Below are positions 1 to 64,000 of a stretch of DNA of 64,000 bases, in pieces. Origin of the DNA: Agrobacterium vitis. Lineage in GTDB: Bacteria; Pseudomonadota; Alphaproteobacteria; Rhizobiales; Rhizobiaceae. The position numbers and the translations under genes are program-made. Each line of letters opens with the position of its first letter. Position 1 is the stretch's first letter. Location of the stretch: NCBI RefSeq assembly GCF_013337045.2, contig NZ_CP118260.1:744001-808000 (forward strand), in the 5' to 3' direction. The notes below the pieces were generated by a model. That model did no database searches. It saw nothing but the letters and a program-made list of their open reading frames with translations, and was not told where the DNA came from.

Positions 1-42
1 TTGAACGGGCACCTATCCTCGTGCTTTATAATGACTGCAACC

Positions 43-82
43 AAGTCATATCATGATTTCTGGCGAAGTCATATTATGATTT
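43..82. promoter_or_regulatory. Tandem palindromic operator candidate upstream of the GntR gene
   Basis: Two 17-bp direct repeats (43-59 and 66-82) differ at one base and start 23 bp apart. The second contains the perfect 11-bp palindrome TCATATTATGA and the first the near-palindrome TCATATCATGA. They lie 60-100 bp before the regulator's start, where FadR-type GntR proteins usually autoregulate. A TATAAT hexamer sits just upstream at 27-32, so bound protein could block transcription. Binding by this regulator is inferred. Confidence 0.55.
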
Positions 83-142
83 AAAACACCTGTCCAGTCG
101 AATTCCGTTCAATATTTGCCCTATCCCTTTATGGAGATTTCC

Positions 143-883
143 ATGGCCAAAGCCCCATCGCCGAGTGAAGCACAGCGCAAGCCAAGGCTGGCCGAAAGCG
201 TCATCGAAGCCTTGCGTGCCGATATTGTTGGCGGACGACTAGCGCTCGGCACGCAATTGCCGACCGAACCGGGGCTGATCGAGCGGTTCGGGGTCAGCCG
301 CACGGTGATCCGCGAGGCGCTAGCCGAGCTTCGGGCTGCCGGTCTTGTCGATGCCCGTCAGGGCAAGGGGGTGTTTGTCGTTGATGACCTGCCCGGACAG
401 GAAATGCGCCTCAGCACGGAAGAGCAGCGTAGCATTCCGAAAACCTTGGAAATGCTGGAATTCAGGGTGGCGATCGAGACTGAAGCCGCAGCGCTGGCCG
501 CCGTGCGCCGCTCTTCGGCGCAGGAATACGAGATCCGGGCGGCCAATGAGGTGATGGCGGATCTTGTCGCCGAAAAGGCGCCGACCTCCAAGGCGGATTT
601 CGATTTTCACCTGGCCATCGCCCGGGCGACCAATAACAGCTATTATCTGAGCGCCATGCAAAGCTTTGGTCCGCAAGCCATTCCGCGCTCCAACCTGCCC
701 AACCTGGCCTCTTCACGCAGCGAAACCTATCTTTCGCAAGTGGTGGAGGAGCATGGTCGGATTGCCGATGCCATTTCCAGTCAGGACCCGCAAGGTGCGC
801 GGGCCGCCATGCGCGAGCATATCGAGAAATCCCAGGAGCGGCATCGGGCGCTGGCCCGAAATCTGCGCAAGGAGGGCGGCTGA
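143..883 (+). CDS. FadR-type GntR transcriptional regulator (FCD domain)
   Basis: 246-aa DNA-binding regulator. An N-terminal winged helix spans residues about 17-80, with the recognition-helix segment GVSRTVIREALAEL. An FCD effector domain covers about 95-225. The FCD metal-ligand pattern is visible: an Asp/His pair in DFDFHLAIA, then His in EEHGRI and MREHIEKS. The ATG at 143 is chosen because GGAG (133-136) lies six bases ahead; an upstream in-frame TTG at 116 and ATG at 131 lack such a site. It precedes an M20 peptidase on the same strand and is preceded by tandem palindromes that are probable autoregulatory sites. FCD regulators usually sense organic acids or amino-acid derivatives; the ligand here is unknown. 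Confidence 0.88.
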   Translation: MAKAPSPSEAQRKPRLAESVIEALRADIVGGRLALGTQLPTEPGLIERFGVSRTVIREALAELRAAGLVDARQGKGVFVVDDLPGQEMRLSTEEQRSIPKTLEMLEFRVAIETEAAALAAVRRSSAQEYEIRAANEVMADLVAEKAPTSKADFDFHLAIARATNNSYYLSAMQSFGPQAIPRSNLPNLASSRSETYLSQVVEEHGRIADAISSQDPQGARAAMREHIEKSQERHRALARNLRKEGG

Positions 884-965
884 GGCACATTGATGTTTGC
901 GCTTCTGCTTTCCTATCCTCTATGGTCTTGGTATTGCGTCGCAAAATAATGAAAAGGCAGGTTTT

Positions 966-2345
966 ATGACCAGAGAGAGATTCATTCGCAATGCGTCCGA
1001 TTATGCGCTTGGCGGCAAGCTGACGGATGATCTGGCCCGGCTTATAGCGCGCCGCTCGGTCAGCCAGTCGGAAGGCAGGCCGGAGGATCTTCATGCCTAT
1101 CTGGTGGAGGATATTCAGCCGCTGCTGTCGTCCCTGGGCTTTGCCACGGAGATTTTCGCCAATCCGCGAGAGAATGGCGCGCCGCTTTTGATCGCCAGCC
1201 TGATCGAGGACGCCAGCCTGCCGACCGTGCTGATCTATGGGCATGGCGATGTCTGTAATGGCGAGGCGCATCGCTGGCGCGACGGGCTCGACCCTTTCGT
1301 GCTGCATCAGGAGGGGGATAAGCTTTACGGGCGCGGCACGGCGGATAACAAGATCCAGCATCTCATCAATATCAAGGCGCTGGAACTGATTTTGAAGGAG
1401 AAGGGCAAGCTCGGCTTCAACGTCAAGATCATCCTGGAAATGGCCGAGGAAACCGGCTCCTACGGTTTGCGTGAGTTTTTCCAGGCCAAGCGCGAAGCCC
1501 TTGCCGCCGATGTGCTGATCGCATCCGATGGGCCGCGATTGGCGGCTGACACGCCAACCATGTTCATGGGCTCACGCGGCGGATTTGCCTTCAACCTCAA
1601 CGTTACCTTGCGCGATGGCGATCACCATTCCGGCAATTTCGGTGGGTTGCTGGCAGACCCGGCGATCATTCTCGCTCATGCCATTGCCACGATTGTCGAT
1701 GCGCGTGGCCAGATCCAGATACCGGAATGGCTGCCGACCAGTCTTACCCCTGATATTCGCGCTGCCCTCAAAGACCTGCCGCCCCGCAAGCATGACGCGG
1801 ACTGGGGGCAGGCAGATCTGACACCGTCCGAGCGGGTCTTCGGCTGGAATTCCATGGCGGTTCTGGCCATATCCTCGGGCAATATCAACGCGCCGCAAAA
1901 TGCCATTGCCGGATCGGCGCGCGCCACCTGCCAACTGCGGTTCGTGGTGGGAACGGATATGGAGGGCATTCTGCCTGCCCTGCGCCGCCATCTCGATGCC
2001 CATGGGTTCCCCATGGTGGCCGTGGAGCCAGCGCGGGGTGAGGCCTTCCGCGCCACCCGGTTTTCACCCGATCATCCCTGGGTGCGGTTTGTCGAGCAAT
2101 CCATAACCCGCACCAGCGGTAAGCCGGTGCATGTCCTGCCCAATCTGGCGGGCTCGCTGCCCAATGATGCCTTTACCAGCATTCTTGGCCTACCGACCAT
2201 CTGGATTCCCCATTCCCATGCTGAATGCGGACAGCACGGACCGAACGAGCACGCTCTTCTGTCGATTGCCGAAGAGGGCATGCGGGTGATGACCGGTCTT
2301 TTCCTTGATATTGGCGAACAGGGCGCTGCGCTGAAAGCCATTTGA
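966..2345 (+). CDS. M20-family metallopeptidase (dipeptidase/deacylase-like)
   Basis: 459-aa zinc-dependent amidohydrolase of the M20 family (ArgE/DapE/CPG2 fold). Expected motifs occur in order: GHGDV (metal ligand His93 and Asp95), GRGTADNK (bridging Asp127), AEETGS (catalytic and metal Glu161/162), SDG, and a dimerization-domain HSG segment near residue 220. Length and layout fit amino-acid or dipeptide amidases. The ATG at 966 is preferred over an upstream in-frame TTG because homologues begin near this point and a purine-rich AAAAGG lies about eight bases upstream. The GntR gene ends 82 bp before it, so the two are probably coordinately controlled. The substrate cannot be told from sequence; no signal peptide, so cytoplasmic. 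Confidence 0.85.
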   Translation: MTRERFIRNASDYALGGKLTDDLARLIARRSVSQSEGRPEDLHAYLVEDIQPLLSSLGFATEIFANPRENGAPLLIASLIEDASLPTVLIYGHGDVCNGEAHRWRDGLDPFVLHQEGDKLYGRGTADNKIQHLINIKALELILKEKGKLGFNVKIILEMAEETGSYGLREFFQAKREALAADVLIASDGPRLAADTPTMFMGSRGGFAFNLNVTLRDGDHHSGNFGGLLADPAIILAHAIATIVDARGQIQIPEWLPTSLTPDIRAALKDLPPRKHDADWGQADLTPSERVFGWNSMAVLAISSGNINAPQNAIAGSARATCQLRFVVGTDMEGILPALRRHLDAHGFPMVAVEPARGEAFRATRFSPDHPWVRFVEQSITRTSGKPVHVLPNLAGSLPNDAFTSILGLPTIWIPHSHAECGQHGPNEHALLSIAEEGMRVMTGLFLDIGEQGAALKAI

Positions 2346-2377
2346 GACTTTGGCACCTGTTGATTGCATCAGGAATT

Positions 2378-2421
2378 CTGATATTCATTCGTGAAACACC
2401 TTGTTTTCGGATGAATATCAG
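2378..2421. promoter_or_regulatory. 14-bp inverted repeat, operator candidate for the ArsR-type regulator
   Basis: CTGATATTCATTCG (2378-2391) and CGGATGAATATCAG (2408-2421) form a 14-bp inverted repeat with one mismatch and a 16-bp spacer. The right arm ends four bases before the chosen start codon of the ArsR-type gene, the classic place for autorepression. The left arm recurs exactly, reversed, at 3345-3358. Confidence 0.6.
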
Positions 2422-2424
2422 CCA

Positions 2425-3351
2425 ATGAGCAGAAATTTCCTTGTGATCGACCCGGAAGACGGCATGGCAGTTCTGAAAGGGCTGGCCTCGCCACTACGGA
2501 TCGGAATGCTCAAGTTGTTGCATGAAAAAGGCGCGATGAATGTCAATGACATCGCCGCCGAACTGTCGCTGCCGCAATCCACCGTCTCCACCAATCTCCA
2601 GGTTCTGGAGGATGCGGGGCTGATCCGCACAGAGAGCCAGAAAGCCCGGAAGGGCAGTCAGAAGATCTGTTATCCGACCGCCGAAGAGGTGCTGGTTGTC
2701 TTCAAGAGCGAGCGGCGCAAGATCGATGCCCATGCCATCGAAGTGGCTATGCCGATCGGCCTTTATACCAGCTATGAGGTGACGGCACCCTGTGGTCTTT
2801 GTTCGCCCGACGGCATTATCGGGCTTCTCGATGTACCCAATACGTTTCTCGATCCAGAGCGGATGAAGGCCGGGCTGATCTGGTTCACCAGAGGCTATGT
2901 GGAATATCAATTCCCCAACAATGCCAAGCTTTCCGGCAGCGCGATCCGCGAAATCGAGATTGCCATGGAGCTGAGTTCGGAAGTCCCCGGCACCAGTGCC
3001 GACTGGCCATCCGACATCACCTTGTCCATCAACGGTACGGATGTCGGCACATGGACCTCTCCCGGCGATTTCGGTGACAAGCGCGGTGTTTATACGCCCG
3101 ACTGGTGGAAGCTGAAGGGCTCGCAATATGGTAAGCTGAAGAATTGGCGGATTTCGTCAGAGGGCACGTTCGTTGATGGCGTCAAGATTTCGGCCATCGA
3201 TCTCAACGTCATCGATCTGCTGGCGCATCATTCCATCCGGGTGAGGATCGGCGTGCGCGATGATGCGCGGCATCCCGGTGGAATCAACATTTTCGGACGC
3301 GGATTCGGCAATTACGATCAGGATATCGTACTGCGTATTCGGACCGAATGA
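2425..3351 (+). CDS. ArsR-type HTH regulator with C-terminal sensor-like domain
   Basis: 308-aa regulator. Residues about 10-95 form an ArsR-type winged helix (segments GLASPLRIGMLKLLHEKG and LPQSTVSTNLQVLEDAGL). The remaining 200 residues are unlike ordinary ArsR proteins, which are about 100 aa. They look beta-rich, with a CGLC pair near 125-130 and a WTSPGDFGDKRG segment, and may bind a sugar; that is inference. The ATG at 2425 is chosen over a TTG at 2401 because the TTG lies inside the inverted repeat and has no ribosome site. It sits directly before the arabinofuranosidase operon and is its likely regulator. Confidence 0.75.
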   Translation: MSRNFLVIDPEDGMAVLKGLASPLRIGMLKLLHEKGAMNVNDIAAELSLPQSTVSTNLQVLEDAGLIRTESQKARKGSQKICYPTAEEVLVVFKSERRKIDAHAIEVAMPIGLYTSYEVTAPCGLCSPDGIIGLLDVPNTFLDPERMKAGLIWFTRGYVEYQFPNNAKLSGSAIREIEIAMELSSEVPGTSADWPSDITLSINGTDVGTWTSPGDFGDKRGVYTPDWWKLKGSQYGKLKNWRISSEGTFVDGVKISAIDLNVIDLLAHHSIRVRIGVRDDARHPGGINIFGRGFGNYDQDIVLRIRTE

Positions 3352-3358
3352 ATATCAG
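3345..3358. promoter_or_regulatory. Third copy of the ArsR-regulator half-site
   Basis: CGAATGAATATCAG is the exact reverse complement of the half-site at 2378-2391. It spans the stop codon of the regulator and lies about 200 bp before the arabinofuranosidase start. This supports one regulator acting on both its own promoter and the downstream operon. A single half-site is weaker evidence than the full repeat. Confidence 0.45.
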
Positions 3359-3505
3359 CTTTGGTGATTGATAGGTTCCGGGCGCGACTGCCGTCCGTCA
3401 TGCCCTTGTCACATTGTTGTCATTGAGGTTTTGCTGTGTTGCAGCATTGATTTCCATGTCTTGCGGGTCGTTTTTCAGCTTGACGCCTTCCTAAAATCGC
3501 TATTT

Positions 3506-3545
3506 TATATCCAACAAGATGGTTTAAATCATCATATTGGATATA
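3506..3545. promoter_or_regulatory. 40-bp palindrome before the arabinofuranosidase gene
   Basis: A 40-bp dyad centred between 3525 and 3526 (TTT|AAA) has 17 of 20 arm positions paired; the outer nine bases TATATCCAA/TTGGATATA match perfectly. It ends five bases before the GGGAGG ribosome site of the GH51 gene, so a bound protein would block transcription, or an RNA hairpin would sit in the 5' leader. It is unrelated in sequence to the ArsR half-sites. Confidence 0.55.
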
Positions 3546-3560
3546 TATAGGGAGGATGAC

Positions 3561-5084
3561 ATGAAGGCGACCGTTCTGGCGCATGCCGATTATAGCATTG
3601 CGGAGATTGATCCACGGCTCTACGGCTCCTTCATAGAGCATCTGGGCCGGGCGGTTTACACCGGTATTTATGAGCCCGATCACCCAAGCGCCGATGAAAA
3701 CGGCATGCGCCGCGATGTCATCGATCTGGTGCGGGAGTTGAATGTGCCGATCGTGCGCTATCCCGGCGGCAATTTCGTTTCGGCCTATAATTGGGAAGAC
3801 GGCATTGGCCCTAGGGATCAGCGCCCGGTTCGCCTCGATCTCGCCTGGCACACGTCCGAAAGCAACGAGGTCGGTCTGCACGAGTTTGCCGATTGGTGCG
3901 CCTCTGTCGGCACGGAAGTGATGCTGGCCGTCAACCTCGGGTCGCGCGGGCTGGATGAGGCGCGCAATTTTCTGGAATATGCCAATCATGCCGGCGGCAG
4001 CTATTGGAGCGATCTGCGTATCAGCAATGGCAGGCAGCAGCCTTTCGATGTCAAGCTCTGGTGCCTGGGCAATGAAATGGACGGCCCTTGGCAGATCGGC
4101 CACAAATCCGCGGATGAATATGGCCGCCTTGCCCATGAAACCGCCAAGGCCATGCGGACCTTCGATAAATCGCTGGAACTGGTGGTCTGCGGCTCGTCAA
4201 ATGCCAAGATGCCGAGCTATCCGCAATGGGAAGCGACAGTTCTCGACCATACCTATAACGAGGTCGATTATATCTCACTCCATATGTATTTCGACAATAA
4301 GGCGGGCGATACGCCCAATTATCTCGCCCAGAACAAGAAGCTCGATGATTATATCGTCTCGGTGGCTGGGGTTATCGATTTCATCAAGGCCAAGAAACGG
4401 TCATCGAAGAACGTCTATATTTCCTTCGATGAGTGGAATGTCTGGTATCATTCCAACGAGCAGGACAAGGCAATCCTTCAGGGCAATGACGGCTGGCCCT
4501 TTGCGCCGCCATTGCTGGAGGACATCTATAATTTCGAGGATGTGTTGCAGGTCGGGTTGATCATCAACACCTTCATTCGCCGCTCCAATGTGGTGCGCAT
4601 CGCCTGCCTGGCGCAATTGGTCAATGTGATCGCGCCAATCATGACGGCGCCGGGCGGTCCGGCATGGCGGCAGACGATTTTCTATCCGTTCCTGTTCGCC
4701 TCGGTACATGGCCGTGGCACGGCGCTGGATCTCAGGGTGAAAAGCCCGACCTATACGGCATCTGCCGTCGGTGAGGTCGACAGTCTCGACATTGCCGCCG
4801 TGCATGACACGGCGGATGGCTCGATTGCGTTCTTCATTGTCAATCGCTCAGAGGCGTCCATCGAAACCACATTTGATTTGCAGGGGTTTGGCACGGCGCC
4901 GTCTATCGCCGATTATCAGGTGATGACCCATGCCGATTTGAAGGCGGTCAATACGCAGGAGCGGATGACGGAGGTGGCGCCACGTCCCGGCGAGGGGCTG
5001 GTTATCGATGGCACAAGCCTGACGGCGTCGTTTCCAGCGCTGTCCTACCAGATGATCCGGGTGAAAGTTCGGGATGTCTCTTAG
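3561..5084 (+). CDS. abfA: Alpha-L-arabinofuranosidase, GH51
   Basis: 507-aa intracellular GH51 enzyme that removes terminal alpha-L-arabinofuranosyl residues from arabino-oligosaccharides. The acid/base Glu172 is in CLGNEMDG and the nucleophile Glu291 in SFDEWNVWY, with the spacing of characterized GH51 enzymes. The N-terminal YGSFIEHLGRAVYTGIY and RYPGGNFVSAYNW segments are hallmarks. There is no signal peptide, so it acts on imported sugars. The ATG at 3561 follows GGGAGG (3550-3555); an in-frame TTG at 3537 falls inside the palindrome. It leads an operon with a complete CUT1 ABC transporter, which presumably imports arabinan fragments. Confidence 0.93.
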   Translation: MKATVLAHADYSIAEIDPRLYGSFIEHLGRAVYTGIYEPDHPSADENGMRRDVIDLVRELNVPIVRYPGGNFVSAYNWEDGIGPRDQRPVRLDLAWHTSESNEVGLHEFADWCASVGTEVMLAVNLGSRGLDEARNFLEYANHAGGSYWSDLRISNGRQQPFDVKLWCLGNEMDGPWQIGHKSADEYGRLAHETAKAMRTFDKSLELVVCGSSNAKMPSYPQWEATVLDHTYNEVDYISLHMYFDNKAGDTPNYLAQNKKLDDYIVSVAGVIDFIKAKKRSSKNVYISFDEWNVWYHSNEQDKAILQGNDGWPFAPPLLEDIYNFEDVLQVGLIINTFIRRSNVVRIACLAQLVNVIAPIMTAPGGPAWRQTIFYPFLFASVHGRGTALDLRVKSPTYTASAVGEVDSLDIAAVHDTADGSIAFFIVNRSEASIETTFDLQGFGTAPSIADYQVMTHADLKAVNTQERMTEVAPRPGEGLVIDGTSLTASFPALSYQMIRVKVRDVS

Positions 5085-5131
5085 GGGCATGGATAATTCC
5101 TGACCTTGCTAAACCTGGGAGGAGGATAGCG

Positions 5132-6232
5132 ATGACGGCACAGATCGAAATCAGCAATGTCAGCAAGACCTACGGTGCCATGACCGTGCTGGATGGCTTG
5201 TCGCTGTCCATTCCGGCCCACGAATTCGTGGTCTTTCTTGGTCCGTCCGGCTGCGGAAAATCGACTTTGCTGCGGATGATCGCCGGGCTTGAAAGCGTTG
5301 ATGAAGGCGAAATCCGCATCAATGGCGAGCGGATTGACGGACTGCCGCCCGGTCAGCGTGACGTGGCCATGGTGTTTCAATCCTATGCGCTTTATCCGCA
5401 CATGACCGTGCGCCAGAATATGGCCTTCGGGCTTGAGAATATTCAGGTCTCCAAGTCGGTTATCGATGCGCGCATTGCCGAAGCGGCGCGGATGCTGGAA
5501 ATCGATCACCTGCTGGAGCGCAAGCCGGGGCAGCTTTCCGGCGGTCAGCGCCAGCGCGTGGCGATTGGCCGGGCAGTGGTAAAGGAGCCCAAAGCCTTCC
5601 TGTTCGATGAGCCGCTGTCCAATCTTGATGCGGCGTTGCGCACCCGTACCCGTATTGAGCTGGCGCAATTGCATCAGCGGCTGCGCTCGACGATGATTTT
5701 CGTCACCCACGATCAGACCGAAGCCATGACGCTGGCCGACAGGATCGTGGTGATGAACAATCGCCGCATCGAGCAGATTGGCACGCCGATGCAGATCTAT
5801 GAGCGCCCGGCAACCCGGTTTGTTGCCGGTTTCGTCGGGTCGCCCGCGATGAATTTTCTCGATGTTACGGGTTTTGCTCCCGGCAGATCCGGGATGATCG
5901 CCACCTGCGGTCAGAGCCTGCGCATCGAAACCCATATCAGTCCGGAAAATGCGGCGTCGGCAGTTGCGCTCGGTATTCGCGCCGAGGCGGTTCACGTCAC
6001 GTCTCCTGAGGGTGGCGACATCGATGGTACTATCGACGTGCTGGAGCGTCTGGGTGATCGGACGCTGATCTATACACGATTGGCGGATGGCCAAAGTGTG
6101 GTGGCCGCAACGGCAGGGCAGACGCGCCTGAAAATCGGCGATCGCATTGGCCTTGGTTTTGACGGTGGAAAAGCTCATCTGTTCGATGCGGATGGCACCG
6201 CCCGGCATGCGGAGGCGCTGTCCGATGGCTGA
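5132..6232 (+). CDS. Sugar ABC transporter ATP-binding protein (UgpC/MalK type)
   Basis: 366-aa ATPase of a CUT1 importer. Walker A is GPSGCGKST near residue 38, the signature is LSGGQRQR, and Walker B is FLFDEP, followed by the switch His in FVTHDQTEAM. The C-terminal third is the OB-type regulatory domain of MalK/UgpC proteins. The start follows GGGAGGAGG at good spacing. The gene lies 47 bp after the arabinofuranosidase and overlaps the first permease by eight bases, so ATPase and channel are coupled. Other MalK-type ATPases occur in two further sugar loci of this window; they are paralogues, not repeats. Confidence 0.93.
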   Translation: MTAQIEISNVSKTYGAMTVLDGLSLSIPAHEFVVFLGPSGCGKSTLLRMIAGLESVDEGEIRINGERIDGLPPGQRDVAMVFQSYALYPHMTVRQNMAFGLENIQVSKSVIDARIAEAARMLEIDHLLERKPGQLSGGQRQRVAIGRAVVKEPKAFLFDEPLSNLDAALRTRTRIELAQLHQRLRSTMIFVTHDQTEAMTLADRIVVMNNRRIEQIGTPMQIYERPATRFVAGFVGSPAMNFLDVTGFAPGRSGMIATCGQSLRIETHISPENAASAVALGIRAEAVHVTSPEGGDIDGTIDVLERLGDRTLIYTRLADGQSVVAATAGQTRLKIGDRIGLGFDGGKAHLFDADGTARHAEALSDG

Positions 6233-7160
6233 CCGCTCTTCTGCTATACCGTTTTTGGCTGCGCGCCGCCGTTCGGCCCCTGCGTCGATGAGCATCCATG
6301 CTCCGCGCTGGAGCCATGCGCTATTTGTGGCGCCTTACCTGGCATTTTTCACCACGCTTCTGGTTTTTCCCCTGATCTGGGGCATTTGGCTGAGTTTTCA
6401 TAAGGCCGATATGTTTTCGAGCGGGCGGTTTGTCGGCTTTGATAATTATCTACGGCTGTTTCGCGATACCGTTTTCATTCAGTCGATCTGGAATACCTTC
6501 TATTTCGTGGCATTGACGGTGCCGACGCTGGCGGTGCTCGGGCTATTTCTGGCGCTGGCGCTCAACCGGCAGACGCGGACGGCGGCGGTGCTGCGAACCC
6601 TGTTCTTCGCGTCCTCGGTCTTGTCCGTCACCATCGTCACGCTGGTCTGGCGGATCGTGTTCATTCCGCAGGTTGGCTTGCTTGCCACCATTTTCAGTTG
6701 GTTTGGCGCAACGGCCCCCGCCGCCCTGTCCGATCCCGATCTGGCGATGATCGCGATTGCCATCGCCACCGTCTGGTGGTGCCTTGGCCTGCCGATGATG
6801 CTGTTTCTATCGGCTTTGCAGCAAATCCCCGGCGATATCTATGAGGCGGCGGCGCTTGATAATGCCAGCCGCTGGCGGACGCTGACGGCCATTACTCTAC
6901 CATCCATCAAGCGGACATTCCTCCTGGTGGTCATCATTCAGATTGTCTTGCAATTCCAGCTGTTTGGCCAGGCGCTGTTGATGACGCGGGGCGGGCCGAA
7001 CAATGCCACCAGACCCATCGTTCTCTATATCTATGAAGTCACCTTCCGCCGCTGGGATCTCGGTCTTGGGGCCGCAGCCTCCGAAATCCTCTTCATTCTG
7101 ATCCTGCTCGCCGCCATGGCGCAATATCTGATCACCAGACGCAAGGGAGATGCGGCATGA
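6225..7160 (+). CDS. Sugar ABC transporter permease (MalF-like)
   Basis: 311-aa integral membrane subunit with about six hydrophobic segments. The first is at residues 30-50 (LFVAPYLAFFTTLLVFPLIW), and the cytoplasmic EAA loop reads DIYEAAALDNASRWRTLTAI. The ATG at 6225 is chosen: GGAGG (6211-6215) lies nine bases upstream, and it overlaps the ATPase stop as ATGGCTGA. An earlier in-frame start at 6147 would lie deep inside the ATPase gene. It pairs with the MalG-like permease that follows. Confidence 0.9.
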   Translation: MADRSSAIPFLAARRRSAPASMSIHAPRWSHALFVAPYLAFFTTLLVFPLIWGIWLSFHKADMFSSGRFVGFDNYLRLFRDTVFIQSIWNTFYFVALTVPTLAVLGLFLALALNRQTRTAAVLRTLFFASSVLSVTIVTLVWRIVFIPQVGLLATIFSWFGATAPAALSDPDLAMIAIAIATVWWCLGLPMMLFLSALQQIPGDIYEAAALDNASRWRTLTAITLPSIKRTFLLVVIIQIVLQFQLFGQALLMTRGGPNNATRPIVLYIYEVTFRRWDLGLGAAASEILFILILLAAMAQYLITRRKGDAA

Positions 7161-7999
7161 GCGGCTTTTCCTCTTCTCACAGCAGGCTTGGTGACCGGAT
7201 CGTCCTTGGGCTGGTCGTGCTGTTATCTCTCGTGATGCTTTTGCCGATACTCTGGGTGATCGGATTGTCGCTGAAGGAAAACAGTGTGCTGATGGCCGAT
7301 CCCAATTCGGTGTTTCATCCGCCCTATATCATCAGCAACTATCTCAATATCATCCAGACATCCTCGGTGTTTCGCTGGATTCTCAACAGCCTGATCGTCT
7401 CCATCAGCCTGACCATCGGCACGCTGATCCTGTCGTCGCTGGCCGGCTACGGCTTTGCCCGGCTGAATTTTCCGGGCCGAGACGTGGTGTTCGTGATCGT
7501 TCTGTTCGGGCTCGCGGTGCCGGAGCAGGCGGTTCTGGTTGCCCGCCACCAGATTTTCAGCATGTTGAGCCTGCACAATACCTATCCGGGCCTTGTGCTG
7601 CCCGGCCTATCCAGCGCTTTCGGCGTCTTTCTGATGACGCAATATTTCCGGGCCATCCCGCGCGATCTGGATGAGGCGGCCCTGCTGGACAATGCCAGCC
7701 GCCTGCGGATCTTTTGGAAGGTGCTTTTGCCTCTGACACTGCCCGCCCAGGCGACGCTTGGCATTTTCACGTTCCTGGCGTCTTGGAACGACTATTTCTG
7801 GCCGCTGATTTCCGCCTCCAGGAAGGACATGTATACGCTGACAGTCGGCCTTGCCTCGACCCAGACCAATTTCGGCCAGTCCGAAGGTCTCGGCTTTCTG
7901 ATGGCGCAGGCGGTGTTTGCTGGAGCGCCTATCCTTATCATCTATCTGTTTTTCCAGAAATATATCGTCACAGCGGTGTCGGGGGCAGCCGTTCGGTAG
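7157..7999 (+). CDS. Sugar ABC transporter permease (MalG-like)
   Basis: 280-aa membrane protein with six predicted spans. Its EAA loop, DLDEAALLDNASRLRIFWKV, precedes LLPLTLPAQATLGIFTFL, typical of the second permease of CUT1 systems. It overlaps the preceding permease by four bases (ATGA), indicating translational coupling. It should form the heterodimeric channel for the solute delivered by the binding protein at 8042. Confidence 0.9.
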   Translation: MSGFSSSHSRLGDRIVLGLVVLLSLVMLLPILWVIGLSLKENSVLMADPNSVFHPPYIISNYLNIIQTSSVFRWILNSLIVSISLTIGTLILSSLAGYGFARLNFPGRDVVFVIVLFGLAVPEQAVLVARHQIFSMLSLHNTYPGLVLPGLSSAFGVFLMTQYFRAIPRDLDEAALLDNASRLRIFWKVLLPLTLPAQATLGIFTFLASWNDYFWPLISASRKDMYTLTVGLASTQTNFGQSEGLGFLMAQAVFAGAPILIIYLFFQKYIVTAVSGAAVR

Positions 8000-8041
8000 C
8001 CTTTGTCCGAAGAATACAAGAAACATGTGGGAGGAGAGACC

Positions 8042-9388
8042 ATGAAAGCCAAGCCAGTCAAATCGAGGATCATGAAACTGATGCGCACCGCCATTCCGGT
8101 GGTGGCACTGATGACTGCTCATGCCGCCTTTGCGGCGGAGCCGGTGGAACTGAACGTCCAAAGGTTCTTTGGCGCCTGCGATGCCGAATATGGCAGCAAT
8201 ACAGACGTCAGCAAATCGGTCGGCGAATGTGGGATCATGACCTCGCTGATCAACAAGTTCAACGCCGACAACCCGGATATCCATGTCTCGGTGGCGACAG
8301 TGGAATGGCCGGGCTACGACCAGCTCAACGCACAATTTGCCTCCAATGATCCGCCTGACATCGTCACGATCCATGAATCGGCCCTATCGGATTATCAGTC
8401 CAAAAACCTGATCATGCCGCTGGACGAGCTTTTGGCCACGCAAGGCATCAAGCCTGAAACCTTTACCGAGGCGGCGCGGCAGGGGGCGACCAAGGACGGC
8501 AAGTTCTACGGATTGCCGATCGACAGCTGGACCATGCTCTACCATATCAATATGGATCTGTTTAAGCAGGCGGGTCTCGTCAATGCCGATGGCACACCGA
8601 TCCTGCCGAAATCCCCGGAAGAGCTTCTGGCCCAGGCCGAGCAGTTCAAGCAGAAGACCGGCAAGCCCTATTTTGTGCAGAATCTTGCCAATGAGACGGC
8701 GCTCTATATGCGCAATCTCTATACTTATCTGTTCCAGCAAAACGCTGACTTCTTCGCCGATCCGACCCATATCAAGCTCGACACGCCTGAAGCCAAGCGG
8801 GTGGTAGAGATGTACCGGACCATCTACGCCAAGGGCTATACCACGAAGGATATGGATTACGGCGCCTCGATCACTGCCTTTCTGGCCGGTGCCGGCGGTG
8901 TTCATCTGAACGGCACGTGGATGATCGGCGATTACAATGCTTCGGCCGGCAAGCCGGGCACTGCGCTGAACAAGGGCGGTTATGCCGTTTATCCCTATCC
9001 GCAGCTGTTTTCCGGCGACCACGCGCAGTTTGCCGATGGTCACACCTGGGCTGTTTCCGTCAAGGACCGGACGCCCGAGCAGACCAAGGCCGTGGCGCGG
9101 TTCCTGAAATTCTTCGTCGACAATGATTTCGATTGGTCGCGCACCGGCCACCTGCCATCCGTGCAGGCTGTGCTGAACTCGGATGCCTTCAAGGCCCTGC
9201 CACACCGCGATACCGTGTCTGATATTGCCCAGCTTGGCCGTCCATTGCCATCGCAAGTGCAACGCCAGTTCCCGATCCAGGATATTATTGGTGAAGAAAT
9301 GAGCGCTGCCGTAACCGGTCAGAAGGATGTCGATGCCGCCCTAAAGGATGCGGAAAGCCGGGTGAATGATCTGCTTGGCAATCTCTAA
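8042..9388 (+). CDS. Extracellular sugar-binding protein of the arabinofuranosidase-linked ABC transporter
   Basis: 448-aa solute-binding protein of SBP family 1. Residues 1-31 form a basic, hydrophobic signal peptide ending in AFA before AEPVELNVQ. An aromatic-rich segment (GVHLNGTWMIGDYNAS) resembles those lining sugar sites in this family. The ATG at 8042 follows GGGAGGAGAG. Unusually, the binding-protein gene is last in the operon and is followed by a strong terminator. Arabinan oligosaccharides are the likely ligand because of the GH51 neighbour; that is inference. Confidence 0.88.
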   Translation: MKAKPVKSRIMKLMRTAIPVVALMTAHAAFAAEPVELNVQRFFGACDAEYGSNTDVSKSVGECGIMTSLINKFNADNPDIHVSVATVEWPGYDQLNAQFASNDPPDIVTIHESALSDYQSKNLIMPLDELLATQGIKPETFTEAARQGATKDGKFYGLPIDSWTMLYHINMDLFKQAGLVNADGTPILPKSPEELLAQAEQFKQKTGKPYFVQNLANETALYMRNLYTYLFQQNADFFADPTHIKLDTPEAKRVVEMYRTIYAKGYTTKDMDYGASITAFLAGAGGVHLNGTWMIGDYNASAGKPGTALNKGGYAVYPYPQLFSGDHAQFADGHTWAVSVKDRTPEQTKAVARFLKFFVDNDFDWSRTGHLPSVQAVLNSDAFKALPHRDTVSDIAQLGRPLPSQVQRQFPIQDIIGEEMSAAVTGQKDVDAALKDAESRVNDLLGNL

Positions 9389-9418
9389 AACAAACGCCAG
9401 GAGCACCTAAAGCTAAGA

Positions 9419-9450
9419 GCTGCCCAAAGCCATTCTAGGCTTTGGGCAGC
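9419..9450 (+). terminator. Rho-independent terminator after the arabinofuranosidase operon
   Basis: A perfect 13-bp stem (GCTGCCCAAAGCC / GGCTTTGGGCAGC) with a six-base loop is followed by GATATTTTAT. It sits between convergent genes and may stop transcription from both sides. Confidence 0.85.
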
Positions 9451-9456
9451 GATATT

Positions 9457-9951
<495 letters not shown>

Positions 9952-10059
9952 TCAGCCAAACGGAGTTGGCTGGAACACCGCACGGAGGCGGCAAATTTTC
10001 CCTTGGGCGAACAGCAGTGAACACCCGTTGCGGAGACGGAGCTCTGCTGGGGTATTTCC

Positions 10060-10202
10060 TGCATGCTCTCTTCCATCCGGACTATACCGTCGGCTCCGGC
10101 ATCTCACCGGATCTGCTGACCTCCCAGGTTGCCCTGAAAGCGCTCGCGGGCTCCGGGCAAGCCCGATACCGCCGGTGGGGAATTTCACCCCGCCCTGAGA
10201 AC
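10060..10202 (-). promoter_or_regulatory. FMN riboswitch (RFN element) controlling ribH2
   Basis: Read on the minus strand, the conserved RFN blocks occur in order: CAGGGCGGGGTGAAATTCCC, then ACCGGCGGTA, a variable arm with GCCCGCGAGCG, GGTCAGCAGATCCGGTGAGA, TGCCGGAGCCGACGGTATAG, and finally GTCCGGATGGAAGAGAGCA. This is the six-helix FMN aptamer. It ends about 125 bases before the ribH start, leaving room for an expression platform. No clear U-tailed terminator is seen there, so translational control is more likely. Confidence 0.95.
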
Positions 10203-10264
10203 AGTTATAACATAGAAGTGAAGTTGCAGAAATTGCAAGGCCGTTTTTCTCATTATTCGGTAGG

Positions 10265-11164
10265 TTAGCGTCTGTCGTCTGCGGTTTCTTCCAATATCCA
10301 GTCTCGAAAGGCCTGCAAAGGCGGGTGTGAACCACGTTCATTCGGCCAAACGAGATAATAAGCCTCGGTGCTTTGCATCGGTCGGTCGATGGCCTTGACC
10401 AGGCGACCGGAGGCCATTTCCTCTTCGATCAGGAATTCAGGCAGCAGCGCGACACCAAGCCCTGCCATGGCGGCTTGAGCGGCTGTTGCGAACTGGTCAA
10501 ACAACATGCCGCGCACCTGGTCGGATTGCACGTCATTGCTGGCCAGCCAGCGTTCCCAGGCATCTGGGCGGGTGGTGAGGTGGAGAAGAGGGGCCTGGCG
10601 CAGATCCAGCGGGGTCTGAAACCGGTAGGTGTCGCGCAGCTCAGGGCTACAGGCGGGAACGACGGTTTCAGAGCGCAGCAGCGACATTTCCGCCCCCTGC
10701 CAATCGGCCAGACCGAAGTGGATGGCAGCATCGACCGGCTCCAGCCGAAAATCGAAATAGGAAAGCTTGGTGACGAGATTGATGGTGATGCCGGGGTGAC
10801 GGCTGAGAAATCCCGGCAGGCGCGGCGCCAGCCATCGGGTGCCGAAGGTGGGCAGGATGGCGAGATTGAGTGTCCCTCCGAACGGATTGGCCTTCAGCGT
10901 CAGCGATGCGGTGCTGATGATCCGCAGCGCATCGCGGATTTCGCGGGCATAGATGTTGCCGCCTGCCGTCAGCCGGATCGTCTGGCGTTCGCGGTGAAAA
11001 AGCTCGACACCAAGTTGCTCTTCCAGCGCCTTGATCTGCCGGCTGACCGCGCTTTGCGTCAGGCTCAATTCCCGCGCTGCCGCCGTGACGCTGCCAGTAC
11101 GGGCCGCGGCCTCAAAAGCCGAAAGAAGATGCAGGGAGGGCAGGAAACGGCGGGGACTTTGCAT
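10265..11164 (-). CDS. LysR-family transcriptional regulator (GcvA-like)
   Basis: 299-aa regulator. The N-terminal helix-turn-helix includes LHLLSAFEAAARTGSVTAAA and LSLTQSAVSRQIKALEEQLG; a periplasmic-binding-like effector domain fills residues 90-295. The ATG at 11164 is preferred over one at 11206 because GGAG lies six bases upstream and LysR proteins start about ten residues before this helix. It is divergent from the pipecolate-oxidase-like gene, with a 214-bp shared promoter region, and is its probable activator. Confidence 0.88.
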   Translation of the reverse strand: MQSPRRFLPSLHLLSAFEAAARTGSVTAAARELSLTQSAVSRQIKALEEQLGVELFHRERQTIRLTAGGNIYAREIRDALRIISTASLTLKANPFGGTLNLAILPTFGTRWLAPRLPGFLSRHPGITINLVTKLSYFDFRLEPVDAAIHFGLADWQGAEMSLLRSETVVPACSPELRDTYRFQTPLDLRQAPLLHLTTRPDAWERWLASNDVQSDQVRGMLFDQFATAAQAAMAGLGVALLPEFLIEEEMASGRLVKAIDRPMQSTEAYYLVWPNERGSHPPLQAFRDWILEETADDRR

Positions 11165-11378
11165 GGAGGCTCCGGGCATAGATCGGACTGGCGAGAAGGG
11201 CGACATGGTTTTCTATAGGCGGTCTTTTGCCTGAGGTCATTCCATTTGGGAAAGAACTCTTGCAGAAACATCGATAATTGCGCACTGGCGGACTGGTTCA
11301 GCACTTGCTAGTGTTTTGCGAAATAATCGCTGTCGTTTGGCCCGGCTTCCGGTTCGGTCGCGATATAAGGGAACTGTC

Positions 11379-12662
11379 ATGCAGGGGAATCCAAGATCGC
11401 ACGGGCTATGGGAGCGAACCGCGCCATCGCCGCCGTCCACATCGGCACTTAACGAACACCTGATTGCTGATGTCGTCGTGGTCGGCGGCGGCTATACCGG
11501 CCTGTCAGCCGCTTTACATCTGGCCGAGGCCGGGGTTTCCGTTGTGTTGCTGGAAGCGGTTGAGATCGGGTTTGGCGGCGCGGGCCGCAATGTCGGGCTG
11601 ATCAATGGCGGCATGTGGGTGATGCCCGATGACGTGCCCAAGGTGCTTGGCCCCGTGCATGGAGAGCGGGCGCTGAAGCAATTGGGCGAAGCGCCGCTCT
11701 TGGTGCGCGAGACAATCGAAAAACATGGCATCGCCTGTGAGTTGGAAACCAATGGCACGCTGCATCTGGCCGTCGGCAGCACCGGGCTGGAGGAATTGCA
11801 GAACCGTCACCGGCAATGGGTAGCGCGCGGTGCGCCGGTCGAGCTTCTATCTGCCGAGGAGACGGCATTTCGCGTCGGAAGCACTGCCTATGCCGGTTCG
11901 CTGTTTGATCCCCGGGCCGGAACGTTGCAGCCGCTTGCCTATGCGCGGGGGCTTGCTGCTGCGGCCATTCGCGCCGGTGTGCGGATTTTCACCGGCAGTC
12001 CGGTGGTGGAAACTGAGCGGGAAGGCGAGAGCTGGGTGGTGAAGACTGCCTCCGGCCATGTGTCCTGCCGCTGGATCATCGTGTCCACCGATGCCTATTC
12101 CACCGGTCCCTGGAAAAGTGTGCGGGAAGAGCAGATGCATCTTCCCTATTTCAACTTTGCCACTGTGCCGCTTGGCGAAAATCTGCGCCGCTCCTTGTTG
12201 GCGAATCGTGAGGGCTGCTGGGATACCAGGGAAATCCTGTCGTCCTTCCGCATGGATCAGGCTGGTCGGCTGGTATTCGGCAGTGTCGGCGCGCTACGCC
12301 ATGGCGGGGCGGCAGTCCACCGGGCCTGGGCCAAGCGCAGCCTGAAGCGGCTGTTTCCGCAATTGGGCGATGTCGAGTTCGAGACGGAATGGTATGGCAA
12401 GATCGGGATGACAAGCGATGCCGTGCCGCGTTTCCACCGCTTTGCCAAGCGCGTTGTCGGATTTAGCGGCTATAATGGCCGTGGCATTGCGCCCGGCACG
12501 ACTTTCGGGCGGACATTGGCACAGTTGGTTCTGGGCGAGATCGGCGAGGCGGATCTGCCTCTGCCGCTATCTGAGCCGGAGACCATTGCGTTGCGCACCG
12601 TAAAGGAAATTTACTACGAAGCGGGCGCGCAAATCGCTCATCTGGCGGATAGCCGGTTCTGA
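11379..12662 (+). CDS. amaA: FAD-dependent amine/amino-acid oxidase, probable L-pipecolate oxidase
   Basis: 427-aa DAO-fold flavoprotein. The dinucleotide-binding motif VVVVGGGYTGLSAALHLAEAG is near residue 35. A C-terminal FSGYNGRGIAPGTTFG segment, which contacts flavin in this family, is near 365. Its length matches AmaA of Pseudomonas, and the downstream gene is an ALDH7 enzyme, which would oxidize the piperideine-6-carboxylate formed from pipecolate. The ATG at 11379 follows AAGGGA; an upstream in-frame codon at 11316 lacks a ribosome site. A gamma-glutamylputrescine oxidase role is a possible alternative. Confidence 0.65.
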   Translation: MQGNPRSHGLWERTAPSPPSTSALNEHLIADVVVVGGGYTGLSAALHLAEAGVSVVLLEAVEIGFGGAGRNVGLINGGMWVMPDDVPKVLGPVHGERALKQLGEAPLLVRETIEKHGIACELETNGTLHLAVGSTGLEELQNRHRQWVARGAPVELLSAEETAFRVGSTAYAGSLFDPRAGTLQPLAYARGLAAAAIRAGVRIFTGSPVVETEREGESWVVKTASGHVSCRWIIVSTDAYSTGPWKSVREEQMHLPYFNFATVPLGENLRRSLLANREGCWDTREILSSFRMDQAGRLVFGSVGALRHGGAAVHRAWAKRSLKRLFPQLGDVEFETEWYGKIGMTSDAVPRFHRFAKRVVGFSGYNGRGIAPGTTFGRTLAQLVLGEIGEADLPLPLSEPETIALRTVKEIYYEAGAQIAHLADSRF

Positions 12663-12721
12663 TCCGGCCGCCACTCAACACCATTCACATGCAAACGACG
12701 TTTCAAGGAAAGATCATATCG

Positions 12722-14257
12722 ATGTCGAAACTCAACCTGCCTGCCGATGTATCGCGCATTCTTGCAAATCTCGGTGTTTCCGCCGGGACTTTGTCGGGCG
12801 GTTCGCTGGCGGTCACATCGCCTGTGGATGGCAGCACGCTTGCAACGCTTGCAACGGTGTCCAGCGATGAGGCAAGCAAGGCCATCGACAATGCACATGC
12901 CGCTTTCTTAGCGTGGCGCCTGGTGCCAGCCCCCAAGCGCGGCGAATTGGTGCGCTTGCTGGGCGAGGAGTTGCGCGCGCATAAGGACGATCTTGGTCGT
13001 CTCGTGTCCATCGAGGTTGGTAAGGTCACCTCTGAGGGGCTCGGCGAAGTGCAGGAAATGATCGACATTTGCGATTTCGCGGTCGGCCTGTCGCGTCAGC
13101 TTTACGGCCTGACCATCGCCACCGAACGCAGCGAACACCGGATGATGGAAACCTGGCATCCCCTCGGCGTCACCGGCATTATCTCGGCCTTTAATTTCCC
13201 GGTCGCCGTCTGGTGCTGGAATGCGGCGCTGGCACTGGTCTGCGGCAATTCGACCGTTTGGAAGCCCTCGGAAAAGACGCCGATTACCGCCCTTGCCACC
13301 CAGGCGATTTTCGAAAAAGCCGTCCGCCGTTATGTGGCCGCTGGCGGCAGCGCGCCGGACGGGCTTTCGACCGTGCTGATCGGTGAGCGCGCTATTGGCG
13401 AAGTGCTGGTGGATCATCCAAAAGTGCCATTGGTTTCGGCCACCGGTTCGACAGCCATGGGCCGGGCGGTCGGTCCGCGTCTGGCGGCCCGATTTGCCCG
13501 CTCGATCCTGGAACTGGGTGGCAATAACGCCGCAATCGTCGGCCCAACTGCCGATCTCGACCTGACCCTGCGCGGCGTCGCCTTTGCCGCCATGGGCACG
13601 GCTGGCCAGCGCTGCACAACGCTTCGCCGCCTGTTCGTGCATGACAGCGTTTACGACACGTTGGTTCCCCGGCTGATCAAGGCCTATGGCTCCGTCACCA
13701 TCGGCAATCCGCTGGAGACCGGCACGCTGGTTGGACCGTTGATTGATGGCAGCGCTTATGAGGCGATGCAAACGGCGCTGACTGCGGCAAAGGCTGCTGG
13801 CGGCGTGGTGCATGGCGGCATGCGCGTGCGGGAAGAAGAGGCTGCCTCGGCCTATTATGTGCGCCCCGCCCTGGTGGAAATGCCCTCACAGACCGGGCCT
13901 GTGAAGGATGAAACCTTTGCGCCGATCCTCTATGTGATCCGCTACAGCGATTTTGATGCCGCATTGGCGCTGAATAACGACGTGCCGCAGGGCCTGTCCT
14001 CGTCGATCTTCACCAATGATCTGCGCGAAGCTGAAGCCTTCCTGTCGGACCGTGGCTCCGATTGCGGCATTGCCAATGTCAATATCGGCCCATCCGGTGC
14101 TGAAATCGGCGGCGCGTTCGGAGGCGAGAAGGAAACCGGTGGCGGGCGCGAATCCGGCTCGGATGCCTGGAAAGCCTATATGCGCCGCGCCACCAATACG
14201 GTGAATTTTGGACGCTCGTTGCCCTTGGCCCAGGGCGTGAAATTCGACGTCGAGTAG
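12722..14257 (+). CDS. amaB: Piperideine-6-carboxylate / aminoadipic semialdehyde dehydrogenase (ALDH7)
   Basis: 511-aa NAD-dependent aldehyde dehydrogenase of the antiquitin (ALDH7) clade. General-base Glu264 lies in LELGGNN and catalytic Cys298 in AGQRCTT; both are ALDH7 forms of the motifs. It would convert alpha-aminoadipic semialdehyde to aminoadipate in lysine breakdown. The ATG at 12722 has AAGGAAAG upstream; a second ATG at 12689 does not. The gene follows the FAD oxidase by 59 bp, giving an oxidase/dehydrogenase pair. Substrate specificity is inferred from clade and context. Confidence 0.82.
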   Translation: MSKLNLPADVSRILANLGVSAGTLSGGSLAVTSPVDGSTLATLATVSSDEASKAIDNAHAAFLAWRLVPAPKRGELVRLLGEELRAHKDDLGRLVSIEVGKVTSEGLGEVQEMIDICDFAVGLSRQLYGLTIATERSEHRMMETWHPLGVTGIISAFNFPVAVWCWNAALALVCGNSTVWKPSEKTPITALATQAIFEKAVRRYVAAGGSAPDGLSTVLIGERAIGEVLVDHPKVPLVSATGSTAMGRAVGPRLAARFARSILELGGNNAAIVGPTADLDLTLRGVAFAAMGTAGQRCTTLRRLFVHDSVYDTLVPRLIKAYGSVTIGNPLETGTLVGPLIDGSAYEAMQTALTAAKAAGGVVHGGMRVREEEAASAYYVRPALVEMPSQTGPVKDETFAPILYVIRYSDFDAALALNNDVPQGLSSSIFTNDLREAEAFLSDRGSDCGIANVNIGPSGAEIGGAFGGEKETGGGRESGSDAWKAYMRRATNTVNFGRSLPLAQGVKFDVE

Positions 14258-14270
14258 TCAGTCGTTGCCC

Positions 14271-14294
14271 TCCCCCCGGCGGTAACCGGGGGGA
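14271..14294. terminator. Stem-loop between convergent genes
   Basis: TCCCCCCGG and CCGGGGGGA form a perfect 9-bp stem around a six-base loop, between the ALDH7 gene and the convergent dehydrogenase. There is no clear T tract, so it is a probable bidirectional terminator rather than a certain one. Confidence 0.6.
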
Positions 14295-14306
14295 TGGTTG
14301 AGACCG

Positions 14307-15179
14307 CTAGTCCTGAATAGGCTGAATCTGTTGCAGCCAGAGATAATAGGCCGAGTGGTCGAGATCTGCGCCGCCTTTGTTCTGCACCAGGTCGGTGAAG
14401 CCCGCCCGCACCGTTTCAGAGAGTGGCAGTGTCAAATCGTGCTCGGCAGCAACCGAAAGCGCATTGTTTAAGTCTTTCAACTGCGCGGCGGAACGTCCAC
14501 CCGGTGTGAAATTGCCGGTCACCATCCGTTCGCCATGCAGATCGAGAATTCGGCTATCGGCAAAGCCGCCCCGCAAGGCGCCGCGCAGCGTTGCCGGATC
14601 GCATCCCGCCGATTGTGCCAGCCGAAAGGCTTCCGCAACCGCGCCGATGGTGACGGCGACGATCAACTGATTGGCGAGTTTGGCCGTCTGGCCGGTGCCG
14701 ACCGGCCCCATCAGCGTCGGGCGGCCCAGTTTTTCGAGAACCGGCACGGCAGCCTTAAAATCCTCCGGCGCGCCGCCAACGAAAATCGACAGCGTTTTTG
14801 CCTTGGCCCCAGCCACGCCACCGGAGACGGGGGCGTCGAGGAAACGCTTGCCCATTTGCTTGGCTAGCGCCGCAAGATCGCGGTCGCAGGCCGGTTCCAC
14901 CGATCCCATATTGATAATCAGCGCGCCTTCGCCCGCCGCTGCCATTGCGCCGCTGTCGTCCAGTGTCGCGCGGGTGGCCGGGCCATCGAGCAGCATGGAA
15001 ATCACCACATCCGCACCTTTGGCGGCGTCTGCCGGGCTGGCGGCAATGCGGGCGACGTCGGACAAGGCCTGCGCCTTTTGTGTGGAGCGATTCCAGACCA
15101 CGACCTCGAAATCCGCCGCCAGATGACGGGCCATTGGCTCTCCCATCAAGCCAGTGCCGAGAAAGGCGATCCGCATCAT
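14307..15179 (-). CDS. 3-hydroxyisobutyrate dehydrogenase-like beta-hydroxyacid dehydrogenase
   Basis: 290-aa NAD(P)-dependent dehydrogenase. The N-terminal nucleotide site is FLGTGLMGEPMARHL, the substrate loop DAPVSGGVAGAKA lies near residue 120, and the catalytic Lys is in GTGQTAKLANQL near 170. The family includes 3-hydroxyisobutyrate, tartronate semialdehyde and related reductases. It overlaps the upstream GlcG-like gene by four bases. The operon is divergent from an SMP-30 lactonase, suggesting sugar-acid metabolism, but the substrate is not known. Confidence 0.85.
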   Translation of the reverse strand: MMRIAFLGTGLMGEPMARHLAADFEVVVWNRSTQKAQALSDVARIAASPADAAKGADVVISMLLDGPATRATLDDSGAMAAAGEGALIINMGSVEPACDRDLAALAKQMGKRFLDAPVSGGVAGAKAKTLSIFVGGAPEDFKAAVPVLEKLGRPTLMGPVGTGQTAKLANQLIVAVTIGAVAEAFRLAQSAGCDPATLRGALRGGFADSRILDLHGERMVTGNFTPGGRSAAQLKDLNNALSVAAEHDLTLPLSETVRAGFTDLVQNKGGADLDHSAYYLWLQQIQPIQD

Positions 15180-15595
15180 GACAGGTCCGCTCCGATGGCG
15201 GCAAGGGCCGCGCGCGCCACCTCTTCGTCCTGCTCACCCGAGCCGGAGCCGATCCCGATCCCACCAAGCAACATGCCGTTGACTTTAATGGGCAGGCCGC
15301 CCTTCAGCCCCGTCGCTTCGCCTTGGGTTGCTGCGGCCAGCAACAATTTGGCGTGGTCGGGAACGCTATGGCTGGGCGCGGCAAGCGAGGCTGCGGTCCG
15401 CGCCTTGGCCCTCGCACTTTTAAGGGAGAGATAGCGCGAACCCCGCATGCGAAACGAAGCCAGTTCTACGCCGCTGTGGTCGACAATGATAATGCATTGC
15501 GGCTGGCCCATCGCCGTCGCGGCATCGATTGCGGCGCGCAAAAGTGCGGCGACACCTTCGTCGGTCAAGGCGCTGGATTGTATCGTAAAGCTCAT
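15176..15595 (-). CDS. GlcG/HbpS-family protein
   Basis: 139-aa small protein of the GlcG/HbpS (DUF336) family. Recognizable segments are CIIIVDHSGVELASFRM, the central alanine-rich helix around KARTAASLAAPS, and the Gly-rich end GGIGIGSGSGEQDEEVA. Members bind haem or accompany glycolate and sugar-acid genes; the biochemical role is mostly unknown. AGGGAGA lies seven bases before the ATG. It is translationally coupled to the following dehydrogenase. Confidence 0.8.
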   Translation of the reverse strand: MSFTIQSSALTDEGVAALLRAAIDAATAMGQPQCIIIVDHSGVELASFRMRGSRYLSLKSARAKARTAASLAAPSHSVPDHAKLLLAAATQGEATGLKGGLPIKVNGMLLGGIGIGSGSGEQDEEVARAALAAIGADLS

Positions 15596-15759
15596 GGCAT
15601 GCTCTCCCTTGGCAGTTTCTACCGGTCATGTTATCGATACCATATTCGAACCGGTCCAGATTGGCGAGTAGGAATGGGTGTTTCACCGATCACCGTCAGT
15701 TTGATTTTTCGAACCCGAATACCAAGTCCAGACTATCAAGTGTTGGGAGGCGCTCCGTC

Positions 15760-16650
15760 ATGTCGTTCTTTGAGATCTCCGATCCCGCCTTTGGCCGGTT
15801 TGTGATGGGCAATGCCCCGGTCAAGCAATTGGCAACCGGTTTCGATTGGGTGGAAGGACCTGTCTGGTTTGGCGATCTGGATTGCCTGCTGTTTTCCGAC
15901 ATCCCCAACAATCGTATCCTGCGCTGGACGGCGGATGGCAGTCTCACCACCTTTCGTGCACCCTCCAACTTTGCCAATGGCCATGCCCGAGACAGGCAAG
16001 GGCGCTTGGTCAGTTGTGAACACCGTACACGGCGCGTGACCCGCACTGAGTATGACGGCACGATCACAGTGATTGCTGACAGCTTTGAGGGTAAGCGTCT
16101 CAATTCACCCAACGATGTAATTGTGGCTTCCGATGGGGCGATCTGGTTCAGCGATCCGCATTACGGTATCGCCACCGATTATGAAGGCACGAAAAGCGAG
16201 CAGGAATTGCCCTGCAATGTCTACCGTGTCGATCCATCCGGGGCGATTTCTGCCGTGTTGACCGATTTCAACTGCCCAAACGGACTAGCCTTCAGCCCGG
16301 ATGAAAAACGGCTTTACGTGGCCGATACCGGCCGTATGCATAGCAGCGATCCGCAGCATATTCGGGTGTTCGATGTCGATGACGGATGGAAGCTAACCGG
16401 CGGCAACGTGTTTCATGTGATCGACAAGGGCTGTGCCGACGGCATGCGGCTTGATAGCGACGGCAATCTCTGGTCCTCGGCTGCCGATGGCGTCCACTGT
16501 ATCGCCCCGGACGGTCATTTGATGGGCAAGATCCTGGTTCCGGAAACGGTCTCCAATCTCTGCTTCGGCGGGCGTGGCAAGCATCGATTGTTCATAACCG
16601 CAACAACCAGTCTCTATGCAATTTCCCTGAACCGGAACGGTGCAGCCTGA
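15760..16650 (+). CDS. SMP-30/gluconolactonase-family lactonase
   Basis: 296-aa six-bladed beta-propeller of the SMP-30/LRE family, which opens sugar lactones. Family segments are the metal-ligand Glu in DWVEGPVWFGD, NSPNDVIVASDGAIWFSDP in the middle, and NGLAFSPDEKRLYVADTG near residue 180. The ATG at 15760 follows GGGAGG at nine bases; an earlier in-frame start at 15628 would run through the shared promoter. It is divergent from the GlcG/dehydrogenase pair, so the three may belong to one sugar-acid pathway. Confidence 0.85.
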   Translation: MSFFEISDPAFGRFVMGNAPVKQLATGFDWVEGPVWFGDLDCLLFSDIPNNRILRWTADGSLTTFRAPSNFANGHARDRQGRLVSCEHRTRRVTRTEYDGTITVIADSFEGKRLNSPNDVIVASDGAIWFSDPHYGIATDYEGTKSEQELPCNVYRVDPSGAISAVLTDFNCPNGLAFSPDEKRLYVADTGRMHSSDPQHIRVFDVDDGWKLTGGNVFHVIDKGCADGMRLDSDGNLWSSAADGVHCIAPDGHLMGKILVPETVSNLCFGGRGKHRLFITATTSLYAISLNRNGAA

Positions 16651-16670
16651 CAGGATCTGTCAAGCAAAGG

Positions 16671-17948
16671 TCAGGCCGACCATTTGTTTTTCACGCCAAG
16701 GCTTTCGATTGCAGCAATAGCCATAGCGATCCCGTCTTCTGCCCGCATGCGTTGACCAAGGTCTGCTGCGTGACGGCGCATATCGTCACCGTCGGCAGAG
16801 ATAATTGCCGAGGCTAAGGCATCTGAGGTCAAGGCAGCACGGTCCAGTGCTGGCGGAGCAACGCCGAGTTTTTCAAGGCGACTGCCCCAAAATGGCTGAT
16901 CGCCAAAGAATGGCACAACCACCGAGGCAATGCCAGCACGTGCCGCAGCGGTCGTCGTGCCAGCGCCGCCGTGGTGAACCGCCAGCGCCATTCTCGGAAA
17001 CAGCCAGTCATGCGGCGCTCGGTCAATCCGGAAGATATTGCCCCCGGCCTCGCTATCCGCGCCATTGAGGCCGCCCCAGCCACTGGCAAGCACAATGCGT
17101 TTGCCCGTCTTGCGTACCGCTTGCAACACGATATCGGTGAAGCGGCCTCCATCCGGCCCAACCATGCTGCCGAAGCCGACATAGACGGGTGGTGGCCCGC
17201 CTTTTAGAAAATTTGTCAAATCATCCGGTGCGACCCATGTCGAGCCTTCCTGTAATTGCCAGGGGCCGGTGACCCGGACATTGGAGGGGAGCGAGGCGGG
17301 CGGCTCGACCAGTGTCGGGCTATAGGCAAACAGCCGCAAATGCGAACGGGGTTTATAGGTATAGGGACCGCGCCATGGATAAGGCGGCAGCCGAAGGGCC
17401 GGACGCACCACCTCATTATAGGCGGGGCGCAAAATATGCCAGATCAGCATCTGCGTGGCATGACCGAGAGCCACATTGATTGGTCCCGGCAAGCTCCTCG
17501 CCCAATCCGGCAGCGGCAGAAGCGGTGGTTGCCGCGACGGTAGGGTGGGAACCAATTGCGTTTCCGCGACAGGCAGGCCCAGATATTCGCCAAGGGCTGC
17601 GGCGAGATGGAACACCATACCATTGCCAATCAGCAGATCGGCACCCTCCGTTGCCCTAAGGCCTTGGGCCGGCCAACTGGCGGCCATGGTTTTCAGCTTC
17701 CGCCGCGCTGCCTTGGCAATAGCAAGCGGTGAAAGGCCCTGGGACATCGCAGTCCGGTCGGTGCGCATCCAATCGAGGAAATCGCCACGCAAGGGGGCGA
17801 ATTCCAAGCCGTGATTGGTGACGAGATCGGCGCATTGCGGATCGGTGGCAATTCTGACCTTGTGACCGGCCTGTTTTAACCCAACGCCAAGAGCAACCAG
17901 CGGGCGCACATCGCCTTCGGTGCCAATCGTGAATATGACGATCTGCAT
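16671..17948 (-). CDS. UGT/MGT-type glycosyltransferase (GT1)
   Basis: 425-aa GT-B transferase. The N-terminal FTIGTEGDVRPLVALGVGL motif and the C-terminal donor-binding block VHHGGAGTTTAAARAG followed by PFFGDQPFWGSRL are those of GT1 enzymes that glycosylate sterols, rhamnolipid precursors or macrolides. The acceptor cannot be deduced. It lies downstream of an AHL-type LuxR gene on the same strand, with a long imperfect dyad in the gap, so quorum control of a glycolipid or similar product is possible. Confidence 0.85.
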   Translation of the reverse strand: MQIVIFTIGTEGDVRPLVALGVGLKQAGHKVRIATDPQCADLVTNHGLEFAPLRGDFLDWMRTDRTAMSQGLSPLAIAKAARRKLKTMAASWPAQGLRATEGADLLIGNGMVFHLAAALGEYLGLPVAETQLVPTLPSRQPPLLPLPDWARSLPGPINVALGHATQMLIWHILRPAYNEVVRPALRLPPYPWRGPYTYKPRSHLRLFAYSPTLVEPPASLPSNVRVTGPWQLQEGSTWVAPDDLTNFLKGGPPPVYVGFGSMVGPDGGRFTDIVLQAVRKTGKRIVLASGWGGLNGADSEAGGNIFRIDRAPHDWLFPRMALAVHHGGAGTTTAAARAGIASVVVPFFGDQPFWGSRLEKLGVAPPALDRAALTSDALASAIISADGDDMRRHAADLGQRMRAEDGIAMAIAAIESLGVKNKWSA

Positions 17949-18054
17949 GGTTTACTCATTCACCAGATAATGATGCCTGACATTGGCACCCGACATTGGA
18001 CACATTCTAAAGCGGCTATTGGGCAAATCACCCAATGCACCATGCAAGTTTGGA

Positions 18055-18092
18055 GTTGCAATGTGCCAACGCCAGCGACTTGGCACTGCAAC
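18055..18092. repeat. Long imperfect dyad between LuxR and glycosyltransferase genes
   Basis: GTTGCAATGTGCCAA (18055-18069) pairs with TTGGCACTGCAAC (18080-18092), with two unpaired bases. A separate hairpin, ATTGGG/CCCAAT, lies at 18018-18036. The ten-mer TGTTGCAGTG within the dyad (minus strand, 18084-18093) recurs upstream of the LuxR gene at 19155-19164. It may be an operator or the LuxR transcript terminator. Confidence 0.4.
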
Positions 18093-18157
18093 ACGTCAGT
18101 AGTTCAGCCCGACTCCCCCTATCAAGCCTAAGAGGACTTTAGTCAGCAACTATGACA

Positions 18158-18982
18158 TCAGGCTCGGCTGGGCATGGCCATTGTGGCTTTTCGTCCGTCG
18201 CCCGACTGAAAACGGTCGGTCTGGATCAATCCAAGCATGATTGCCTTGACGACGGCCTGGGTACGGTTGACGGCTTCCAGCTTCCGCTTGACCGACTCCA
18301 TGTAAAATTCGACCGATTTTTCGGAAATGCCGAGGATCTTGGCAATTTCCCATGATGACTTGCCTTTGGAAACCCAGATCACGGTTTCCTTTTCCCGTGC
18401 CGACAGGAAGGACCGACGGCGGCGATAGCTGCCGATCAGATGCTCTTCCATGACAACTGGCAGCGCGCAGGAATGAAAGAATTGCGAGATAATGTGAATA
18501 AGATGCGCTTCCGGCGGGCTGTCCTGGAATTTTTCGTCGGGGATAACAGTCATGATCGCCAGTTCGCCATGGCGGGACATGAGAGGCACGGTCAGCCCGT
18601 TGGCGATGCCACGCTTTGCAGCCTCTTCGATCATGCCACGTTCTTCTTCCGTCAGCTTATCGCGATCGATGGCATCGCTCCACTTGAACGGGGTCTTGCG
18701 AGAGAGAGACATTCCAACGATGGGATCGCAATAGACATACCGCTCTGATGCGTATCGCTCCACCCATTCCTCTGGATAGTTGCTGATGCCGAATGTATGG
18801 CGGGTCTCATTCGTGGCATTGAGCACAGGGGTTTGAAGGATATGATAGGAAAAATACTTGTAACCCAGTGATTTTATACTGGATTCCATTACTGCTTTCA
18901 TCTCCGCGGCAGAGGTGGCGGCATTGAGGCGCATAATAAAGCGATCGAGAGGATCTACGGTCTTATGTTTGATGTCATGCAT
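18158..18982 (-). CDS. LuxR-family quorum-sensing regulator, AHL-binding type (solo)
   Basis: 274-aa LuxR protein. The N-terminal autoinducer domain has all six conserved AHL-pocket residues with the spacing of TraR/LuxR: Trp73, Tyr77, Asp86, Pro87, Trp101, Gly129. The C-terminal LuxR HTH spans about 200-260, with GKSSWEIAKILGISEKSVEF. The ATG at 18982 follows GGAG; an in-frame TTG five codons upstream is less likely. No luxI-type synthase is in the window, so this may be a solo receptor for self or foreign AHLs. The next gene on the strand is a glycosyltransferase. Confidence 0.88.
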   Translation of the reverse strand: MHDIKHKTVDPLDRFIMRLNAATSAAEMKAVMESSIKSLGYKYFSYHILQTPVLNATNETRHTFGISNYPEEWVERYASERYVYCDPIVGMSLSRKTPFKWSDAIDRDKLTEEERGMIEEAAKRGIANGLTVPLMSRHGELAIMTVIPDEKFQDSPPEAHLIHIISQFFHSCALPVVMEEHLIGSYRRRRSFLSAREKETVIWVSKGKSSWEIAKILGISEKSVEFYMESVKRKLEAVNRTQAVVKAIMLGLIQTDRFQSGDGRKATMAMPSRA

Positions 18983-19613
18983 GAAATAAAACTCCAAATC
19001 GTCACTTCGTGAAATTTTTAAGGCCGGGCATCCAGGATCGGGAATTGGGAGGACTGGAAAGCCCGCAAATATAAAATTCAGAAAATGCTGTTTTAATATT
19101 GGAAAATAAATGTATCTATTGGTGGTGCTTGAAAATGTGTTGTATTATGCGTCATGTTGCAGTGTAGCATTTACAAGCAAGGGGTCAATGTCAATTTGAA
19201 ATTGAAACGGGTCAATTTCAATGGAAATAAAATCTGAACATTGACGCCTGCCACGCCCGTATGGTGCGTTTACGATTGGCGACTGCCCCAGATCAGGTCA
19301 GTTTTACGCGCGCAAATTTCGTGTTTGTGGTCTGTTGTGGCACGAGCCGTGCTGTGACTCTAGGCGTTTTTAGGGGTGAATTCGCTTGTTGCAACGCAAA
19401 ATCATCCAAGAAATATAATGTATTACAGCATCCTCTGTGCGGTTTATAAAACGTGCGGCTCTGTCAGAGGTAGCCATAAATGCCTGCCACCAATTCCGGC
19501 GCCAGCCTTGCCGCGTTCGGCTTGCGAATATGCTCAGGCATTTGACCGCCTTGAGCATATTCACCGAAGCCGTCGGCAGAGTTTGCCCTGCCGACTCTCG
19601 TGAGGACTTTTGC
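18983..19613. other. 630-bp non-coding region with several inverted repeats
   Basis: No convincing gene; the short ORFs here lack ribosome sites and family features. The left part is AT-rich and is the LuxR promoter region. It holds the palindrome TCAATTTGAAATTGA (19191-19205), followed by GTCAATTTCAATGG. On the right are an 11-bp perfect inverted repeat (GAATATGCTCA 19526-19536 / TGAGCATATTC 19552-19562) and an 8-bp perfect stem (GTCGGCAG 19572-19579 / CTGCCGAC 19588-19595). The right-hand hairpins lie just past the lysA stop and may end its transcript. Confidence 0.6.
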
Positions 19614-20864
19614 TTATGCCGTTGTTTCAAGCGCCAGCAGGTCGTCCAGGGTCTGGCGCCTGCGAATCAGCCGATGGTTATCCCCCTCGACCAGCACCTC
19701 CGGAGCATAGAGCCTGCTATTATAGTTAGATGACATCGATGCGCCATAGGCGCCGGTGTCGTGAAAGACCATGTAGTCGCCCGTTTGCGCTTGCGGCAAG
19801 TCGCGTTTTTCGATTGTCCCGAATTCGCCCTGGGTGAAGACATCGCCGGATTCGCAAAGCGGTCCTGCCACCACTGTCGGCACCAGCACGTCGCTGCGCG
19901 GTGCGCTATTATTCGCGGCGGGCAAGACGGAAATGCCGTGATAGCTGCCATACATCGCCGGGCGGGCCAGATCGCTGAACCCGGCATCGACAAGGATGAA
20001 ATGATTGTTGCCCATGGTTTTGGTGGCGCGGACCTCGGCCAGCAGCACGCCTGAATCCGCCGTCAGGAACCGGCCCGGCTCGATTTCGAGCCGGATCTTG
20101 TGGCGCAGATATTCCTCGATCTGTTTGCGGGCGCTATCCCAAAGCGCGAAATAATGGACGGTATCAATTTCTTCCTCGCCGTCCTTATAGGGGATGGATA
20201 GTCCGCCACCCGCTGAAATCGCCTCGATATCGGCGCCAAGCTCGCAGCAGAACGTTACCATGGCTCCGCAGACCCGTTGCAGATGCCGGTAATCGACACC
20301 GGAGCCGATATGCATATGCAGGCCGACCAGCGTCAGCGAGTAGCGCCGCACGGCGGCCAGCGCCTCGCGCAATTGCTCGAACCAGATGCCATGCTTGCTG
20401 TTTTCGCCGCCGGTATTGGTCTTGTTGCTATGGCCGTGGCCGAAGCCGGGATTGATGCGCAGCCAGACGCGATGCCCCGGAGAGCGTGCGCCAAGTTGAT
20501 GCAGCATATCGATGGAGCCAGCATTGACCTCGATTTTGTCAGTGACAACCCGATCCAGTGTGCTGCGATCAAACACATCGGCGGTGAAGACGATGTGGGC
20601 AACGCCGGAGGCCTGACCCGCGCCATAGCCCGCCCGTCTGGCCCGCTCGATTTCACCTAGCGTCACGGCATCGACGACCACCCCGGCTTCACGCATCTGC
20701 CGCAGGATATGGGTGTTGGAGCAAGCCTTTTGGGCAAAGCGAATGACATCGAAGGATGACAATTGCGCTATACGGGCGCGGATCGTGTCTGCATCATAGA
20801 CCCAGACCGGTGTTCCGTAGGTTTGCGCAAGCGTGGTGAGTGTGTCGTTTGAAAGGCGTGTCAT
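19614..20864 (-). CDS. lysA: Diaminopimelate decarboxylase-type PLP enzyme (E. coli LysA-like)
   Basis: 416-aa fold-type III PLP enzyme. All decarboxylase hallmarks are present: PLP Lys46 in RFAQKACSN, HMHIGSGVD, SAGGGLSIPY, EPGRFLTADSGV, the catalytic Cys in GPLCESGDVF, and GAYGASMSSNYNSR. The sequence closely resembles E. coli LysA as I recall it. No Shine-Dalgarno is evident at the ATG. It lies downstream of siderophore genes but is separated from them by a terminator. It may supply lysine, or act as the stand-alone epimerase or decarboxylase of the siderophore pathway, a role suspected for VbsL in vicibactin loci. Confidence 0.8.
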   Translation of the reverse strand: MTRLSNDTLTTLAQTYGTPVWVYDADTIRARIAQLSSFDVIRFAQKACSNTHILRQMREAGVVVDAVTLGEIERARRAGYGAGQASGVAHIVFTADVFDRSTLDRVVTDKIEVNAGSIDMLHQLGARSPGHRVWLRINPGFGHGHSNKTNTGGENSKHGIWFEQLREALAAVRRYSLTLVGLHMHIGSGVDYRHLQRVCGAMVTFCCELGADIEAISAGGGLSIPYKDGEEEIDTVHYFALWDSARKQIEEYLRHKIRLEIEPGRFLTADSGVLLAEVRATKTMGNNHFILVDAGFSDLARPAMYGSYHGISVLPAANNSAPRSDVLVPTVVAGPLCESGDVFTQGEFGTIEKRDLPQAQTGDYMVFHDTGAYGASMSSNYNSRLYAPEVLVEGDNHRLIRRRQTLDDLLALETTA

Positions 20865-20972
20865 GGTGTATGGATCGATCCGGGTTCAAAAATCGGGCGG
20901 CACATTTGAGCGCGACATGGGGCGCCTATGTGGATAAAGGCAGGCTAACGATGGCGCGCGCGTGACATATGG

Positions 20973-21010
20973 CAAAAATACCGGCGAAGCGCTACAGGCG
21001 CCCCGCCGGT
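20973..21010 (-). terminator. Rho-independent terminator after the PLP-enzyme gene
   Basis: On the minus strand ACCGGCG pairs with CGCCGGT across a 17-base loop and is followed by ATTTTTG. It lies just past the trans-sulfuration enzyme stop at 21056 and before lysA, so lysA probably has its own promoter or depends on read-through. Confidence 0.75.
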
Positions 21011-21055
21011 CTTTTGTCAGTTTCAATCAATTGAGAGAGCACGTGGAAGCGGCTT

Positions 21056-22243
21056 TTACCGTGCGGCTTGCGCGAGCGCTTGTTCCAGATCGGCAATGAT
21101 CGCCTTTGCTTCATGCAGTCCGACATTGAGGCGGATGGTCCGGTCGCTGACGCCGAAGCGGGCAAAGACATTGGTTTCCGGCGAAATGCTGAGCGCCGCC
21201 TTGGCAGGCACCACAAGGCTTTCCGGCCCGCCCCAGCTGACCCCGATCCGCACCAGTTGCAAGGCATCGACAAACGCCGCGACATCGATGTCATCGGTGA
21301 CTTCGAATGAAAACAATCCGCCAAAGCCCGTCAATGTGTTGCGGCCCGGATGATCGCTGAAGACTGGGTGCATGACCCGTCCTACGGCTTGGCTGGCCTT
21401 CAACCAATGGGCGACCTCGAGACCCGCTTCATGGTGGTGGCGCATGCGGAACGGCAGTGTTTCCAGATTGCGCAGCACCAGCCAGGCTTCGAAGGGCGAA
21501 AGTTTGGCGCCGGTATAGGGAAAGATTTCGCCATTGATCCGGGCGATATGCTGCTTCGATCCGGTGACGAGACCGGCGACCGTATCGCTCTGGCCTCCCA
21601 GATATTTCGAGGCAGCATGGATGACAAGATCAATCCCGGCGGCAATCGGCTTCTGATAGAGCGGTGTTGCCCAGGAATTGTCGATAATGGTCAACACACC
21701 ATGACGCTGTGCCGCAGCAGCAACCGCGACCAAATCCTGAAGCTCGAATACCATAGAGGTCGGGCTTTCGAGATAGGCGAGTTTTGCACCCGGCAGGGCG
21801 GCAATCAGGCTTTCGGTATCCGTGCCGTCGATATAATCGACGAGAACACCAAAGCGTTTCAACACTTTTTCAAAAAACCGGAACGCATCGCTATAGACAT
21901 GGCGGACGGTGACGATCCGGTCGCCCGGATTGACGAAGGCGAGAATGGTCGCGGCAATCGCGCCCATGCCACTGGAAAAAGCCCGTGCAGCCTCTGCGCC
22001 TTCCATCTCGGCGATCCTTTGCTCAAGGATCTGGACGGTTGGGTTGTCGCCGCGTGAATAGATCGGCTTGTGGGAGCGCCCGGCAAACACATCTTCCAAT
22101 TCAGCATAGCTGTCGAACAGAAACAGCGATGTCTGATAGATCGGCGGCACGGCGGCATCGAAGGGGTCGTGACCGGTAAAACCGGCAGGGGGCGGAACCG
22201 GAATGGTTTTCGCGGCTGGGTCGAATCGTGGTGTCTCGTTCAT
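21056..22243 (-). CDS. Trans-sulfuration-family PLP enzyme in the siderophore operon
   Basis: 395-aa fold-type I PLP enzyme of the cystathionine gamma-synthase / beta-lyase / gamma-lyase family. The PLP Lys213 is in HAASKYLGGQSD; YSRGDNPTVQILEQRIAEMEG and SSGMGAIAATI are the usual cofactor and substrate segments. It overlaps the MATE exporter by four bases, so it belongs to the acyltransferase-MATE operon. Its reaction is unknown. The family also contains gamma-replacing and eliminating enzymes, and siderophore loci rarely need sulfur metabolism, so a tailoring role is possible. Confidence 0.82.
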   Translation of the reverse strand: MNETPRFDPAAKTIPVPPPAGFTGHDPFDAAVPPIYQTSLFLFDSYAELEDVFAGRSHKPIYSRGDNPTVQILEQRIAEMEGAEAARAFSSGMGAIAATILAFVNPGDRIVTVRHVYSDAFRFFEKVLKRFGVLVDYIDGTDTESLIAALPGAKLAYLESPTSMVFELQDLVAVAAAAQRHGVLTIIDNSWATPLYQKPIAAGIDLVIHAASKYLGGQSDTVAGLVTGSKQHIARINGEIFPYTGAKLSPFEAWLVLRNLETLPFRMRHHHEAGLEVAHWLKASQAVGRVMHPVFSDHPGRNTLTGFGGLFSFEVTDDIDVAAFVDALQLVRIGVSWGGPESLVVPAKAALSISPETNVFARFGVSDRTIRLNVGLHEAKAIIADLEQALAQAAR

Positions 22244-23640
22244 GACAAACCTCTTGTCTCGGGATGGAGCGCGGACAGGCCGGAAAGTGGGCCGTCACTG
22301 GTAGGAAGTATGGTCGCCCATTCGCGGCGGGCGACGACAATGCCGAGAGCCGCGGTCAGCACCGCAGCGGCGGCAGGCGCAATTGCAACGCCGATAAAGC
22401 CGAGCCAGGCCGGTAAAAGCATAAGCAGCGGGATCAGCATGTAGCCATTCGGTGCCAGCCCCATGATGGCTGAAAGGCCAGCCCGTCCGCGCGATTGCAG
22501 CATGACCAGAAGGACGGATTGGAAGGCTGCCAGCGGAAAAACCGGAAACAGCAGACGAAGACAGGCGGCGGTTTGCGCGGCAACCTCAGGGCTTGCGGTG
22601 AACAGCCGGGCGATGGGTCCGGCTGCGACCAGCAAGAGCGTGGAGTAGCAGAGAGCAACGGGAATGGTGACCATCAGCATGAAGCGAATGGTGGCCTTGA
22701 TCCGCTGGTCATCACCCAGCCCCACGGCATGGCTGACGACGCTTTGCGCGCCGAGGCAGAAGCCGAAAACCGGCAACTGCCCGAAGGCGATCAGCCGGAT
22801 GGCAATGGCAATGGCGGCAACGCCTGTTTCACCGCCGCTTTGGCTTGCCTGACGCAACAGCACCATGAAGCCGAGGCCGGTGACGATGCTGGTGGCGCAG
22901 GCCGGTATGCCGATGCTGGAGATCGGCTTCAGCAGGTGCCAGCGGATCAGGCTCAGATCAATTCTGACATTGCCCCGCTTGCGGTAGAAATAAACGGCAT
23001 AGGCCAGAAGAGCGGCAACCGTCGATACCATGGTGGCAATGGCCGCGCCCGCTTCCCGAAAATCGAGCAGGAAAATGAACACCGGATCAAGCGCGATGTT
23101 GAGGGCGAAGCTGGCGATCAACACCGCCATCGAGAAACGGGAATTGCCCTCGGCAATGGCAATGAAATCGCAGATCGCCTGCAACATGCCGAGCGTTACG
23201 CCAAAGGCGATCAGCCGTCCATAGATCAGGCCCGAGGCGATAAGGTCGCCTTCACCGCCCACCGCCTGCACGAAAGCGGGCAAGGCAAGATAAATCAGCG
23301 TGGATAGCACGATGCCCATCGGCACGGCGGCAACCAGCGCCGTTACCGCCACCGAGGACGCGGCCTTCACATCGCCCTGACCGAGTGAGCGCGCCAGAAG
23401 CGTCGCAAGCCCGATGCCCAAGCCTTCCGTTGCAGCGCTAACCAGCAGGAACAGCGGCAGCACGAGGCTGACGCCTGCCAGCGCCTGCGGCCCCAATGCG
23501 CCAATGAACATGGCGTTGACGGCGTGGTGGGCGGCGCTGGCCGTCAGCCCTGCCACGGCGGGCAGGGCAACAGTCATCACCAGCCGTTTGATGCGCGGAT
23601 CGTTGAGATCCGCCGCCATTTTCGTCGTTGAAGACGTCAT
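22240..23640 (-). CDS. MATE-family efflux protein, probable siderophore exporter
   Basis: 466-aa membrane protein with about twelve spans arranged as two similar halves, in the MATE (DinF/NorM) family. The first half begins RLVMTVALPAVAGLTASAAH; the second contains SQSGGETGVAAIAIAIRL. It shares one base with the upstream acyltransferase stop (TAATG) and overlaps the next gene by four bases, indicating tight coupling. Its position supports export of the finished siderophore. Confidence 0.87.
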   Translation of the reverse strand: MTSSTTKMAADLNDPRIKRLVMTVALPAVAGLTASAAHHAVNAMFIGALGPQALAGVSLVLPLFLLVSAATEGLGIGLATLLARSLGQGDVKAASSVAVTALVAAVPMGIVLSTLIYLALPAFVQAVGGEGDLIASGLIYGRLIAFGVTLGMLQAICDFIAIAEGNSRFSMAVLIASFALNIALDPVFIFLLDFREAGAAIATMVSTVAALLAYAVYFYRKRGNVRIDLSLIRWHLLKPISSIGIPACATSIVTGLGFMVLLRQASQSGGETGVAAIAIAIRLIAFGQLPVFGFCLGAQSVVSHAVGLGDDQRIKATIRFMLMVTIPVALCYSTLLLVAAGPIARLFTASPEVAAQTAACLRLLFPVFPLAAFQSVLLVMLQSRGRAGLSAIMGLAPNGYMLIPLLMLLPAWLGFIGVAIAPAAAAVLTAALGIVVARREWATILPTSDGPLSGLSALHPETRGLS

Positions 23641-24797
23641 TACAGGCTGCCTCGCGCCAAGGAACCTGGAACGTTAAGACCATTCTTATCGAGCAGACCA
23701 GTCAGGTCCGGCGAAAGTAGCTGGTCGGCAAAGAAACGTTCGCGCAGCAGCATGACCAGCAGGGCCTTTTTATGGGAAAACTGCACATGCTTGATCTTGG
23801 CAAAGCCAGAGCGATCGAGATTGCGGATCTGCTGGTGATGATGGTGGATGGGTTCGCCGACGATGCGCCGTGTGCGCGGGTCCGCGAGGAACATGTAGTG
23901 CATCAGCGAGGGCAGCCAGGCGCTGACATAGGGTTTGCCGCGAAATGCATCCTCGCCGATTGCCACATGCCAGCCCCGGTCATGGCTATCAGCATCGTAA
24001 TGCGGGCCGAGCCGGTCTTCCTTGGCCCAGTAAAGCTCGAAATAGCCGAAAGGCACGTTGTCGAACGTGCCGATCAGCGGCAAGGTGCGGGGGTCGGCAA
24101 GCCGGTTTTCGAGAAAGTCACGATGTTGGGAAAGCGTGCCATTGTCCTCCCAGATCGCGGCGACGCGGGGATCGTTCATCCAACGGTGGAAATGTGGCAG
24201 ATCCGCTTCAGGTGAGGCGACGTGAAAACCGAGCACCTTGTCCAGCCACGGAATGAAGCGGCTATAGACCGGCCCAACCGGCTTTGGCGGGCGCATGGGA
24301 TGCAAGATGCCATTGGTCATCACGGGAATATCGGGATAGGCAGGCGGGACGTGGCCGAGCCAGAGCGCTGGTTGCTGGAAAAAGCCCTGGCCTTTTGAGA
24401 ACCAGCCGCTCTCTGTGGGGAGTAGCATGCCGCAAGCGGCAAAGTGGGTGCCATCCACCCCTTCCGGCAGATCCACGGCAAGCGTATGTATTTCCGGGTG
24501 GCAGGTCAGAATTGCCTCAATGAGGGCACCAAGCGTGGGTTCGCCTTGGGCCTGCCAAGACAGGTTCTGGTCGGTGGAGAGTGCTTCCACGATCAGCCGG
24601 GGCGTGTCTGACCAGGTAATGCGTCCATGAGCAATGACAGCGCCGTCCCATTCGACGCGCACGTCATCTCCATTGGGAAAAACAATCAAAGATTGTAAAT
24701 TATTTAAGGAATAACCGCGGAAGCCATCTGCGGGAAGGCGCAGGCCGGAGCAAGGCGTGCCGGTGTTTGATTGCACGGTTGCGAGAGAGGCGTCCAT
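23640..24797 (-). CDS. Hydroxyornithine acyltransferase (IucB/VbsA-like GNAT)
   Basis: 385-aa siderophore acyltransferase. The C-terminal half (about 200-370) is the IucB/RhbD-type GNAT domain, with FHRWMNDPRVAAIWED, PLIGTFDNVPFGYFELYWA, EDRLGPHYDADSHDRGWHV and ADPRTRRIVGEPIHHHH. It would acylate N5-hydroxyornithine to form the hydroxamate. The ATG at 24797 is chosen because GGAGA lies seven bases upstream; the 44 residues before it lack homology. It heads the minus-strand operon and faces the NRPS gene across a 329-bp promoter region carrying an ECF-type promoter for each side. Confidence 0.85.
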   Translation of the reverse strand: MDASLATVQSNTGTPCSGLRLPADGFRGYSLNNLQSLIVFPNGDDVRVEWDGAVIAHGRITWSDTPRLIVEALSTDQNLSWQAQGEPTLGALIEAILTCHPEIHTLAVDLPEGVDGTHFAACGMLLPTESGWFSKGQGFFQQPALWLGHVPPAYPDIPVMTNGILHPMRPPKPVGPVYSRFIPWLDKVLGFHVASPEADLPHFHRWMNDPRVAAIWEDNGTLSQHRDFLENRLADPRTLPLIGTFDNVPFGYFELYWAKEDRLGPHYDADSHDRGWHVAIGEDAFRGKPYVSAWLPSLMHYMFLADPRTRRIVGEPIHHHHQQIRNLDRSGFAKIKHVQFSHKKALLVMLLRERFFADQLLSPDLTGLLDKNGLNVPGSLARGSL

Positions 24798-24878
24798 ATC
24801 TATGTCTCCGTTTGCGTGGTGGCCAAGCCTGCAGGGACATGGATCATGCCCGCTATAAAATAATGCCACTTGCAGCAA

Positions 24879-24903
24879 GACGAATGAGTGCATCCCGAAT
24901 TCA
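24879..24903 (-). promoter_or_regulatory. ECF-type promoter of the acyltransferase-MATE operon
   Basis: On the minus strand TGAATT, ten bases, then TCATTCGTC. The hexamer serves as the -35 element and CGTC as the -10 element. It lies about 80 bases before the start codon at 24797. The same bipartite sequence with identical spacing occurs on the plus strand at 24941-24965, while the spacer bases differ, which argues for selection. Confidence 0.75.
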
Positions 24904-24940
24904 CATGTATCGTGAAATTTAATTTTCAAAAATTTTCTTC

Positions 24941-24965
24941 TGAATTTTGCAGCCTGTCATTCGTC
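24941..24965 (+). promoter_or_regulatory. ECF-type promoter of the NRPS-oxygenase operon
   Basis: TGAATT, ten bases, then TCATTCGTC, identical in both conserved blocks to the minus-strand element at 24879-24903. It lies about 160 bases upstream of the NRPS start, giving a long AT-rich leader. The PvdS-type sigma factor encoded at 30856 is the obvious candidate to read it. Confidence 0.75.
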
Positions 24966-25126
24966 ATCAAGCCAATAGATTTGCCGGAAGATGTTTCGAA
25001 AAATGAGCAATAAAAAATCTATGTTTCTCTAATGTTGTTTTGAAAATAGATCAGAAAATTATTGAAGTAGAAAATTATAAATAAAAATTCAGATGAAAAC
25101 TGAAAAAGCACGAGGCTCTGGAAGCA

Positions 25127-28100
25127 ATGACAATTCATGATCGGGCAACGACGGCCGCATCAATCGCCAAAACCGGATTCAATGAGGGGCACGCATGGCC
25201 CTTATCATCGCAGCAATCGCGGATCTGGCTTTTGTCGCAGGCGGGGCATGAGGCGGTCTATGGACGCCAGTCAATCGGCTTTCGCTTCGCGCCTGTTGGG
25301 GGTGATCGAATACGCGTTATAGTTGATTTTCTGATGCATCGTCATCCCTTGCTGACCCGTCGCTTTGAAGTGCGGGCGGGCGGGACCGTTTATCAGTTGC
25401 TGGGCCAAAATGCCGTGCCAGTTGTTGAGCGTGAGCTTGCAAAGGGTGAGGAGCTGGAGACTGTATTAAGGGAGGTTTCTGCCGCCTATTCCGACAGAGT
25501 GCTTGATCTGGAAACGGATGCCGCCGCTCAATTTACGCTGTTTACGGCAGGCGGACGGTTGATTGGCGCTCTGTTGTCATTGCATCCTCTGATTGGTGAC
25601 CGGGCGGCCCTGGACCGGTTGGCCGTCGATTTCCTCTATGGGCTTGATCGACAGGTTGATTTAGGGCGTCAAGATGCGGGTTTGTTTGATGTCGGGCAGT
25701 GGCTGACTGAACGTGCCGCAATCGCCCAGACATCAGATGCCGACACCGATTTCTGGTTTGAGCGCTTAGCTGCGCAGGAGACGGTGGCGATGCTGCCATC
25801 CCAGGCTCCAGCGGCAGGCGTGACAAGTTCTGATCAGCAGGCATGGCGCGAAAAACTCGTCGAGGTCGGGTGCTCTGCCTCTACTTCCGTGGCGGATGTG
25901 ACACATGACAGCCTTGCGGCGCTGGCCATTGTACTGCGTCGCTATAGCGGCTGCGGTGCCCAGCGGATCGGGCTGGTAACGCGGCAAGCCGATTGCCCGG
26001 TTGCGACCCGCACAGAAGATCTGTTGCTCGTCACCAGCGAGATCGACGGTCGGTTGGCTCTCAGTGCAGTGCGCGAGCGGCTGGTCGAGGGTGTTGCCAC
26101 CGCGCTGTCCCACCATTTGCCGTTCGAAGCGCTGACGAATGCCCTGGCGCGGCGTGATGATGGATTCGAGGCGGCCAGCCTTGTTGCAACCGTGCTGGAT
26201 GTGCGGCCCGCCCTGCAACTGGAGGCCCAGGTTCTGGCCGGTCAGCCGGTTGCCGTTCTGGTGGAGCCGCCTGCGCGGCGCGATGCTGGCCTGGTGGTTA
26301 CCGTTTCCGGCCTGGATACGGAGAGATTGGCGATCCGGCTGGGCTACGATCCGAAAAGCCATAGTGATGCAATGATCGAGCGGTTCGCCCGCGATCTTAG
26401 CCTAGCGTTCGAGGCCCTGCGGGGTCAGCCGGAACAGTTGGTCAGCGCGATTGTTTTCATGCCGGTTGAAGAACTGGAGCGACTGTCAGCGCCCTATCCC
26501 GATCAGCCGGAGATTGATGACGGCACGCCGATCCATCAGGTGATTTCGGCGCAAGCGCAGCGCAGACCTGAAGCTTTCGCGGTGGCCCAGGGCGATACGT
26601 CGATTACTCATGGTGCGCTGGAGGCCGCCGCCAATCGGCTCGCTCATCGGCTTGTTGCCATGGGGATCGGCCCGGAAGACCGGGTCGCCGTGGCGCTGAA
26701 CAAATCCATTGACGCGATTATCGCCATTCTGGCGGTGTTGAAGGCCGGTGGCGCTTTTACCCCGGTCGAGCCGGATCATCCCGAGGCCCGCAATCGTCAT
26801 ATCCTGAGCGCGCCGGGGCTGGCGCTGGTGATCTCGCGCAGCCGGTACATCACCGATCTGCCGCGTGATATCGGTACGCCGATCCTTAATCTCGACAAGC
26901 TCGATCTATCCTCGGAAAGCACCGAGCCGCCGGTCATCGCCATTGCACCGGCCCAGCTTGCCTATGTGATCTACACCTCCGGCTCCACCGGCATCCCGAA
27001 GGGTGTTGCCGTTGAGCATGGTCCGTTGGCGCATCATTGCAAGGCGACGCTGCGCATCTATGAAATGGATGAGAATTCCTGCGAATATCCGGTCCTGCCC
27101 TTTACCTCGGATGGTGGCCATGAACGCTGGATGGTGCCGTTGATGGCGGGAGGCGGCGTGGTGCTGACGGCGGATAAGCTGGCGACGCCGGAAGATGCTT
27201 TCGCGCTGATGCGCAGGCACGGCGTCAACAATGCCAGCCTGCCGACCAGCTATGTCAGAGGCCTTGCTGAATATGCGGCGGAAAAGGGCGGGATACCGCA
27301 GTTGCGGCTCTATTCCTTCGGCGGCGAAGCGCTGTCTCAGGCGGTTTTCGATCTGCTGACTGATAATCTCAAGGCGCAGATGCTGATCAACGGCTATGGG
27401 CCGACCGAAACCATCATGACGCCGATGGTGTGGAAAATTCCGGCGGGAACGCGGTTTGAGGGTACGGTTGCACCGATTGGCCGGGGTGTCGGCGACCGCC
27501 GAATCTATGTGCTGGACAGCGATCTGGTGCCAGTGCCGGTCGGGGTGATCGGCGAGATCCATATCGGCGGCAGCGGCATTGCTCGTGGCTATCTCGGCCA
27601 ACCGGAGCTGACGGCGGAGCGTTTCATCGATGATCCGTTTTCCATCCATGGCGGACGGATGTACAAGTCCGGCGATCTGGGCCGCTGGCGTGAAGATGGC
27701 ACGGTAGAGTTTGCCGGCCGGGTCGATCACCAGATCAAATTGCGTGGCTATCGCATTGAGCCGGGCGAAATCGAGGCGGTGTTGCGCGCTGATCCGAATG
27801 TGTCGGAAGCCGTGGTGCTGCTGCATCAGGATAGCGGACGCAGCGCGCTGATCGCCTATGTGGTGGCCCGGGAAGATGAGGACGTGAACGTCAACGATCT
27901 TCGCCGCGCCGCCGTCACCGCCCTGCCGGATTACATGGTGCCGCAGCATATCATGGTGCTGGATGCGTTGCCGATGGGACCGAACAGCAAGCTCGACCGC
28001 AGCGCTTTGCCGCTGCCGAAGCTGCAACGTGATATCGTTCCACCTGCCAATGGCAAGGAATCCGCCATTCTGGAGGTCTGGAAACAGATCCTCGATATCA

Positions 28101-29110
28101 CCGAACTCAGCGTGACCGAAAACTTCTTCGATGTCGGCGGCCAGTCGCTGGCGGCAGTGCGGATCGTCTCGCGGCTGAAAATGCAGCATCCGAAATGGCC
28201 GCTGACTATTGCCGATATGTTCAACTATCCAACGGTGCGGGATCTGGCGCTGGCGATGGACGAAAACCGGCAGGAGGACAAGGTCGGGGCGATCTATCTG
28301 CGCCGCGACGGCGACCGTCCGGTGCTCTATTGCTTCCCGGGTCTTTTGGTCAGCACCCGTGAATATATGCGATTGGTGGATTATCTCGGGCCGAACCAGC
28401 CGGCCACCGGCTTCGTCTGCTATTCGCTGACCGAAACGCCAGCGCTCAGCACCAGGGTTGAGGATATTACCGCCCGCTACGCTGAAGCGGTGCGCAGCCA
28501 GGCCAAGGGGCGGCCTTGCGCCTTTCTTGGCTGGTCCTGGGGTGGGCTTCTTGCCTATGAGGCAGCGCAGCAGCTCGGCAATGACGTCGATCTTCGGATG
28601 ATCGGCATGGTCGATGTCTGCGACATGGGCGATGAATTTGCCATTGGCGTCTGGCCGCATTTCGAGCCTGGCGTGCGTGAGCGTACCCATGACGCCGTGC
28701 AACGCTGGCTGAAAGTGGCACCAATGCGCGAGGCTTGGCTGACGCTGATGGCGGCGATGGATGCCGAGGTTTACGAGCAATTCCTGCATCATATCGTCAA
28801 GCATAACGTGCCGCTGCCTATGGATGGGCCGGATATCGGCTCGGAAGAGCATATTTTCTGGGTTCTGCTCGATAACGCGATGATTTTCCGCAATTATCAG
28901 CTGAAAACCTCGCAGTTCCGCATCCATGCGTTTTCGGCTGAAGATTCGGTGACGCGGGGTCTCAGCGTTATCGACTGGCGACGCTATTCGCCCAATGCCA
29001 CCGCTTGCGAATTGGTGACTGGTACCAACCATCTGTCGATTATCGGCAAGTCCCGTTTCCATCAGCGCTTTGCCCGGCGGCTGGATCTCGCGATTCAAGG
29101 CAAGTCGTAA
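25127..29110 (+). CDS. Single-module siderophore NRPS (C-A-PCP-TE), VbsS-like
   Basis: 1327-aa non-ribosomal peptide synthetase. The condensation-like domain spans about 20-440, with first core SSQQSRIWLLSQ. Its HHxxxDG site is degenerate, reading LHPLIGDR near residue 153. The adenylation domain (about 465-960) has YTSGSTGIPKG near 615, GYGPTET, and KLRGYRIEPGEIE. The carrier serine is Ser1007 in DVGGQSL. The thioesterase has Ser1137 in GWSWGG. There is no epimerization domain. The adenylation pocket has Asp then Gly-Gly-His-Glu at the first specificity stretch, suggesting a modified amino acid. One module plus thioesterase fits iterative trimerization, as in vicibactin. The ribosome site is weak. 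Confidence 0.88.
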   Translation: MTIHDRATTAASIAKTGFNEGHAWPLSSQQSRIWLLSQAGHEAVYGRQSIGFRFAPVGGDRIRVIVDFLMHRHPLLTRRFEVRAGGTVYQLLGQNAVPVVERELAKGEELETVLREVSAAYSDRVLDLETDAAAQFTLFTAGGRLIGALLSLHPLIGDRAALDRLAVDFLYGLDRQVDLGRQDAGLFDVGQWLTERAAIAQTSDADTDFWFERLAAQETVAMLPSQAPAAGVTSSDQQAWREKLVEVGCSASTSVADVTHDSLAALAIVLRRYSGCGAQRIGLVTRQADCPVATRTEDLLLVTSEIDGRLALSAVRERLVEGVATALSHHLPFEALTNALARRDDGFEAASLVATVLDVRPALQLEAQVLAGQPVAVLVEPPARRDAGLVVTVSGLDTERLAIRLGYDPKSHSDAMIERFARDLSLAFEALRGQPEQLVSAIVFMPVEELERLSAPYPDQPEIDDGTPIHQVISAQAQRRPEAFAVAQGDTSITHGALEAAANRLAHRLVAMGIGPEDRVAVALNKSIDAIIAILAVLKAGGAFTPVEPDHPEARNRHILSAPGLALVISRSRYITDLPRDIGTPILNLDKLDLSSESTEPPVIAIAPAQLAYVIYTSGSTGIPKGVAVEHGPLAHHCKATLRIYEMDENSCEYPVLPFTSDGGHERWMVPLMAGGGVVLTADKLATPEDAFALMRRHGVNNASLPTSYVRGLAEYAAEKGGIPQLRLYSFGGEALSQAVFDLLTDNLKAQMLINGYGPTETIMTPMVWKIPAGTRFEGTVAPIGRGVGDRRIYVLDSDLVPVPVGVIGEIHIGGSGIARGYLGQPELTAERFIDDPFSIHGGRMYKSGDLGRWREDGTVEFAGRVDHQIKLRGYRIEPGEIEAVLRADPNVSEAVVLLHQDSGRSALIAYVVAREDEDVNVNDLRRAAVTALPDYMVPQHIMVLDALPMGPNSKLDRSALPLPKLQRDIVPPANGKESAILEVWKQILDITELSVTENFFDVGGQSLAAVRIVSRLKMQHPKWPLTIADMFNYPTVRDLALAMDENRQEDKVGAIYLRRDGDRPVLYCFPGLLVSTREYMRLVDYLGPNQPATGFVCYSLTETPALSTRVEDITARYAEAVRSQAKGRPCAFLGWSWGGLLAYEAAQQLGNDVDLRMIGMVDVCDMGDEFAIGVWPHFEPGVRERTHDAVQRWLKVAPMREAWLTLMAAMDAEVYEQFLHHIVKHNVPLPMDGPDIGSEEHIFWVLLDNAMIFRNYQLKTSQFRIHAFSAEDSVTRGLSVIDWRRYSPNATACELVTGTNHLSIIGKSRFHQRFARRLDLAIQGKS

Positions 29111-29163
29111 TCCGCTCTTAGTTTCCTTCCCTTTTGTTTTCAAACTCAGTCTGGAGTGCAATC

Positions 29164-30480
29164 ATGACATCCCACGTGCTCGATCTGGCGGGAGCCGGTA
29201 TTGGTCCGTTCAATCTCAGCCTTGCCGCGCAGCTGGATTCGATCCCGGCGGTTACGGCGCAATTTTTTGACAGCCGCCCGGCGTTTTCCTGGCATCCGGG
29301 CATGATGCTGCCAGGTGCGGATATGCAGACCTCATTCCTGAAAGATCTGGTGACAGGGACCAATCCGACCAGCCCCTGGAGTTTCCTGTCCTACCTGGTG
29401 CGCCACAAGCGTTTCTACCAGTTTTTGAATGCTGAATATGAGGCGGTGCCGCGCAAGGAATTTGCCGATTATCTCGGCTGGGTGGCCCGTGGCCTGCCAT
29501 CGCTGTCCTTTGGTCAAACGGTGCGCCAGGTCGATGCGGCGGATCGGCTGTTGTCCATTGATGTGGATGGCACCCGCGTTCTGGCCCGCACCCTGGCGGT
29601 TGGCATCGGCAAGAAACCATCCCTGCCGGATTGGGCCGAAGGCCTGCCGAAATCGATGATCTTCCACAGCAGCGAAGCGACCGCGCGGCTTGGTGATATC
29701 AAGGCACGCAGGGTGGCCGTGATTGGCGGCGGTCAGAGTGGCGCCGAGATCGTCGATGCACTGCTCGACCTGAAAAGCGTGGCTTCGATCCACTGGATCA
29801 GCCGCAGGCCGAATTTCGAGCCGCTCGATGCGACGCCCTTCACCAATGAACTGTTCACCCCGGCCTATATGGATCGTTTCCATGGTCTGGCCGAGGACCT
29901 GCGCATCACCCATACCCGCCGCCAGCTTCTGGCCAGTGACGGTGTTTCGCCTTCGACCCTGAAGAAGCTCTATCGCCGACTGTATGAGCGGCAACTGGAA
30001 ACAGCAGGCATGGATGACGGCATGATGTTGCGTCCGCACCGCGACGTCATCGCCGCCAAGCGCAATGGGGCGACAATCGAACTCACCATGCGCAATGGTT
30101 TTGACGACGCAATCGAGACGGTTGAGGTTGATATGATTGTCGCTGCCACCGGCTATCGCTTCGAATTGCCGGAATTCCTGCGCTCGTTTGAAGGCCGGAT
30201 CGAGTACAACAGCCTTGGGGAACCTGTGCTCAATCGTGATTTTTCGCTCAAGTGGGATGGACCGGAGGAAAACCGGATTTTCGTGCTGAATGCCGGGCGT
30301 CATAGCCACGGAATTGCCGAGCCTCAGCTCAGTCTGGCGGCCTGGAGAAGTGCCGTTATCGTCAATGCCATGCTTGGCCATGACTATTTCGATCTGTCGC
30401 AGCCGCAACCACTGGTGCAATGGGAAAGCCAGGGAAGGGTGTCCGAAATGTCTTCCCATATGGGAGAGGCGGCAGAATAA
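29164..30480 (+). CDS. L-ornithine N5-oxygenase (VbsO/PvdA-like)
   Basis: 438-aa flavin-dependent N-hydroxylating monooxygenase. The FAD site is GAGIGPFNLSLAAQL near residue 10, the NADPH site IGGGQSGAEIVDALL near 187, and the C-terminal motif ATGYRFELPEFL near 330. It makes N5-hydroxyornithine, the first committed step to a hydroxamate. The ATG at 29164 follows CTGGAG at seven bases. It lies 53 bp after the NRPS in the same operon. Lysine as substrate is possible, but the vicibactin-like neighbours favour ornithine. Confidence 0.88.
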   Translation: MTSHVLDLAGAGIGPFNLSLAAQLDSIPAVTAQFFDSRPAFSWHPGMMLPGADMQTSFLKDLVTGTNPTSPWSFLSYLVRHKRFYQFLNAEYEAVPRKEFADYLGWVARGLPSLSFGQTVRQVDAADRLLSIDVDGTRVLARTLAVGIGKKPSLPDWAEGLPKSMIFHSSEATARLGDIKARRVAVIGGGQSGAEIVDALLDLKSVASIHWISRRPNFEPLDATPFTNELFTPAYMDRFHGLAEDLRITHTRRQLLASDGVSPSTLKKLYRRLYERQLETAGMDDGMMLRPHRDVIAAKRNGATIELTMRNGFDDAIETVEVDMIVAATGYRFELPEFLRSFEGRIEYNSLGEPVLNRDFSLKWDGPEENRIFVLNAGRHSHGIAEPQLSLAAWRSAVIVNAMLGHDYFDLSQPQPLVQWESQGRVSEMSSHMGEAAE

Positions 30481-30513
30481 AGTATCCTGGCGAAAACTGG
30501 ATACTGGTTTTCG
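30481..30513 (+). repeat. Two overlapping hairpins after the oxygenase gene
   Basis: AGTATCC (30481-30487) pairs with GGATACT (30499-30505), and CGAAAAC (30491-30497) pairs with GTTTTCG (30507-30513). The two 7-bp stems interleave, so they are mutually exclusive. The segment also resembles the GAAAAGTGG...GGTTTTC element at 46490-46530. It directly follows the stop codon and may end the operon. Confidence 0.45.
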
Positions 30514-30767
30514 GCCCCTCGGCTGCGAACAAAACCCTATGGCGTCGTGCCGATTTCAATGTTCAGCACGATGCTATAGTCCGGGCCTATATTTGGCACC
30601 GCACCGCAAGGAATAGTGGCGGGACGGGAGTTGGCGTGGTGGATGCTAAGGCGTTTTTTGGGCATTTCACCTCTTTGCTTTTTCGCATATTGTATATTAA
30701 AATAATATTGAAAATCAATGGTTTGTTGTTGATTGACAGAAATGGAAGTGACCTCTCTGTTTTATCT

Positions 30768-30782
30768 TGACTAATTAAATCA
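30768..30782. promoter_or_regulatory. Iron-responsive operator candidate (TGA-N9-TCA) upstream of the ECF gene
   Basis: TGACTAATTAAATCA fits the TGA-N9-TCA IRO consensus bound by RirA in Rhizobium and Agrobacterium. It lies downstream of a TTGACA hexamer at 30733-30738 and 74 bp before the sigma gene, well placed for repression when iron is available. Confidence 0.6.
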
Positions 30783-30855
30783 TGTTTTTTAGTGTGCCCC
30801 GGAAATAAGGGGGGAATTCCACGGTTTCAATCTGGGATTTCAAGGCGAGCCCGAC

Positions 30856-31479
30856 ATGATAGCCAATATTTCGCAATCGACATGTGACGAACAGATAAAA
30901 ACTGCCCTGATGAACAAGTCGAAACTCCTGGGGGCCGCGCGGCGGATTACCGGGTGTGCCTCCTTGGCGGAAGACATCGTTCAGGAAGTGCTTTTGCAAC
31001 TTGTCGCAAAGCCATTGCCGCCGGATATTGCGGTCCCTGCATCCTATATGATGCGGATGGTGCGCAATCTCGCCACCGATCATATGCGTAGACTACGCTA
31101 TGAGCGAGGCCTGTTTGCCGTTGAGGAAGAGGGTGACAACACTTCTGATTACGGCAGCCCTGAAGAGCATTTGCGCGAGGTGGAAGCCTATCAGGCCTTC
31201 TGCTGCACCATGGAGGCTATGCCAGCCCGAACCCGCAAATTCTACGAGGACCATTTTTTCGAAGGGGTGCCACAAAATATCATCGCCAGGCAGGCGGGTG
31301 TCTCCTGCGCTTTGGTTTGCGGGTTGCTGCGTGATGCCCATGCGCAATGCCTGGCTGCCATCTGCCCGGATGGGGTGGAATGCCGGGCCTCGAGCCGCAA
31401 AGGTAAACGCGATACGTTGCCGACGCCCCCACTAAACAAGGAGGTGCACCCGCTCTATTGCAATCGTTCGGCGGCTTGA
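30856..31479 (+). CDS. rpoI: ECF sigma factor for siderophore synthesis (RpoI/PvdS-like)
   Basis: 207-aa group IV sigma factor. Region 2 covers about 18-95 (SKLLGAARRITGCASLAEDIVQE, then SYMMRMVRNLATDHMRRL). Region 4 covers about 130-185, with MPARTRKFYEDHFFEGVPQN. This is the iron-starvation class that activates siderophore genes in pseudomonads and, as RpoI, in Rhizobium leguminosarum. A FecR-type anti-sigma gene is absent nearby, as for PvdS and RpoI. An IRO-like box upstream suggests iron repression. It probably reads the two identical promoters between the NRPS and acyltransferase operons. Confidence 0.85.
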   Translation: MIANISQSTCDEQIKTALMNKSKLLGAARRITGCASLAEDIVQEVLLQLVAKPLPPDIAVPASYMMRMVRNLATDHMRRLRYERGLFAVEEEGDNTSDYGSPEEHLREVEAYQAFCCTMEAMPARTRKFYEDHFFEGVPQNIIARQAGVSCALVCGLLRDAHAQCLAAICPDGVECRASSRKGKRDTLPTPPLNKEVHPLYCNRSAA

Positions 31480-31529
31480 TGCCGGGAGGCCTTGACCGGG
31501 TTTACGGTCTTGCCGTTGCGGATTTCTGA

Positions 31530-31558
31530 AATGCGGGTGGTTTTTCTAGGCCCGCATT
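31530..31558 (+). repeat. Hairpin downstream of the ECF gene
   Basis: AATGCGGG and CCCGCATT form a perfect 8-bp stem with a T-rich 13-base loop. It is a possible terminator, but no T tract follows. Confidence 0.4.
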
Positions 31559-31618
31559 GTCAGCCTGAAACCGCAATGGCGCACCACGTTTTTACGATAA
31601 AAATAATTGAAAAGATGA

Positions 31619-32101
31619 GTGATTGCTGTGCTTGTTATAACCGAATTGACCGCCGACAAGGGCGAAATTTGCCGCGACGTCATGTCGGAACTGTCCGACT
31701 GGTTTACGGAACCCGCCGTGATTGATGCCTGCGCTGCAGCGGCCGAGACCTTGGCGATGTTCGGCTGCCTTGACGGTGACACTGTGGCCGGATTTGTCAT
31801 GCTGAAACCGCATCTGCCCGATGCCGTGGAAATCGTGGCGATCGGTACCCGCCGGGCCTATCATCGCCAAGGCGCAGGCAGGCTGCTGTTGTCAGCGGCG
31901 GAGGATTTTGCCCGCAAAGCCGGTTGCCGACTGGTCACGGTCAAGACCCTGGCGCCGCGCGGCAAACAGGAACCGCAATACGATGCCACGCGCGCCTTCT
32001 ACGACCGGAATGGATTTATTCGTGCCGAAGTGTTTCCCACTTTGTGGCACGAGGATCATCCGTGTCTGATGCTTGTGAAGCCTTTGGCAGACGGGGATTA
32101 G
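31619..32101 (+). CDS. GNAT-family N-acetyltransferase
   Basis: 160-aa acetyltransferase. The acetyl-CoA binding motif is in the segment AIGTRRAYHRQGAGRLLL near residue 85, followed by the C-terminal AFYDRNGFIRAEVFP block. The start codon is GTG, with GAAAAG five bases ahead; an ATG at 31614 is out of frame. It lies between the ECF gene and fhuF. It might acetylate a siderophore intermediate in place of VbsC, but nothing in the sequence proves that. Confidence 0.75.
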   Translation: MIAVLVITELTADKGEICRDVMSELSDWFTEPAVIDACAAAAETLAMFGCLDGDTVAGFVMLKPHLPDAVEIVAIGTRRAYHRQGAGRLLLSAAEDFARKAGCRLVTVKTLAPRGKQEPQYDATRAFYDRNGFIRAEVFPTLWHEDHPCLMLVKPLADGD

Positions 32102-32151
32102 TCATCCCCAGCCGATGGGAATGTCTTGAAGTCGCCTTTCCCGGACAAACT

Positions 32152-32937
32152 CTAGCGACGGCCATCAGGCAGGGGGCAGAGGTCGCCACATCCGGGAACG
32201 CCCGGCAGGTTATAGCGCAGGCAGCAGACCTTGCGTTGAAAATGGTCCATGCCGCATTGGCGGCGGGCCAGTTTGATCATGCCAAACAGCGGGTTGCGAC
32301 TGCCATCCGGCCAATGCTGGCCCGAGATGATCTCGATGGCCTCTTCCATCAGGTGCGGACCTGCCTGATTGCCGATTTCCTTGATGATCCAATTGAGATA
32401 GACGGCGACATTGTTCCACATTAGTTTTGGCGCAACGCCGCAATGCCCGGCAATCAGTGTAATCAGCGGCGCGGCGTGGTCGCGTAAGATCGCGTGGAGA
32501 TCGTTTATCGCGGCGTCCTGGCCAGCGGGGCGGCCTGGGCCTGAAAGCACGAACGCTTTTGGTTCGGCTGTTTTTGGATCACAGACCAATGAGAGCTGGG
32601 AAAGCCCGAGTGATAATTGCCGCCGATGCACCAGACGGTGCACCGTGGGCGTAATCGTCAATATGCTGAAATAATAGAGCGTCCACATCGAAATAACCGC
32701 ACGCCGATCAGCGTCGGGAAACTTGGACGTGTAGCGGGCTATGATATCGGCAAAGACATCCGGGTCGGCAAGCGAGGTGCAAGGGATAATCTCGGCATCG
32801 TCAGGCACCTCCAGCAGCAGCTTGCCCCGGCAAAAGGCAAAGCGGTCATCGCCCGGCATGTCGGGCGACCAGTCATCGTCGATGGGGGGCAGAACGCCAC
32901 GCACCGACGGCCTGGACATCTGGATCGTTGATCCCAT
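32152..32937 (-). CDS. fhuF: FhuF-type siderophore ferric reductase
   Basis: 261-aa cytoplasmic protein resembling FhuF, which releases iron from imported hydroxamate siderophores through a [2Fe-2S] centre. The C-terminal cysteine cluster reads KVCCLRYNLPGVPGCGDLC. Its spacing is C-C-x10-C-x3-C, one residue longer in the last gap than I recall for E. coli FhuF. The middle has VAPKLMWNNVAVYLNWI, typical of the family. The ATG at 32937 is preferred to an in-frame TTG at 32976. A TGA-N9-TCA box lies 80 bp upstream, so iron control is likely. Confidence 0.75.
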   Translation of the reverse strand: MGSTIQMSRPSVRGVLPPIDDDWSPDMPGDDRFAFCRGKLLLEVPDDAEIIPCTSLADPDVFADIIARYTSKFPDADRRAVISMWTLYYFSILTITPTVHRLVHRRQLSLGLSQLSLVCDPKTAEPKAFVLSGPGRPAGQDAAINDLHAILRDHAAPLITLIAGHCGVAPKLMWNNVAVYLNWIIKEIGNQAGPHLMEEAIEIISGQHWPDGSRNPLFGMIKLARRQCGMDHFQRKVCCLRYNLPGVPGCGDLCPLPDGRR

Positions 32938-33017
32938 GGTTTTTTCCGCCGCTTGATCGATTGCTTGCTGCAACAAACCGCAGATTAGAACGCCGATTTC
33001 CAGGCGTCAAGAAAACA

Positions 33018-33032
33018 TGATAATAATAATCA
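33018..33032. promoter_or_regulatory. Iron-responsive operator candidate between fhuF and the AraC gene
   Basis: TGATAATAATAATCA fits the RirA IRO pattern TGA-N9-TCA and is nearly palindromic. It sits about 80 bp upstream of the fhuF start on the minus strand. The AraC gene ends nearby at 33056, so fhuF is the likely target. Confidence 0.65.
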
Positions 33033-33055
33033 TATTTATCATCGAGCAAGGCGAT

Positions 33056-33991
33056 TTATGCGATTTCCTGCGCCGCCGTGCCTTTTGCCCGCATCCGGCG
33101 GCGATATTGGACCGGTTTTTCCATGAAACGGCGCTGGAATGCCTCGTAAAAGGTCGAGAGCGAGCCGAAACCGGATTCGTAGGCCACTTCGGTAATTGGC
33201 ATGTCGGAGGAAATCAGCAGCGATTGGGCCGTATCCAGCCGGTGGCGGATGATCGCCTGGTTGATGGTGGTGCCCACCGCACGCTTGAACAGGCTCATGG
33301 CATAGTTGGGATGCAGACCGGCGGCGCGCCCGACATCCTCGGCAGAAATCGTGTCGGGTGCGTGTTCGCCGATGAAGCGCAGCATTTTTTCCACATGCAG
33401 CATCCAGCCCGCATCGCGCTGGCCAAGGCTTGCCAGCGCCGATCCTTGTTCGCGCAGGTCGCGCCAGCCGTCGCGCTCGATGCGCATCAGGCGGGCGGTC
33501 AGTTCGGAGCGGACGATCTCGATATCGCCTTCATCCCCGCCCAGCAATTCATCACGCCAGCGCAGAAAGATTTCCCGGTCCCAAGCCCGCAGGTGCAAAG
33601 CCTCGATGACCGCACCCCGAAACACCGAATCGCGAAACTGGCTCAGGCTGGCCAATCCCAGAAACACCGACATCGGCACATAAAGACAGATGAAGCGAGT
33701 GCCTTCCCGCCGGTCGATGACCTGATGGGGGATCATCCCCCAGAACAGGCAGAGCCTGCCTTCCGAAATCGTCAGCTCCCGTCCGTCGAACCAATAGGTC
33801 ATCGCGCCTTCCAGAACGAAGTTCAGCTCGATCTGGCTGTGCATATGCGGCCCAGCCATCTTCTGGACGTCCATCAATTCCCCCGCGCAGAAGCTGTTAT
33901 CGCCGAATACAACCAAGGGGTGGGCCGGATCGCGCTCGGGGTGTACAGGTGTTGCACCAAGTCTGTTGATCAAGGGAGGACGTCGAGCCAT
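33056..33991 (-). CDS. AraC-family regulator of the galactoside operon
   Basis: 311-aa regulator. The N-terminal cupin-like sensor spans about 40-130, with PHMHSQIELNFVLEGAMTYW. The C-terminal pair of helix-turn-helix motifs spans about 215-300, including ISAEDVGRAAGLHPNYAMSLFKRAVG and ITEVAYESGFGSLSTFYEAFQRRF. It is divergent from an operon with alpha- and beta-galactosidase, like MelR or AgpT for alpha-galactosides. The 265-bp gap between the two is the shared control region. Confidence 0.87.
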   Translation of the reverse strand: MARRPPLINRLGATPVHPERDPAHPLVVFGDNSFCAGELMDVQKMAGPHMHSQIELNFVLEGAMTYWFDGRELTISEGRLCLFWGMIPHQVIDRREGTRFICLYVPMSVFLGLASLSQFRDSVFRGAVIEALHLRAWDREIFLRWRDELLGGDEGDIEIVRSELTARLMRIERDGWRDLREQGSALASLGQRDAGWMLHVEKMLRFIGEHAPDTISAEDVGRAAGLHPNYAMSLFKRAVGTTINQAIIRHRLDTAQSLLISSDMPITEVAYESGFGSLSTFYEAFQRRFMEKPVQYRRRMRAKGTAAQEIA

Positions 33992-34256
33992 TTCACACCG
34001 AAAATCTTAGGATACCGGAATTCTAAGCCTGAATTTCGGAGGTAGATTGCGGCTTTCTGGCGCACGGTCAAGGCGCATTTGCAGGAGGCGGGCGCAAAGA
34101 AGCTGAAAGTTGCAGAGAGGGCAGGTTGTCTTGGGGCCGTTTGGCTAAGGCAAGACATCAGGCTGGAGATATAAAATGTGACAGCGACCTTGAATGCCTT
34201 CTGGAGGCGACAAGGTTACTGTCATACCGCAGACAATGATTCCGGGGAGGAATGTG

Positions 34257-35489
34257 ATGATTTGTTTTAAAATGATGCCAAGCTTGGCGCTTGGCTACGC
34301 ATTGACCATGTCAACGGCCTTTGCTGGTCAGATTGTGCTCAATTCCGATCAGTCGGACCCGACGCCGAAAAAGGCGATGGAAGAGCTGCTGAAGGATTTC
34401 CAGGCCGCCAATCCCGACGTGACCGTCAAATGGAATAATTTCGACCACGAGGGCTATAAATCCGCGATCCGCAACTTTCTGACGGCCGATGCGCCGGATG
34501 TGGTGTCCTGGTATTCTGGCAACCGCATGGCGCCCTTCGTCAAGGCTGGCCTGTTCGAGGATGTCAGCGATATCTGGGCCAAGGACGATCTCAACAATCA
34601 GTTGAAATCCGCCACCAAGTCGATGGAAATCGATGGCAAGAAATGGGGCATTCCCTATTCCACCTATCAATGGGGTATTTATTACCGCAAGGATATCTTC
34701 GCCGCTCAAGGCATTACGCCGCCCAAGACCTGGGCCGAGTTGCTGGCGGCCTGCGAAAAGCTGAAAAAGGCCGGCATTACGCCCTTTACCATTGGCACCA
34801 AGGCGCTATGGCCGACAGCAGGCTGGTTCGACTATCTCGACCTGCGCGTCAATGGCTATGAATTCCACATGGACCTGACCGCCGGAAAGGTGCCTTACAC
34901 CGATCCGCGCGTCAAAGCGGTGTTTGAGAAATGGGCCGAATTGATCAAGCCCGGCTATTTCATTGCCAACCATGCCGCGCTCGACTGGCAGGATGCCATG
35001 CCGCAATTCGTGCAGGGCAAGGCGGCCATGTATTTGATGGGTAACTTTGCCGTTGCCCCGATGAAGGATGGCGGGTTGAAGGAAGAGCAGATCGGCTTCC
35101 TGCAATTCCCGGAAATCACCCCCGGCCTGCCGCGGGCGGAAGATGCGCCGACCGAATCCTTCCACATCCCCTCGGGCGCCAAGAACAAGACGGATGCGCG
35201 CAAGTTCCTGGCTTACCTCGCAAAGCCGGAAACTCAGACCAAGATGAACGCCACCCTTGGTCAGCTGCCGATCAACAACAAGTCGGAAAAATCCAGCGAT
35301 CCGTTCCTGAGCGCTGGTTTCGACATGCTGTCGAGTGCTTATGCGCTGGCGCAATTCTATGACCGTGACGCGCCCGCCGATATGGCCAAGGCCGGCATGG
35401 AAGGCTTCCAGGAATTCATGGTCAAGCCTGACAAGGTCGATGCCATCCTGGCCCGCCTCGATAAGGTGCGCGCCCGCGTTTATAAATAA
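34257..35489 (+). CDS. Sugar-binding protein of the galactoside ABC transporter
   Basis: 410-aa SBP family 1 lipid-free binding protein. The signal peptide ends at STAFA before GQIVLNSDQ. A family motif GKAAMYLMGNFAVAPMKDGG is near residue 260. The ATG at 34257 follows GGGGAGG at six bases; the in-frame codon at 34194 would add 21 residues before the signal peptide. Galactosides such as melibiose or raffinose are the likely ligands, from the enzymes in the operon. Confidence 0.88.
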   Translation: MICFKMMPSLALGYALTMSTAFAGQIVLNSDQSDPTPKKAMEELLKDFQAANPDVTVKWNNFDHEGYKSAIRNFLTADAPDVVSWYSGNRMAPFVKAGLFEDVSDIWAKDDLNNQLKSATKSMEIDGKKWGIPYSTYQWGIYYRKDIFAAQGITPPKTWAELLAACEKLKKAGITPFTIGTKALWPTAGWFDYLDLRVNGYEFHMDLTAGKVPYTDPRVKAVFEKWAELIKPGYFIANHAALDWQDAMPQFVQGKAAMYLMGNFAVAPMKDGGLKEEQIGFLQFPEITPGLPRAEDAPTESFHIPSGAKNKTDARKFLAYLAKPETQTKMNATLGQLPINNKSEKSSDPFLSAGFDMLSSAYALAQFYDRDAPADMAKAGMEGFQEFMVKPDKVDAILARLDKVRARVYK

Positions 35490-35502
35490 TCGGTTCTCCC
35501 GA

Positions 35503-35534
35503 CGGCCGGATGTCGCCCAAGTGGCATCCGGCCG
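35503..35534 (+). repeat. Stem-loop between binding-protein and permease genes
   Basis: CGGCCGGATG and CATCCGGCCG form a perfect 10-bp stem with a 12-base loop. Such structures after binding-protein genes stabilise the upstream mRNA or partly terminate transcription, giving more binding protein than channel. Confidence 0.65.
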
Positions 35535-35603
35535 GTATTTCAGTCACAGAACGGCTGGGATGCTCTGGCATCCTTGAGCCCTTGCATTAACGGAGGTGCT
35601 GCC

Positions 35604-36512
35604 GTGAGCACTGCTGCTCCTGTTTCATCCGGATTCTGGAAGCGTCACCAGCAACGCATTGCCCCCTGGCTGTTTCTGGCGCCCGGTCTGGTGATGTTTG
35701 TCATCTATGTCGTATTGCCGATTTTCCAGTCTGTCTGGATCAGCTTTCACGATTGGGACGGTATCGGCGAAAAAGTCTGGATCGGGCTTGGAAACTATCA
35801 GGAATTGCTCGGCGACGAGGCCTTTTACGTCTCCCTGGAAAACAACCTGATCTGGCTGGTGCTCTACCTTCTGGCCATTCCCGGCGGATTGGCGGTGGCG
35901 CTGTTTCTCAACCAGACGGTTACCGGTATTCGACTTTATAAGTCGTTGTTTTTCTTCCCCTTCGTCATCAGCCAGGTCGTGGTCGGCCTGATGTTCACCT
36001 GGTTCTATGCGCCGAATTTCGGGCTGTTTTCCGTGCTGATCAAGCATCTGACCGGGCTGGATTTCGCGGTTCTGGCCGATGAGCGGTTCGTCACTTATGG
36101 CATTATCGTCGCTGGCCTTTGGCCGCAGACCGCCTATTGCATGATCCTCTATCTGACCGGTCTCAACAACATCAATCCAGAGCAGGTGGAAGCCGCCCGC
36201 ATGGATGGCGCCAAGGGCTGGTCGCTGCTCAAAAACATCATCCTGCCGCAACTGGCACCCGCCACCTTCATTGCCATGGTGGTGACGGTGATTGGCGCGC
36301 TGCGCTCCTTTGACCTCGTGTCGATCATGACGGCTGGCGGCCCCTATGGTTCTAGCCGGGTGCTATCCTATTACATGTATGAGGAAGCGCTGTCGGAATA
36401 CGGGTTCCGCATGGGCTATGGCGCGGCCATCGCCGTCGTCCTGTTCCTGATCATGATGGTGTTCATCACGCTGTTCGTCGTGCGGATGATCGGCCAGGAA
36501 AGGAATACCTGA
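35604..36512 (+). CDS. Sugar ABC transporter permease (MalF-like)
   Basis: 302-aa membrane subunit with six spans (the first around residues 17-37, PWLFLAPGLVMFVIYVVLPI). Its EAA loop reads EQVEAARMDGAKGWSLLKNI. The start codon is GTG at 35604 with GGAGG seven bases ahead; the in-frame TTG at 35574 has no such site. It ends on the A of the next gene's ATG. Confidence 0.9.
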   Translation: MSTAAPVSSGFWKRHQQRIAPWLFLAPGLVMFVIYVVLPIFQSVWISFHDWDGIGEKVWIGLGNYQELLGDEAFYVSLENNLIWLVLYLLAIPGGLAVALFLNQTVTGIRLYKSLFFFPFVISQVVVGLMFTWFYAPNFGLFSVLIKHLTGLDFAVLADERFVTYGIIVAGLWPQTAYCMILYLTGLNNINPEQVEAARMDGAKGWSLLKNIILPQLAPATFIAMVVTVIGALRSFDLVSIMTAGGPYGSSRVLSYYMYEEALSEYGFRMGYGAAIAVVLFLIMMVFITLFVVRMIGQERNT

Positions 36513-37363
36513 TGTTTCCGACCCCGATCCAGAAGGCCTCGCCGATTGTCCGGTTCGGCTATAATCTCGTTCTGCCTGTCGCGCTGGTTCTCTGGCTGTT
36601 GCCCTTGCTGGGCGTGGCGCTGACCTCCGTGCGTCCTGCGGGCGATCTGGCCGCTGGCAATTATTTCGGCATTCCCTCCGGCTTTGCCGGCGTCGAAAAC
36701 TATTCCGCGGTGTTTCAGAATTCACCGCTGGGCTGGTACATCCTCAATTCCTTCAAGATCACCATTCCAACCGTGATCGGTGCGGTCGCGCTCTCCTGCC
36801 TGACCGGGTTTGCACTGGCGACCTATAAGTTCAAGGGCAATATCGTTCTGTTCTGCCTGTTCGTTGCCGGTAATTTCATTCCCTTCCAGATCCTCATGGT
36901 GCCGGTGCGCGACATGACGCTGAAAATGGGGCTGTATGATACAGTCACCGGCTTGGTGCTGTTTCATGTCGCCTTCCAGACCGGCTTTTGCACGCTGTTC
37001 ATGCGCAACTTCATCAAGGGCCTGCCGTTTGCGCTGATCGAATCGGCGCGGGTCGAGGGCGTGTCGGAATGGCGGATCTTTCGCTATATCGTGCTGCCGC
37101 TGATGCGGCCCGCCATTGCGGCGCTGTCGGTGCTGGTCTTCACCTTTGTCTGGAACGACTATTTCTGGGCCACGGTTCTGGTGCAGAGCCAGGCCGCCAT
37201 GCCTGTCACGGCGGGGCTTTATTCGCTGAACGGCCAATGGGTCGCCGCCTGGAACCTGGTTTCCGCCGGATCGATCGTCGCGGCTTTGCCACCGGTCGCC
37301 ATGTTTTTCCTGATGCAGCGGCATTTCATCGCCGGGCTGACACTTGGAGCAACCAAGGGATGA
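36512..37363 (+). CDS. Sugar ABC transporter permease (MalG-like)
   Basis: 283-aa membrane protein with six spans; the EAA loop reads ALIESARVEGVSEWRIFRYI and is followed by VLPLMRPAIAALSVLVFTFV. Its start overlaps the preceding stop by one base and its stop overlaps the alpha-galactosidase start, so the three are translationally coupled. Confidence 0.9.
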   Translation: MFPTPIQKASPIVRFGYNLVLPVALVLWLLPLLGVALTSVRPAGDLAAGNYFGIPSGFAGVENYSAVFQNSPLGWYILNSFKITIPTVIGAVALSCLTGFALATYKFKGNIVLFCLFVAGNFIPFQILMVPVRDMTLKMGLYDTVTGLVLFHVAFQTGFCTLFMRNFIKGLPFALIESARVEGVSEWRIFRYIVLPLMRPAIAALSVLVFTFVWNDYFWATVLVQSQAAMPVTAGLYSLNGQWVAAWNLVSAGSIVAALPPVAMFFLMQRHFIAGLTLGATKG

Positions 37364-39465
37364 ATGATATTGTAAAGATTGGCGCGAACGGGCTTGTTTT
37401 GAGCCTGCGGATGCCGGAAATCGGCATGCCTGAAATTATCGGCTTTGGCCAGACATCCGTTTCCGGCTCGGCTTTGTCCGAGGTCGAGCGCTCCAGCCGC
37501 ATCAACGGCATGGATGATGCGGTGCCTTCCGCGGTGCTGTTGCCGGTGGGCGGCATGGGGTTTTTCGGCTGGCCTGCCATTGCCGGTCATCGATCCGGCC
37601 ACGATTTCATCCTGCAATTTGCCGATTGGACGGTGGAAAAGACCGGGCGGATCACGCTGCTTTGCGCTCAGGATGCTGTGGCGGGCATGGCGATCACGTT
37701 GCGTTTCGAAACCTTCCCGTCTGGCGTGATCGGCGTCTCCACCGACATCAAGAATATCGGCAGTGAGGATTACATCCTGGACCGCTGCATGGCAGCGAGC
37801 TTTCCGATAGAAGGCGGGCAGGTCGATGTGGTCAGCTTTACCGGCATGTGGGGCCGCGAATTCCAGATCCGGCGCGAGAGGTTGGGAACGGGCCTTTGGG
37901 CGCAGGAAAGCCGCCGGGGCCGCACCTCCCATGACCGCTTTCCGATGCTGACAATCGAAGGCGAGGCGCAGAGCTTCGGCGTGGCGCTGGGTTGGAGCGG
38001 CAACCACCAGATCGTCATTGATCGGCTGGACGATGGCCGCCGCCTTGTGCATCTCGGCGAAGTCTTCGAGCCGGGCGAAACGATCCTTGCGCCGGGCGAG
38101 AGCTATCGCAGTCCGGTGGCCTATGCCGGTGCGGATCGGGCGGCGTTCCATGCCTTTGTCCGCGATGATCTCATGCATTGGCCTGATGGTGCGATGTCGC
38201 CGCGTCCGGTGACCTTGAATACCTGGGAGGGCAATTACTTTGACCACCAGATGCAATCGCTGAAGGCGCAGGGGACATCCGCCGCCGAACTTGGCATCGA
38301 GCGTTTCGTGCTGGATGACGGCTGGTTTGGCAAGCGTGACGACGACACGACCAGCCTTGGCGATTGGGACATCGACGCCCGCAAATATCCCGAGGGTCTG
38401 TCGCCGCTGGTCGATCACGTCACCGGCCTTGGCATGCAGTTCGGCATCTGGTTCGAGCCGGAAATGATCAACCCGGTCTCCGCCCTCTATGATTTGCATC
38501 CCGACTGGGTCTTGCAGGTCAAGGGCCGCCCTTTGCTGACATCCCGCAACCAGCTGGTGCTGGATCTGACGCGGCCAGAGGTGAGCGATTATCTGTTTGA
38601 GAAGATCGACGCGGTGCTGGCCAATCATGCTGTCTCCTATATCAAATGGGACATGAACCGCGACCTGACCCATGCGGGTGGACGCGACGGGCGGGCGAAA
38701 ATTTCCACCCAGACCCGCGCCGTCTACACATTGATGGACCGGGTGCGGGCAGCCCATCCGCAGGTGGAGATCGAAAGCTGTGCCTCCGGCGGTGGCCGGA
38801 TCGATTACGGTGCGCTTGCCCGCACCCACCGGGTTTGGACCTCCGATTGCACCGATGCGCTGGAGCGGCTGGAAATCCAGCGTGGTGCCTCGGTTTTCGT
38901 GCCACCGGAAGTGCTTGGCAGCCATATTTCAGCCTCGCCAAACCACCAGACGGAGCGTCGTCACACGCTGGCCTTCCGGGCGCTGGTGGCAATGGCCTAT
39001 CACCTTGGCGTCGAGTTGAACCCGCTGGAACTGGAAGGCGAGGAACGCGCTGAGCTGAAAAACTGGATTGCCATCCACAAGCGGCTGCGGCCCCTGCTGC
39101 ATGCGCCAGGCGCCAATTTCTCCAAGGAGCCGCGTGACGGACGGTATGTCTGGGGTGCGGCGGACAGCAAGCGCATCGCCGTCTTCGTTGCCCAAGGCCC
39201 GCAAATGGTGGGCGAACAGCCGGAGCCGCTGACCCTGCCTGATGGTGTGACCTGCATCGGCGGACGTTGGAGGGTTGCGGCCACGCATCCGGCCTTACCG
39301 AATTTCATTCGTATATCCGAAGGGCAGAAGCGCCTGTTGGCTGGCAAGGTCACGTTTGACCTTGCCGATCTCAAGCTTGGCGGCTTGCCGCTGCCGATGC
39401 TGCGGCCAGAGAGCGCGATGCTGCTGGAACTGGAACCTGTTGAGGGAGGAGACCACCATGGCTGA
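37360..39465 (+). CDS. Alpha-galactosidase, GH36
   Basis: 701-aa intracellular enzyme that removes alpha-1,6-galactose from melibiose, raffinose and similar sugars. The supersandwich N-terminus is followed by a TIM barrel with LNTWEGNYFD and FVLDDGWFGKRDDDTTSLGD. The nucleophile is Asp431 in YIKWDMNRDL and the acid/base Asp496 in WTSDCTDALERL; ESCASGGGRIDYG lies between. The length is normal for GH36. The ATG at 37360 overlaps the permease stop. There is no signal peptide, so it acts on sugars delivered by the adjacent transporter. Confidence 0.93.
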   Translation: MNDIVKIGANGLVLSLRMPEIGMPEIIGFGQTSVSGSALSEVERSSRINGMDDAVPSAVLLPVGGMGFFGWPAIAGHRSGHDFILQFADWTVEKTGRITLLCAQDAVAGMAITLRFETFPSGVIGVSTDIKNIGSEDYILDRCMAASFPIEGGQVDVVSFTGMWGREFQIRRERLGTGLWAQESRRGRTSHDRFPMLTIEGEAQSFGVALGWSGNHQIVIDRLDDGRRLVHLGEVFEPGETILAPGESYRSPVAYAGADRAAFHAFVRDDLMHWPDGAMSPRPVTLNTWEGNYFDHQMQSLKAQGTSAAELGIERFVLDDGWFGKRDDDTTSLGDWDIDARKYPEGLSPLVDHVTGLGMQFGIWFEPEMINPVSALYDLHPDWVLQVKGRPLLTSRNQLVLDLTRPEVSDYLFEKIDAVLANHAVSYIKWDMNRDLTHAGGRDGRAKISTQTRAVYTLMDRVRAAHPQVEIESCASGGGRIDYGALARTHRVWTSDCTDALERLEIQRGASVFVPPEVLGSHISASPNHQTERRHTLAFRALVAMAYHLGVELNPLELEGEERAELKNWIAIHKRLRPLLHAPGANFSKEPRDGRYVWGAADSKRIAVFVAQGPQMVGEQPEPLTLPDGVTCIGGRWRVAATHPALPNFIRISEGQKRLLAGKVTFDLADLKLGGLPLPMLRPESAMLLELEPVEGGDHHG

Positions 39466-40555
39466 TGTAAGCCTGCGGGGCGTCAAGAAACAATTCGGCG
39501 CGCTGAGCGTCATCAAGGGCGTCGATCTCGACGTCAAGGACGGCGAGTTCTGCGTGTTCGTCGGCCCGTCCGGCTGCGGCAAGTCCACCCTGCTGCGGAT
39601 GATTGCCGGGCTGGAGGAGATCACCTCCGGTGGGCTGACGATTGGCGGCAAGGATATGACCCGGATCGGCCCGTCTGAGCGCGGTGTTGCCATGGTTTTC
39701 CAGTCCTATGCGCTTTACCCGCATATGACGGTGCGCGACAATATCGGCTTTGGCCTGAAGATGACCGGCCATCCCAAGCCGATGATTGAGGCACGGACCA
39801 AAAAGGCCGCCGAGCTGCTGCAACTGGATGCGCTGATGGAGCGCAAGCCGGGTCAATTATCTGGTGGCCAGCGCCAGCGTGTCGCCATTGGCCGCGCCAT
39901 CGTGCGTGAACCGGAAGTCTTCCTGTTCGATGAGCCGCTGTCCAATCTGGATGCCGCCCTTCGGGTGCAGATGCGCACCGAATTGTCCAAGTTGCATCAG
40001 GATCTGAAGGCGACGATGATCTACGTCACCCATGACCAGGTGGAAGCCATGACCATGGCCGACAAGATCGTCGTGCTATCGGCTGGCCTGATCGAGCAGG
40101 TCGGCACACCGCTGGAGCTTTATCATCGCCCCAATAACCTGTTTGTCGCAGGCTTTATCGGCTCACCAAAGATGAATGTCCTGCCCGTGACCGTCGCGCC
40201 TGCGGACGGTGGCAAAGTGGTGGTGACGCTGGCCGATGGCGCGGCGATCACGCTTGATGCGCAGGGCAAGGCAATCAGCCCGGGCAAGATGACGCTTGGC
40301 ATTCGCCCCGAGCATATCGATGCGACGGGCAAGGGTGATCTCGTTTTGTCGCGGCCGGTGCGGTTGGCCGAATATCTCGGCTCCGAAACCCTGTTTTTCG
40401 TCACTCTGGCCGATGGCACCGAACTATCCGTCAAGGCGGACGGCTTGGCGACGGCCAAGCCGGGCGAAACCCTGTCTATCGGCATTCCCGCCGCTGCCTG
40501 CCACCTGTTCGATTCCTCGGGCAAGGCTGTGATCAACGGGGACCTGACACGATAA
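39458..40555 (+). CDS. Sugar ABC transporter ATP-binding protein (UgpC/MsmK type)
   Basis: 365-aa CUT1 ATPase: Walker [10 protein letters not shown], signature LSGGQRQR, Walker B FLFDEP, then a C-terminal regulatory domain. It overlaps the GH36 stop by eight bases (ATGGCTGA), as the first ATPase overlaps its permease. The ATG at 39458 follows GGGAGGAG. It is interleaved between two glycosidase genes, confirming one operon for uptake and cleavage. Confidence 0.93.
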   Translation: MADVSLRGVKKQFGALSVIKGVDLDVKDGEFCVFVGPSGCGKSTLLRMIAGLEEITSGGLTIGGKDMTRIGPSERGVAMVFQSYALYPHMTVRDNIGFGLKMTGHPKPMIEARTKKAAELLQLDALMERKPGQLSGGQRQRVAIGRAIVREPEVFLFDEPLSNLDAALRVQMRTELSKLHQDLKATMIYVTHDQVEAMTMADKIVVLSAGLIEQVGTPLELYHRPNNLFVAGFIGSPKMNVLPVTVAPADGGKVVVTLADGAAITLDAQGKAISPGKMTLGIRPEHIDATGKGDLVLSRPVRLAEYLGSETLFFVTLADGTELSVKADGLATAKPGETLSIGIPAAACHLFDSSGKAVINGDLTR

Positions 40556-42483
40556 TGCTGGGCGTTTGCTATTATCCTGAACATTGGCCGGAGAGCCAAT
40601 GGCAAATCGATGCGCAAAACATGCGCAAGCTTGGCATTTCCTATGTGCGGATCGGCGAATTCGCCTGGTCGCGGTTGGAGGCAAGGCGGGGCCAGTTCAC
40701 CTTCGAATGGCTGGACCGGGCCATCGATATTCTGCATGCGGCGGGCCTGAAGGTGGTGCTTGGCACCCCGACCGCCACACCGCCGAAATGGTTGATGGAC
40801 GAGCATCTCGACATTGCGCCCTATGATGCCGACGGGACTGTGCGCGGCTTCGGCTCGCGCCGCCATTACAGTTTTTCCAGCGAAATCTGGTGGGCCGAGA
40901 GCGCTCGAATCGTTGAAGTCATCGCCAAGCGCTACGGCACCCATCCGGGCATAGCCGGCTGGCAGACCGATAACGAATATGGTTGCCACGACACCACGGT
41001 GTCCTGGGGGCCTGACGACCTGAAGGCCTTCCGCCGCTGGTTGCGGATGCGCTATCAGACCACTGACCAGCTCAACGAGGCCTGGGGATCGGTGTTCTGG
41101 TCGATGGAAGTCAACAGTTTCGATGAGGTCGAGCTGCCCACCCGCACCGTGACCGAGCCGAATCCGGCGCAGCGGCTGGATTTCTGGCGCTTCTCCTCCG
41201 ATCAGGTGGCCGCCTATGATAAAATGCAGGTGGACATCATCCGCAAGCATTCACCGGGCCGCTGGATTACCCATAACTTCATGGGCTTCATCAATGATTT
41301 CGATCATTTCCAGGTTGGCGACAATCTCGATCTCGCCAGCTGGGACAGCTATCCGATTGGTTTCGTTGAAAAATTCCCATTTACCGAAGACGAGCGCGAT
41401 CGTTGGGCGGAGACCTCCCATCCCGATATCGCGCCCTTCCATCATGATCTCTATCGTGGTGTTGGCCGTGGCCGGTTCTGGGTGATGGAGCAGCAGCCTG
41501 GTCCTGTGAACTGGGCGCCCTGGAACCCTGTGCCCAAGCCGGGCATGGTCAGGCTGTGGACCTGGGAAGCGCTGGCGCATGGGGCCGAGGTGGTCAGCTA
41601 CTTCCGCTGGCGCCAGGCACCGTTTGCGCAGGAGCAGATGCATGCAGGGCTCAACCTGCCGGGGCTGGATGAATGGTCGGTCGGTGGGCTGGAAGCCCAT
41701 GCCGTGGCTGGCGAACTGGCAGCGCTTGGCGATTTGCCAGAGAGTGTTCAGGCACCTGTGGCCCTGGTCTATGACTATGCCAGCTATTGGGCGACGACGA
41801 TCCAGCCGCAGGGCCGGGATTTCCGCTATGAAGAATTGGCGTTCCGCTGGTACGAAGCAGCTCGCCGACTGGGGCTAGACGTGGATTTTGTGCGTCCCGG
41901 TGCCGATCTGTCCGGTTATAAACTGGTGCTCGTTCCCTGCCTGATGCAGGTTAACGAGGCAGCGCTTGCGGCCTTTAAAAGCACCGATGCCGTCGTGTTG
42001 TACGGCCCGCGCACCGGTTCACGCGACGAAAAATTCCGTATTCCGGACAATCTGCCGCCCGGCCCATTGGCTCCTTTGACCGGCACGCGCCAAACCCAGG
42101 TCGCCTCGCTGCGGCCCGGTCTTGGTGATAGCGTTTCAGGCACGGTTTCGGGCCGGGCCATCCGCTGGCGGGAATATCTGGAAACGACGGCAACCGTAAT
42201 CGCCACATTCGAAAACGGCGATCCGGCCCTGACGTGCCAGAACGGCCACCACTATCTGGCCTGCTGGCCCGACAAGGCGTTGCTGTCTTCAACGCTGGCG
42301 GTGCTGGCAGAAAAGGCCGGTCTCGAAACCCTTGTTTTGCCGGAGCATATCCGCATCCGCCGCCGTGGCTGCCTGACCTTCGCCTTCAACTATGGGGCTG
42401 AGGACTGGACCATTCCGGCATCCGGCGCGTTCCTATTGGGTGGCCCTGTGCTCAAGCCGCAACAATTGGCGGTTTGGGGCTGA
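40555..42483 (+). CDS. Beta-galactosidase, GH42
   Basis: 642-aa GH42 enzyme. The start MLGVCYYPEHWPESQW is typical. The acid/base Glu141 is in TDNEYGCHD and the nucleophile Glu312 in WVMEQQPGPVNW. The barrel is followed by the trimerization and beta-sandwich domains. There is no secretion signal. Its start overlaps the ATPase stop by one base. Pairing it with GH36 in one operon suggests the transported oligosaccharides carry both alpha- and beta-galactosyl ends, for example galactan or galactomannan fragments; that is inference. Confidence 0.92.
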   Translation: MLGVCYYPEHWPESQWQIDAQNMRKLGISYVRIGEFAWSRLEARRGQFTFEWLDRAIDILHAAGLKVVLGTPTATPPKWLMDEHLDIAPYDADGTVRGFGSRRHYSFSSEIWWAESARIVEVIAKRYGTHPGIAGWQTDNEYGCHDTTVSWGPDDLKAFRRWLRMRYQTTDQLNEAWGSVFWSMEVNSFDEVELPTRTVTEPNPAQRLDFWRFSSDQVAAYDKMQVDIIRKHSPGRWITHNFMGFINDFDHFQVGDNLDLASWDSYPIGFVEKFPFTEDERDRWAETSHPDIAPFHHDLYRGVGRGRFWVMEQQPGPVNWAPWNPVPKPGMVRLWTWEALAHGAEVVSYFRWRQAPFAQEQMHAGLNLPGLDEWSVGGLEAHAVAGELAALGDLPESVQAPVALVYDYASYWATTIQPQGRDFRYEELAFRWYEAARRLGLDVDFVRPGADLSGYKLVLVPCLMQVNEAALAAFKSTDAVVLYGPRTGSRDEKFRIPDNLPPGPLAPLTGTRQTQVASLRPGLGDSVSGTVSGRAIRWREYLETTATVIATFENGDPALTCQNGHHYLACWPDKALLSSTLAVLAEKAGLETLVLPEHIRIRRRGCLTFAFNYGAEDWTIPASGAFLLGGPVLKPQQLAVWG

Positions 42484-42517
42484 TTGTCAGGGCTTGATTG
42501 CTGATATTGTCGAGGCA

Positions 42518-42544
42518 ATGCGTCTCCTTCGCAAGGAGGCGCAT
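42518..42544 (+). terminator. Terminator-like hairpin after the galactoside operon
   Basis: ATGCGTCTCCTT pairs with AAGGAGGCGCAT (one G-T pair) around a three-base loop, 35 bp after the GH42 stop. A second weaker stem follows at 42548-42576. There is no strong T tract. Confidence 0.55.
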
Positions 42545-42643
42545 AGTGCCATGCTTGGGCTTATTTGGCACGTTGACACCTCGGAAGAAGGCCGAGCAGG
42601 ACGGAGCAGACAGTCCTAACAGTTTCAGCAGTTTTCACGCTTA

Positions 42644-43171
42644 TTATTGAAACTCCCGCGCCATCCCAGCAAGATCGTCCCAGAGGCTCTCGGCAAAGCC
42701 GCGCATCACCAGAAGCTCAAACTGGTCCTCACCCGTGCGGCAGAGATTGACGGCGATGTGACCGATCAGGGTCGTCGTTGCCGCACCGATTGCGAAGTAA
42801 TCGGGGTGAAGATCAAGGGCCGTACCTTTGGCCAAAACGTGGCGTACGGGTGCGCCGCTGATGCGGATCAGCACCCGACCGTGACTTTGATCGACAAGAA
42901 AGACTGTTTGGCCAAAGGCCGCCGTAGCTTGATCGGCACTGGCAGGCCCGACGGCAAACCATTGGCCGGGTCCCGCATTGCGCAGATCAAAGCCTTGCGG
43001 GGGTATTGGCGCGACATCGCCAGGCTTGCCCAGCACATGCAGAATGGTTGCGTCGAACATGGTTTCCAGCGTTAGAACACCAAACCGCTCCACCGCCTTG
43101 GTGGCGAGTGCTGGACGGCGAACAAGGTGGAAATCGGTCAAGACAGAGTCAGGAAGAGCGTTCTCAGGCAT
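42644..43171 (-). CDS. mgdD: N-methylglutamate dehydrogenase gamma subunit (SoxG-like)
   Basis: 175-aa protein related to the sarcosine oxidase gamma subunit. It has the typical GPGQWFAVGP segment near residue 65 and an aminomethyltransferase-like ISGAPVRHVLAKGTALDLHP region near 105-125. It overlaps the alpha-subunit gene by eight bases, the last of a four-gene set in the order beta-delta-alpha-gamma. It is called MgdD rather than SoxG because mgsABC and gmaS follow in the same locus. The start at 43171 has GAGAAG upstream. Confidence 0.75.
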   Translation of the reverse strand: MPENALPDSVLTDFHLVRRPALATKAVERFGVLTLETMFDATILHVLGKPGDVAPIPPQGFDLRNAGPGQWFAVGPASADQATAAFGQTVFLVDQSHGRVLIRISGAPVRHVLAKGTALDLHPDYFAIGAATTTLIGHIAVNLCRTGEDQFELLVMRGFAESLWDDLAGMAREFQ

Positions 43172-46100
43172 GGAGCTTCTCATTGTTTGGATCAACAAAA
43201 ACCGGGCTCACCAACTGGGCGGGGGTAAACTCGTTGCGCAACCCATTCCACACCAACACCTCTTCACCATGGCGAGCGGCGCCGCCTTTCACCAGCGCAA
43301 GGCCAATGGTGGAGCCAACATGCGGTGAGAAACAAGAAGACGTGACATAGCCTTGATCGTTCTCCAGTGTTGGGTCAGCATCCTTGTTCAGAATATGCGC
43401 GCCTGTTTTGAAAGAGGTCTTGGCATCTAAAGGCATGACGCCCACAAGCTGCGGACGGTCTGGCGCAATAAGCGCTTCCCTATTCAGCATATGCTTGCCG
43501 ATAAAATCGGGCTTGGTGGCGCTGACCATTTTGCCAAAGCCGAGGTCGGCAGGCACCACCGTGCCATTGATTTCATTGTGGGTGACGTGGCCCTTTTCTA
43601 TACGCAGCACCGATAGCGCTTCAATGCCGTAAGGCTGAATTCCATGCTCTTTGCCCGCCTCCATCACTGCATCCGCGACGCTTTCACCAAAATCGGCAGG
43701 CACCGCCAATTCGAATGCCAGTTCACCGGAAAATGAGATGCGGAAGAGGCGCCCCTTCAACCGACCACCCAAGAGGGACACATCCTTGGCGGCGAGATAG
43801 GGGAAAGCTTCATTGGAAATGTCTTCATCAACCAGCCTTTGCAAAATGGCGCGCGATTTTGGCCCAGCCACCGCCATTTGCGCCCATTGATCGGTCACAG
43901 ACGCAAGCCGCACATCCAGTTCCGGCCAATGCACTTGGGCGCAGAATTCCAGATGGTTCATCACGCCCGCCGCATAGGCTGTGGTGGTGGTCATGAAATA
44001 ACGGTTTTCGTCCATGCGGCTGGTGGTGCCGTCGTCATAGATGAAGCCATCTTCTCGCAGCATCAGCCCATAGCGGGCCTTGCCGGCGGGTAGTTTCAGG
44101 AAGGCGTTGCAGTAAACACGGTTCAAAAACTCCGCCGCATCCGGTCCGCAAATCTCGATTTTGCCGAGCATGGAGACATCGCAAATCCCGGCATTGGTTC
44201 GAACGTTTTTGACCTCGCGGTCCACGCTTTCGCGCCAGCCAGTCTCGTCGGCCTGTGGAAACCATGCCGAGCGATACCACAGGCCTGTTTCCACAAAAGT
44301 AGCGCCATTCTTCGCTGCCCAATCGTGCAAGGGTGATTTGCGCACCGGCTGAAAATGCTTGCCATGCGATGTGCCTGCCAGCGCCCCGAACGACACAGGC
44401 GTATAGAAGGGCCGAAACGTCGTTGTTCCAACATCGGCAGGCGATACGCGCCGGGCTTCCGCCAACAGCCCGATGGCATTCACGTTGGAGAGCTTGCCCT
44501 GATCGGTCGCCATGCCATTGGTGGTGTAGCGCTTGGCAAGCTCCACATGGCCATAGCCTTCCTGCACTGCAAGGCCCAGATCCTTGGTATGTACGTCGTT
44601 TTGGAAGTCCACAAAGGCCTTGGTTTTTATGCCGGGAATAGACCAAACTGGCTTGGCTGGCATCGGTGGATAGTGTTCCTCGACAGTTGGAACGGGTGCT
44701 TTTGCCGCAACGTATCCGTTCTCCTCTCCCCCTTGTGGGGAGAGGTCCATCGAGCGCAGCGGAGGGGGAGTGAGGGGTTTTGCGCCAAAGCCCAAGACAT
44801 CCAAAAGAGCCGCCACTTTGGCCTGCGCATCCGCCATGCAAGCAGCAATCCCAAAGACACCGGACGCTGAACCCGCCAAAACCAGCTTGTTCAAGTTCTC
44901 CGGAGCCAAAAAGGCCGAATGCTCATCTGACCAGCGCGGCTTGCCACCCCGGTGGCAGGCAAGGTGAATGATCGGCGAGAACCCGCCCGACATGGCGAGA
45001 CTATCCACCTCAAGCCGTTCCAACTGGCCTTCGCGCCAGAGATCAAGCCCCTCGACAGATTTTCCACCATGGACATTGCTAACCAAACCGCCGCGCACCA
45101 ATCGCGCCTTGCCCTGATAGGCAATGGTTGCATCGCGTCGGCTATCGATCAGGGTCGTAACGCTAACGCCTGCGGCTTCAAGGTCCGCCGCCAGCGCATA
45201 GCCGCTGTTATTGGTGGTGAAAATGGCTGTCTTCTTGCCGGGCGCGACGCCATAATGGTTGAGATAGCGGCGCATGGCCCCGGCCATCATCACACCGGGT
45301 ATGTCATTGCCGCCAAACACCAGCGGGCGCTCTTCGGCACCCGTGGCCAAAATGGCTTTCTTTGCCGCAATGCGCCACAGGCGCTCCACCGGGCGGTTGG
45401 CCGCAGGGCGAGCGAGATGTTTTTGCACGCGCTCAACGGCACCGAAGACATTGCCATCGTACCAGCCAAACGCTGTGGTGCGGGCGAGGATTTGCACATT
45501 GGGCAGGCTTTCCAGCTCTGCATTTATGGTCGTGACAAAATCAGAGGCAGCAACACCATTGATCAACGCTGTCTCGGCCAGAAGGCCGCCGCCAATCTCC
45601 GCCTGCTCATCCAGAAGAATAACCCGCGCACCCGCACGGCCAGCGGCCAGAGCCGCCATCAAACCGCTTGCGCCTGCGCCAATCACCAGTAGGTCACAAT
45701 GCGCCCAGCATTTTTCATAGGTGTCTGGATCGGCCTCATAGCTTGCCTTGCCGAGTCCGGCGGCCTTGCGGATCACCGGCTCATAGAGCTTTTCCCAGAA
45801 CTTTGCTGGCCACATGAAGGTTTTATAGTAGAAGCCCGCACTGAGAAATGGCGACAGCAGGCTGTTGACCGCACCAATATCGTGCTCAAGGCTTGGCCAG
45901 CGGTTTTGGCTGGTTGCTTCCAACCCGGCGTAAAGCTCCTGCATGGTGGCGCGTGTGTTTGGCTCGGTGCGCCCGCCTCGGCCTATGGTCATCAGGGCGT
46001 TGGGCTCGGCGGCACCGGCCGTGAGAATGCCACGCGGACGGTGATATTTGAAGCTGCGGCCCACCAATTGCTGGCCATTGGCCAGAAGCGCAGACGCCAG

Positions 46101-46202
46101 CGTATCGCCCGCAAAACCGCTCATGGCTTTGCCGTCAAAGGTGAAGGGAAGCGCGGTTTTGCGATCCACCAGACCGCCGCTTTTCAGACGATAGGATGTC
46201 AT
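43164..46202 (-). CDS. mgdC: N-methylglutamate dehydrogenase alpha subunit (SoxA-like)
   Basis: 1012-aa large subunit of a heterotetrameric sarcosine-oxidase-like enzyme. An N-terminal 2Fe-2S-like region includes FAGDTLASALLANGQ. A pyridine-nucleotide fold has LLVIGAGASGLMAALAAGRAG near residue 170. A C-terminal aminomethyltransferase (GcvT-like) half would pass one-carbon units to tetrahydrofolate. In this setting it would oxidize N-methylglutamate, releasing glutamate. A palindromic repeat is inserted in frame in the linker near residue 480-500. It overlaps the delta gene by four bases. Confidence 0.78.
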   Translation of the reverse strand: MTSYRLKSGGLVDRKTALPFTFDGKAMSGFAGDTLASALLANGQQLVGRSFKYHRPRGILTAGAAEPNALMTIGRGGRTEPNTRATMQELYAGLEATSQNRWPSLEHDIGAVNSLLSPFLSAGFYYKTFMWPAKFWEKLYEPVIRKAAGLGKASYEADPDTYEKCWAHCDLLVIGAGASGLMAALAAGRAGARVILLDEQAEIGGGLLAETALINGVAASDFVTTINAELESLPNVQILARTTAFGWYDGNVFGAVERVQKHLARPAANRPVERLWRIAAKKAILATGAEERPLVFGGNDIPGVMMAGAMRRYLNHYGVAPGKKTAIFTTNNSGYALAADLEAAGVSVTTLIDSRRDATIAYQGKARLVRGGLVSNVHGGKSVEGLDLWREGQLERLEVDSLAMSGGFSPIIHLACHRGGKPRWSDEHSAFLAPENLNKLVLAGSASGVFGIAACMADAQAKVAALLDVLGFGAKPLTPPPLRSMDLSPQGGEENGYVAAKAPVPTVEEHYPPMPAKPVWSIPGIKTKAFVDFQNDVHTKDLGLAVQEGYGHVELAKRYTTNGMATDQGKLSNVNAIGLLAEARRVSPADVGTTTFRPFYTPVSFGALAGTSHGKHFQPVRKSPLHDWAAKNGATFVETGLWYRSAWFPQADETGWRESVDREVKNVRTNAGICDVSMLGKIEICGPDAAEFLNRVYCNAFLKLPAGKARYGLMLREDGFIYDDGTTSRMDENRYFMTTTTAYAAGVMNHLEFCAQVHWPELDVRLASVTDQWAQMAVAGPKSRAILQRLVDEDISNEAFPYLAAKDVSLLGGRLKGRLFRISFSGELAFELAVPADFGESVADAVMEAGKEHGIQPYGIEALSVLRIEKGHVTHNEINGTVVPADLGFGKMVSATKPDFIGKHMLNREALIAPDRPQLVGVMPLDAKTSFKTGAHILNKDADPTLENDQGYVTSSCFSPHVGSTIGLALVKGGAARHGEEVLVWNGLRNEFTPAQLVSPVFVDPNNEKLHA
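44721..44778. repeat. Rhizobiales-type palindromic repeat inside mgdC
   Basis: A GC-rich element with a perfect 9-bp stem (CCTCTCCCC / GGGGAGAGG, 44723-44745), followed by a purine-rich tail ending in GGGGAGTGAGGGG. It resembles intergenic repeats common in rhizobia. On the minus strand it translates in frame as LTPPPLRSMDLSPQGGE, an unstructured Pro/Gly stretch between two domains of the subunit. Confidence 0.7.
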
Positions 46203-46471
46203 GCGCTGACCCCTTTGCGTGTTGATGCATCAAAGCTTGCGGAAATCTCGTGGGTGGCTGTGTCGCGGCACACAACAATCCAGCGACGGCAGCCGGATGT
46301 GTGGTGCCAGTATTCTTCATAGGCTCCGCGGGGATTGTCTCGCAGGTAGACGTAATCATGCCATACGTCAGGGCCAGCATCGGCGGCGGGGCGGGCTAAT
46401 GCTGCACCCTTGACGGTGTATTCTTCTTTGGGTCTTGGCCCGCAATGGGGGCAGGGAATGAGGCTCGCCAT
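46199..46471 (-). CDS. mgdB: N-methylglutamate dehydrogenase delta subunit (SoxD-like)
   Basis: 90-aa zinc-binding subunit. The N-terminal CPHCGPRP motif (Cys7, Cys10) and the later HHTSGCRRW hold the zinc ligands; the segment VYLRDNPRGAYEEYWHH is diagnostic for SoxD proteins. It overlaps the alpha gene by four bases. A repeat-rich 112-bp gap separates it from the beta gene upstream. Confidence 0.82.
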   Translation of the reverse strand: MASLIPCPHCGPRPKEEYTVKGAALARPAADAGPDVWHDYVYLRDNPRGAYEEYWHHTSGCRRWIVVCRDTATHEISASFDASTRKGVSA

Positions 46472-46474
46472 AAT

Positions 46475-46587
46475 CAGAATCCTTAGAGTTTGTCAGGGAA
46501 AAGTGGTCACCGGTTTTCCCGAAAAGACAAACGACAACAAAAGAATCTAGAGTTTGTCTGGTTCAATCTGAACCTGACAGACTCTAG
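46475..46587. repeat. Palindromic repeat element between mgdA and mgdB
   Basis: The gap holds GAAAAGTGGTCACCGGTTTTC-like sequence (46498-46520) flanked by two copies of AGAGTTTGTC (46487 region and 46549-46558). It ends in a long hairpin whose 19-base arms (46547-46565 and 46569-46587) pair at 17 positions, overlapping the mgdA stop codon. The layout resembles mobile intergenic repeats of Rhizobiaceae. Confidence 0.6.
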
Positions 46588-47834
46588 TGAAGGTTCGGCT
46601 GGGCACCCTGGCCCTTTTCATCGAGAATGTGGCCGCGTTCAAACCGATCCAGCCGGAAGGCGCGCGCCGTTTCATGGCTCTCGCCCTTGGCGATCAGATG
46701 GGCAAAGCAATAGCCCGAGGCAGGCGTGGCCTTGAAGCCGCCATAGCACCAGCCGGAATTGAGATAGAGATTGTCCAGATGCACCTTGTCGATGATCGGC
46801 GAGCCATCCATGCTCATATCCATCACCCCGCCCCACGAGCGCAGCACCCGGATGCGCGACAGCGCCGGAATCATCGCCTTGCCCGCTTCCGCCACATGCT
46901 CGACGGTGGCGAGATTGCCGCGCTGGGCGTAGGAATTATAACCATCAATATCGCCGCCAAACACCAGTCCGCCCTTATCCGATTGCGAAACGTAGAAATG
47001 GCCCGCGCCAAAGGTGACAACGCAATCGATAAAGGGCTTTAGTCCCTCCGAGACAAAGGCTTGCAGCACATGGCTTTCCATCGGCAATTTCAGCCCCGCC
47101 ATCTCAGCCACGCGGGATGAATTGCCCGCCGCCGCCAGTGCCAGCTTGCCACAGCCAATAAAGCCACGGGTGGTTTCCACGCCCACCGCCTTGCCGTTCT
47201 CGCGACGGATGCCAGTGACTTCGCAGTTTTGAAGAATGTCCACGCCGTGGCTATCCGCACCACGGGCATAGCCCCAAGCCACAGCATCATGGCGCACCGT
47301 GCCGCCGCGTCGCTGCATCAAGCCGCCTTGAATAGGAAAGCGGGCGTTGTCGTAATCAAGAAATGGCAGCATGGCTTTGATGGCGTCGCGGTCCAGCAAT
47401 TCGGCATCCACGCCGTGCAGGCGCATGGCATTGCCGCGCCGTGTATAGGCATCGCGCTGGGCATCGGAATGGTAGAGATTGACCACGCCGCGCTGAGAGA
47501 CCATGGCGTTGAAATTGAAATCCTGCTCCAGCCCTTCCCACAGCTTCATGGAGAATTCGTAGAAAGGATTGTTGCCCGGTAGCAGATAATTGGAGCGGAT
47601 GATGGTGGTGTTGCGACCAACATTACCGGAGCCGATATAGCCCTTTTCCACCACGGCGATATTTTTGATGCCGAAGGTTTTGGAAAGGTAATAGGCCGTG
47701 GCAAGACCATGGCCGCCACCGCCGACAATCACCACATCATAATGCGGCTTTGGCTCCGGTTGTCGCCAATGGGCGGCCCAGTTTTTATTGCCGCGAAGAC
47801 CGTTCAGAAAAATCGACAAAGCCGAATAGCGCAT
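46584..47834 (-). CDS. mgdA: N-methylglutamate dehydrogenase beta subunit (SoxB-like)
   Basis: 416-aa FAD/FMN flavoprotein of the DAO fold. The FAD motif VVIVGGGGHGLATAYYLSK is near residue 35. The dehydrogenase covalent-flavin and substrate regions GNVGRNTTIIRSNY (near 75) and WGGVMDMSMDGSPIID (near 345) follow the SoxB pattern. The start MRYSALSIFLNGLRG is typical; the earlier in-frame codon at 47903 adds 23 unrelated residues. It heads the mgdABCD operon and is divergent from an AraC-type regulator. Confidence 0.78.
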   Translation of the reverse strand: MRYSALSIFLNGLRGNKNWAAHWRQPEPKPHYDVVIVGGGGHGLATAYYLSKTFGIKNIAVVEKGYIGSGNVGRNTTIIRSNYLLPGNNPFYEFSMKLWEGLEQDFNFNAMVSQRGVVNLYHSDAQRDAYTRRGNAMRLHGVDAELLDRDAIKAMLPFLDYDNARFPIQGGLMQRRGGTVRHDAVAWGYARGADSHGVDILQNCEVTGIRRENGKAVGVETTRGFIGCGKLALAAAGNSSRVAEMAGLKLPMESHVLQAFVSEGLKPFIDCVVTFGAGHFYVSQSDKGGLVFGGDIDGYNSYAQRGNLATVEHVAEAGKAMIPALSRIRVLRSWGGVMDMSMDGSPIIDKVHLDNLYLNSGWCYGGFKATPASGYCFAHLIAKGESHETARAFRLDRFERGHILDEKGQGAQPNLH

Positions 47835-47962
47835 GATGCCCGCTCGTTTCAGGATTTGGTGGACGGGGGATGGTTGGTGACCACCCAACATTGTTTGAAA
47901 CACTAGATGTTTGGCACCAATTCAAATTGCACATTGAAGACATTTAAAGATATAAATGGGAC

Positions 47963-48916
47963 ATGAGCGAAAACTCCACCACCCAGACCTATGGCTTCAT
48001 CCTGACACCGAATTTTGCGCTGATGTCCTTCTCATCGGCCACCGAGCCGCTGCGCGCCGCCAATCTACTGGCGCAAACGCCGCTCTATGCGATAAGGCCG
48101 CTCTCCATGCGGGGCGAGGCTGTGCGCTGTTCGGCGGGCTTTGATATTCCCTGCGGAGATTTGGCCTTGGAAGGTGGGAACTGCCACACACTGTTTGTGG
48201 TCGCGGGCGGCAATCCGATAGACTGGATAAGTACCAGCGACCTTCATGCGACGTTGCGCAAACTCTCTCGCCAAGGGGTTCGCATTGGTGGCATTTCCAG
48301 CGGGGCCTATGTGCTGGCGCAAGCGGGTCTTTTACAGGAGCGGGATTTTACCATCCACTGGGAACATGCACCTGCGCTTCGAGAAGCGTTCCCTGACCTA
48401 GCTCCACGCCAAGCCCGTTATGTGCTTGATGGCGATAGGCTGACCTGCGGCGGTGGCGTTGCCCCGCTGGATATGATGCATGCCCTGATTGGCGAGCGGA
48501 TGGGGCCGGAATTTGCCCGCCGGGTCAGCGATTGGTATCTGCACACAGCCGTGACTGATGCAAGCGCGCCGCAGCGTGGTTCATCGGTGGAGCGTTTTGG
48601 CACCCATCATCCGGCGCTTGTCACGGCATTGGAAAAGATGGAAGCGACACTGGAAAACCCGCTGGATCGGCAAGCGATTGCGCGGCTGGTAGGCATCACG
48701 CCCCGGCATCTGGATCGGTTGTTTGCCAGCCATATGGGGGCGAGCTTTCAAGATACCTACCGCCGTATGCGGCTTTCCCATGCCCGCAAATTGCTGGAGC
48801 AAAGCCCACTGTCACTGTCGGAAATTGCCTTTGCCACAGGCTTTTCCAGCGCATCGCATTTTTCACGGGCGTTCAAACAGCAGTTTGGCATTCAGCCAAA
48901 ATCGGTTAGATCGTAA
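47963..48916 (+). CDS. GATase1-like AraC-family regulator
   Basis: 317-aa regulator with an N-terminal DJ-1/PfpI-like domain (about 8-195, elbow region GISSGAYVLAQAGLL, with Ser where catalytic members have Cys) and a C-terminal AraC HTH (about 225-315, DRQAIARLVGITPRHLDRLF and LSEIAFATGFSSASHFSRAF). This architecture is seen in GbdR/ArgR-type regulators of amine catabolism. It is divergent from mgdABCD and precedes the mgs genes, so it probably controls the N-methylglutamate pathway. Confidence 0.85.
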   Translation: MSENSTTQTYGFILTPNFALMSFSSATEPLRAANLLAQTPLYAIRPLSMRGEAVRCSAGFDIPCGDLALEGGNCHTLFVVAGGNPIDWISTSDLHATLRKLSRQGVRIGGISSGAYVLAQAGLLQERDFTIHWEHAPALREAFPDLAPRQARYVLDGDRLTCGGGVAPLDMMHALIGERMGPEFARRVSDWYLHTAVTDASAPQRGSSVERFGTHHPALVTALEKMEATLENPLDRQAIARLVGITPRHLDRLFASHMGASFQDTYRRMRLSHARKLLEQSPLSLSEIAFATGFSSASHFSRAFKQQFGIQPKSVRS

Positions 48917-48954
48917 GATCACGAACTGTTGTAGGCACGGATTAAGGGGCAGGC

Positions 48955-49614
48955 ATGGCCAAGAGTGAGACAAAGGCAGCAAAAGCGGCCAAAGCAATAT
49001 TGGCGCAAGACCCCCATGCTGTGCGCGAACCACGGGCCAACAATCTGGAAATGGCCATTGGCCATGAAGTGCGCACGTTTCGGAAAAAACTGGGCATCAC
49101 GGTGGCCGATCTGGCGACGGCCACGGGCATGTCGGTTGGCATGTTGTCGAAGATTGAAAACGGCAATATTTCCGCCTCGCTCGGGACGCTGCAATCGCTC
49201 TCCAAGGCACTCGGCGTGCCGATGACTGCATTCTTCAAAGGCTATGAAGAGCCGCGCAGCGCAAGCTTTGTCAAAGCCGGTGAAGGCGTGAACCTGGAGC
49301 GGCGCGGCACCCGTGCGGGGCATCATTACAGCCTGCTTGGCCACATCGAAAACAACACATCCGGCGTGGTGGTTGAGCCTTATCTGATCACGCTCAACAC
49401 CGAATCCGATGTGTTTCCCACCTTTCAGCATGAGGGCATGGAGTTTCTCTACATGCTGGAGGGCGAGGTGGTCTATCGCCATGGCGAGAGCCTCTACCGG
49501 ATGCAGCCAGGTGACAGCCTGTTTTTTGATGCCGACGCCCCGCATGGCCCCGAAGAACTGGTGACACTGCCCGCTCGCTATCTTTCCATCATTTCTTACC
49601 CGCATCAAAAATAA
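48955..49614 (+). CDS. XRE-cupin transcriptional regulator
   Basis: 219-aa protein with an XRE helix-turn-helix (about 30-90, FRKKLGITVADLATATGMSVG followed by LSKIENGNISASLGTLQSL) and a C-terminal cupin (about 130-215, HEGMEFLYMLEGEVVYRHGES and PGDSLFFDADAPHGPEEL). This class regulates amine and amino-acid metabolism such as puuR. It sits between the two halves of the methylamine locus, 38 bp after the AraC-type gene. Confidence 0.85.
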   Translation: MAKSETKAAKAAKAILAQDPHAVREPRANNLEMAIGHEVRTFRKKLGITVADLATATGMSVGMLSKIENGNISASLGTLQSLSKALGVPMTAFFKGYEEPRSASFVKAGEGVNLERRGTRAGHHYSLLGHIENNTSGVVVEPYLITLNTESDVFPTFQHEGMEFLYMLEGEVVYRHGESLYRMQPGDSLFFDADAPHGPEELVTLPARYLSIISYPHQK

Positions 49615-49703
49615 TTGCCTTACAGGAAAAATTTATTCTTAAAGATTGATTTTATCGCAGCCGCCTGTTAGCCATTGTCCAACGACAAATGGAGAGGCTG
49701 ACC

Positions 49704-50609
49704 ATGTGCGGCATTGTTGGATTGTTCCTGAAAGACAAGAGCCTTGAACCTCAGCTGGGAGCCATGCTCTCGGATATGCTGATCACCATGACCGATCGCG
49801 GCCCCGATTCTGCGGGCATTGCGATTTACGGTGCGGGAGAAAAAGGCAAGGCGAAAATTACCATTCAATCACCGGAGCCTTCGGTGGATTTTGCAGGCCT
49901 TGATGCTGACCTCACCAAGGCTGGCATTCCGGCACAAGTGACGGTGAAAAGCACTCATGCGGTGATTGATATTGATGCGGCAAAGCTTGGCGACATTCGC
50001 GGTGTTTTGAGCGAAATTCGACCCAATGTCCGCATTATGGGTTCGGGTGAAAGCGTTGAGATTTTCAAGGAAATCGGCCTTCCGAAAGATGTTGTCGCCC
50101 GCTTTGATGTGCGTTCCATGGGGGGCAGCCATGGCATTGGCCACACGCGCATGGCCACGGAAAGTGCAGTGACCACGCTGGGCGCGCATCCGTTTTCCAC
50201 GGGGGCCGATCAGTGCCTTGTGCACAATGGCTCGCTCTCCAACCACAACAATTTGCGCCGCGAACTGATCCGTGAAGGCATCACTTTTGAGACTCAGAAC
50301 GACTCTGAGGTGGCCGCCGCTTACCTCACAGCAGAAATGGCCAAGGGCAAGGATCTGGGGCAGGCGTTGACGGGTGCACTCGATGATCTCGATGGCTTTT
50401 TCACCTTCGTGGTTGGCACCAAATCCGGTTTTGGCGTGGTGAGAGACCCGATTGCCTGCAAGCCTGCTGTCATGGCCGAGACGGACCAATATGTGGCTTT
50501 TGGCTCTGAGTATCGGGCGCTGGTCAATTTGCCGGGTATCGATACGGCCCGCATCTGGGAGCCAGAGCCAGCCACCGTTTACTTCTGGGACCACGAGAAA
50601 GCAGCCTGA
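49704..50609 (+). CDS. mgsA: N-methylglutamate synthase subunit A (class II glutamine amidotransferase)
   Basis: 301-aa Ntn-hydrolase glutaminase. The start at 49704 is fixed by MCGIVGLF, where Cys2 becomes the nucleophile after Met removal; an in-frame ATG at 49689 would bury it. GGSHGIGHTRMATESAVT and QNDSEVAAAYL are class II motifs. The gene was formerly annotated as GlxB or glutamate-synthase-like. With mgsB, mgsC and gmaS beside it, it should feed N-methylglutamate formation from methylamine and glutamate. Confidence 0.82.
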   Translation: MCGIVGLFLKDKSLEPQLGAMLSDMLITMTDRGPDSAGIAIYGAGEKGKAKITIQSPEPSVDFAGLDADLTKAGIPAQVTVKSTHAVIDIDAAKLGDIRGVLSEIRPNVRIMGSGESVEIFKEIGLPKDVVARFDVRSMGGSHGIGHTRMATESAVTTLGAHPFSTGADQCLVHNGSLSNHNNLRRELIREGITFETQNDSEVAAAYLTAEMAKGKDLGQALTGALDDLDGFFTFVVGTKSGFGVVRDPIACKPAVMAETDQYVAFGSEYRALVNLPGIDTARIWEPEPATVYFWDHEKAA

Positions 50610-50611
50610 GA

Positions 50612-50746
50612 GTCTGTCCCATAATCGCCGCTGGCGGGCTGCAAATGGCAATTTCTGCGCTTCCGGTGCTCACGTACTTGAGTACGCTCCGCTCCGGTTC
50701 TCGAAATCACCATTTTCGCCACGCCATCGACAATTCTTGAACAGAC
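50612..50746. repeat. Intergenic repeat with internal dyad between mgsA and mgsB
   Basis: The 157-bp gap is almost filled by an element bounded by GTCTGT (50612-50617) and ACAGAC (50741-50746). It contains the perfect stem CGTACT-TG-AGTACG and flanking CCGGTGCTCA / CGCTCCGCTCCGG arms. Its sequence style matches repeats common in Agrobacterium genomes. Confidence 0.6.
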
Positions 50747-50766
50747 ACCAGCTTGAGGGATTTATA

Positions 50767-51453
50767 ATGCCAGTCTTCGATCTTTCCCAAACCCCGCTGC
50801 GCGAGCTGAACAGTGCTTTGCATGCCGTGACCTCCGGGGCCAATGACACCAATTTTGAAATCATCAATCCACGCGGTCATCATGCCGTAGCGGTGGGTAT
50901 TGATAGCCCCGTGACTGTCGAGGTGAAAGGGTCGGTGGGCTATTATTGCGCTGGTATGAATGATGGCGGCACTGTCACTGTGCATGGCTCTGCTGGTCCG
51001 GGTGTGGCCGAAAACATGATGTCCGGCACCGTGATTATTGAAGGCGATGCCAGCCAATATGCCGGGGCCACGGGCCAAGGCGGGTTGCTGGTCATCAAGG
51101 GCAATGCGGCCTCGCGTTGCGGCATTTCCATGAAGGGTATTGATATTGTCGTGCAAGGCAATATCGGCCACATGTCAGCCTTCATGGGGCAATCCGGCCA
51201 TCTGGTGGTGTTGGGTGATGCGGGTGAAGCGCTGGGCGATTCACTCTATGAGGCCAAACTGTTTGTGCGCGGCACGGTGAAGAGCCTTGGTGCAGATTGC
51301 ATCGAAAAACAGATGAAGCCCAAACATTTGGAAAAGCTGGCGGAGCTTCTGACGAAAGCCGGAATCACCAATGTGAAGCCCGAAGAGTTCAAGCGCTACG
51401 GCTCTGCCCGCAAGCTTTACAATTTCAACATTGACAACGCAGACGCCTACTAA
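50767..51453 (+). CDS. mgsB: N-methylglutamate synthase subunit B (GXGXG domain)
   Basis: 228-aa protein consisting mostly of the beta-helix GXGXG domain found at the C-terminus of glutamate synthase large subunits and in formylmethanofuran dehydrogenase. Gly-rich repeats run from residue 60 to 165 (GSAGPGVAENMMSGTVIIEG and GQSGHLVVLGDAGEALGD). The ATG at 50767 follows GAGGGA. It is followed 19 bp later by mgsC. Confidence 0.82.
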   Translation: MPVFDLSQTPLRELNSALHAVTSGANDTNFEIINPRGHHAVAVGIDSPVTVEVKGSVGYYCAGMNDGGTVTVHGSAGPGVAENMMSGTVIIEGDASQYAGATGQGGLLVIKGNAASRCGISMKGIDIVVQGNIGHMSAFMGQSGHLVVLGDAGEALGDSLYEAKLFVRGTVKSLGADCIEKQMKPKHLEKLAELLTKAGITNVKPEEFKRYGSARKLYNFNIDNADAY

Positions 51454-51472
51454 GGCAAGGGGTAGAAGACCA

Positions 51473-52801
51473 ATGAGCTATCATAATCCCAATACCCCGC
51501 CGCGCAAATCCGCGACCTTTGATGATTACACGCTGGCGGAAATTCGCCGCGCTGCCGCCACTGGTATCTATGATATTCGCGGCGCAGGCACCAAGCGCAA
51601 AGTGCCGCATTTTGATGATCTGCTGTTTCTCGGGGCCTCGATTTCGCGCTATCCGCTGGAAGGCTACCGCGAGAAGTGTGATACATCCGTGGTGCTTGGC
51701 ACGCGCTTTGCCAAAAAGCCCATTCATCTGAAAACGCCCATTACCATTGCAGGCATGAGCTTTGGTGCGCTTTCCGGCAATGCCAAGGAAGCCTTGGGCC
51801 GTGGTGCGACCATTGCCGGAACCTCCACCACGACAGGTGATGGCGGGATGACCGACGAAGAGCGCGGCCACAGCCAAACGCTGGTCTATCAATATCTTCC
51901 ATCACGCTATGGCATGAACCCGAAGGATTTACGCCGCGCCGATGCCATTGAAGTGGTGGTTGGCCAAGGCGCCAAGCCCGGCGGCGGCGGTATGTTGCTG
52001 GGCCAGAAGATTTCTGACCGCGTGGCCAATATGCGCAACCTGCCCAAGGGTATCGATCAGCGCTCGGCCTGCCGCCACCCGGATTGGACGGGGCCGGATG
52101 ATCTGGAAATCAAAATTCTGGAGCTGCGCGAAATCACCAATTGGGAAAAGCCGATCTATATCAAGGTTGGCGGCGCGCGGCCCTATTACGACACAGCGCT
52201 GGCCGTGAAAGCAGGAGCCGATGTGGTGGTGCTCGACGGCATGCAGGGCGGAACGGCAGCGACGCAGGATGTGTTTATTGAAAATGTCGGGATGCCGACA
52301 CTGGCCTGTATCCGCCCCGCCGTTCAGGCTTTGCAAGACCTTGGTATGCATCGCAAGGTGCAGTTGATCATTTCTGGCGGTATTCGCTCTGGCGCGGATG
52401 TCGCCAAAGCTTTGGCACTGGGTGCTGATGCCGTGGCCATTGGCACGGCAGCGCTGGTGGCCATTGGCGATAATGACCCGAAGTGGGAAGCAGAATATCA
52501 AAAACTCGGCACCACTGCTGGCGCTTATGATGATTGGCATGAGGGCAAAGACCCGGCAGGCATTACAACACAAGACCCGGAATTGATGAAGCGACTTGAT
52601 CCGGTTCTGGCTGGTCGCCGTCTGGCCAATTACCTCAAGGTGATGACGCTGGAAGCGCAGACCATTGCCCGCGCCTGCGGCCATAACCGTCTGCACAATC
52701 TGGAGCCGGAAGATTTGGTGGCTCTGACGATGGAAGCCGCCGCCATGGCGCAGGTTCCCTTGGCTGGCACCAATTGGTATCCCGGCAAAGCCGGTTTCTG
52801 A
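51473..52801 (+). CDS. mgsC: N-methylglutamate synthase subunit C (FMN glutamate-synthase-like)
   Basis: 442-aa FMN-binding barrel related to the central domain of glutamate synthase. Key segments are PITIAGMSFGALSGNAKEALG near 85, GDGGMTDEERG, KPGGGGMLLGQKISD near 165, and LIISGGIRSGADVAKALALG near 300. The ATG at 51473 is preferred to an upstream in-frame start inside the mgsB gene. It should form the catalytic unit with MgsA and MgsB. Confidence 0.85.
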   Translation: MSYHNPNTPPRKSATFDDYTLAEIRRAAATGIYDIRGAGTKRKVPHFDDLLFLGASISRYPLEGYREKCDTSVVLGTRFAKKPIHLKTPITIAGMSFGALSGNAKEALGRGATIAGTSTTTGDGGMTDEERGHSQTLVYQYLPSRYGMNPKDLRRADAIEVVVGQGAKPGGGGMLLGQKISDRVANMRNLPKGIDQRSACRHPDWTGPDDLEIKILELREITNWEKPIYIKVGGARPYYDTALAVKAGADVVVLDGMQGGTAATQDVFIENVGMPTLACIRPAVQALQDLGMHRKVQLIISGGIRSGADVAKALALGADAVAIGTAALVAIGDNDPKWEAEYQKLGTTAGAYDDWHEGKDPAGITTQDPELMKRLDPVLAGRRLANYLKVMTLEAQTIARACGHNRLHNLEPEDLVALTMEAAAMAQVPLAGTNWYPGKAGF

Positions 52802-52883
52802 AATACCAAGGCCGTATTCTCCTCCCAGGGATGCGGCCTTTCCTTTCAACATGTGTCTCAATCCATAAAAACAGGGGAACGAC

Positions 52884-54191
52884 GTGACACAGGACCTTGC
52901 ACAATTCGCCGTTGAGCGCGGCATCAAATATTTCATGATCAGCTATACCGACCTGTTTGGCGCGCAACGTGCCAAGCTGGTGCCTGCCCAAGCCATTGCC
53001 GATATGCAAAAGGATGGCGCAGGCTTTGCAGGCTTTGCCACATGGCTCGACCTCACCCCCGCCCATCCCGATCTGTTTGCCGTGCCGGATGCCTCTTCCG
53101 TGATCCAATTGCCATGGAAAAAAGACGTGGCATGGGTGGCCGCCGATTGCGTGATGGACGACAAGCCGGTGGAGCAGGCTCCGCGTGTGATGCTGAAAAA
53201 GCTGGTGGAGGAAGCCGCAAGCATGGGCCTTCGGGTCAAGACCGGGGTTGAGCCGGAATTTTTCCTGATCTCTGCCGACGGCAAGACCATTTCTGATGAA
53301 TTCGACACTGCCGAAAAGCCTTGCTACGACCAACAAGCCTTGATGCGCCGCTATGATGTGATTGCTGAAATCTGCGATCACATGCTGGAACTGGGCTGGA
53401 AACCCTATCAAAACGACCATGAAGACGCCAACGGCCAGTTTGAGATGAACTGGGAATATGATGACGCGCTGAAAACCGCCGACAAACATTCCTTCTTTAA
53501 GTTCATGGTCAAATCGGTGGCCGAGAAGCATGGTCTGCGGGCCACCTTCATGCCAAAGCCGTTCAAGGGCCTCACGGGCAATGGCTGCCACGCCCATATC
53601 TCGGTCTGGGATAATGACGGCAAGGTCAATGCTTTTGCCGATAAGGCCATGCCGTTTGGCCTGTCTGCCAAGGGCAAAACCTTCCTTGGCGGCATTATGA
53701 AACATGCTTCTGCACTGGCTGCTGTGACGAACCCAACCGTCAATTCCTACAAGCGCATCAATGCACCACGCACGGTTTCCGGCGCCACATGGGCACCCAA
53801 CACCGTGACATGGACTGGCAATAACCGCACCCATATGGTGCGCGTGCCGGGTCCGGGTCGGTTTGAACTGCGCCTGCCCGATGGCGCGGTGAACCCGTAT
53901 CTGCTTCAGGCCATCATCATTGCCGCTGGCCTGTCTGGCCTCAAAACCAATGCCGATCCCGGTCCGCATTACGACATTGATATGTACCGCGAAGGCCATA
54001 CGGTGACGGACGCGCCGAAGTTACCGCTGAACTTGCTGGATGCGTTGCGCGCCTATGAAGCCGACACCGCGCTGCAACAGGCATTGGGAATTGAGTTTTC
54101 AGCAGCCTATCTCAAGCTCAAGCATGGGGAGTGGACAAGCTATTGCTCACAATTCACCCCATGGGAGCACCAGACAACACTGGACATTTGA
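52884..54191 (+). CDS. gmaS: Gamma-glutamylmethylamide synthetase (glutamine-synthetase fold)
   Basis: 435-aa glutamine-synthetase-like enzyme that would ligate methylamine to glutamate using ATP. Metal and ATP motifs are present: EPEFFLISADG near 130, NGCHAHISVWDN near 235, and RTHMVRVPGPGRFELRLPDGAVNPY near 315. The start is GTG at 52884 with AGGGGAAC upstream. Its length and link to mgsABC point to GmaS rather than ordinary glutamine synthetase or GlnT. Confidence 0.8.
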   Translation: MTQDLAQFAVERGIKYFMISYTDLFGAQRAKLVPAQAIADMQKDGAGFAGFATWLDLTPAHPDLFAVPDASSVIQLPWKKDVAWVAADCVMDDKPVEQAPRVMLKKLVEEAASMGLRVKTGVEPEFFLISADGKTISDEFDTAEKPCYDQQALMRRYDVIAEICDHMLELGWKPYQNDHEDANGQFEMNWEYDDALKTADKHSFFKFMVKSVAEKHGLRATFMPKPFKGLTGNGCHAHISVWDNDGKVNAFADKAMPFGLSAKGKTFLGGIMKHASALAAVTNPTVNSYKRINAPRTVSGATWAPNTVTWTGNNRTHMVRVPGPGRFELRLPDGAVNPYLLQAIIIAAGLSGLKTNADPGPHYDIDMYREGHTVTDAPKLPLNLLDALRAYEADTALQQALGIEFSAAYLKLKHGEWTSYCSQFTPWEHQTTLDI

Positions 54192-54233
54192 CCAGATGTG
54201 TATCCGGGGGCAGCGTCGCCCCCGGCTTTCGAA

Positions 54234-55580
54234 TTAAAGCGTTGCCGTTGTCTGACGGCTGGCAAGTTCCTCTATTCCAGCCTTCGCCTCGATCCCGTCG
54301 CCTTTCAGAGTCAGATAGACGCCGAGCCCAAAGGCGAGGGCGGCGATGAACAGCAGGTAATAGGCATGTGCCATCGGGTTGATCGGTAGCAGGCTGGCCA
54401 CCGCAATCGGCGTCAATCCGCCGAAAATCGCGTAGGAGACATTGTAGGAAAACGACAGGCCGGTGAAGCGGACAGGTGCGGGAAAGGCGCGCACCATCAC
54501 ATAAGGCACGGCCCCGACGATGCCCACGGAAAGGCCCATCACGGCATAGAGCACAAACAGAACCGGAACCGAAACGCTTGCATAGGTGTAGAAGGCAAAG
54601 GTCGCGGCGGCTAAAAATACGCTCCCAACCATTAAAAACCGCCCGGAGCCGAATTTATCGACAATTGCGCCTGATGCCGCTGTGCTGAAAATCAGGAACA
54701 ATGTGCCGAAACTGGTGGCGGATAGCGCAATCTGTGCACTGTAACCATAGAGTTTTTGCAGGAGCGTGGCAGTCATCAGCGTGGTGACCACGAGGCAGGC
54801 GGCGAGCACCCAGGTCAAGGCCATGGAAATGATGACGGCAGCTGGATAATCGCGCAGCACGGTTTTCAGCGGCAGTTCCATCACCGTCGTCCGCGCCTGA
54901 CGCATCTCGGCAAAAACAGGGGTTTCCTGAAGCCAGCGGCGCAGGTAGACGGCGACAAGGCCGAAGAAGCCGCCGAGGAAGAACGGGATGCGCCAGGCAT
55001 AGGCGGCGACATCTTCCGGCGTGAACATCGAGTTGATGACGGTTGCGATCAACGAACCCAGCAGAATGCCGAGCGTCAGCCCGGAGCAGAGAAAGCCGCA
55101 GGCAAAGCCGACCCGGCGAAACGGCACATGCTCCGACACGAAGGTCCAGGCCCCCGGCACTTCGCCACCGATGGCAACGCCCTGCAACAGCCGCATGACG
55201 ATCAGCAGCACGGGTGCGGCAATGCCGATGGAGGCATAGGTGGGCATGGCGGCCATGCCGAGGGTGGAGAGCGCCATCAGCAGAATGGAGAAGGCAAAGA
55301 CTTTCTTGCGGCCAAACACATCACCGAAATGGGCCAGGATCAACCCGCCCAGGGGGCGAACCAGATAGCCGGCAGCAAAGATGCCGAAGGTCTGGATCGT
55401 CACCAGCCAGTCCGGCATGTTGGCCGGGAAGAACAGCTTGCCAATCACGCCCGCGAAAAACACGAAGATGATGAAATCGTAGAATTCCAAGGCCCCGCCC
55501 AAGGCTGAAAGCCCGAGTGTGCGAAAATCTGCCCGGGTAAGCTGACGGGGAGGCGATGCCGGAGTGCTGATGGGGGACAT
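54234..55580 (-). CDS. MHS-family major facilitator (metabolite:H+ symporter)
   Basis: 448-aa transporter with twelve spans. The loop GRKKVFAFSILLMALSTLGM and RLLQGVAIGGEVPGAWTFV are MHS/ShiA-type signatures. The family imports organic acids, shikimate, betaine or proline. The ATG at 55580 is chosen over an earlier codon because AGG lies upstream and the first span is at normal distance. It is downstream of gmaS but convergent, and lies next to an alpha-hydroxyacid dehydrogenase, so a hydroxy acid is a possible substrate. Confidence 0.85.
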   Translation of the reverse strand: MSPISTPASPPRQLTRADFRTLGLSALGGALEFYDFIIFVFFAGVIGKLFFPANMPDWLVTIQTFGIFAAGYLVRPLGGLILAHFGDVFGRKKVFAFSILLMALSTLGMAAMPTYASIGIAAPVLLIVMRLLQGVAIGGEVPGAWTFVSEHVPFRRVGFACGFLCSGLTLGILLGSLIATVINSMFTPEDVAAYAWRIPFFLGGFFGLVAVYLRRWLQETPVFAEMRQARTTVMELPLKTVLRDYPAAVIISMALTWVLAACLVVTTLMTATLLQKLYGYSAQIALSATSFGTLFLIFSTAASGAIVDKFGSGRFLMVGSVFLAAATFAFYTYASVSVPVLFVLYAVMGLSVGIVGAVPYVMVRAFPAPVRFTGLSFSYNVSYAIFGGLTPIAVASLLPINPMAHAYYLLFIAALAFGLGVYLTLKGDGIEAKAGIEELASRQTTATL

Positions 55581-55680
55581 GATCCTGCCTTGCGAAAAAA
55601 CTATCCAGTTTGGTCGCCGATTATGCACCGGATTTCAAGGTGCTGAACAGGATTTACACGTGAAGGGTGAGAGAATAGGT

Positions 55681-56841
55681 TTAGCAAGGCCCCGCAGCGA
55701 AGGGATTGCCCATCAGGATCGAGGCGTCCACCTCTGAAATCAGCCGCTTGCCGCAAAGCGCCATGCTGATATCAAGCTCCCTGGCGATGATCTCCAAGGC
55801 GCGCTGCACGCCAGCCCGTCCATCCGCACCAAGCCCGTAGAGAAAAGGTCGGCCGATATAGGTTCCCTTGGCGCCCAGGGCCAAGGCCTTCAATACGTCC
55901 TGGCCAGAGCGGATGCCGCCATCGATATGCACTTCGATCCGGTCTCCCACCGCCTCGACAATCGAGGCCAGCATGGAGATTGACGAGGGCGCGCCATCCA
56001 GTTGCCGGCCACCATGGTTGGAAACGATAATCGCATCCGCCCCGCTATCGGCTGCGGCGCGGGCGTCCTCCACATCGAGAATGCCCTTGAGGATCAATTT
56101 CCCGCCCCAGCGCTCCTTGATCCAGGCGACGTCGCTCCAGGACAATTTCGGATCGAACTGTTCCGCCGTCCACGCTGTCAGCGAAGACAGGCTGGAGACG
56201 TTCTTGGCATGGCCGATAATATTGCCGAAATGACGCCGCCGCGTATTGGCCATGCCGATGCACCATTGCGGCCTGGTTGCCATCTGCCAGATGTGTTTCG
56301 GAGTGAATTTCGGCGGCGCCGACAGGCCGTTGCGCAGGTCCTTGTGGCGCTGTCCAAGGATTTGCAGATCGAGCGTCAACACCAGTGCCGAGCAATGGGC
56401 AGCCTTGGCACGGTCGATCAGGCTATGGACGAAATCGCGGTCCTTCATCACGTAAAGCTGGAACCAAAAGGGGCGGCGCGTATGAAGTGCAACATCCTCA
56501 ATCGAGCAGATGCTCATGGTGGACAGCGTGAAAGGCACGCCGTAAGCTTCCGCTGCTTCCGCCGCGAGAATTTCCCCATCGGCATGTTGCATGCCGGTCA
56601 TTCCGGTCGGCGCAAGCGCCACAGGCATGGTGACAGGCTCACCGATCATCGTGCTTGCCAGCGACCGCTCCGTCATATCGACCAGAACCCGTTGTCGCAG
56701 CTTGATGCGGGCAAAATCACTCTCGTTGGCGTGGTAAGTGCTTTCGCTCCAGGAGCCGCTATCGGCATAGTCGAAGAACATTTTCGGGACACGGCGCTTT
56801 GCCTGGCGTTTCAGGTCATCGATTGTCAATGCTGTGGGCAT
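55681..56841 (-). CDS. FMN-dependent alpha-hydroxy-acid dehydrogenase (LldD-like)
   Basis: 386-aa TIM-barrel enzyme that oxidizes L-lactate or a related hydroxy acid. The catalytic His is in VSNHGGRQLDGAPSS, preceded by the FMN-binding KLILKGILDVEDA; IDGGIRSGQDVLKALALGA binds phosphate. Near the start, MFFDYADSGSWSE is typical. The ATG at 56841 follows AAGG at six bases; the 28 residues before it do not fit the family. L-lactate, mandelate or glycolate are all possible substrates. Confidence 0.87.
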   Translation of the reverse strand: MPTALTIDDLKRQAKRRVPKMFFDYADSGSWSESTYHANESDFARIKLRQRVLVDMTERSLASTMIGEPVTMPVALAPTGMTGMQHADGEILAAEAAEAYGVPFTLSTMSICSIEDVALHTRRPFWFQLYVMKDRDFVHSLIDRAKAAHCSALVLTLDLQILGQRHKDLRNGLSAPPKFTPKHIWQMATRPQWCIGMANTRRRHFGNIIGHAKNVSSLSSLTAWTAEQFDPKLSWSDVAWIKERWGGKLILKGILDVEDARAAADSGADAIIVSNHGGRQLDGAPSSISMLASIVEAVGDRIEVHIDGGIRSGQDVLKALALGAKGTYIGRPFLYGLGADGRAGVQRALEIIARELDISMALCGKRLISEVDASILMGNPFAAGPC

Positions 56842-56927
56842 GGCACCTTGTCCTTCGATATCTACGTAATGTTTTGGACATGGTGTGCGGCCAAATTTCG
56901 GCGCTTGCAAGGGAAGAGTAGCCATTC

Positions 56928-56960
56928 CAAAAGAGGACCGCCCAGATTGCTGGACGGCCT
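56928..56960 (-). terminator. Rho-independent terminator after the binding-protein gene
   Basis: On the minus strand a ten-base stem (GGCCGTCCAG with CTGGGCGGTCC, two G-T pairs) has a four-base loop and is followed by CTCTTTT. It lies just past the stop at 56985. Confidence 0.7.
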
Positions 56961-56984
56961 TTAAACTGTGTCGCGCCTAATGGC

Positions 56985-58262
56985 TTACTTCGTCGCCGTT
57001 GCCACATTGATCTTGTCGATATCGGCTGCCAGGGCGTCATAGGTCTGTTGCAGCGTCAATTCGCCGACGATCAACTGGCTCATGCGCTGGACGATTTGCT
57101 GGTAAAGCGCCGAGCCGCCCTTTTTCTTTTCAAAGATCCGTGCTTCCTGCGGCACGTTCTTTTCGTTGTCGTTGAAGACGGCCATGGACGCCTTGGCATT
57201 GTCGTCGGTCAGCTTGTATTGCGGCTTGTCGATCTCCGCGCCCGTCAGGATCACGTAGTTTTCGGCAATCTCGCGCTGGACTTTCTCTGAGCCGAGAAAT
57301 TCGATGAACTGGGCCACGGCCTCCGGGTATTTTGTGCGTTTGAAACCGGCGATGGCGGTGGCTCCCGGCATGGCATAGCAGCCAGCGGTGCCGCAGGGCG
57401 CGTTGATTGCCGTCCATTCGAAGGCGTCGCCGATCTTCTTCTGGAACGGATTGACCATCCAGTTGCCGGCCAGATAGGTCACGACATTGCCGTTGACGAA
57501 TTCGTCGCCCATGTTTTTGTATTGCGAACCGCCAGCAGCGCCCCACATTTCCTTGGGAAAGCTGCCATCCTTCGTCCAGTTGTAGAGATCGGCAATATAT
57601 GTCTTGGCGGCCTCGTCGGGAAAGCTGAACTTTCCGTCCTTCACATAGGACGAGCCATAGGAAAAGGCCGCGCCGGAAAACCGGTGGCCGGAACGGTCCA
57701 TGGTGAAGGGGATCTGTACGCCGGTCTTTTTGGCCACGCGGGCGGAAGCCTCGACAATGTCCTTCAGCGTTGCTTTCGGGCCGGGCAGCGGCTCTTCCGC
57801 CTGCTCGAACAATGTCTTGTTGACGAAGGGCAGGTTCAGCGTCTGCGAGGCGACATAGCCATTGATCGATTGCGGGTCGTTGACACCGGGCAGGCGCAAT
57901 TGGTTGAGGCTTTCGCCATGCAGTTTCGCGTAACCGTCCGGGTCCTTCATATAAGGCCGCATGTCGAGAAAGAAGGGTGCCAATTGCCAATCGGTGATCT
58001 TGGCCAGATCAGGGCCTTCGCCGACAGCCAATTGCACCGGCAATTGTTTGGCAACGGCATCATAGCCTGAGGACACGAAATTGACCTTCACGTCAGGATG
58101 AGCAGCTTCGAACTGCTTACTCAGCGCCGCCATATGCTCGACATAGGACTGATCGTCATCGGTGAACAGAAAGGTGATGGTCTTGGTTTCGGCAAAGGCC
58201 GGATGGCTGAGCGCAAACGCCGACAAGACGATGGCACTGACGCCTGACAGAATTTTCGACAT
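56985..58262 (-). CDS. Extracellular sugar-binding protein of the pectin-type locus
   Basis: 425-aa SBP family 1 protein with a signal peptide ending at PAFA before ETKTITFLF. The segment PGATAIAGFKRTKYPEAVAQ is near residue 305. The ATG at 58262 has GGGAGGGAATC upstream. It is transcribed alone, away from an operon of glycan-degrading genes and an ABC ATPase at the window end; permeases are presumably beyond 64000. Its likely ligand is a rhamnogalacturonan or galacturonate oligomer. Confidence 0.83.
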   Translation of the reverse strand: MSKILSGVSAIVLSAFALSHPAFAETKTITFLFTDDDQSYVEHMAALSKQFEAAHPDVKVNFVSSGYDAVAKQLPVQLAVGEGPDLAKITDWQLAPFFLDMRPYMKDPDGYAKLHGESLNQLRLPGVNDPQSINGYVASQTLNLPFVNKTLFEQAEEPLPGPKATLKDIVEASARVAKKTGVQIPFTMDRSGHRFSGAAFSYGSSYVKDGKFSFPDEAAKTYIADLYNWTKDGSFPKEMWGAAGGSQYKNMGDEFVNGNVVTYLAGNWMVNPFQKKIGDAFEWTAINAPCGTAGCYAMPGATAIAGFKRTKYPEAVAQFIEFLGSEKVQREIAENYVILTGAEIDKPQYKLTDDNAKASMAVFNDNEKNVPQEARIFEKKKGGSALYQQIVQRMSQLIVGELTLQQTYDALAADIDKINVATATK

Positions 58263-58274
58263 GATTCCCTCCCG

Positions 58275-58440
58275 TAAAAATATTTTCATAATTGGCGCGA
58301 CAATCCTCAATGTCACGCTCCTCCGCCCTCTTTTTGCGACTTGACAAACGTGTCGTCAAGCTGTTTCGTTGGCGAAAATTCGGTGATCTCTGATTTTTTT
58401 ATCGAAATTCGACCGAGTAAAAAATATTTTCATGATCGCA
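58275..58440. promoter_or_regulatory. Divergent promoter region with repeated AT motif and dyad
   Basis: GTAAAAATATTTTCAT (near 58274-58289) and GTAAAAAATATTTTCAT (58417-58433) lie at either end of the gap, each beside the ribosome site of one divergent gene. In the middle, CTTGAC (58340-58345) and GTCAAG (58354-58359) form an inverted repeat, with GACA/TGTC nested inside. The arrangement looks like shared regulatory sites. Confidence 0.45.
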
Positions 58441-58452
58441 GGGAGGCGAGCT

Positions 58453-60969
58453 ATGAGCGATCATTTCGCGTCAGCAGCAATAGACCCGGTTTACGAGGTG
58501 CTTACCGGGGAGACGATCACGTCCTGGCTGGTCTCGCCGCTTGCTGCCAGTGTGTTTGCAGGTATTGCAGCGCCCGCCGAGGACCGCGTCGATTACCGTT
58601 TCATCAACGGGTTCGTCGATGTTGGCGATCTGCCTTGCCGCAAGGCGTTCTGGGCGACGATGGTCGGGCGCGATCTGGCGCCGGAGTGCGACTGGGAGCC
58701 TGATCACCTCAATCTGCCGGGCGCCAATCGGCGGGTGGAATTCACCCATTTCTGGCATGTTCCAACCCATGTGCGCCGCTGGCTGCGCGGCACGTTCCGG
58801 GCGGCGTCGGCGAGAAGCCTTTCGCTGCGGCTGAAGACCTGCGGTGGGGTGCGGATCTGGGTGAATGGCGTGGAGCAGGTTCGCTTCGAGCCGTTCCGGC
58901 GCAATTTCGAATCCATGTCGGATGTCACACTGCAACTGACCGAGGGCGATAATGACATTCTGGTTCACACCGAAGACCTGGCGGAACGCGACACGGTCTG
59001 GTTTGTCGAGCTGGAAGTGACGGATGCAGAGCCGATCGCCGTGCGTCTGCCAGCGGTTCTGGATGGGGCGACAGTTGCCCGGCTGGAACGGCTGATGCGC
59101 AGCGTGCGTCCTGCTCGCGATGTGTTTTGCGGTCAACCACTGGAATTGCTGTTCGATGAGGCGCCGCAGACCGATGTTCCGGTGGAGATCACCGTCTACA
59201 GCCATGGTCATGAGCGTGCCGTGCTGGCAAAGGCGCAGGTGGTGTTGCGCGCCGGGGATAGAACCCTTGCCGTACCGGAAACGCTTGGGATTGCCGATGG
59301 TTATCACGGTGTGCGGCTGCGCATGGGCGAGGGCGCCAGTGTGGCGAGCCGGGTGATTGATGCTGCTTTCCTCACCCGCGTACAGCCGGAGATTTCGCGG
59401 GATAGCCTGGGGGAGCGCAAACAGCAGGCGCTTGCCTACTCGGCCCGGCACGGTGCGCCGCGCATCGGCCGGGTGCTGGCCATGGCGACCTGCGGGCAGG
59501 TGGATGACGCGGTGCAGGAAAAGCTATTGAGCGATACACTTGCCTCTATCGACCGGCGGGAGGATTGTTCGGATTTCATTCTTGTGTCGCTGCTGTGGCT
59601 GCTCGGCGCTTACCCTGATGTTCTAACGCTGGACCAGCGCGAACGGGTGCGCCAATCGGTGCTCAACTATCGCTATTGGGTCGATGAGCCGGGCAATGAC
59701 ACGATGTGGTTCTGGAGTGAGAACCATGTTCTCTGCTTCCACACCAGCCAGCTCCTGGCCGGTCAGTTGATGCCGGATTCGGTGTTTTTCGCGTCTGGTC
59801 GCACGGGTGAACAGCAGGCGGCGCTGGCTCGTCAGCGGCTGCATCGCTGGTTTGACAGCGTCGAGGCGCATGGATTGGCCGAATGGAATTCCGCCGCCTA
59901 TTACCCGATTGATTTCATTGGCCTGCTGGCGCTGGACCATTGGGCGGAACCTGACATCGCCACCCGTGCTCGCCACCAGCTGGACCTGATTTTCCGGATG
60001 ATCGCCCTGCATACACTGGCGGGCGTGCCTGCGGGATCACAGGGCCGCGCCTATGATAAGGAATTGCGGGCCGGGCCGCTGACGGAACTCGCCCCTTTTG
60101 CCTGGGTGGCGTTTGGAGAGGGCTGGCTGAATGGCGGCGTTGCCTCGCTGCCCATGTTCTGCGCCAGCCATTATCAGCCGCCGGAGGATCTGGCTCCACT
60201 GGCGAGGCTGAAGCACGGACGAAACATCGAGGCGCGGTATGCGCAGGGGCTGGAAAGCGGCAAGCTTGTGGTGTTCAAGACCCACGCCTCGCAGCTTTCG
60301 ACGGTGGTTGATCACAAGACCGGACGCAAAGGCCATCAGCAGCATGTGCTGGATATCAGGCTGGCTGGCCATCCGATGGCGCGGCTCTGGATCAACCATC
60401 CCGGCGAAGACGATCCGTGGGGATCGCAGCGTCCTTCCTATTGGGCGGGAAGCGGCATCCTGCCCCGCGTCGCGCAATATCGCGATACCGCCCTGCTGAT
60501 TGCCGATACGCAAGGCGGGCGCCTGCCGTTCACCCACGCCTATTTGGGCATAGACGGTCTGGACGAGGTGATCGCTGAGGAGAACTGGGTGTTTGCGCGC
60601 TCGGGACAAGGGTTTGCCGCCCTTTACAACAGCCACGGCCTGGAACCGATGGACGCAGGCGCGACAGCGGGCCGCGAACTGCGGGCGTTGGCTCCGATTT
60701 CGGGCTGGGTGGCCATTGTCGGAGCCGGGGACGCGCCGGCTTTCGAGATTTTCTGTGAAAAGGCACGAGCAACCAGCATCGACTTTGACCCGCTAGCGAG
60801 AACTCTTCGGGTTCGTCCGCCGGGCCATGAGGCACTGTTTTTATCCTATGACGGCGATTTTCGGCTCGGGACACGTCCGCTGCCGTTCGGCCATGAACAG
60901 CCACAACCGGTGCTGACCTATGACAGCGCCCATCCGGACCGGGGTGAAACCACCCCTCTCTATCAGTAG
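58453..60969 (+). CDS. Large uncharacterized protein of a glycan-degradation operon
   Basis: 838-aa protein I could not assign to a family. An N-terminal beta-sandwich (about 80-200, with CGGVRIWVNGVEQVRFEP) resembles carbohydrate-binding modules. A helical region follows (about 330-560), with MWFWSENHVLCFHTSQLLAG and AEWNSAAYYPIDFIGLLALD. This is reminiscent of alpha/alpha toroid lyases and hydrolases, and a C-terminal beta-rich region completes it. No signal peptide. The ATG at 58453 follows GGGAGG. Its stop abuts the GH105 start, so it probably acts on the same imported oligosaccharide, perhaps as an uronate lyase or glycosidase. Confidence 0.55.
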   Translation: MSDHFASAAIDPVYEVLTGETITSWLVSPLAASVFAGIAAPAEDRVDYRFINGFVDVGDLPCRKAFWATMVGRDLAPECDWEPDHLNLPGANRRVEFTHFWHVPTHVRRWLRGTFRAASARSLSLRLKTCGGVRIWVNGVEQVRFEPFRRNFESMSDVTLQLTEGDNDILVHTEDLAERDTVWFVELEVTDAEPIAVRLPAVLDGATVARLERLMRSVRPARDVFCGQPLELLFDEAPQTDVPVEITVYSHGHERAVLAKAQVVLRAGDRTLAVPETLGIADGYHGVRLRMGEGASVASRVIDAAFLTRVQPEISRDSLGERKQQALAYSARHGAPRIGRVLAMATCGQVDDAVQEKLLSDTLASIDRREDCSDFILVSLLWLLGAYPDVLTLDQRERVRQSVLNYRYWVDEPGNDTMWFWSENHVLCFHTSQLLAGQLMPDSVFFASGRTGEQQAALARQRLHRWFDSVEAHGLAEWNSAAYYPIDFIGLLALDHWAEPDIATRARHQLDLIFRMIALHTLAGVPAGSQGRAYDKELRAGPLTELAPFAWVAFGEGWLNGGVASLPMFCASHYQPPEDLAPLARLKHGRNIEARYAQGLESGKLVVFKTHASQLSTVVDHKTGRKGHQQHVLDIRLAGHPMARLWINHPGEDDPWGSQRPSYWAGSGILPRVAQYRDTALLIADTQGGRLPFTHAYLGIDGLDEVIAEENWVFARSGQGFAALYNSHGLEPMDAGATAGRELRALAPISGWVAIVGAGDAPAFEIFCEKARATSIDFDPLARTLRVRPPGHEALFLSYDGDFRLGTRPLPFGHEQPQPVLTYDSAHPDRGETTPLYQ

Positions 60970-62076
60970 ATGGATCAGACCATGCATCAGGCAGAGACCG
61001 GCCATCCGGCCCTTCAACAGACAATCGACAAGGTGGCGGTGGCATTCAGCCGCCTCAAGGGCATCAAGGAGGGCTTGAGCGGGGAAGGCAGCGCAAGCGG
61101 TATTCAGTTTGACGAATGGGATTGGGAAGTGGGCGTTGGTCTCTACGGCTTCCTGCGCCGCGCCATCGCCAGCGGAGACAGGAAAGCTATCAATGATCTC
61201 GTTGATTGGTATGCCATGCAGATCGGTCGCGGCCTGCCGCCGCGCCAGATCAACAGCACGGCACCAATGCTGCCGCTTGCCATCCTGATCGGTCATGTGG
61301 ACCGGCCCGATTTTAATGCACTGGTGGAGGATTGGGCCGAATGGCTGGTAAAAAGCCTGCCGAAAACCGAGGATGGTGGTTTTCAGCATGTGGTCAAGGA
61401 ACGCTTGAACGAGGGCGAGCTTTGGGATGATACCCTGTTCATGGCTGGGTTGTTTCTGGCGCAAGCCGGTGTTCATTTTGGCCGCAAGGACTGGATCGAC
61501 GAGGCCGTCTACCAGTTCATGATCCATGCCCGTTATCTCTCGGACCCGGTCTCAGGCCTCTGGTATCACGGCTGGACCTTTGTCGGTCGTCACAACTTCG
61601 CCCGTGCCTTCTGGGCGCGTGGCAATGCCTGGATTACTGTGGCGATCCCGGAACTGTTCTTTCTGGTGCCTGATATAGACGAAAAAGACCGCCGCTTTCT
61701 GGCCAATGTGCTGAAAAGCCAGTTGCGCTCGCTGAAGGCCTTTCAACGCGAGGACGGCATGTTCCACACGCTGCTGGATGATCCGACCTCGCCGCTGGAA
61801 ACCTCGGCCACCGCCGGGATTGCCTATGGCATCCTGCGCGGCATTGAGGCGGGCATTCTGCCGGTGGCGGATAAACTCCATGCCGATAGGGCGCTGGGTG
61901 CCGTGCTGCGCCATATCGATGATGAGGGCGTGGTGTTAGGCGTCTCGGATGGTACGCCGATGGGGCATGATCTGGATTTCTACCGTCGTATTCCCAACCT
62001 GCCGACCCCTTACGGTCAGGCGCTGGCTCTGCTGCTGCTGACCGATGTGGCAATGTCATCGGAGAAAACCGTATGA
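60970..62076 (+). CDS. Unsaturated rhamnogalacturonyl/uronyl hydrolase, GH105
   Basis: 368-aa alpha/alpha-barrel hydrolase that removes the unsaturated uronic acid left by pectin lyases. The catalytic Asp pair is in ELWDDTLFMAG near residue 153; FWARGNAWITVAIPE near 215 and HTLLDDPTSPLETSATAG near 265 are family segments. It begins immediately after the preceding stop and overlaps the GH28 gene by four bases. No signal peptide, so it is cytoplasmic. Confidence 0.85.
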   Translation: MDQTMHQAETGHPALQQTIDKVAVAFSRLKGIKEGLSGEGSASGIQFDEWDWEVGVGLYGFLRRAIASGDRKAINDLVDWYAMQIGRGLPPRQINSTAPMLPLAILIGHVDRPDFNALVEDWAEWLVKSLPKTEDGGFQHVVKERLNEGELWDDTLFMAGLFLAQAGVHFGRKDWIDEAVYQFMIHARYLSDPVSGLWYHGWTFVGRHNFARAFWARGNAWITVAIPELFFLVPDIDEKDRRFLANVLKSQLRSLKAFQREDGMFHTLLDDPTSPLETSATAGIAYGILRGIEAGILPVADKLHADRALGAVLRHIDDEGVVLGVSDGTPMGHDLDFYRRIPNLPTPYGQALALLLLTDVAMSSEKTV

Positions 62077-63407
62077 CCCAGACGCTGGACATTGTCATCG
62101 ATCATCAGCACGGCGACCGCACGCAAGCCATTCAGGCGGCAATGGACCATGTGTCTGCCTCTGGCGGCGGCAGGGTTTCGCTTGCCGCTGGATTGCATCA
62201 GGTTGGTGGGCTGACGCTGCGCTCCGGTGTCGAGCTGCATCTGGGGGAGGGAGCCGTATTGCGGCCTGTGCCGGATTATCAGGCCTATGGCGACAATATC
62301 GTCTCGGTCATTGCCGAAAAATCCAACCGGGCCATGCTGGTGGCGCGCGGCGCGGACACTATCGCGCTGACAGGGCCGGGCTGCATCGACGCCAGCGGCG
62401 ATGCGTTCATTGCCGGTGACGATGTCAGCGTCGGCGTGTTTATTCCGGCGGAGTTTCGTCCGCGTGTTTTGGTGCTGGAGGGTTGCCGTGGCGTGCGTCT
62501 CGACAATGTTCAAGTCGAAAATTCGCCGATGTGGACGCTGCATTTCGTCAATTGTGAGGATGTCAGCCTTGCCAATGTGGCGATCCGCAACAATTGCCGC
62601 CTGCCCAATACCGATGGCATCGTGCTTGACGCCTGCCGCCGGGTGCTGATCGAAGACTGCACGATCTCTACCGCCGATGACGGGATCTGCCTGAAAACCA
62701 GCGTCGGGCCGGATGGCAAGGCCATCGGCACCTGCGAAGATGTGCTGGTGCGCCGCTGCACCGTCTCCAGCCAGAGCTGCGCGCTGAAGCTAGGGACCGA
62801 AAGCTTCGGGGACTTCTCCCGCGTGGTGTTCGAGGATTGCCGTGTCGAGCAATCCAACCGGGGGCTGGGGATTTTTTCCCGCGATGGCGGCAAGGTCTCC
62901 GATGTCAGGTTCTCCCGCATCACCCTGGATTGCCGGGAGACGCCGGACGGGTTCTGGGGCTCCGGCGAGGCACTGACGGTGACGGTGGTGGACCGGGTGC
63001 CGGAGCACCCGGCGGGTGCGGTGCGGGGATTGGTTGTCGAGGATGTCACCGGGCGGATGGAAGGGACGGTCAACCTTGTCTCCATGGCCGGTGCCGGTAT
63101 TCACGATGTCGCCTTGCGGCGGGTGCATCTGGCCCAACAGCCCGGGGTGCTTGGCACCGCGTTGCGCTATGATATGCGCCCAACCAATGCCGATCTCGCA
63201 CCGTCGCCGGAAGCTCATGGCCGGGCCAATGCCTGGACGCGCGGTGCGGACGGACGCATCGTCGGGCTCATCGACTATCCGGACGGAATGCCGGGCGTGT
63301 TTGCCAGCGGGGTGGAAGGGCTGACCGTAGACGATCTCGTCATCGACAGGCCGCAGCCCCTGCCGGATGGGTGGAACCGTCTGGATCTCGTTCAGCACCA
63401 AAATTAA
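62073..63407 (+). CDS. GH28-like polygalacturonase/pectinase
   Basis: 444-aa right-handed beta-helix protein. The GH28 aspartates are visible as Asn179-Thr-Asp181 and Asp202-Asp203 (NTDGI, ADDGICLKT). The usual GHG His segment is replaced by SCALKLGTES, and the RIK motif is not evident, so activity may differ from polygalacturonase. No signal peptide, suggesting action on imported oligomers, for example as an exo-enzyme on rhamnogalacturonan. It ends 18 bp before the ABC ATPase. Confidence 0.75.
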   Translation: MTQTLDIVIDHQHGDRTQAIQAAMDHVSASGGGRVSLAAGLHQVGGLTLRSGVELHLGEGAVLRPVPDYQAYGDNIVSVIAEKSNRAMLVARGADTIALTGPGCIDASGDAFIAGDDVSVGVFIPAEFRPRVLVLEGCRGVRLDNVQVENSPMWTLHFVNCEDVSLANVAIRNNCRLPNTDGIVLDACRRVLIEDCTISTADDGICLKTSVGPDGKAIGTCEDVLVRRCTVSSQSCALKLGTESFGDFSRVVFEDCRVEQSNRGLGIFSRDGGKVSDVRFSRITLDCRETPDGFWGSGEALTVTVVDRVPEHPAGAVRGLVVEDVTGRMEGTVNLVSMAGAGIHDVALRRVHLAQQPGVLGTALRYDMRPTNADLAPSPEAHGRANAWTRGADGRIVGLIDYPDGMPGVFASGVEGLTVDDLVIDRPQPLPDGWNRLDLVQHQN

Positions 63408-63425
63408 TGCATCTGGGAGGATGAT

Positions 63426-64000
63426 ATGGGAGCGTTGACACTCAAGGATCTCAACAAGTCCTACGGCGCGGTGAAGGTGCTGCATGACATAGACCTGACC
63501 ATCGAGGACGGCGAATTCGTCGTCTTCGTCGGTCCGTCGGGCTGCGGAAAATCCACCCTGCTGCGGATCATCGCCGGGTTGGAGGATGTGACGAAAGGTG
63601 CGATCAACATCGATGGTCGCGACGTCTCTCAGCTGTCGCCCGCCGAGCGCAAGATCGCCATGGTGTTCCAGTCCTATGCGCTTTATCCGCATATGAGCGT
63701 GCGCAAGAACCTGACCTTCGGGCTGGAAAACCTGAAATTCAAACGGGCCGAAATCGAGGCGCGGATCGCCGAAGCGGCAAGGATGCTGGCGATCGAGCCT
63801 TATCTGGACCGCAAGCCGCGCCAGCTTTCGGGCGGTCAGCGTCAGCGTGTGGCGATTGGCCGGGCGATTGTGCGCGAACCGGAAATTTTCCTGTTCGATG
63901 AGCCACTCTCCAATCTGGATGCGGCCCTGCGGGTCCAGACACGGGCGGAAATTACCCGCCTGCACCGCGACATCAAGACGACGATGATCTACGTGACCCA
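63426..64000 (+). CDS. Sugar ABC transporter ATP-binding protein, cut by the window end
   Basis: The first 191 residues of a UgpC/MalK-type ATPase: Walker [10 protein letters not shown], signature LSGGQRQR, Walker B FLFDEP, and the end at IYVTH. The ATG at 63426 follows GGGAGG at five bases. It is the third such ATPase in the window and belongs to the pectin-type operon; the C-terminal regulatory domain and permeases lie beyond 64000. Confidence 0.92.

Follow-up and report, generated by a model that had tools for sequence, protein, structure and literature searches.

Do the two matching sequences that lie on opposite strands of the gap between two divergent siderophore operons of Agrobacterium vitis form a pair of promoters and, if so, which sigma factor reads them? 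The original prediction, drawn from the letters of a 64,000-nt stretch of DNA (hereafter the window, meaning this whole stretch), held that both strands of the gap carry TGAATT-N10-TCATTCGTC, that a PvdS/RpoI-type sigma gene lies in the same locus, and that the pair reveals the recognition sequence of this sigma factor. This reading is right on the sequence and, from the comparisons reported here, most likely right on the meaning of the pair: with a probability that we put at roughly 0.9, the two copies would be a divergent pair of promoters under an ECF sigma factor whose gene lies 5.9 kb to their right and which would make both operons fire together.

A Vicibactin-Like Cluster around a Divergent Gap

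By its predicted gene content, the locus is a vicibactin-like siderophore cluster with an ECF sigma gene, and its gene set matches the vbs (vicibactin) set of R. brockwellii; the single vbs letters used below are those that we presume for the window genes. On the minus strand, the left operon opens with a VbsA-like acyltransferase (Acetyltransf_8, PF13523; 23640..24797) and continues with a MATE efflux transporter (PF01554; 22240..23640) and a PLP-dependent Cys/Met-type enzyme (PF01053; 21056..22243), which we take to stand at the VbsD and VbsL positions, respectively; a LysA-like PLP decarboxylase on the same strand (19614..20864), syntenic in several related clusters, is a candidate operon member. 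On the plus strand, a VbsS-like NRPS with the Pfam domain order C-A-PCP-TE (25127..29110; 45% identical to the R. brockwellii NRPS) is followed by a VbsO-like lysine/ornithine N-monooxygenase (PF13434; 29164..30480), the sigma gene (30856..31479), and a VbsC-like GNAT acetyltransferase (31619..32101; 59% identical to its R. brockwellii counterpart), after which a siderophore-iron reductase gene, fhuF (32152..32976, TIGR03951 above cut-off), returns to the minus strand. The corresponding order in R. brockwellii is MbtH-NRPS-monooxygenase against acyltransferase-MATE-PLP enzyme, and a hydroxamate cluster with vbs-like genes is also mentioned for the bean symbiont R. tropici CIAT 899 in PMC3557214. 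Two regulator-type genes stand close by, one for an AraC-type protein near the cluster (33056-33991) and one for a LuxR-type autoinducer-binding regulator adjoining it (18158-18997). A one-direction relative of the cluster, with MATE, PLP enzyme, GNAT, monooxygenase, and sigma genes, was also seen on a Pseudosulfitobacter plasmid (L115:22-6495).

Rhizobium-type clusters carry a relative of a phosphopantetheinyl transferase between the monooxygenase and sigma genes; at the corresponding place in the window (30481-30855), no match to it was found and there is just a 375-bp gap. Two cluster-type TonB-dependent receptors have no match in the window. A search of the genome with one receptor query found three relatives at 27-36% identity, the nearest of which lie on contig 1 (G000:C1:2584673-2594920) and share 35-36% identity with the receptor of R. 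brockwellii.

Two Outward-Pointing Candidate Promoters

Both strands of the gap carry the predicted blocks with 0 mismatches. The leftward candidate promoter (24879..24903, minus strand) has its -35 element TGAATT at 24903-24898 and its -10 region CATTCGTC at 24886-24879, and would probably serve the acyltransferase/MATE/PLP operon; the rightward one (24941..24965, plus strand) has TGAATT at 24941-24946 and CATTCGTC at 24958-24965, again an exact match, and would probably serve the NRPS/monooxygenase operon. Both sites are retained in related clusters. The term "head-to-head," by which the pair had been described, fits the genes and not the promoters, because the -35 boxes lie on the inside, separated by 37 bp, with the -10 boxes flanking them, such that the two promoters diverge. 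The 37 bp between the -35 boxes (24904..24940) have an A+T content of 78% (gap as a whole, 64%; window, 42%) and could possibly act as an UP element shared by both promoters.

From the last base of CGTC, it is 82 bases to the candidate start codon of the acyltransferase (24797) and 162 bases to that of the NRPS (25127). A longer acyltransferase starting at an upstream TTG, whose frame would cover the left site, was rejected in favor of the ATG, because this ATG is kept in all 12 clusters checked and an in-frame stop lies at most 60 bases upstream of it in 6 of these 12.

Throughout the genome (6,084,750 bases on five contigs), TGAATT-N10-TCATTCGTC has two exact copies, both in the siderophore gap, on opposite strands, and each pointing outwards. 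When up to two mismatches are allowed, there are nine matches, against three for the backwards pattern, and the gap pair is the only exact one among the nine; the shorter core TGAAT-N14-TTCGTC has three matches, namely the gap pair and one other (control: one).

Conservation of the Pair and Its Association with the Sigma Gene

Could such a pair be the product of chance, or of a recent duplication without function? Two observations lean that way, the first being that in the window itself the number of matches with up to three mismatches (two) is what shuffling yields (mean 2.02), and the second that 13 genomes lacking a close sigma relative each have a single exact match to the refined motif described below. 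We nevertheless regard this explanation, to which we would give scarcely any credence, as already refuted by conservation, judging from the sequence comparisons that follow.

The first of these comparisons covers 16 window-type clusters: the window, four loci of sigma relatives, five plasmid loci, and six loci from family genomes. The plasmid loci are five of the seven matches above 50% identity, the apparent near-duplicates H2 and H6 being left out; the G289 stretch was also left out of the set, as it was taken to be already counted. Of the 16 clusters, 14 have both sites with at most one mismatch to TGAATT-N11-CRTTCGTC, a motif that was itself derived from part of the loci counted here, and 24 of the 28 sites of these 14 paired clusters match it exactly. 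The relatives thus keep a core slightly different from TGAATT-N10-TCATTCGTC. Among the 25 distinct sites of the paired clusters, which were drawn solely from clusters passing the one-mismatch cut and for that reason cannot show larger departures, TGAATT, the first C, and the TCGT of the -10 region are invariant, while the spacer is variable, with less than 1 bit at 9 of its 11 positions. Fixed cores with varying spacers speak against chance and against a recent duplication. In three clusters, the right-hand site has CGTT instead of CGTC. The geometry is retained as well: the -35 boxes are 33-37 bp apart in 13 of the 14 paired clusters and 22 bp apart in the other one, with a mean A+T content of 76% between them over all 14. 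A third site with zero or one mismatch was found in none of the 17 cluster loci (415,592 bases).

The two exceptions to the pair also have the most diverged sigma proteins. In G202, whose sigma is 55% identical, only the left site is present, with one mismatch, and the best right-hand match has four mismatches; in the gap of S. meliloti Ak57, whose sigma is 52% identical, no site is recognizable and the best matches have six mismatches. The Ak57 cluster (L048:7500-7724, 14001-18248) also has an IS30 transposase beside its receptor gene, and the annotated start of its sigma falls inside the region of protein similarity; this copy of the cluster may be decaying.

The second comparison covers 394 family genomes, in which the motif was scanned for and, in the same draw, the sigma protein was searched for (a close relative being a match with E below 1e-30). 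TGAATT-N11-CRTTCGTC has 25 exact matches in 20 of these genomes, when the backwards control has two. A close sigma relative is present in eight of the 394 genomes; the motif occurs in seven of these eight and in 13 of the 386 others (Fisher p 2.2e-9, a value that ignores kinship, the eight sigma-bearing genomes belonging to four genera and not being independent). All 12 exact matches in the seven sigma-bearing genomes sit in the acyltransferase/NRPS gap, and exact divergent pairs occur in five of the 394 genomes, each of which bears the sigma, an association that speaks against a chance origin.

Outside the gap, the picture is less tidy. The 13 genomes that carry the motif without a close sigma have one match each, none of which lies beside cluster genes, and five of the 13 have distant sigma relatives. 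In the seven sigma-bearing genomes, there are 19 one-mismatch matches, two of which are the gap partner sites of G189 and G369. Chance, as gauged by the backwards control, is not sufficient to account for all matches outside the gap, because both the single exact ones in genomes without a close sigma (13 vs. 2) and the one-mismatch ones in sigma-bearing genomes (17 vs. 4) exceed it. At the 12 of these 17 one-mismatch loci that were scanned, no cluster genes or receptor relatives turned up among those searched. Four of the five other loci are occurrences of one match, which begins with TGTATTC, is near-identical in the four sigma-bearing genomes concerned (G000:C1:2620825, G289:C22:946045, G297:C11:321618, and G189:C5:8336; one mismatch each), and looks like conserved coding sequence. 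We treat the matches outside the gap as not belonging to the circuit, and some of them may serve other sigma factors as promoters. The expectation that genome-wide hits would be limited to iron genes is borne out for the exact sites, with a few unexplained one-mismatch sites elsewhere. As exact sites are found at one divergent pair per genome only, the regulon looks small, and the circuit appears to have two targets only.

Which Factor Reads the Pair?

The sigma gene announced for this locus is indeed there: it encodes an RpoI/PvdS-like ECF sigma factor of 207 aa (30856..31479, plus strand), which matches PF04542 in region 2 only and TIGR02937 (sigma70-ECF) above cut-off over residues 20-165, its best NCBIfam model, NF005448, staying below its own cut-off. 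The closest named relatives found are those of Agrobacterium vitis strains (97%) and Allorhizobium taibaishanense (82%), when identity to R. brockwellii RpoI is 29%; in a tree of 21 sigma proteins, a clade uniting the window-type proteins with RpoI is neither supported nor rejected (p-AU 0.143). No anti-sigma gene was found beside it among the adjacent genes, which encode the monooxygenase and the GNAT acetyltransferase.

Several cysteines of this protein caught our attention. From the end of region 4.2 (window 31348-31383), C165-x4-C-x5-C is found in three Allorhizobium-type sigmas (P0001, P0002, and P0003), when the other aligned relatives keep C165 and miss the second Cys, a few of them having one later Cys; this arrangement is reminiscent of the Cys cluster with which OrbS senses iron (PMC9023288). 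Two further cysteines, 151 and 155, lie within the presumed -35 recognition helix, SCALVCGLL (window 31306-31320); among 18 aligned sigmas, RpoI (L049) has neither of them, and the S. meliloti protein (L048) is without Cys 151.

The pair could, in principle, be the ECF promoters of another sigma factor of the same genome, for example of the second sigma-like match that we detected, a FecI-like protein on contig 3 (C3:613202; 29% identical). We hold this to be very improbable, as the presence of the motif follows the cluster sigma across genera and R. leguminosarum-type clusters combine a sigma of their own with a pair variant of their own. Somewhat less improbable, though still a clear outsider, is the explanation that a DNA-binding regulator (for example the AraC-type protein encoded at 33056-33991, or RirA) binds the two copies as inverted operators and that the operons are transcribed from ordinary sigma-70 promoters. 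The inverted arrangement, the center-to-center distance of about 18 bp between the two conserved blocks, and the proximity of an AraC-type gene would all suit a regulator; however, the motif has the layout and spacing of ECF -35 and -10 elements and co-occurs with a sigma gene. For RirA in particular, 12 of the 17 gap sequences that we looked at, including that of the window, have no TGA-N9-TCA; in four of the five others, this motif arises solely from the CGTTCGTCA end of the left-hand site. Recognition by the cluster sigma is the reading that we retain: the claim that the pair reveals the sequence recognized by this sigma stands insofar as the motif tracks the sigma gene across genomes, the core itself having had to be slightly redrawn.

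Iron Input and Proposed Circuit

RirA is a plausible regulator of the sigma gene itself. TGA-N9-TCA corresponds to the RirA motif according to PMC8822346, and a predicted IRO-type operator of this form, TGACTAATTAAATCA (30768..30782), lies 88 bp before the sigma start codon and overlaps a TTGACT hexamer; a second predicted site (33018..33032) lies 42 bp upstream of fhuF. As TGA-N9-TCA occurs 20 times within the 64,000-nt window, a single match means little, and it is the fixed position that carries weight. Of 23 distinct loci, 22 have the motif upstream of their sigma gene (11/11, 5/6, and 7/7 in three sets sharing one locus), the G189 cluster having no exact operator. The operator precedes the start by 79-89 bases in 15 of the 16 window-type loci; for the R. 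leguminosarum type, this distance is about 130 bases. For L043, L048, and L098, it was counted from the beginning of the protein match rather than from an ATG. The motif also stands upstream of two of the three receptor relatives of the genome, when a sigma box with fewer than four mismatches was found in none of the approximately 600-base regions upstream of these three.

In the circuit that we infer, with its sigma binding, transcription starts, RirA binding, and co-induction, RirA would sit on the TGA-N9-TCA operator and repress the sigma gene when iron is plentiful. When iron is low, this repression would be relieved, and the sigma factor would be made and join RNA polymerase. It would then recognize TGAATT as the -35 element and, about 16 bp away, the CRTTCGTC region (core CGTC) as the -10 element, such that the polymerase would fire both gap promoters at once. 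The acyltransferase, exporter, and PLP-enzyme genes would, under this proposal, be expressed together with the NRPS and monooxygenase genes. On this basis, TGAATT-N11-CRTTCGTC would be a precise candidate recognition sequence for the iron-starvation sigma of Allorhizobium/Agrobacterium vitis and its relatives, including R. tropici CIAT 899, for whose type of sigma we found no promoter description among the open-access papers listed. Within the titles and the beginnings of abstracts of those papers, we found neither a description of the TGAATT promoter sequence nor an account of the regulation of the A. vitis cluster.

Relation to Known Iron-Starvation Circuits

The design RirA–sigma gene–siderophore genes has precedents. 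In PMC6683767 and PMC8822346, RirA is described as regulating a sigma gene that in turn governs siderophore genes in the RirA-SigI system of Agrobacterium fabrum C58 and in the RirA-FecI system of Sinorhizobium fredii, respectively; the siderophore clusters of these two systems differ from that of the window, and the FecI system has a FecR anti-sigma, whereas the window sigma gene is followed by the GNAT acetyltransferase gene.

At the level of the promoter, the window sites resemble those of PvdS, OrbS, and MbaS, whose targets are likewise siderophore synthesis genes. The iron-starvation IS box is given as TAAAT-N16-CGT in PMC2235872, and the OrbS consensus ends in CGTC according to PMC4786211. 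Both window sites read TGAAT-N16-CGTC, so that they share with these promoters the 16-bp spacing from a five-base -35 element to CGT and the terminal CGT(C), when the -35 element is TGAATT instead of TAAA(T): the second base is A in the IS box of PvdS, OrbS, and MbaS and G in the 25 distinct window-type sites. OrbS and PvdS belong to ECF243. The input also differs, a Fur box controlling the PvdS/OrbS/MbaS-type sigma genes and a RirA-type site lying before that of the window cluster.

A close parallel is the RpoI-vbs system of R. leguminosarum, whose RpoI, to go by the title of Yeoman 2003 (in the reference list of PMC3420878), starts transcription at vbsGSO and vbsADL in vitro. As in the window, divergent acyltransferase and NRPS operons are separated by a gap with two promoter-like sites, the sigma gene is in the cluster, and TGA-N9-TCA stands upstream of it. 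In all seven R. leguminosarum-type loci (L049 and L105-L110, which are close relatives), TAAAY-N16-CGTC occurs on both strands of the gap, with the -35 boxes 34-35 bp apart. In the window cluster, by contrast, the NRPS gene is not separated from the gap by an MbtH gene, and the sigma gene has a different position. The promoter letters differ (TAAAY...GATC(C)GTC in the R. leguminosarum type vs. TGAATT...CRTTCGTC in the window type), as do the sigma proteins, which are 28-29% identical, and their presumed recognition helices (SRTLVNFMI in RpoI vs. SCALVCGLL in the window sigma).

Since the R. leguminosarum pair combines a similar geometry with the classical letters TAAAY-N16-CGTC, the window appears, from its sequence, to present a known circuit design in a different promoter "dialect." That the two cluster families share one architecture, with -35 boxes mostly 33-37 bp apart and a RirA-type operator, and that the two dialects arose because the sigma was replaced by a distant relative, with both promoters changing accordingly, or because sigma and promoters drifted together, is an idea that we put forward tentatively, as one that may well prove wrong. 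If it were true, these clusters would amount to a natural experiment on how the -35 specificity of an ECF sigma factor can shift (TAAAY vs. TGAATT) while the circuit stays unbroken, and a paired comparison with RpoI could reveal the sigma residues that read the differing -35 base.
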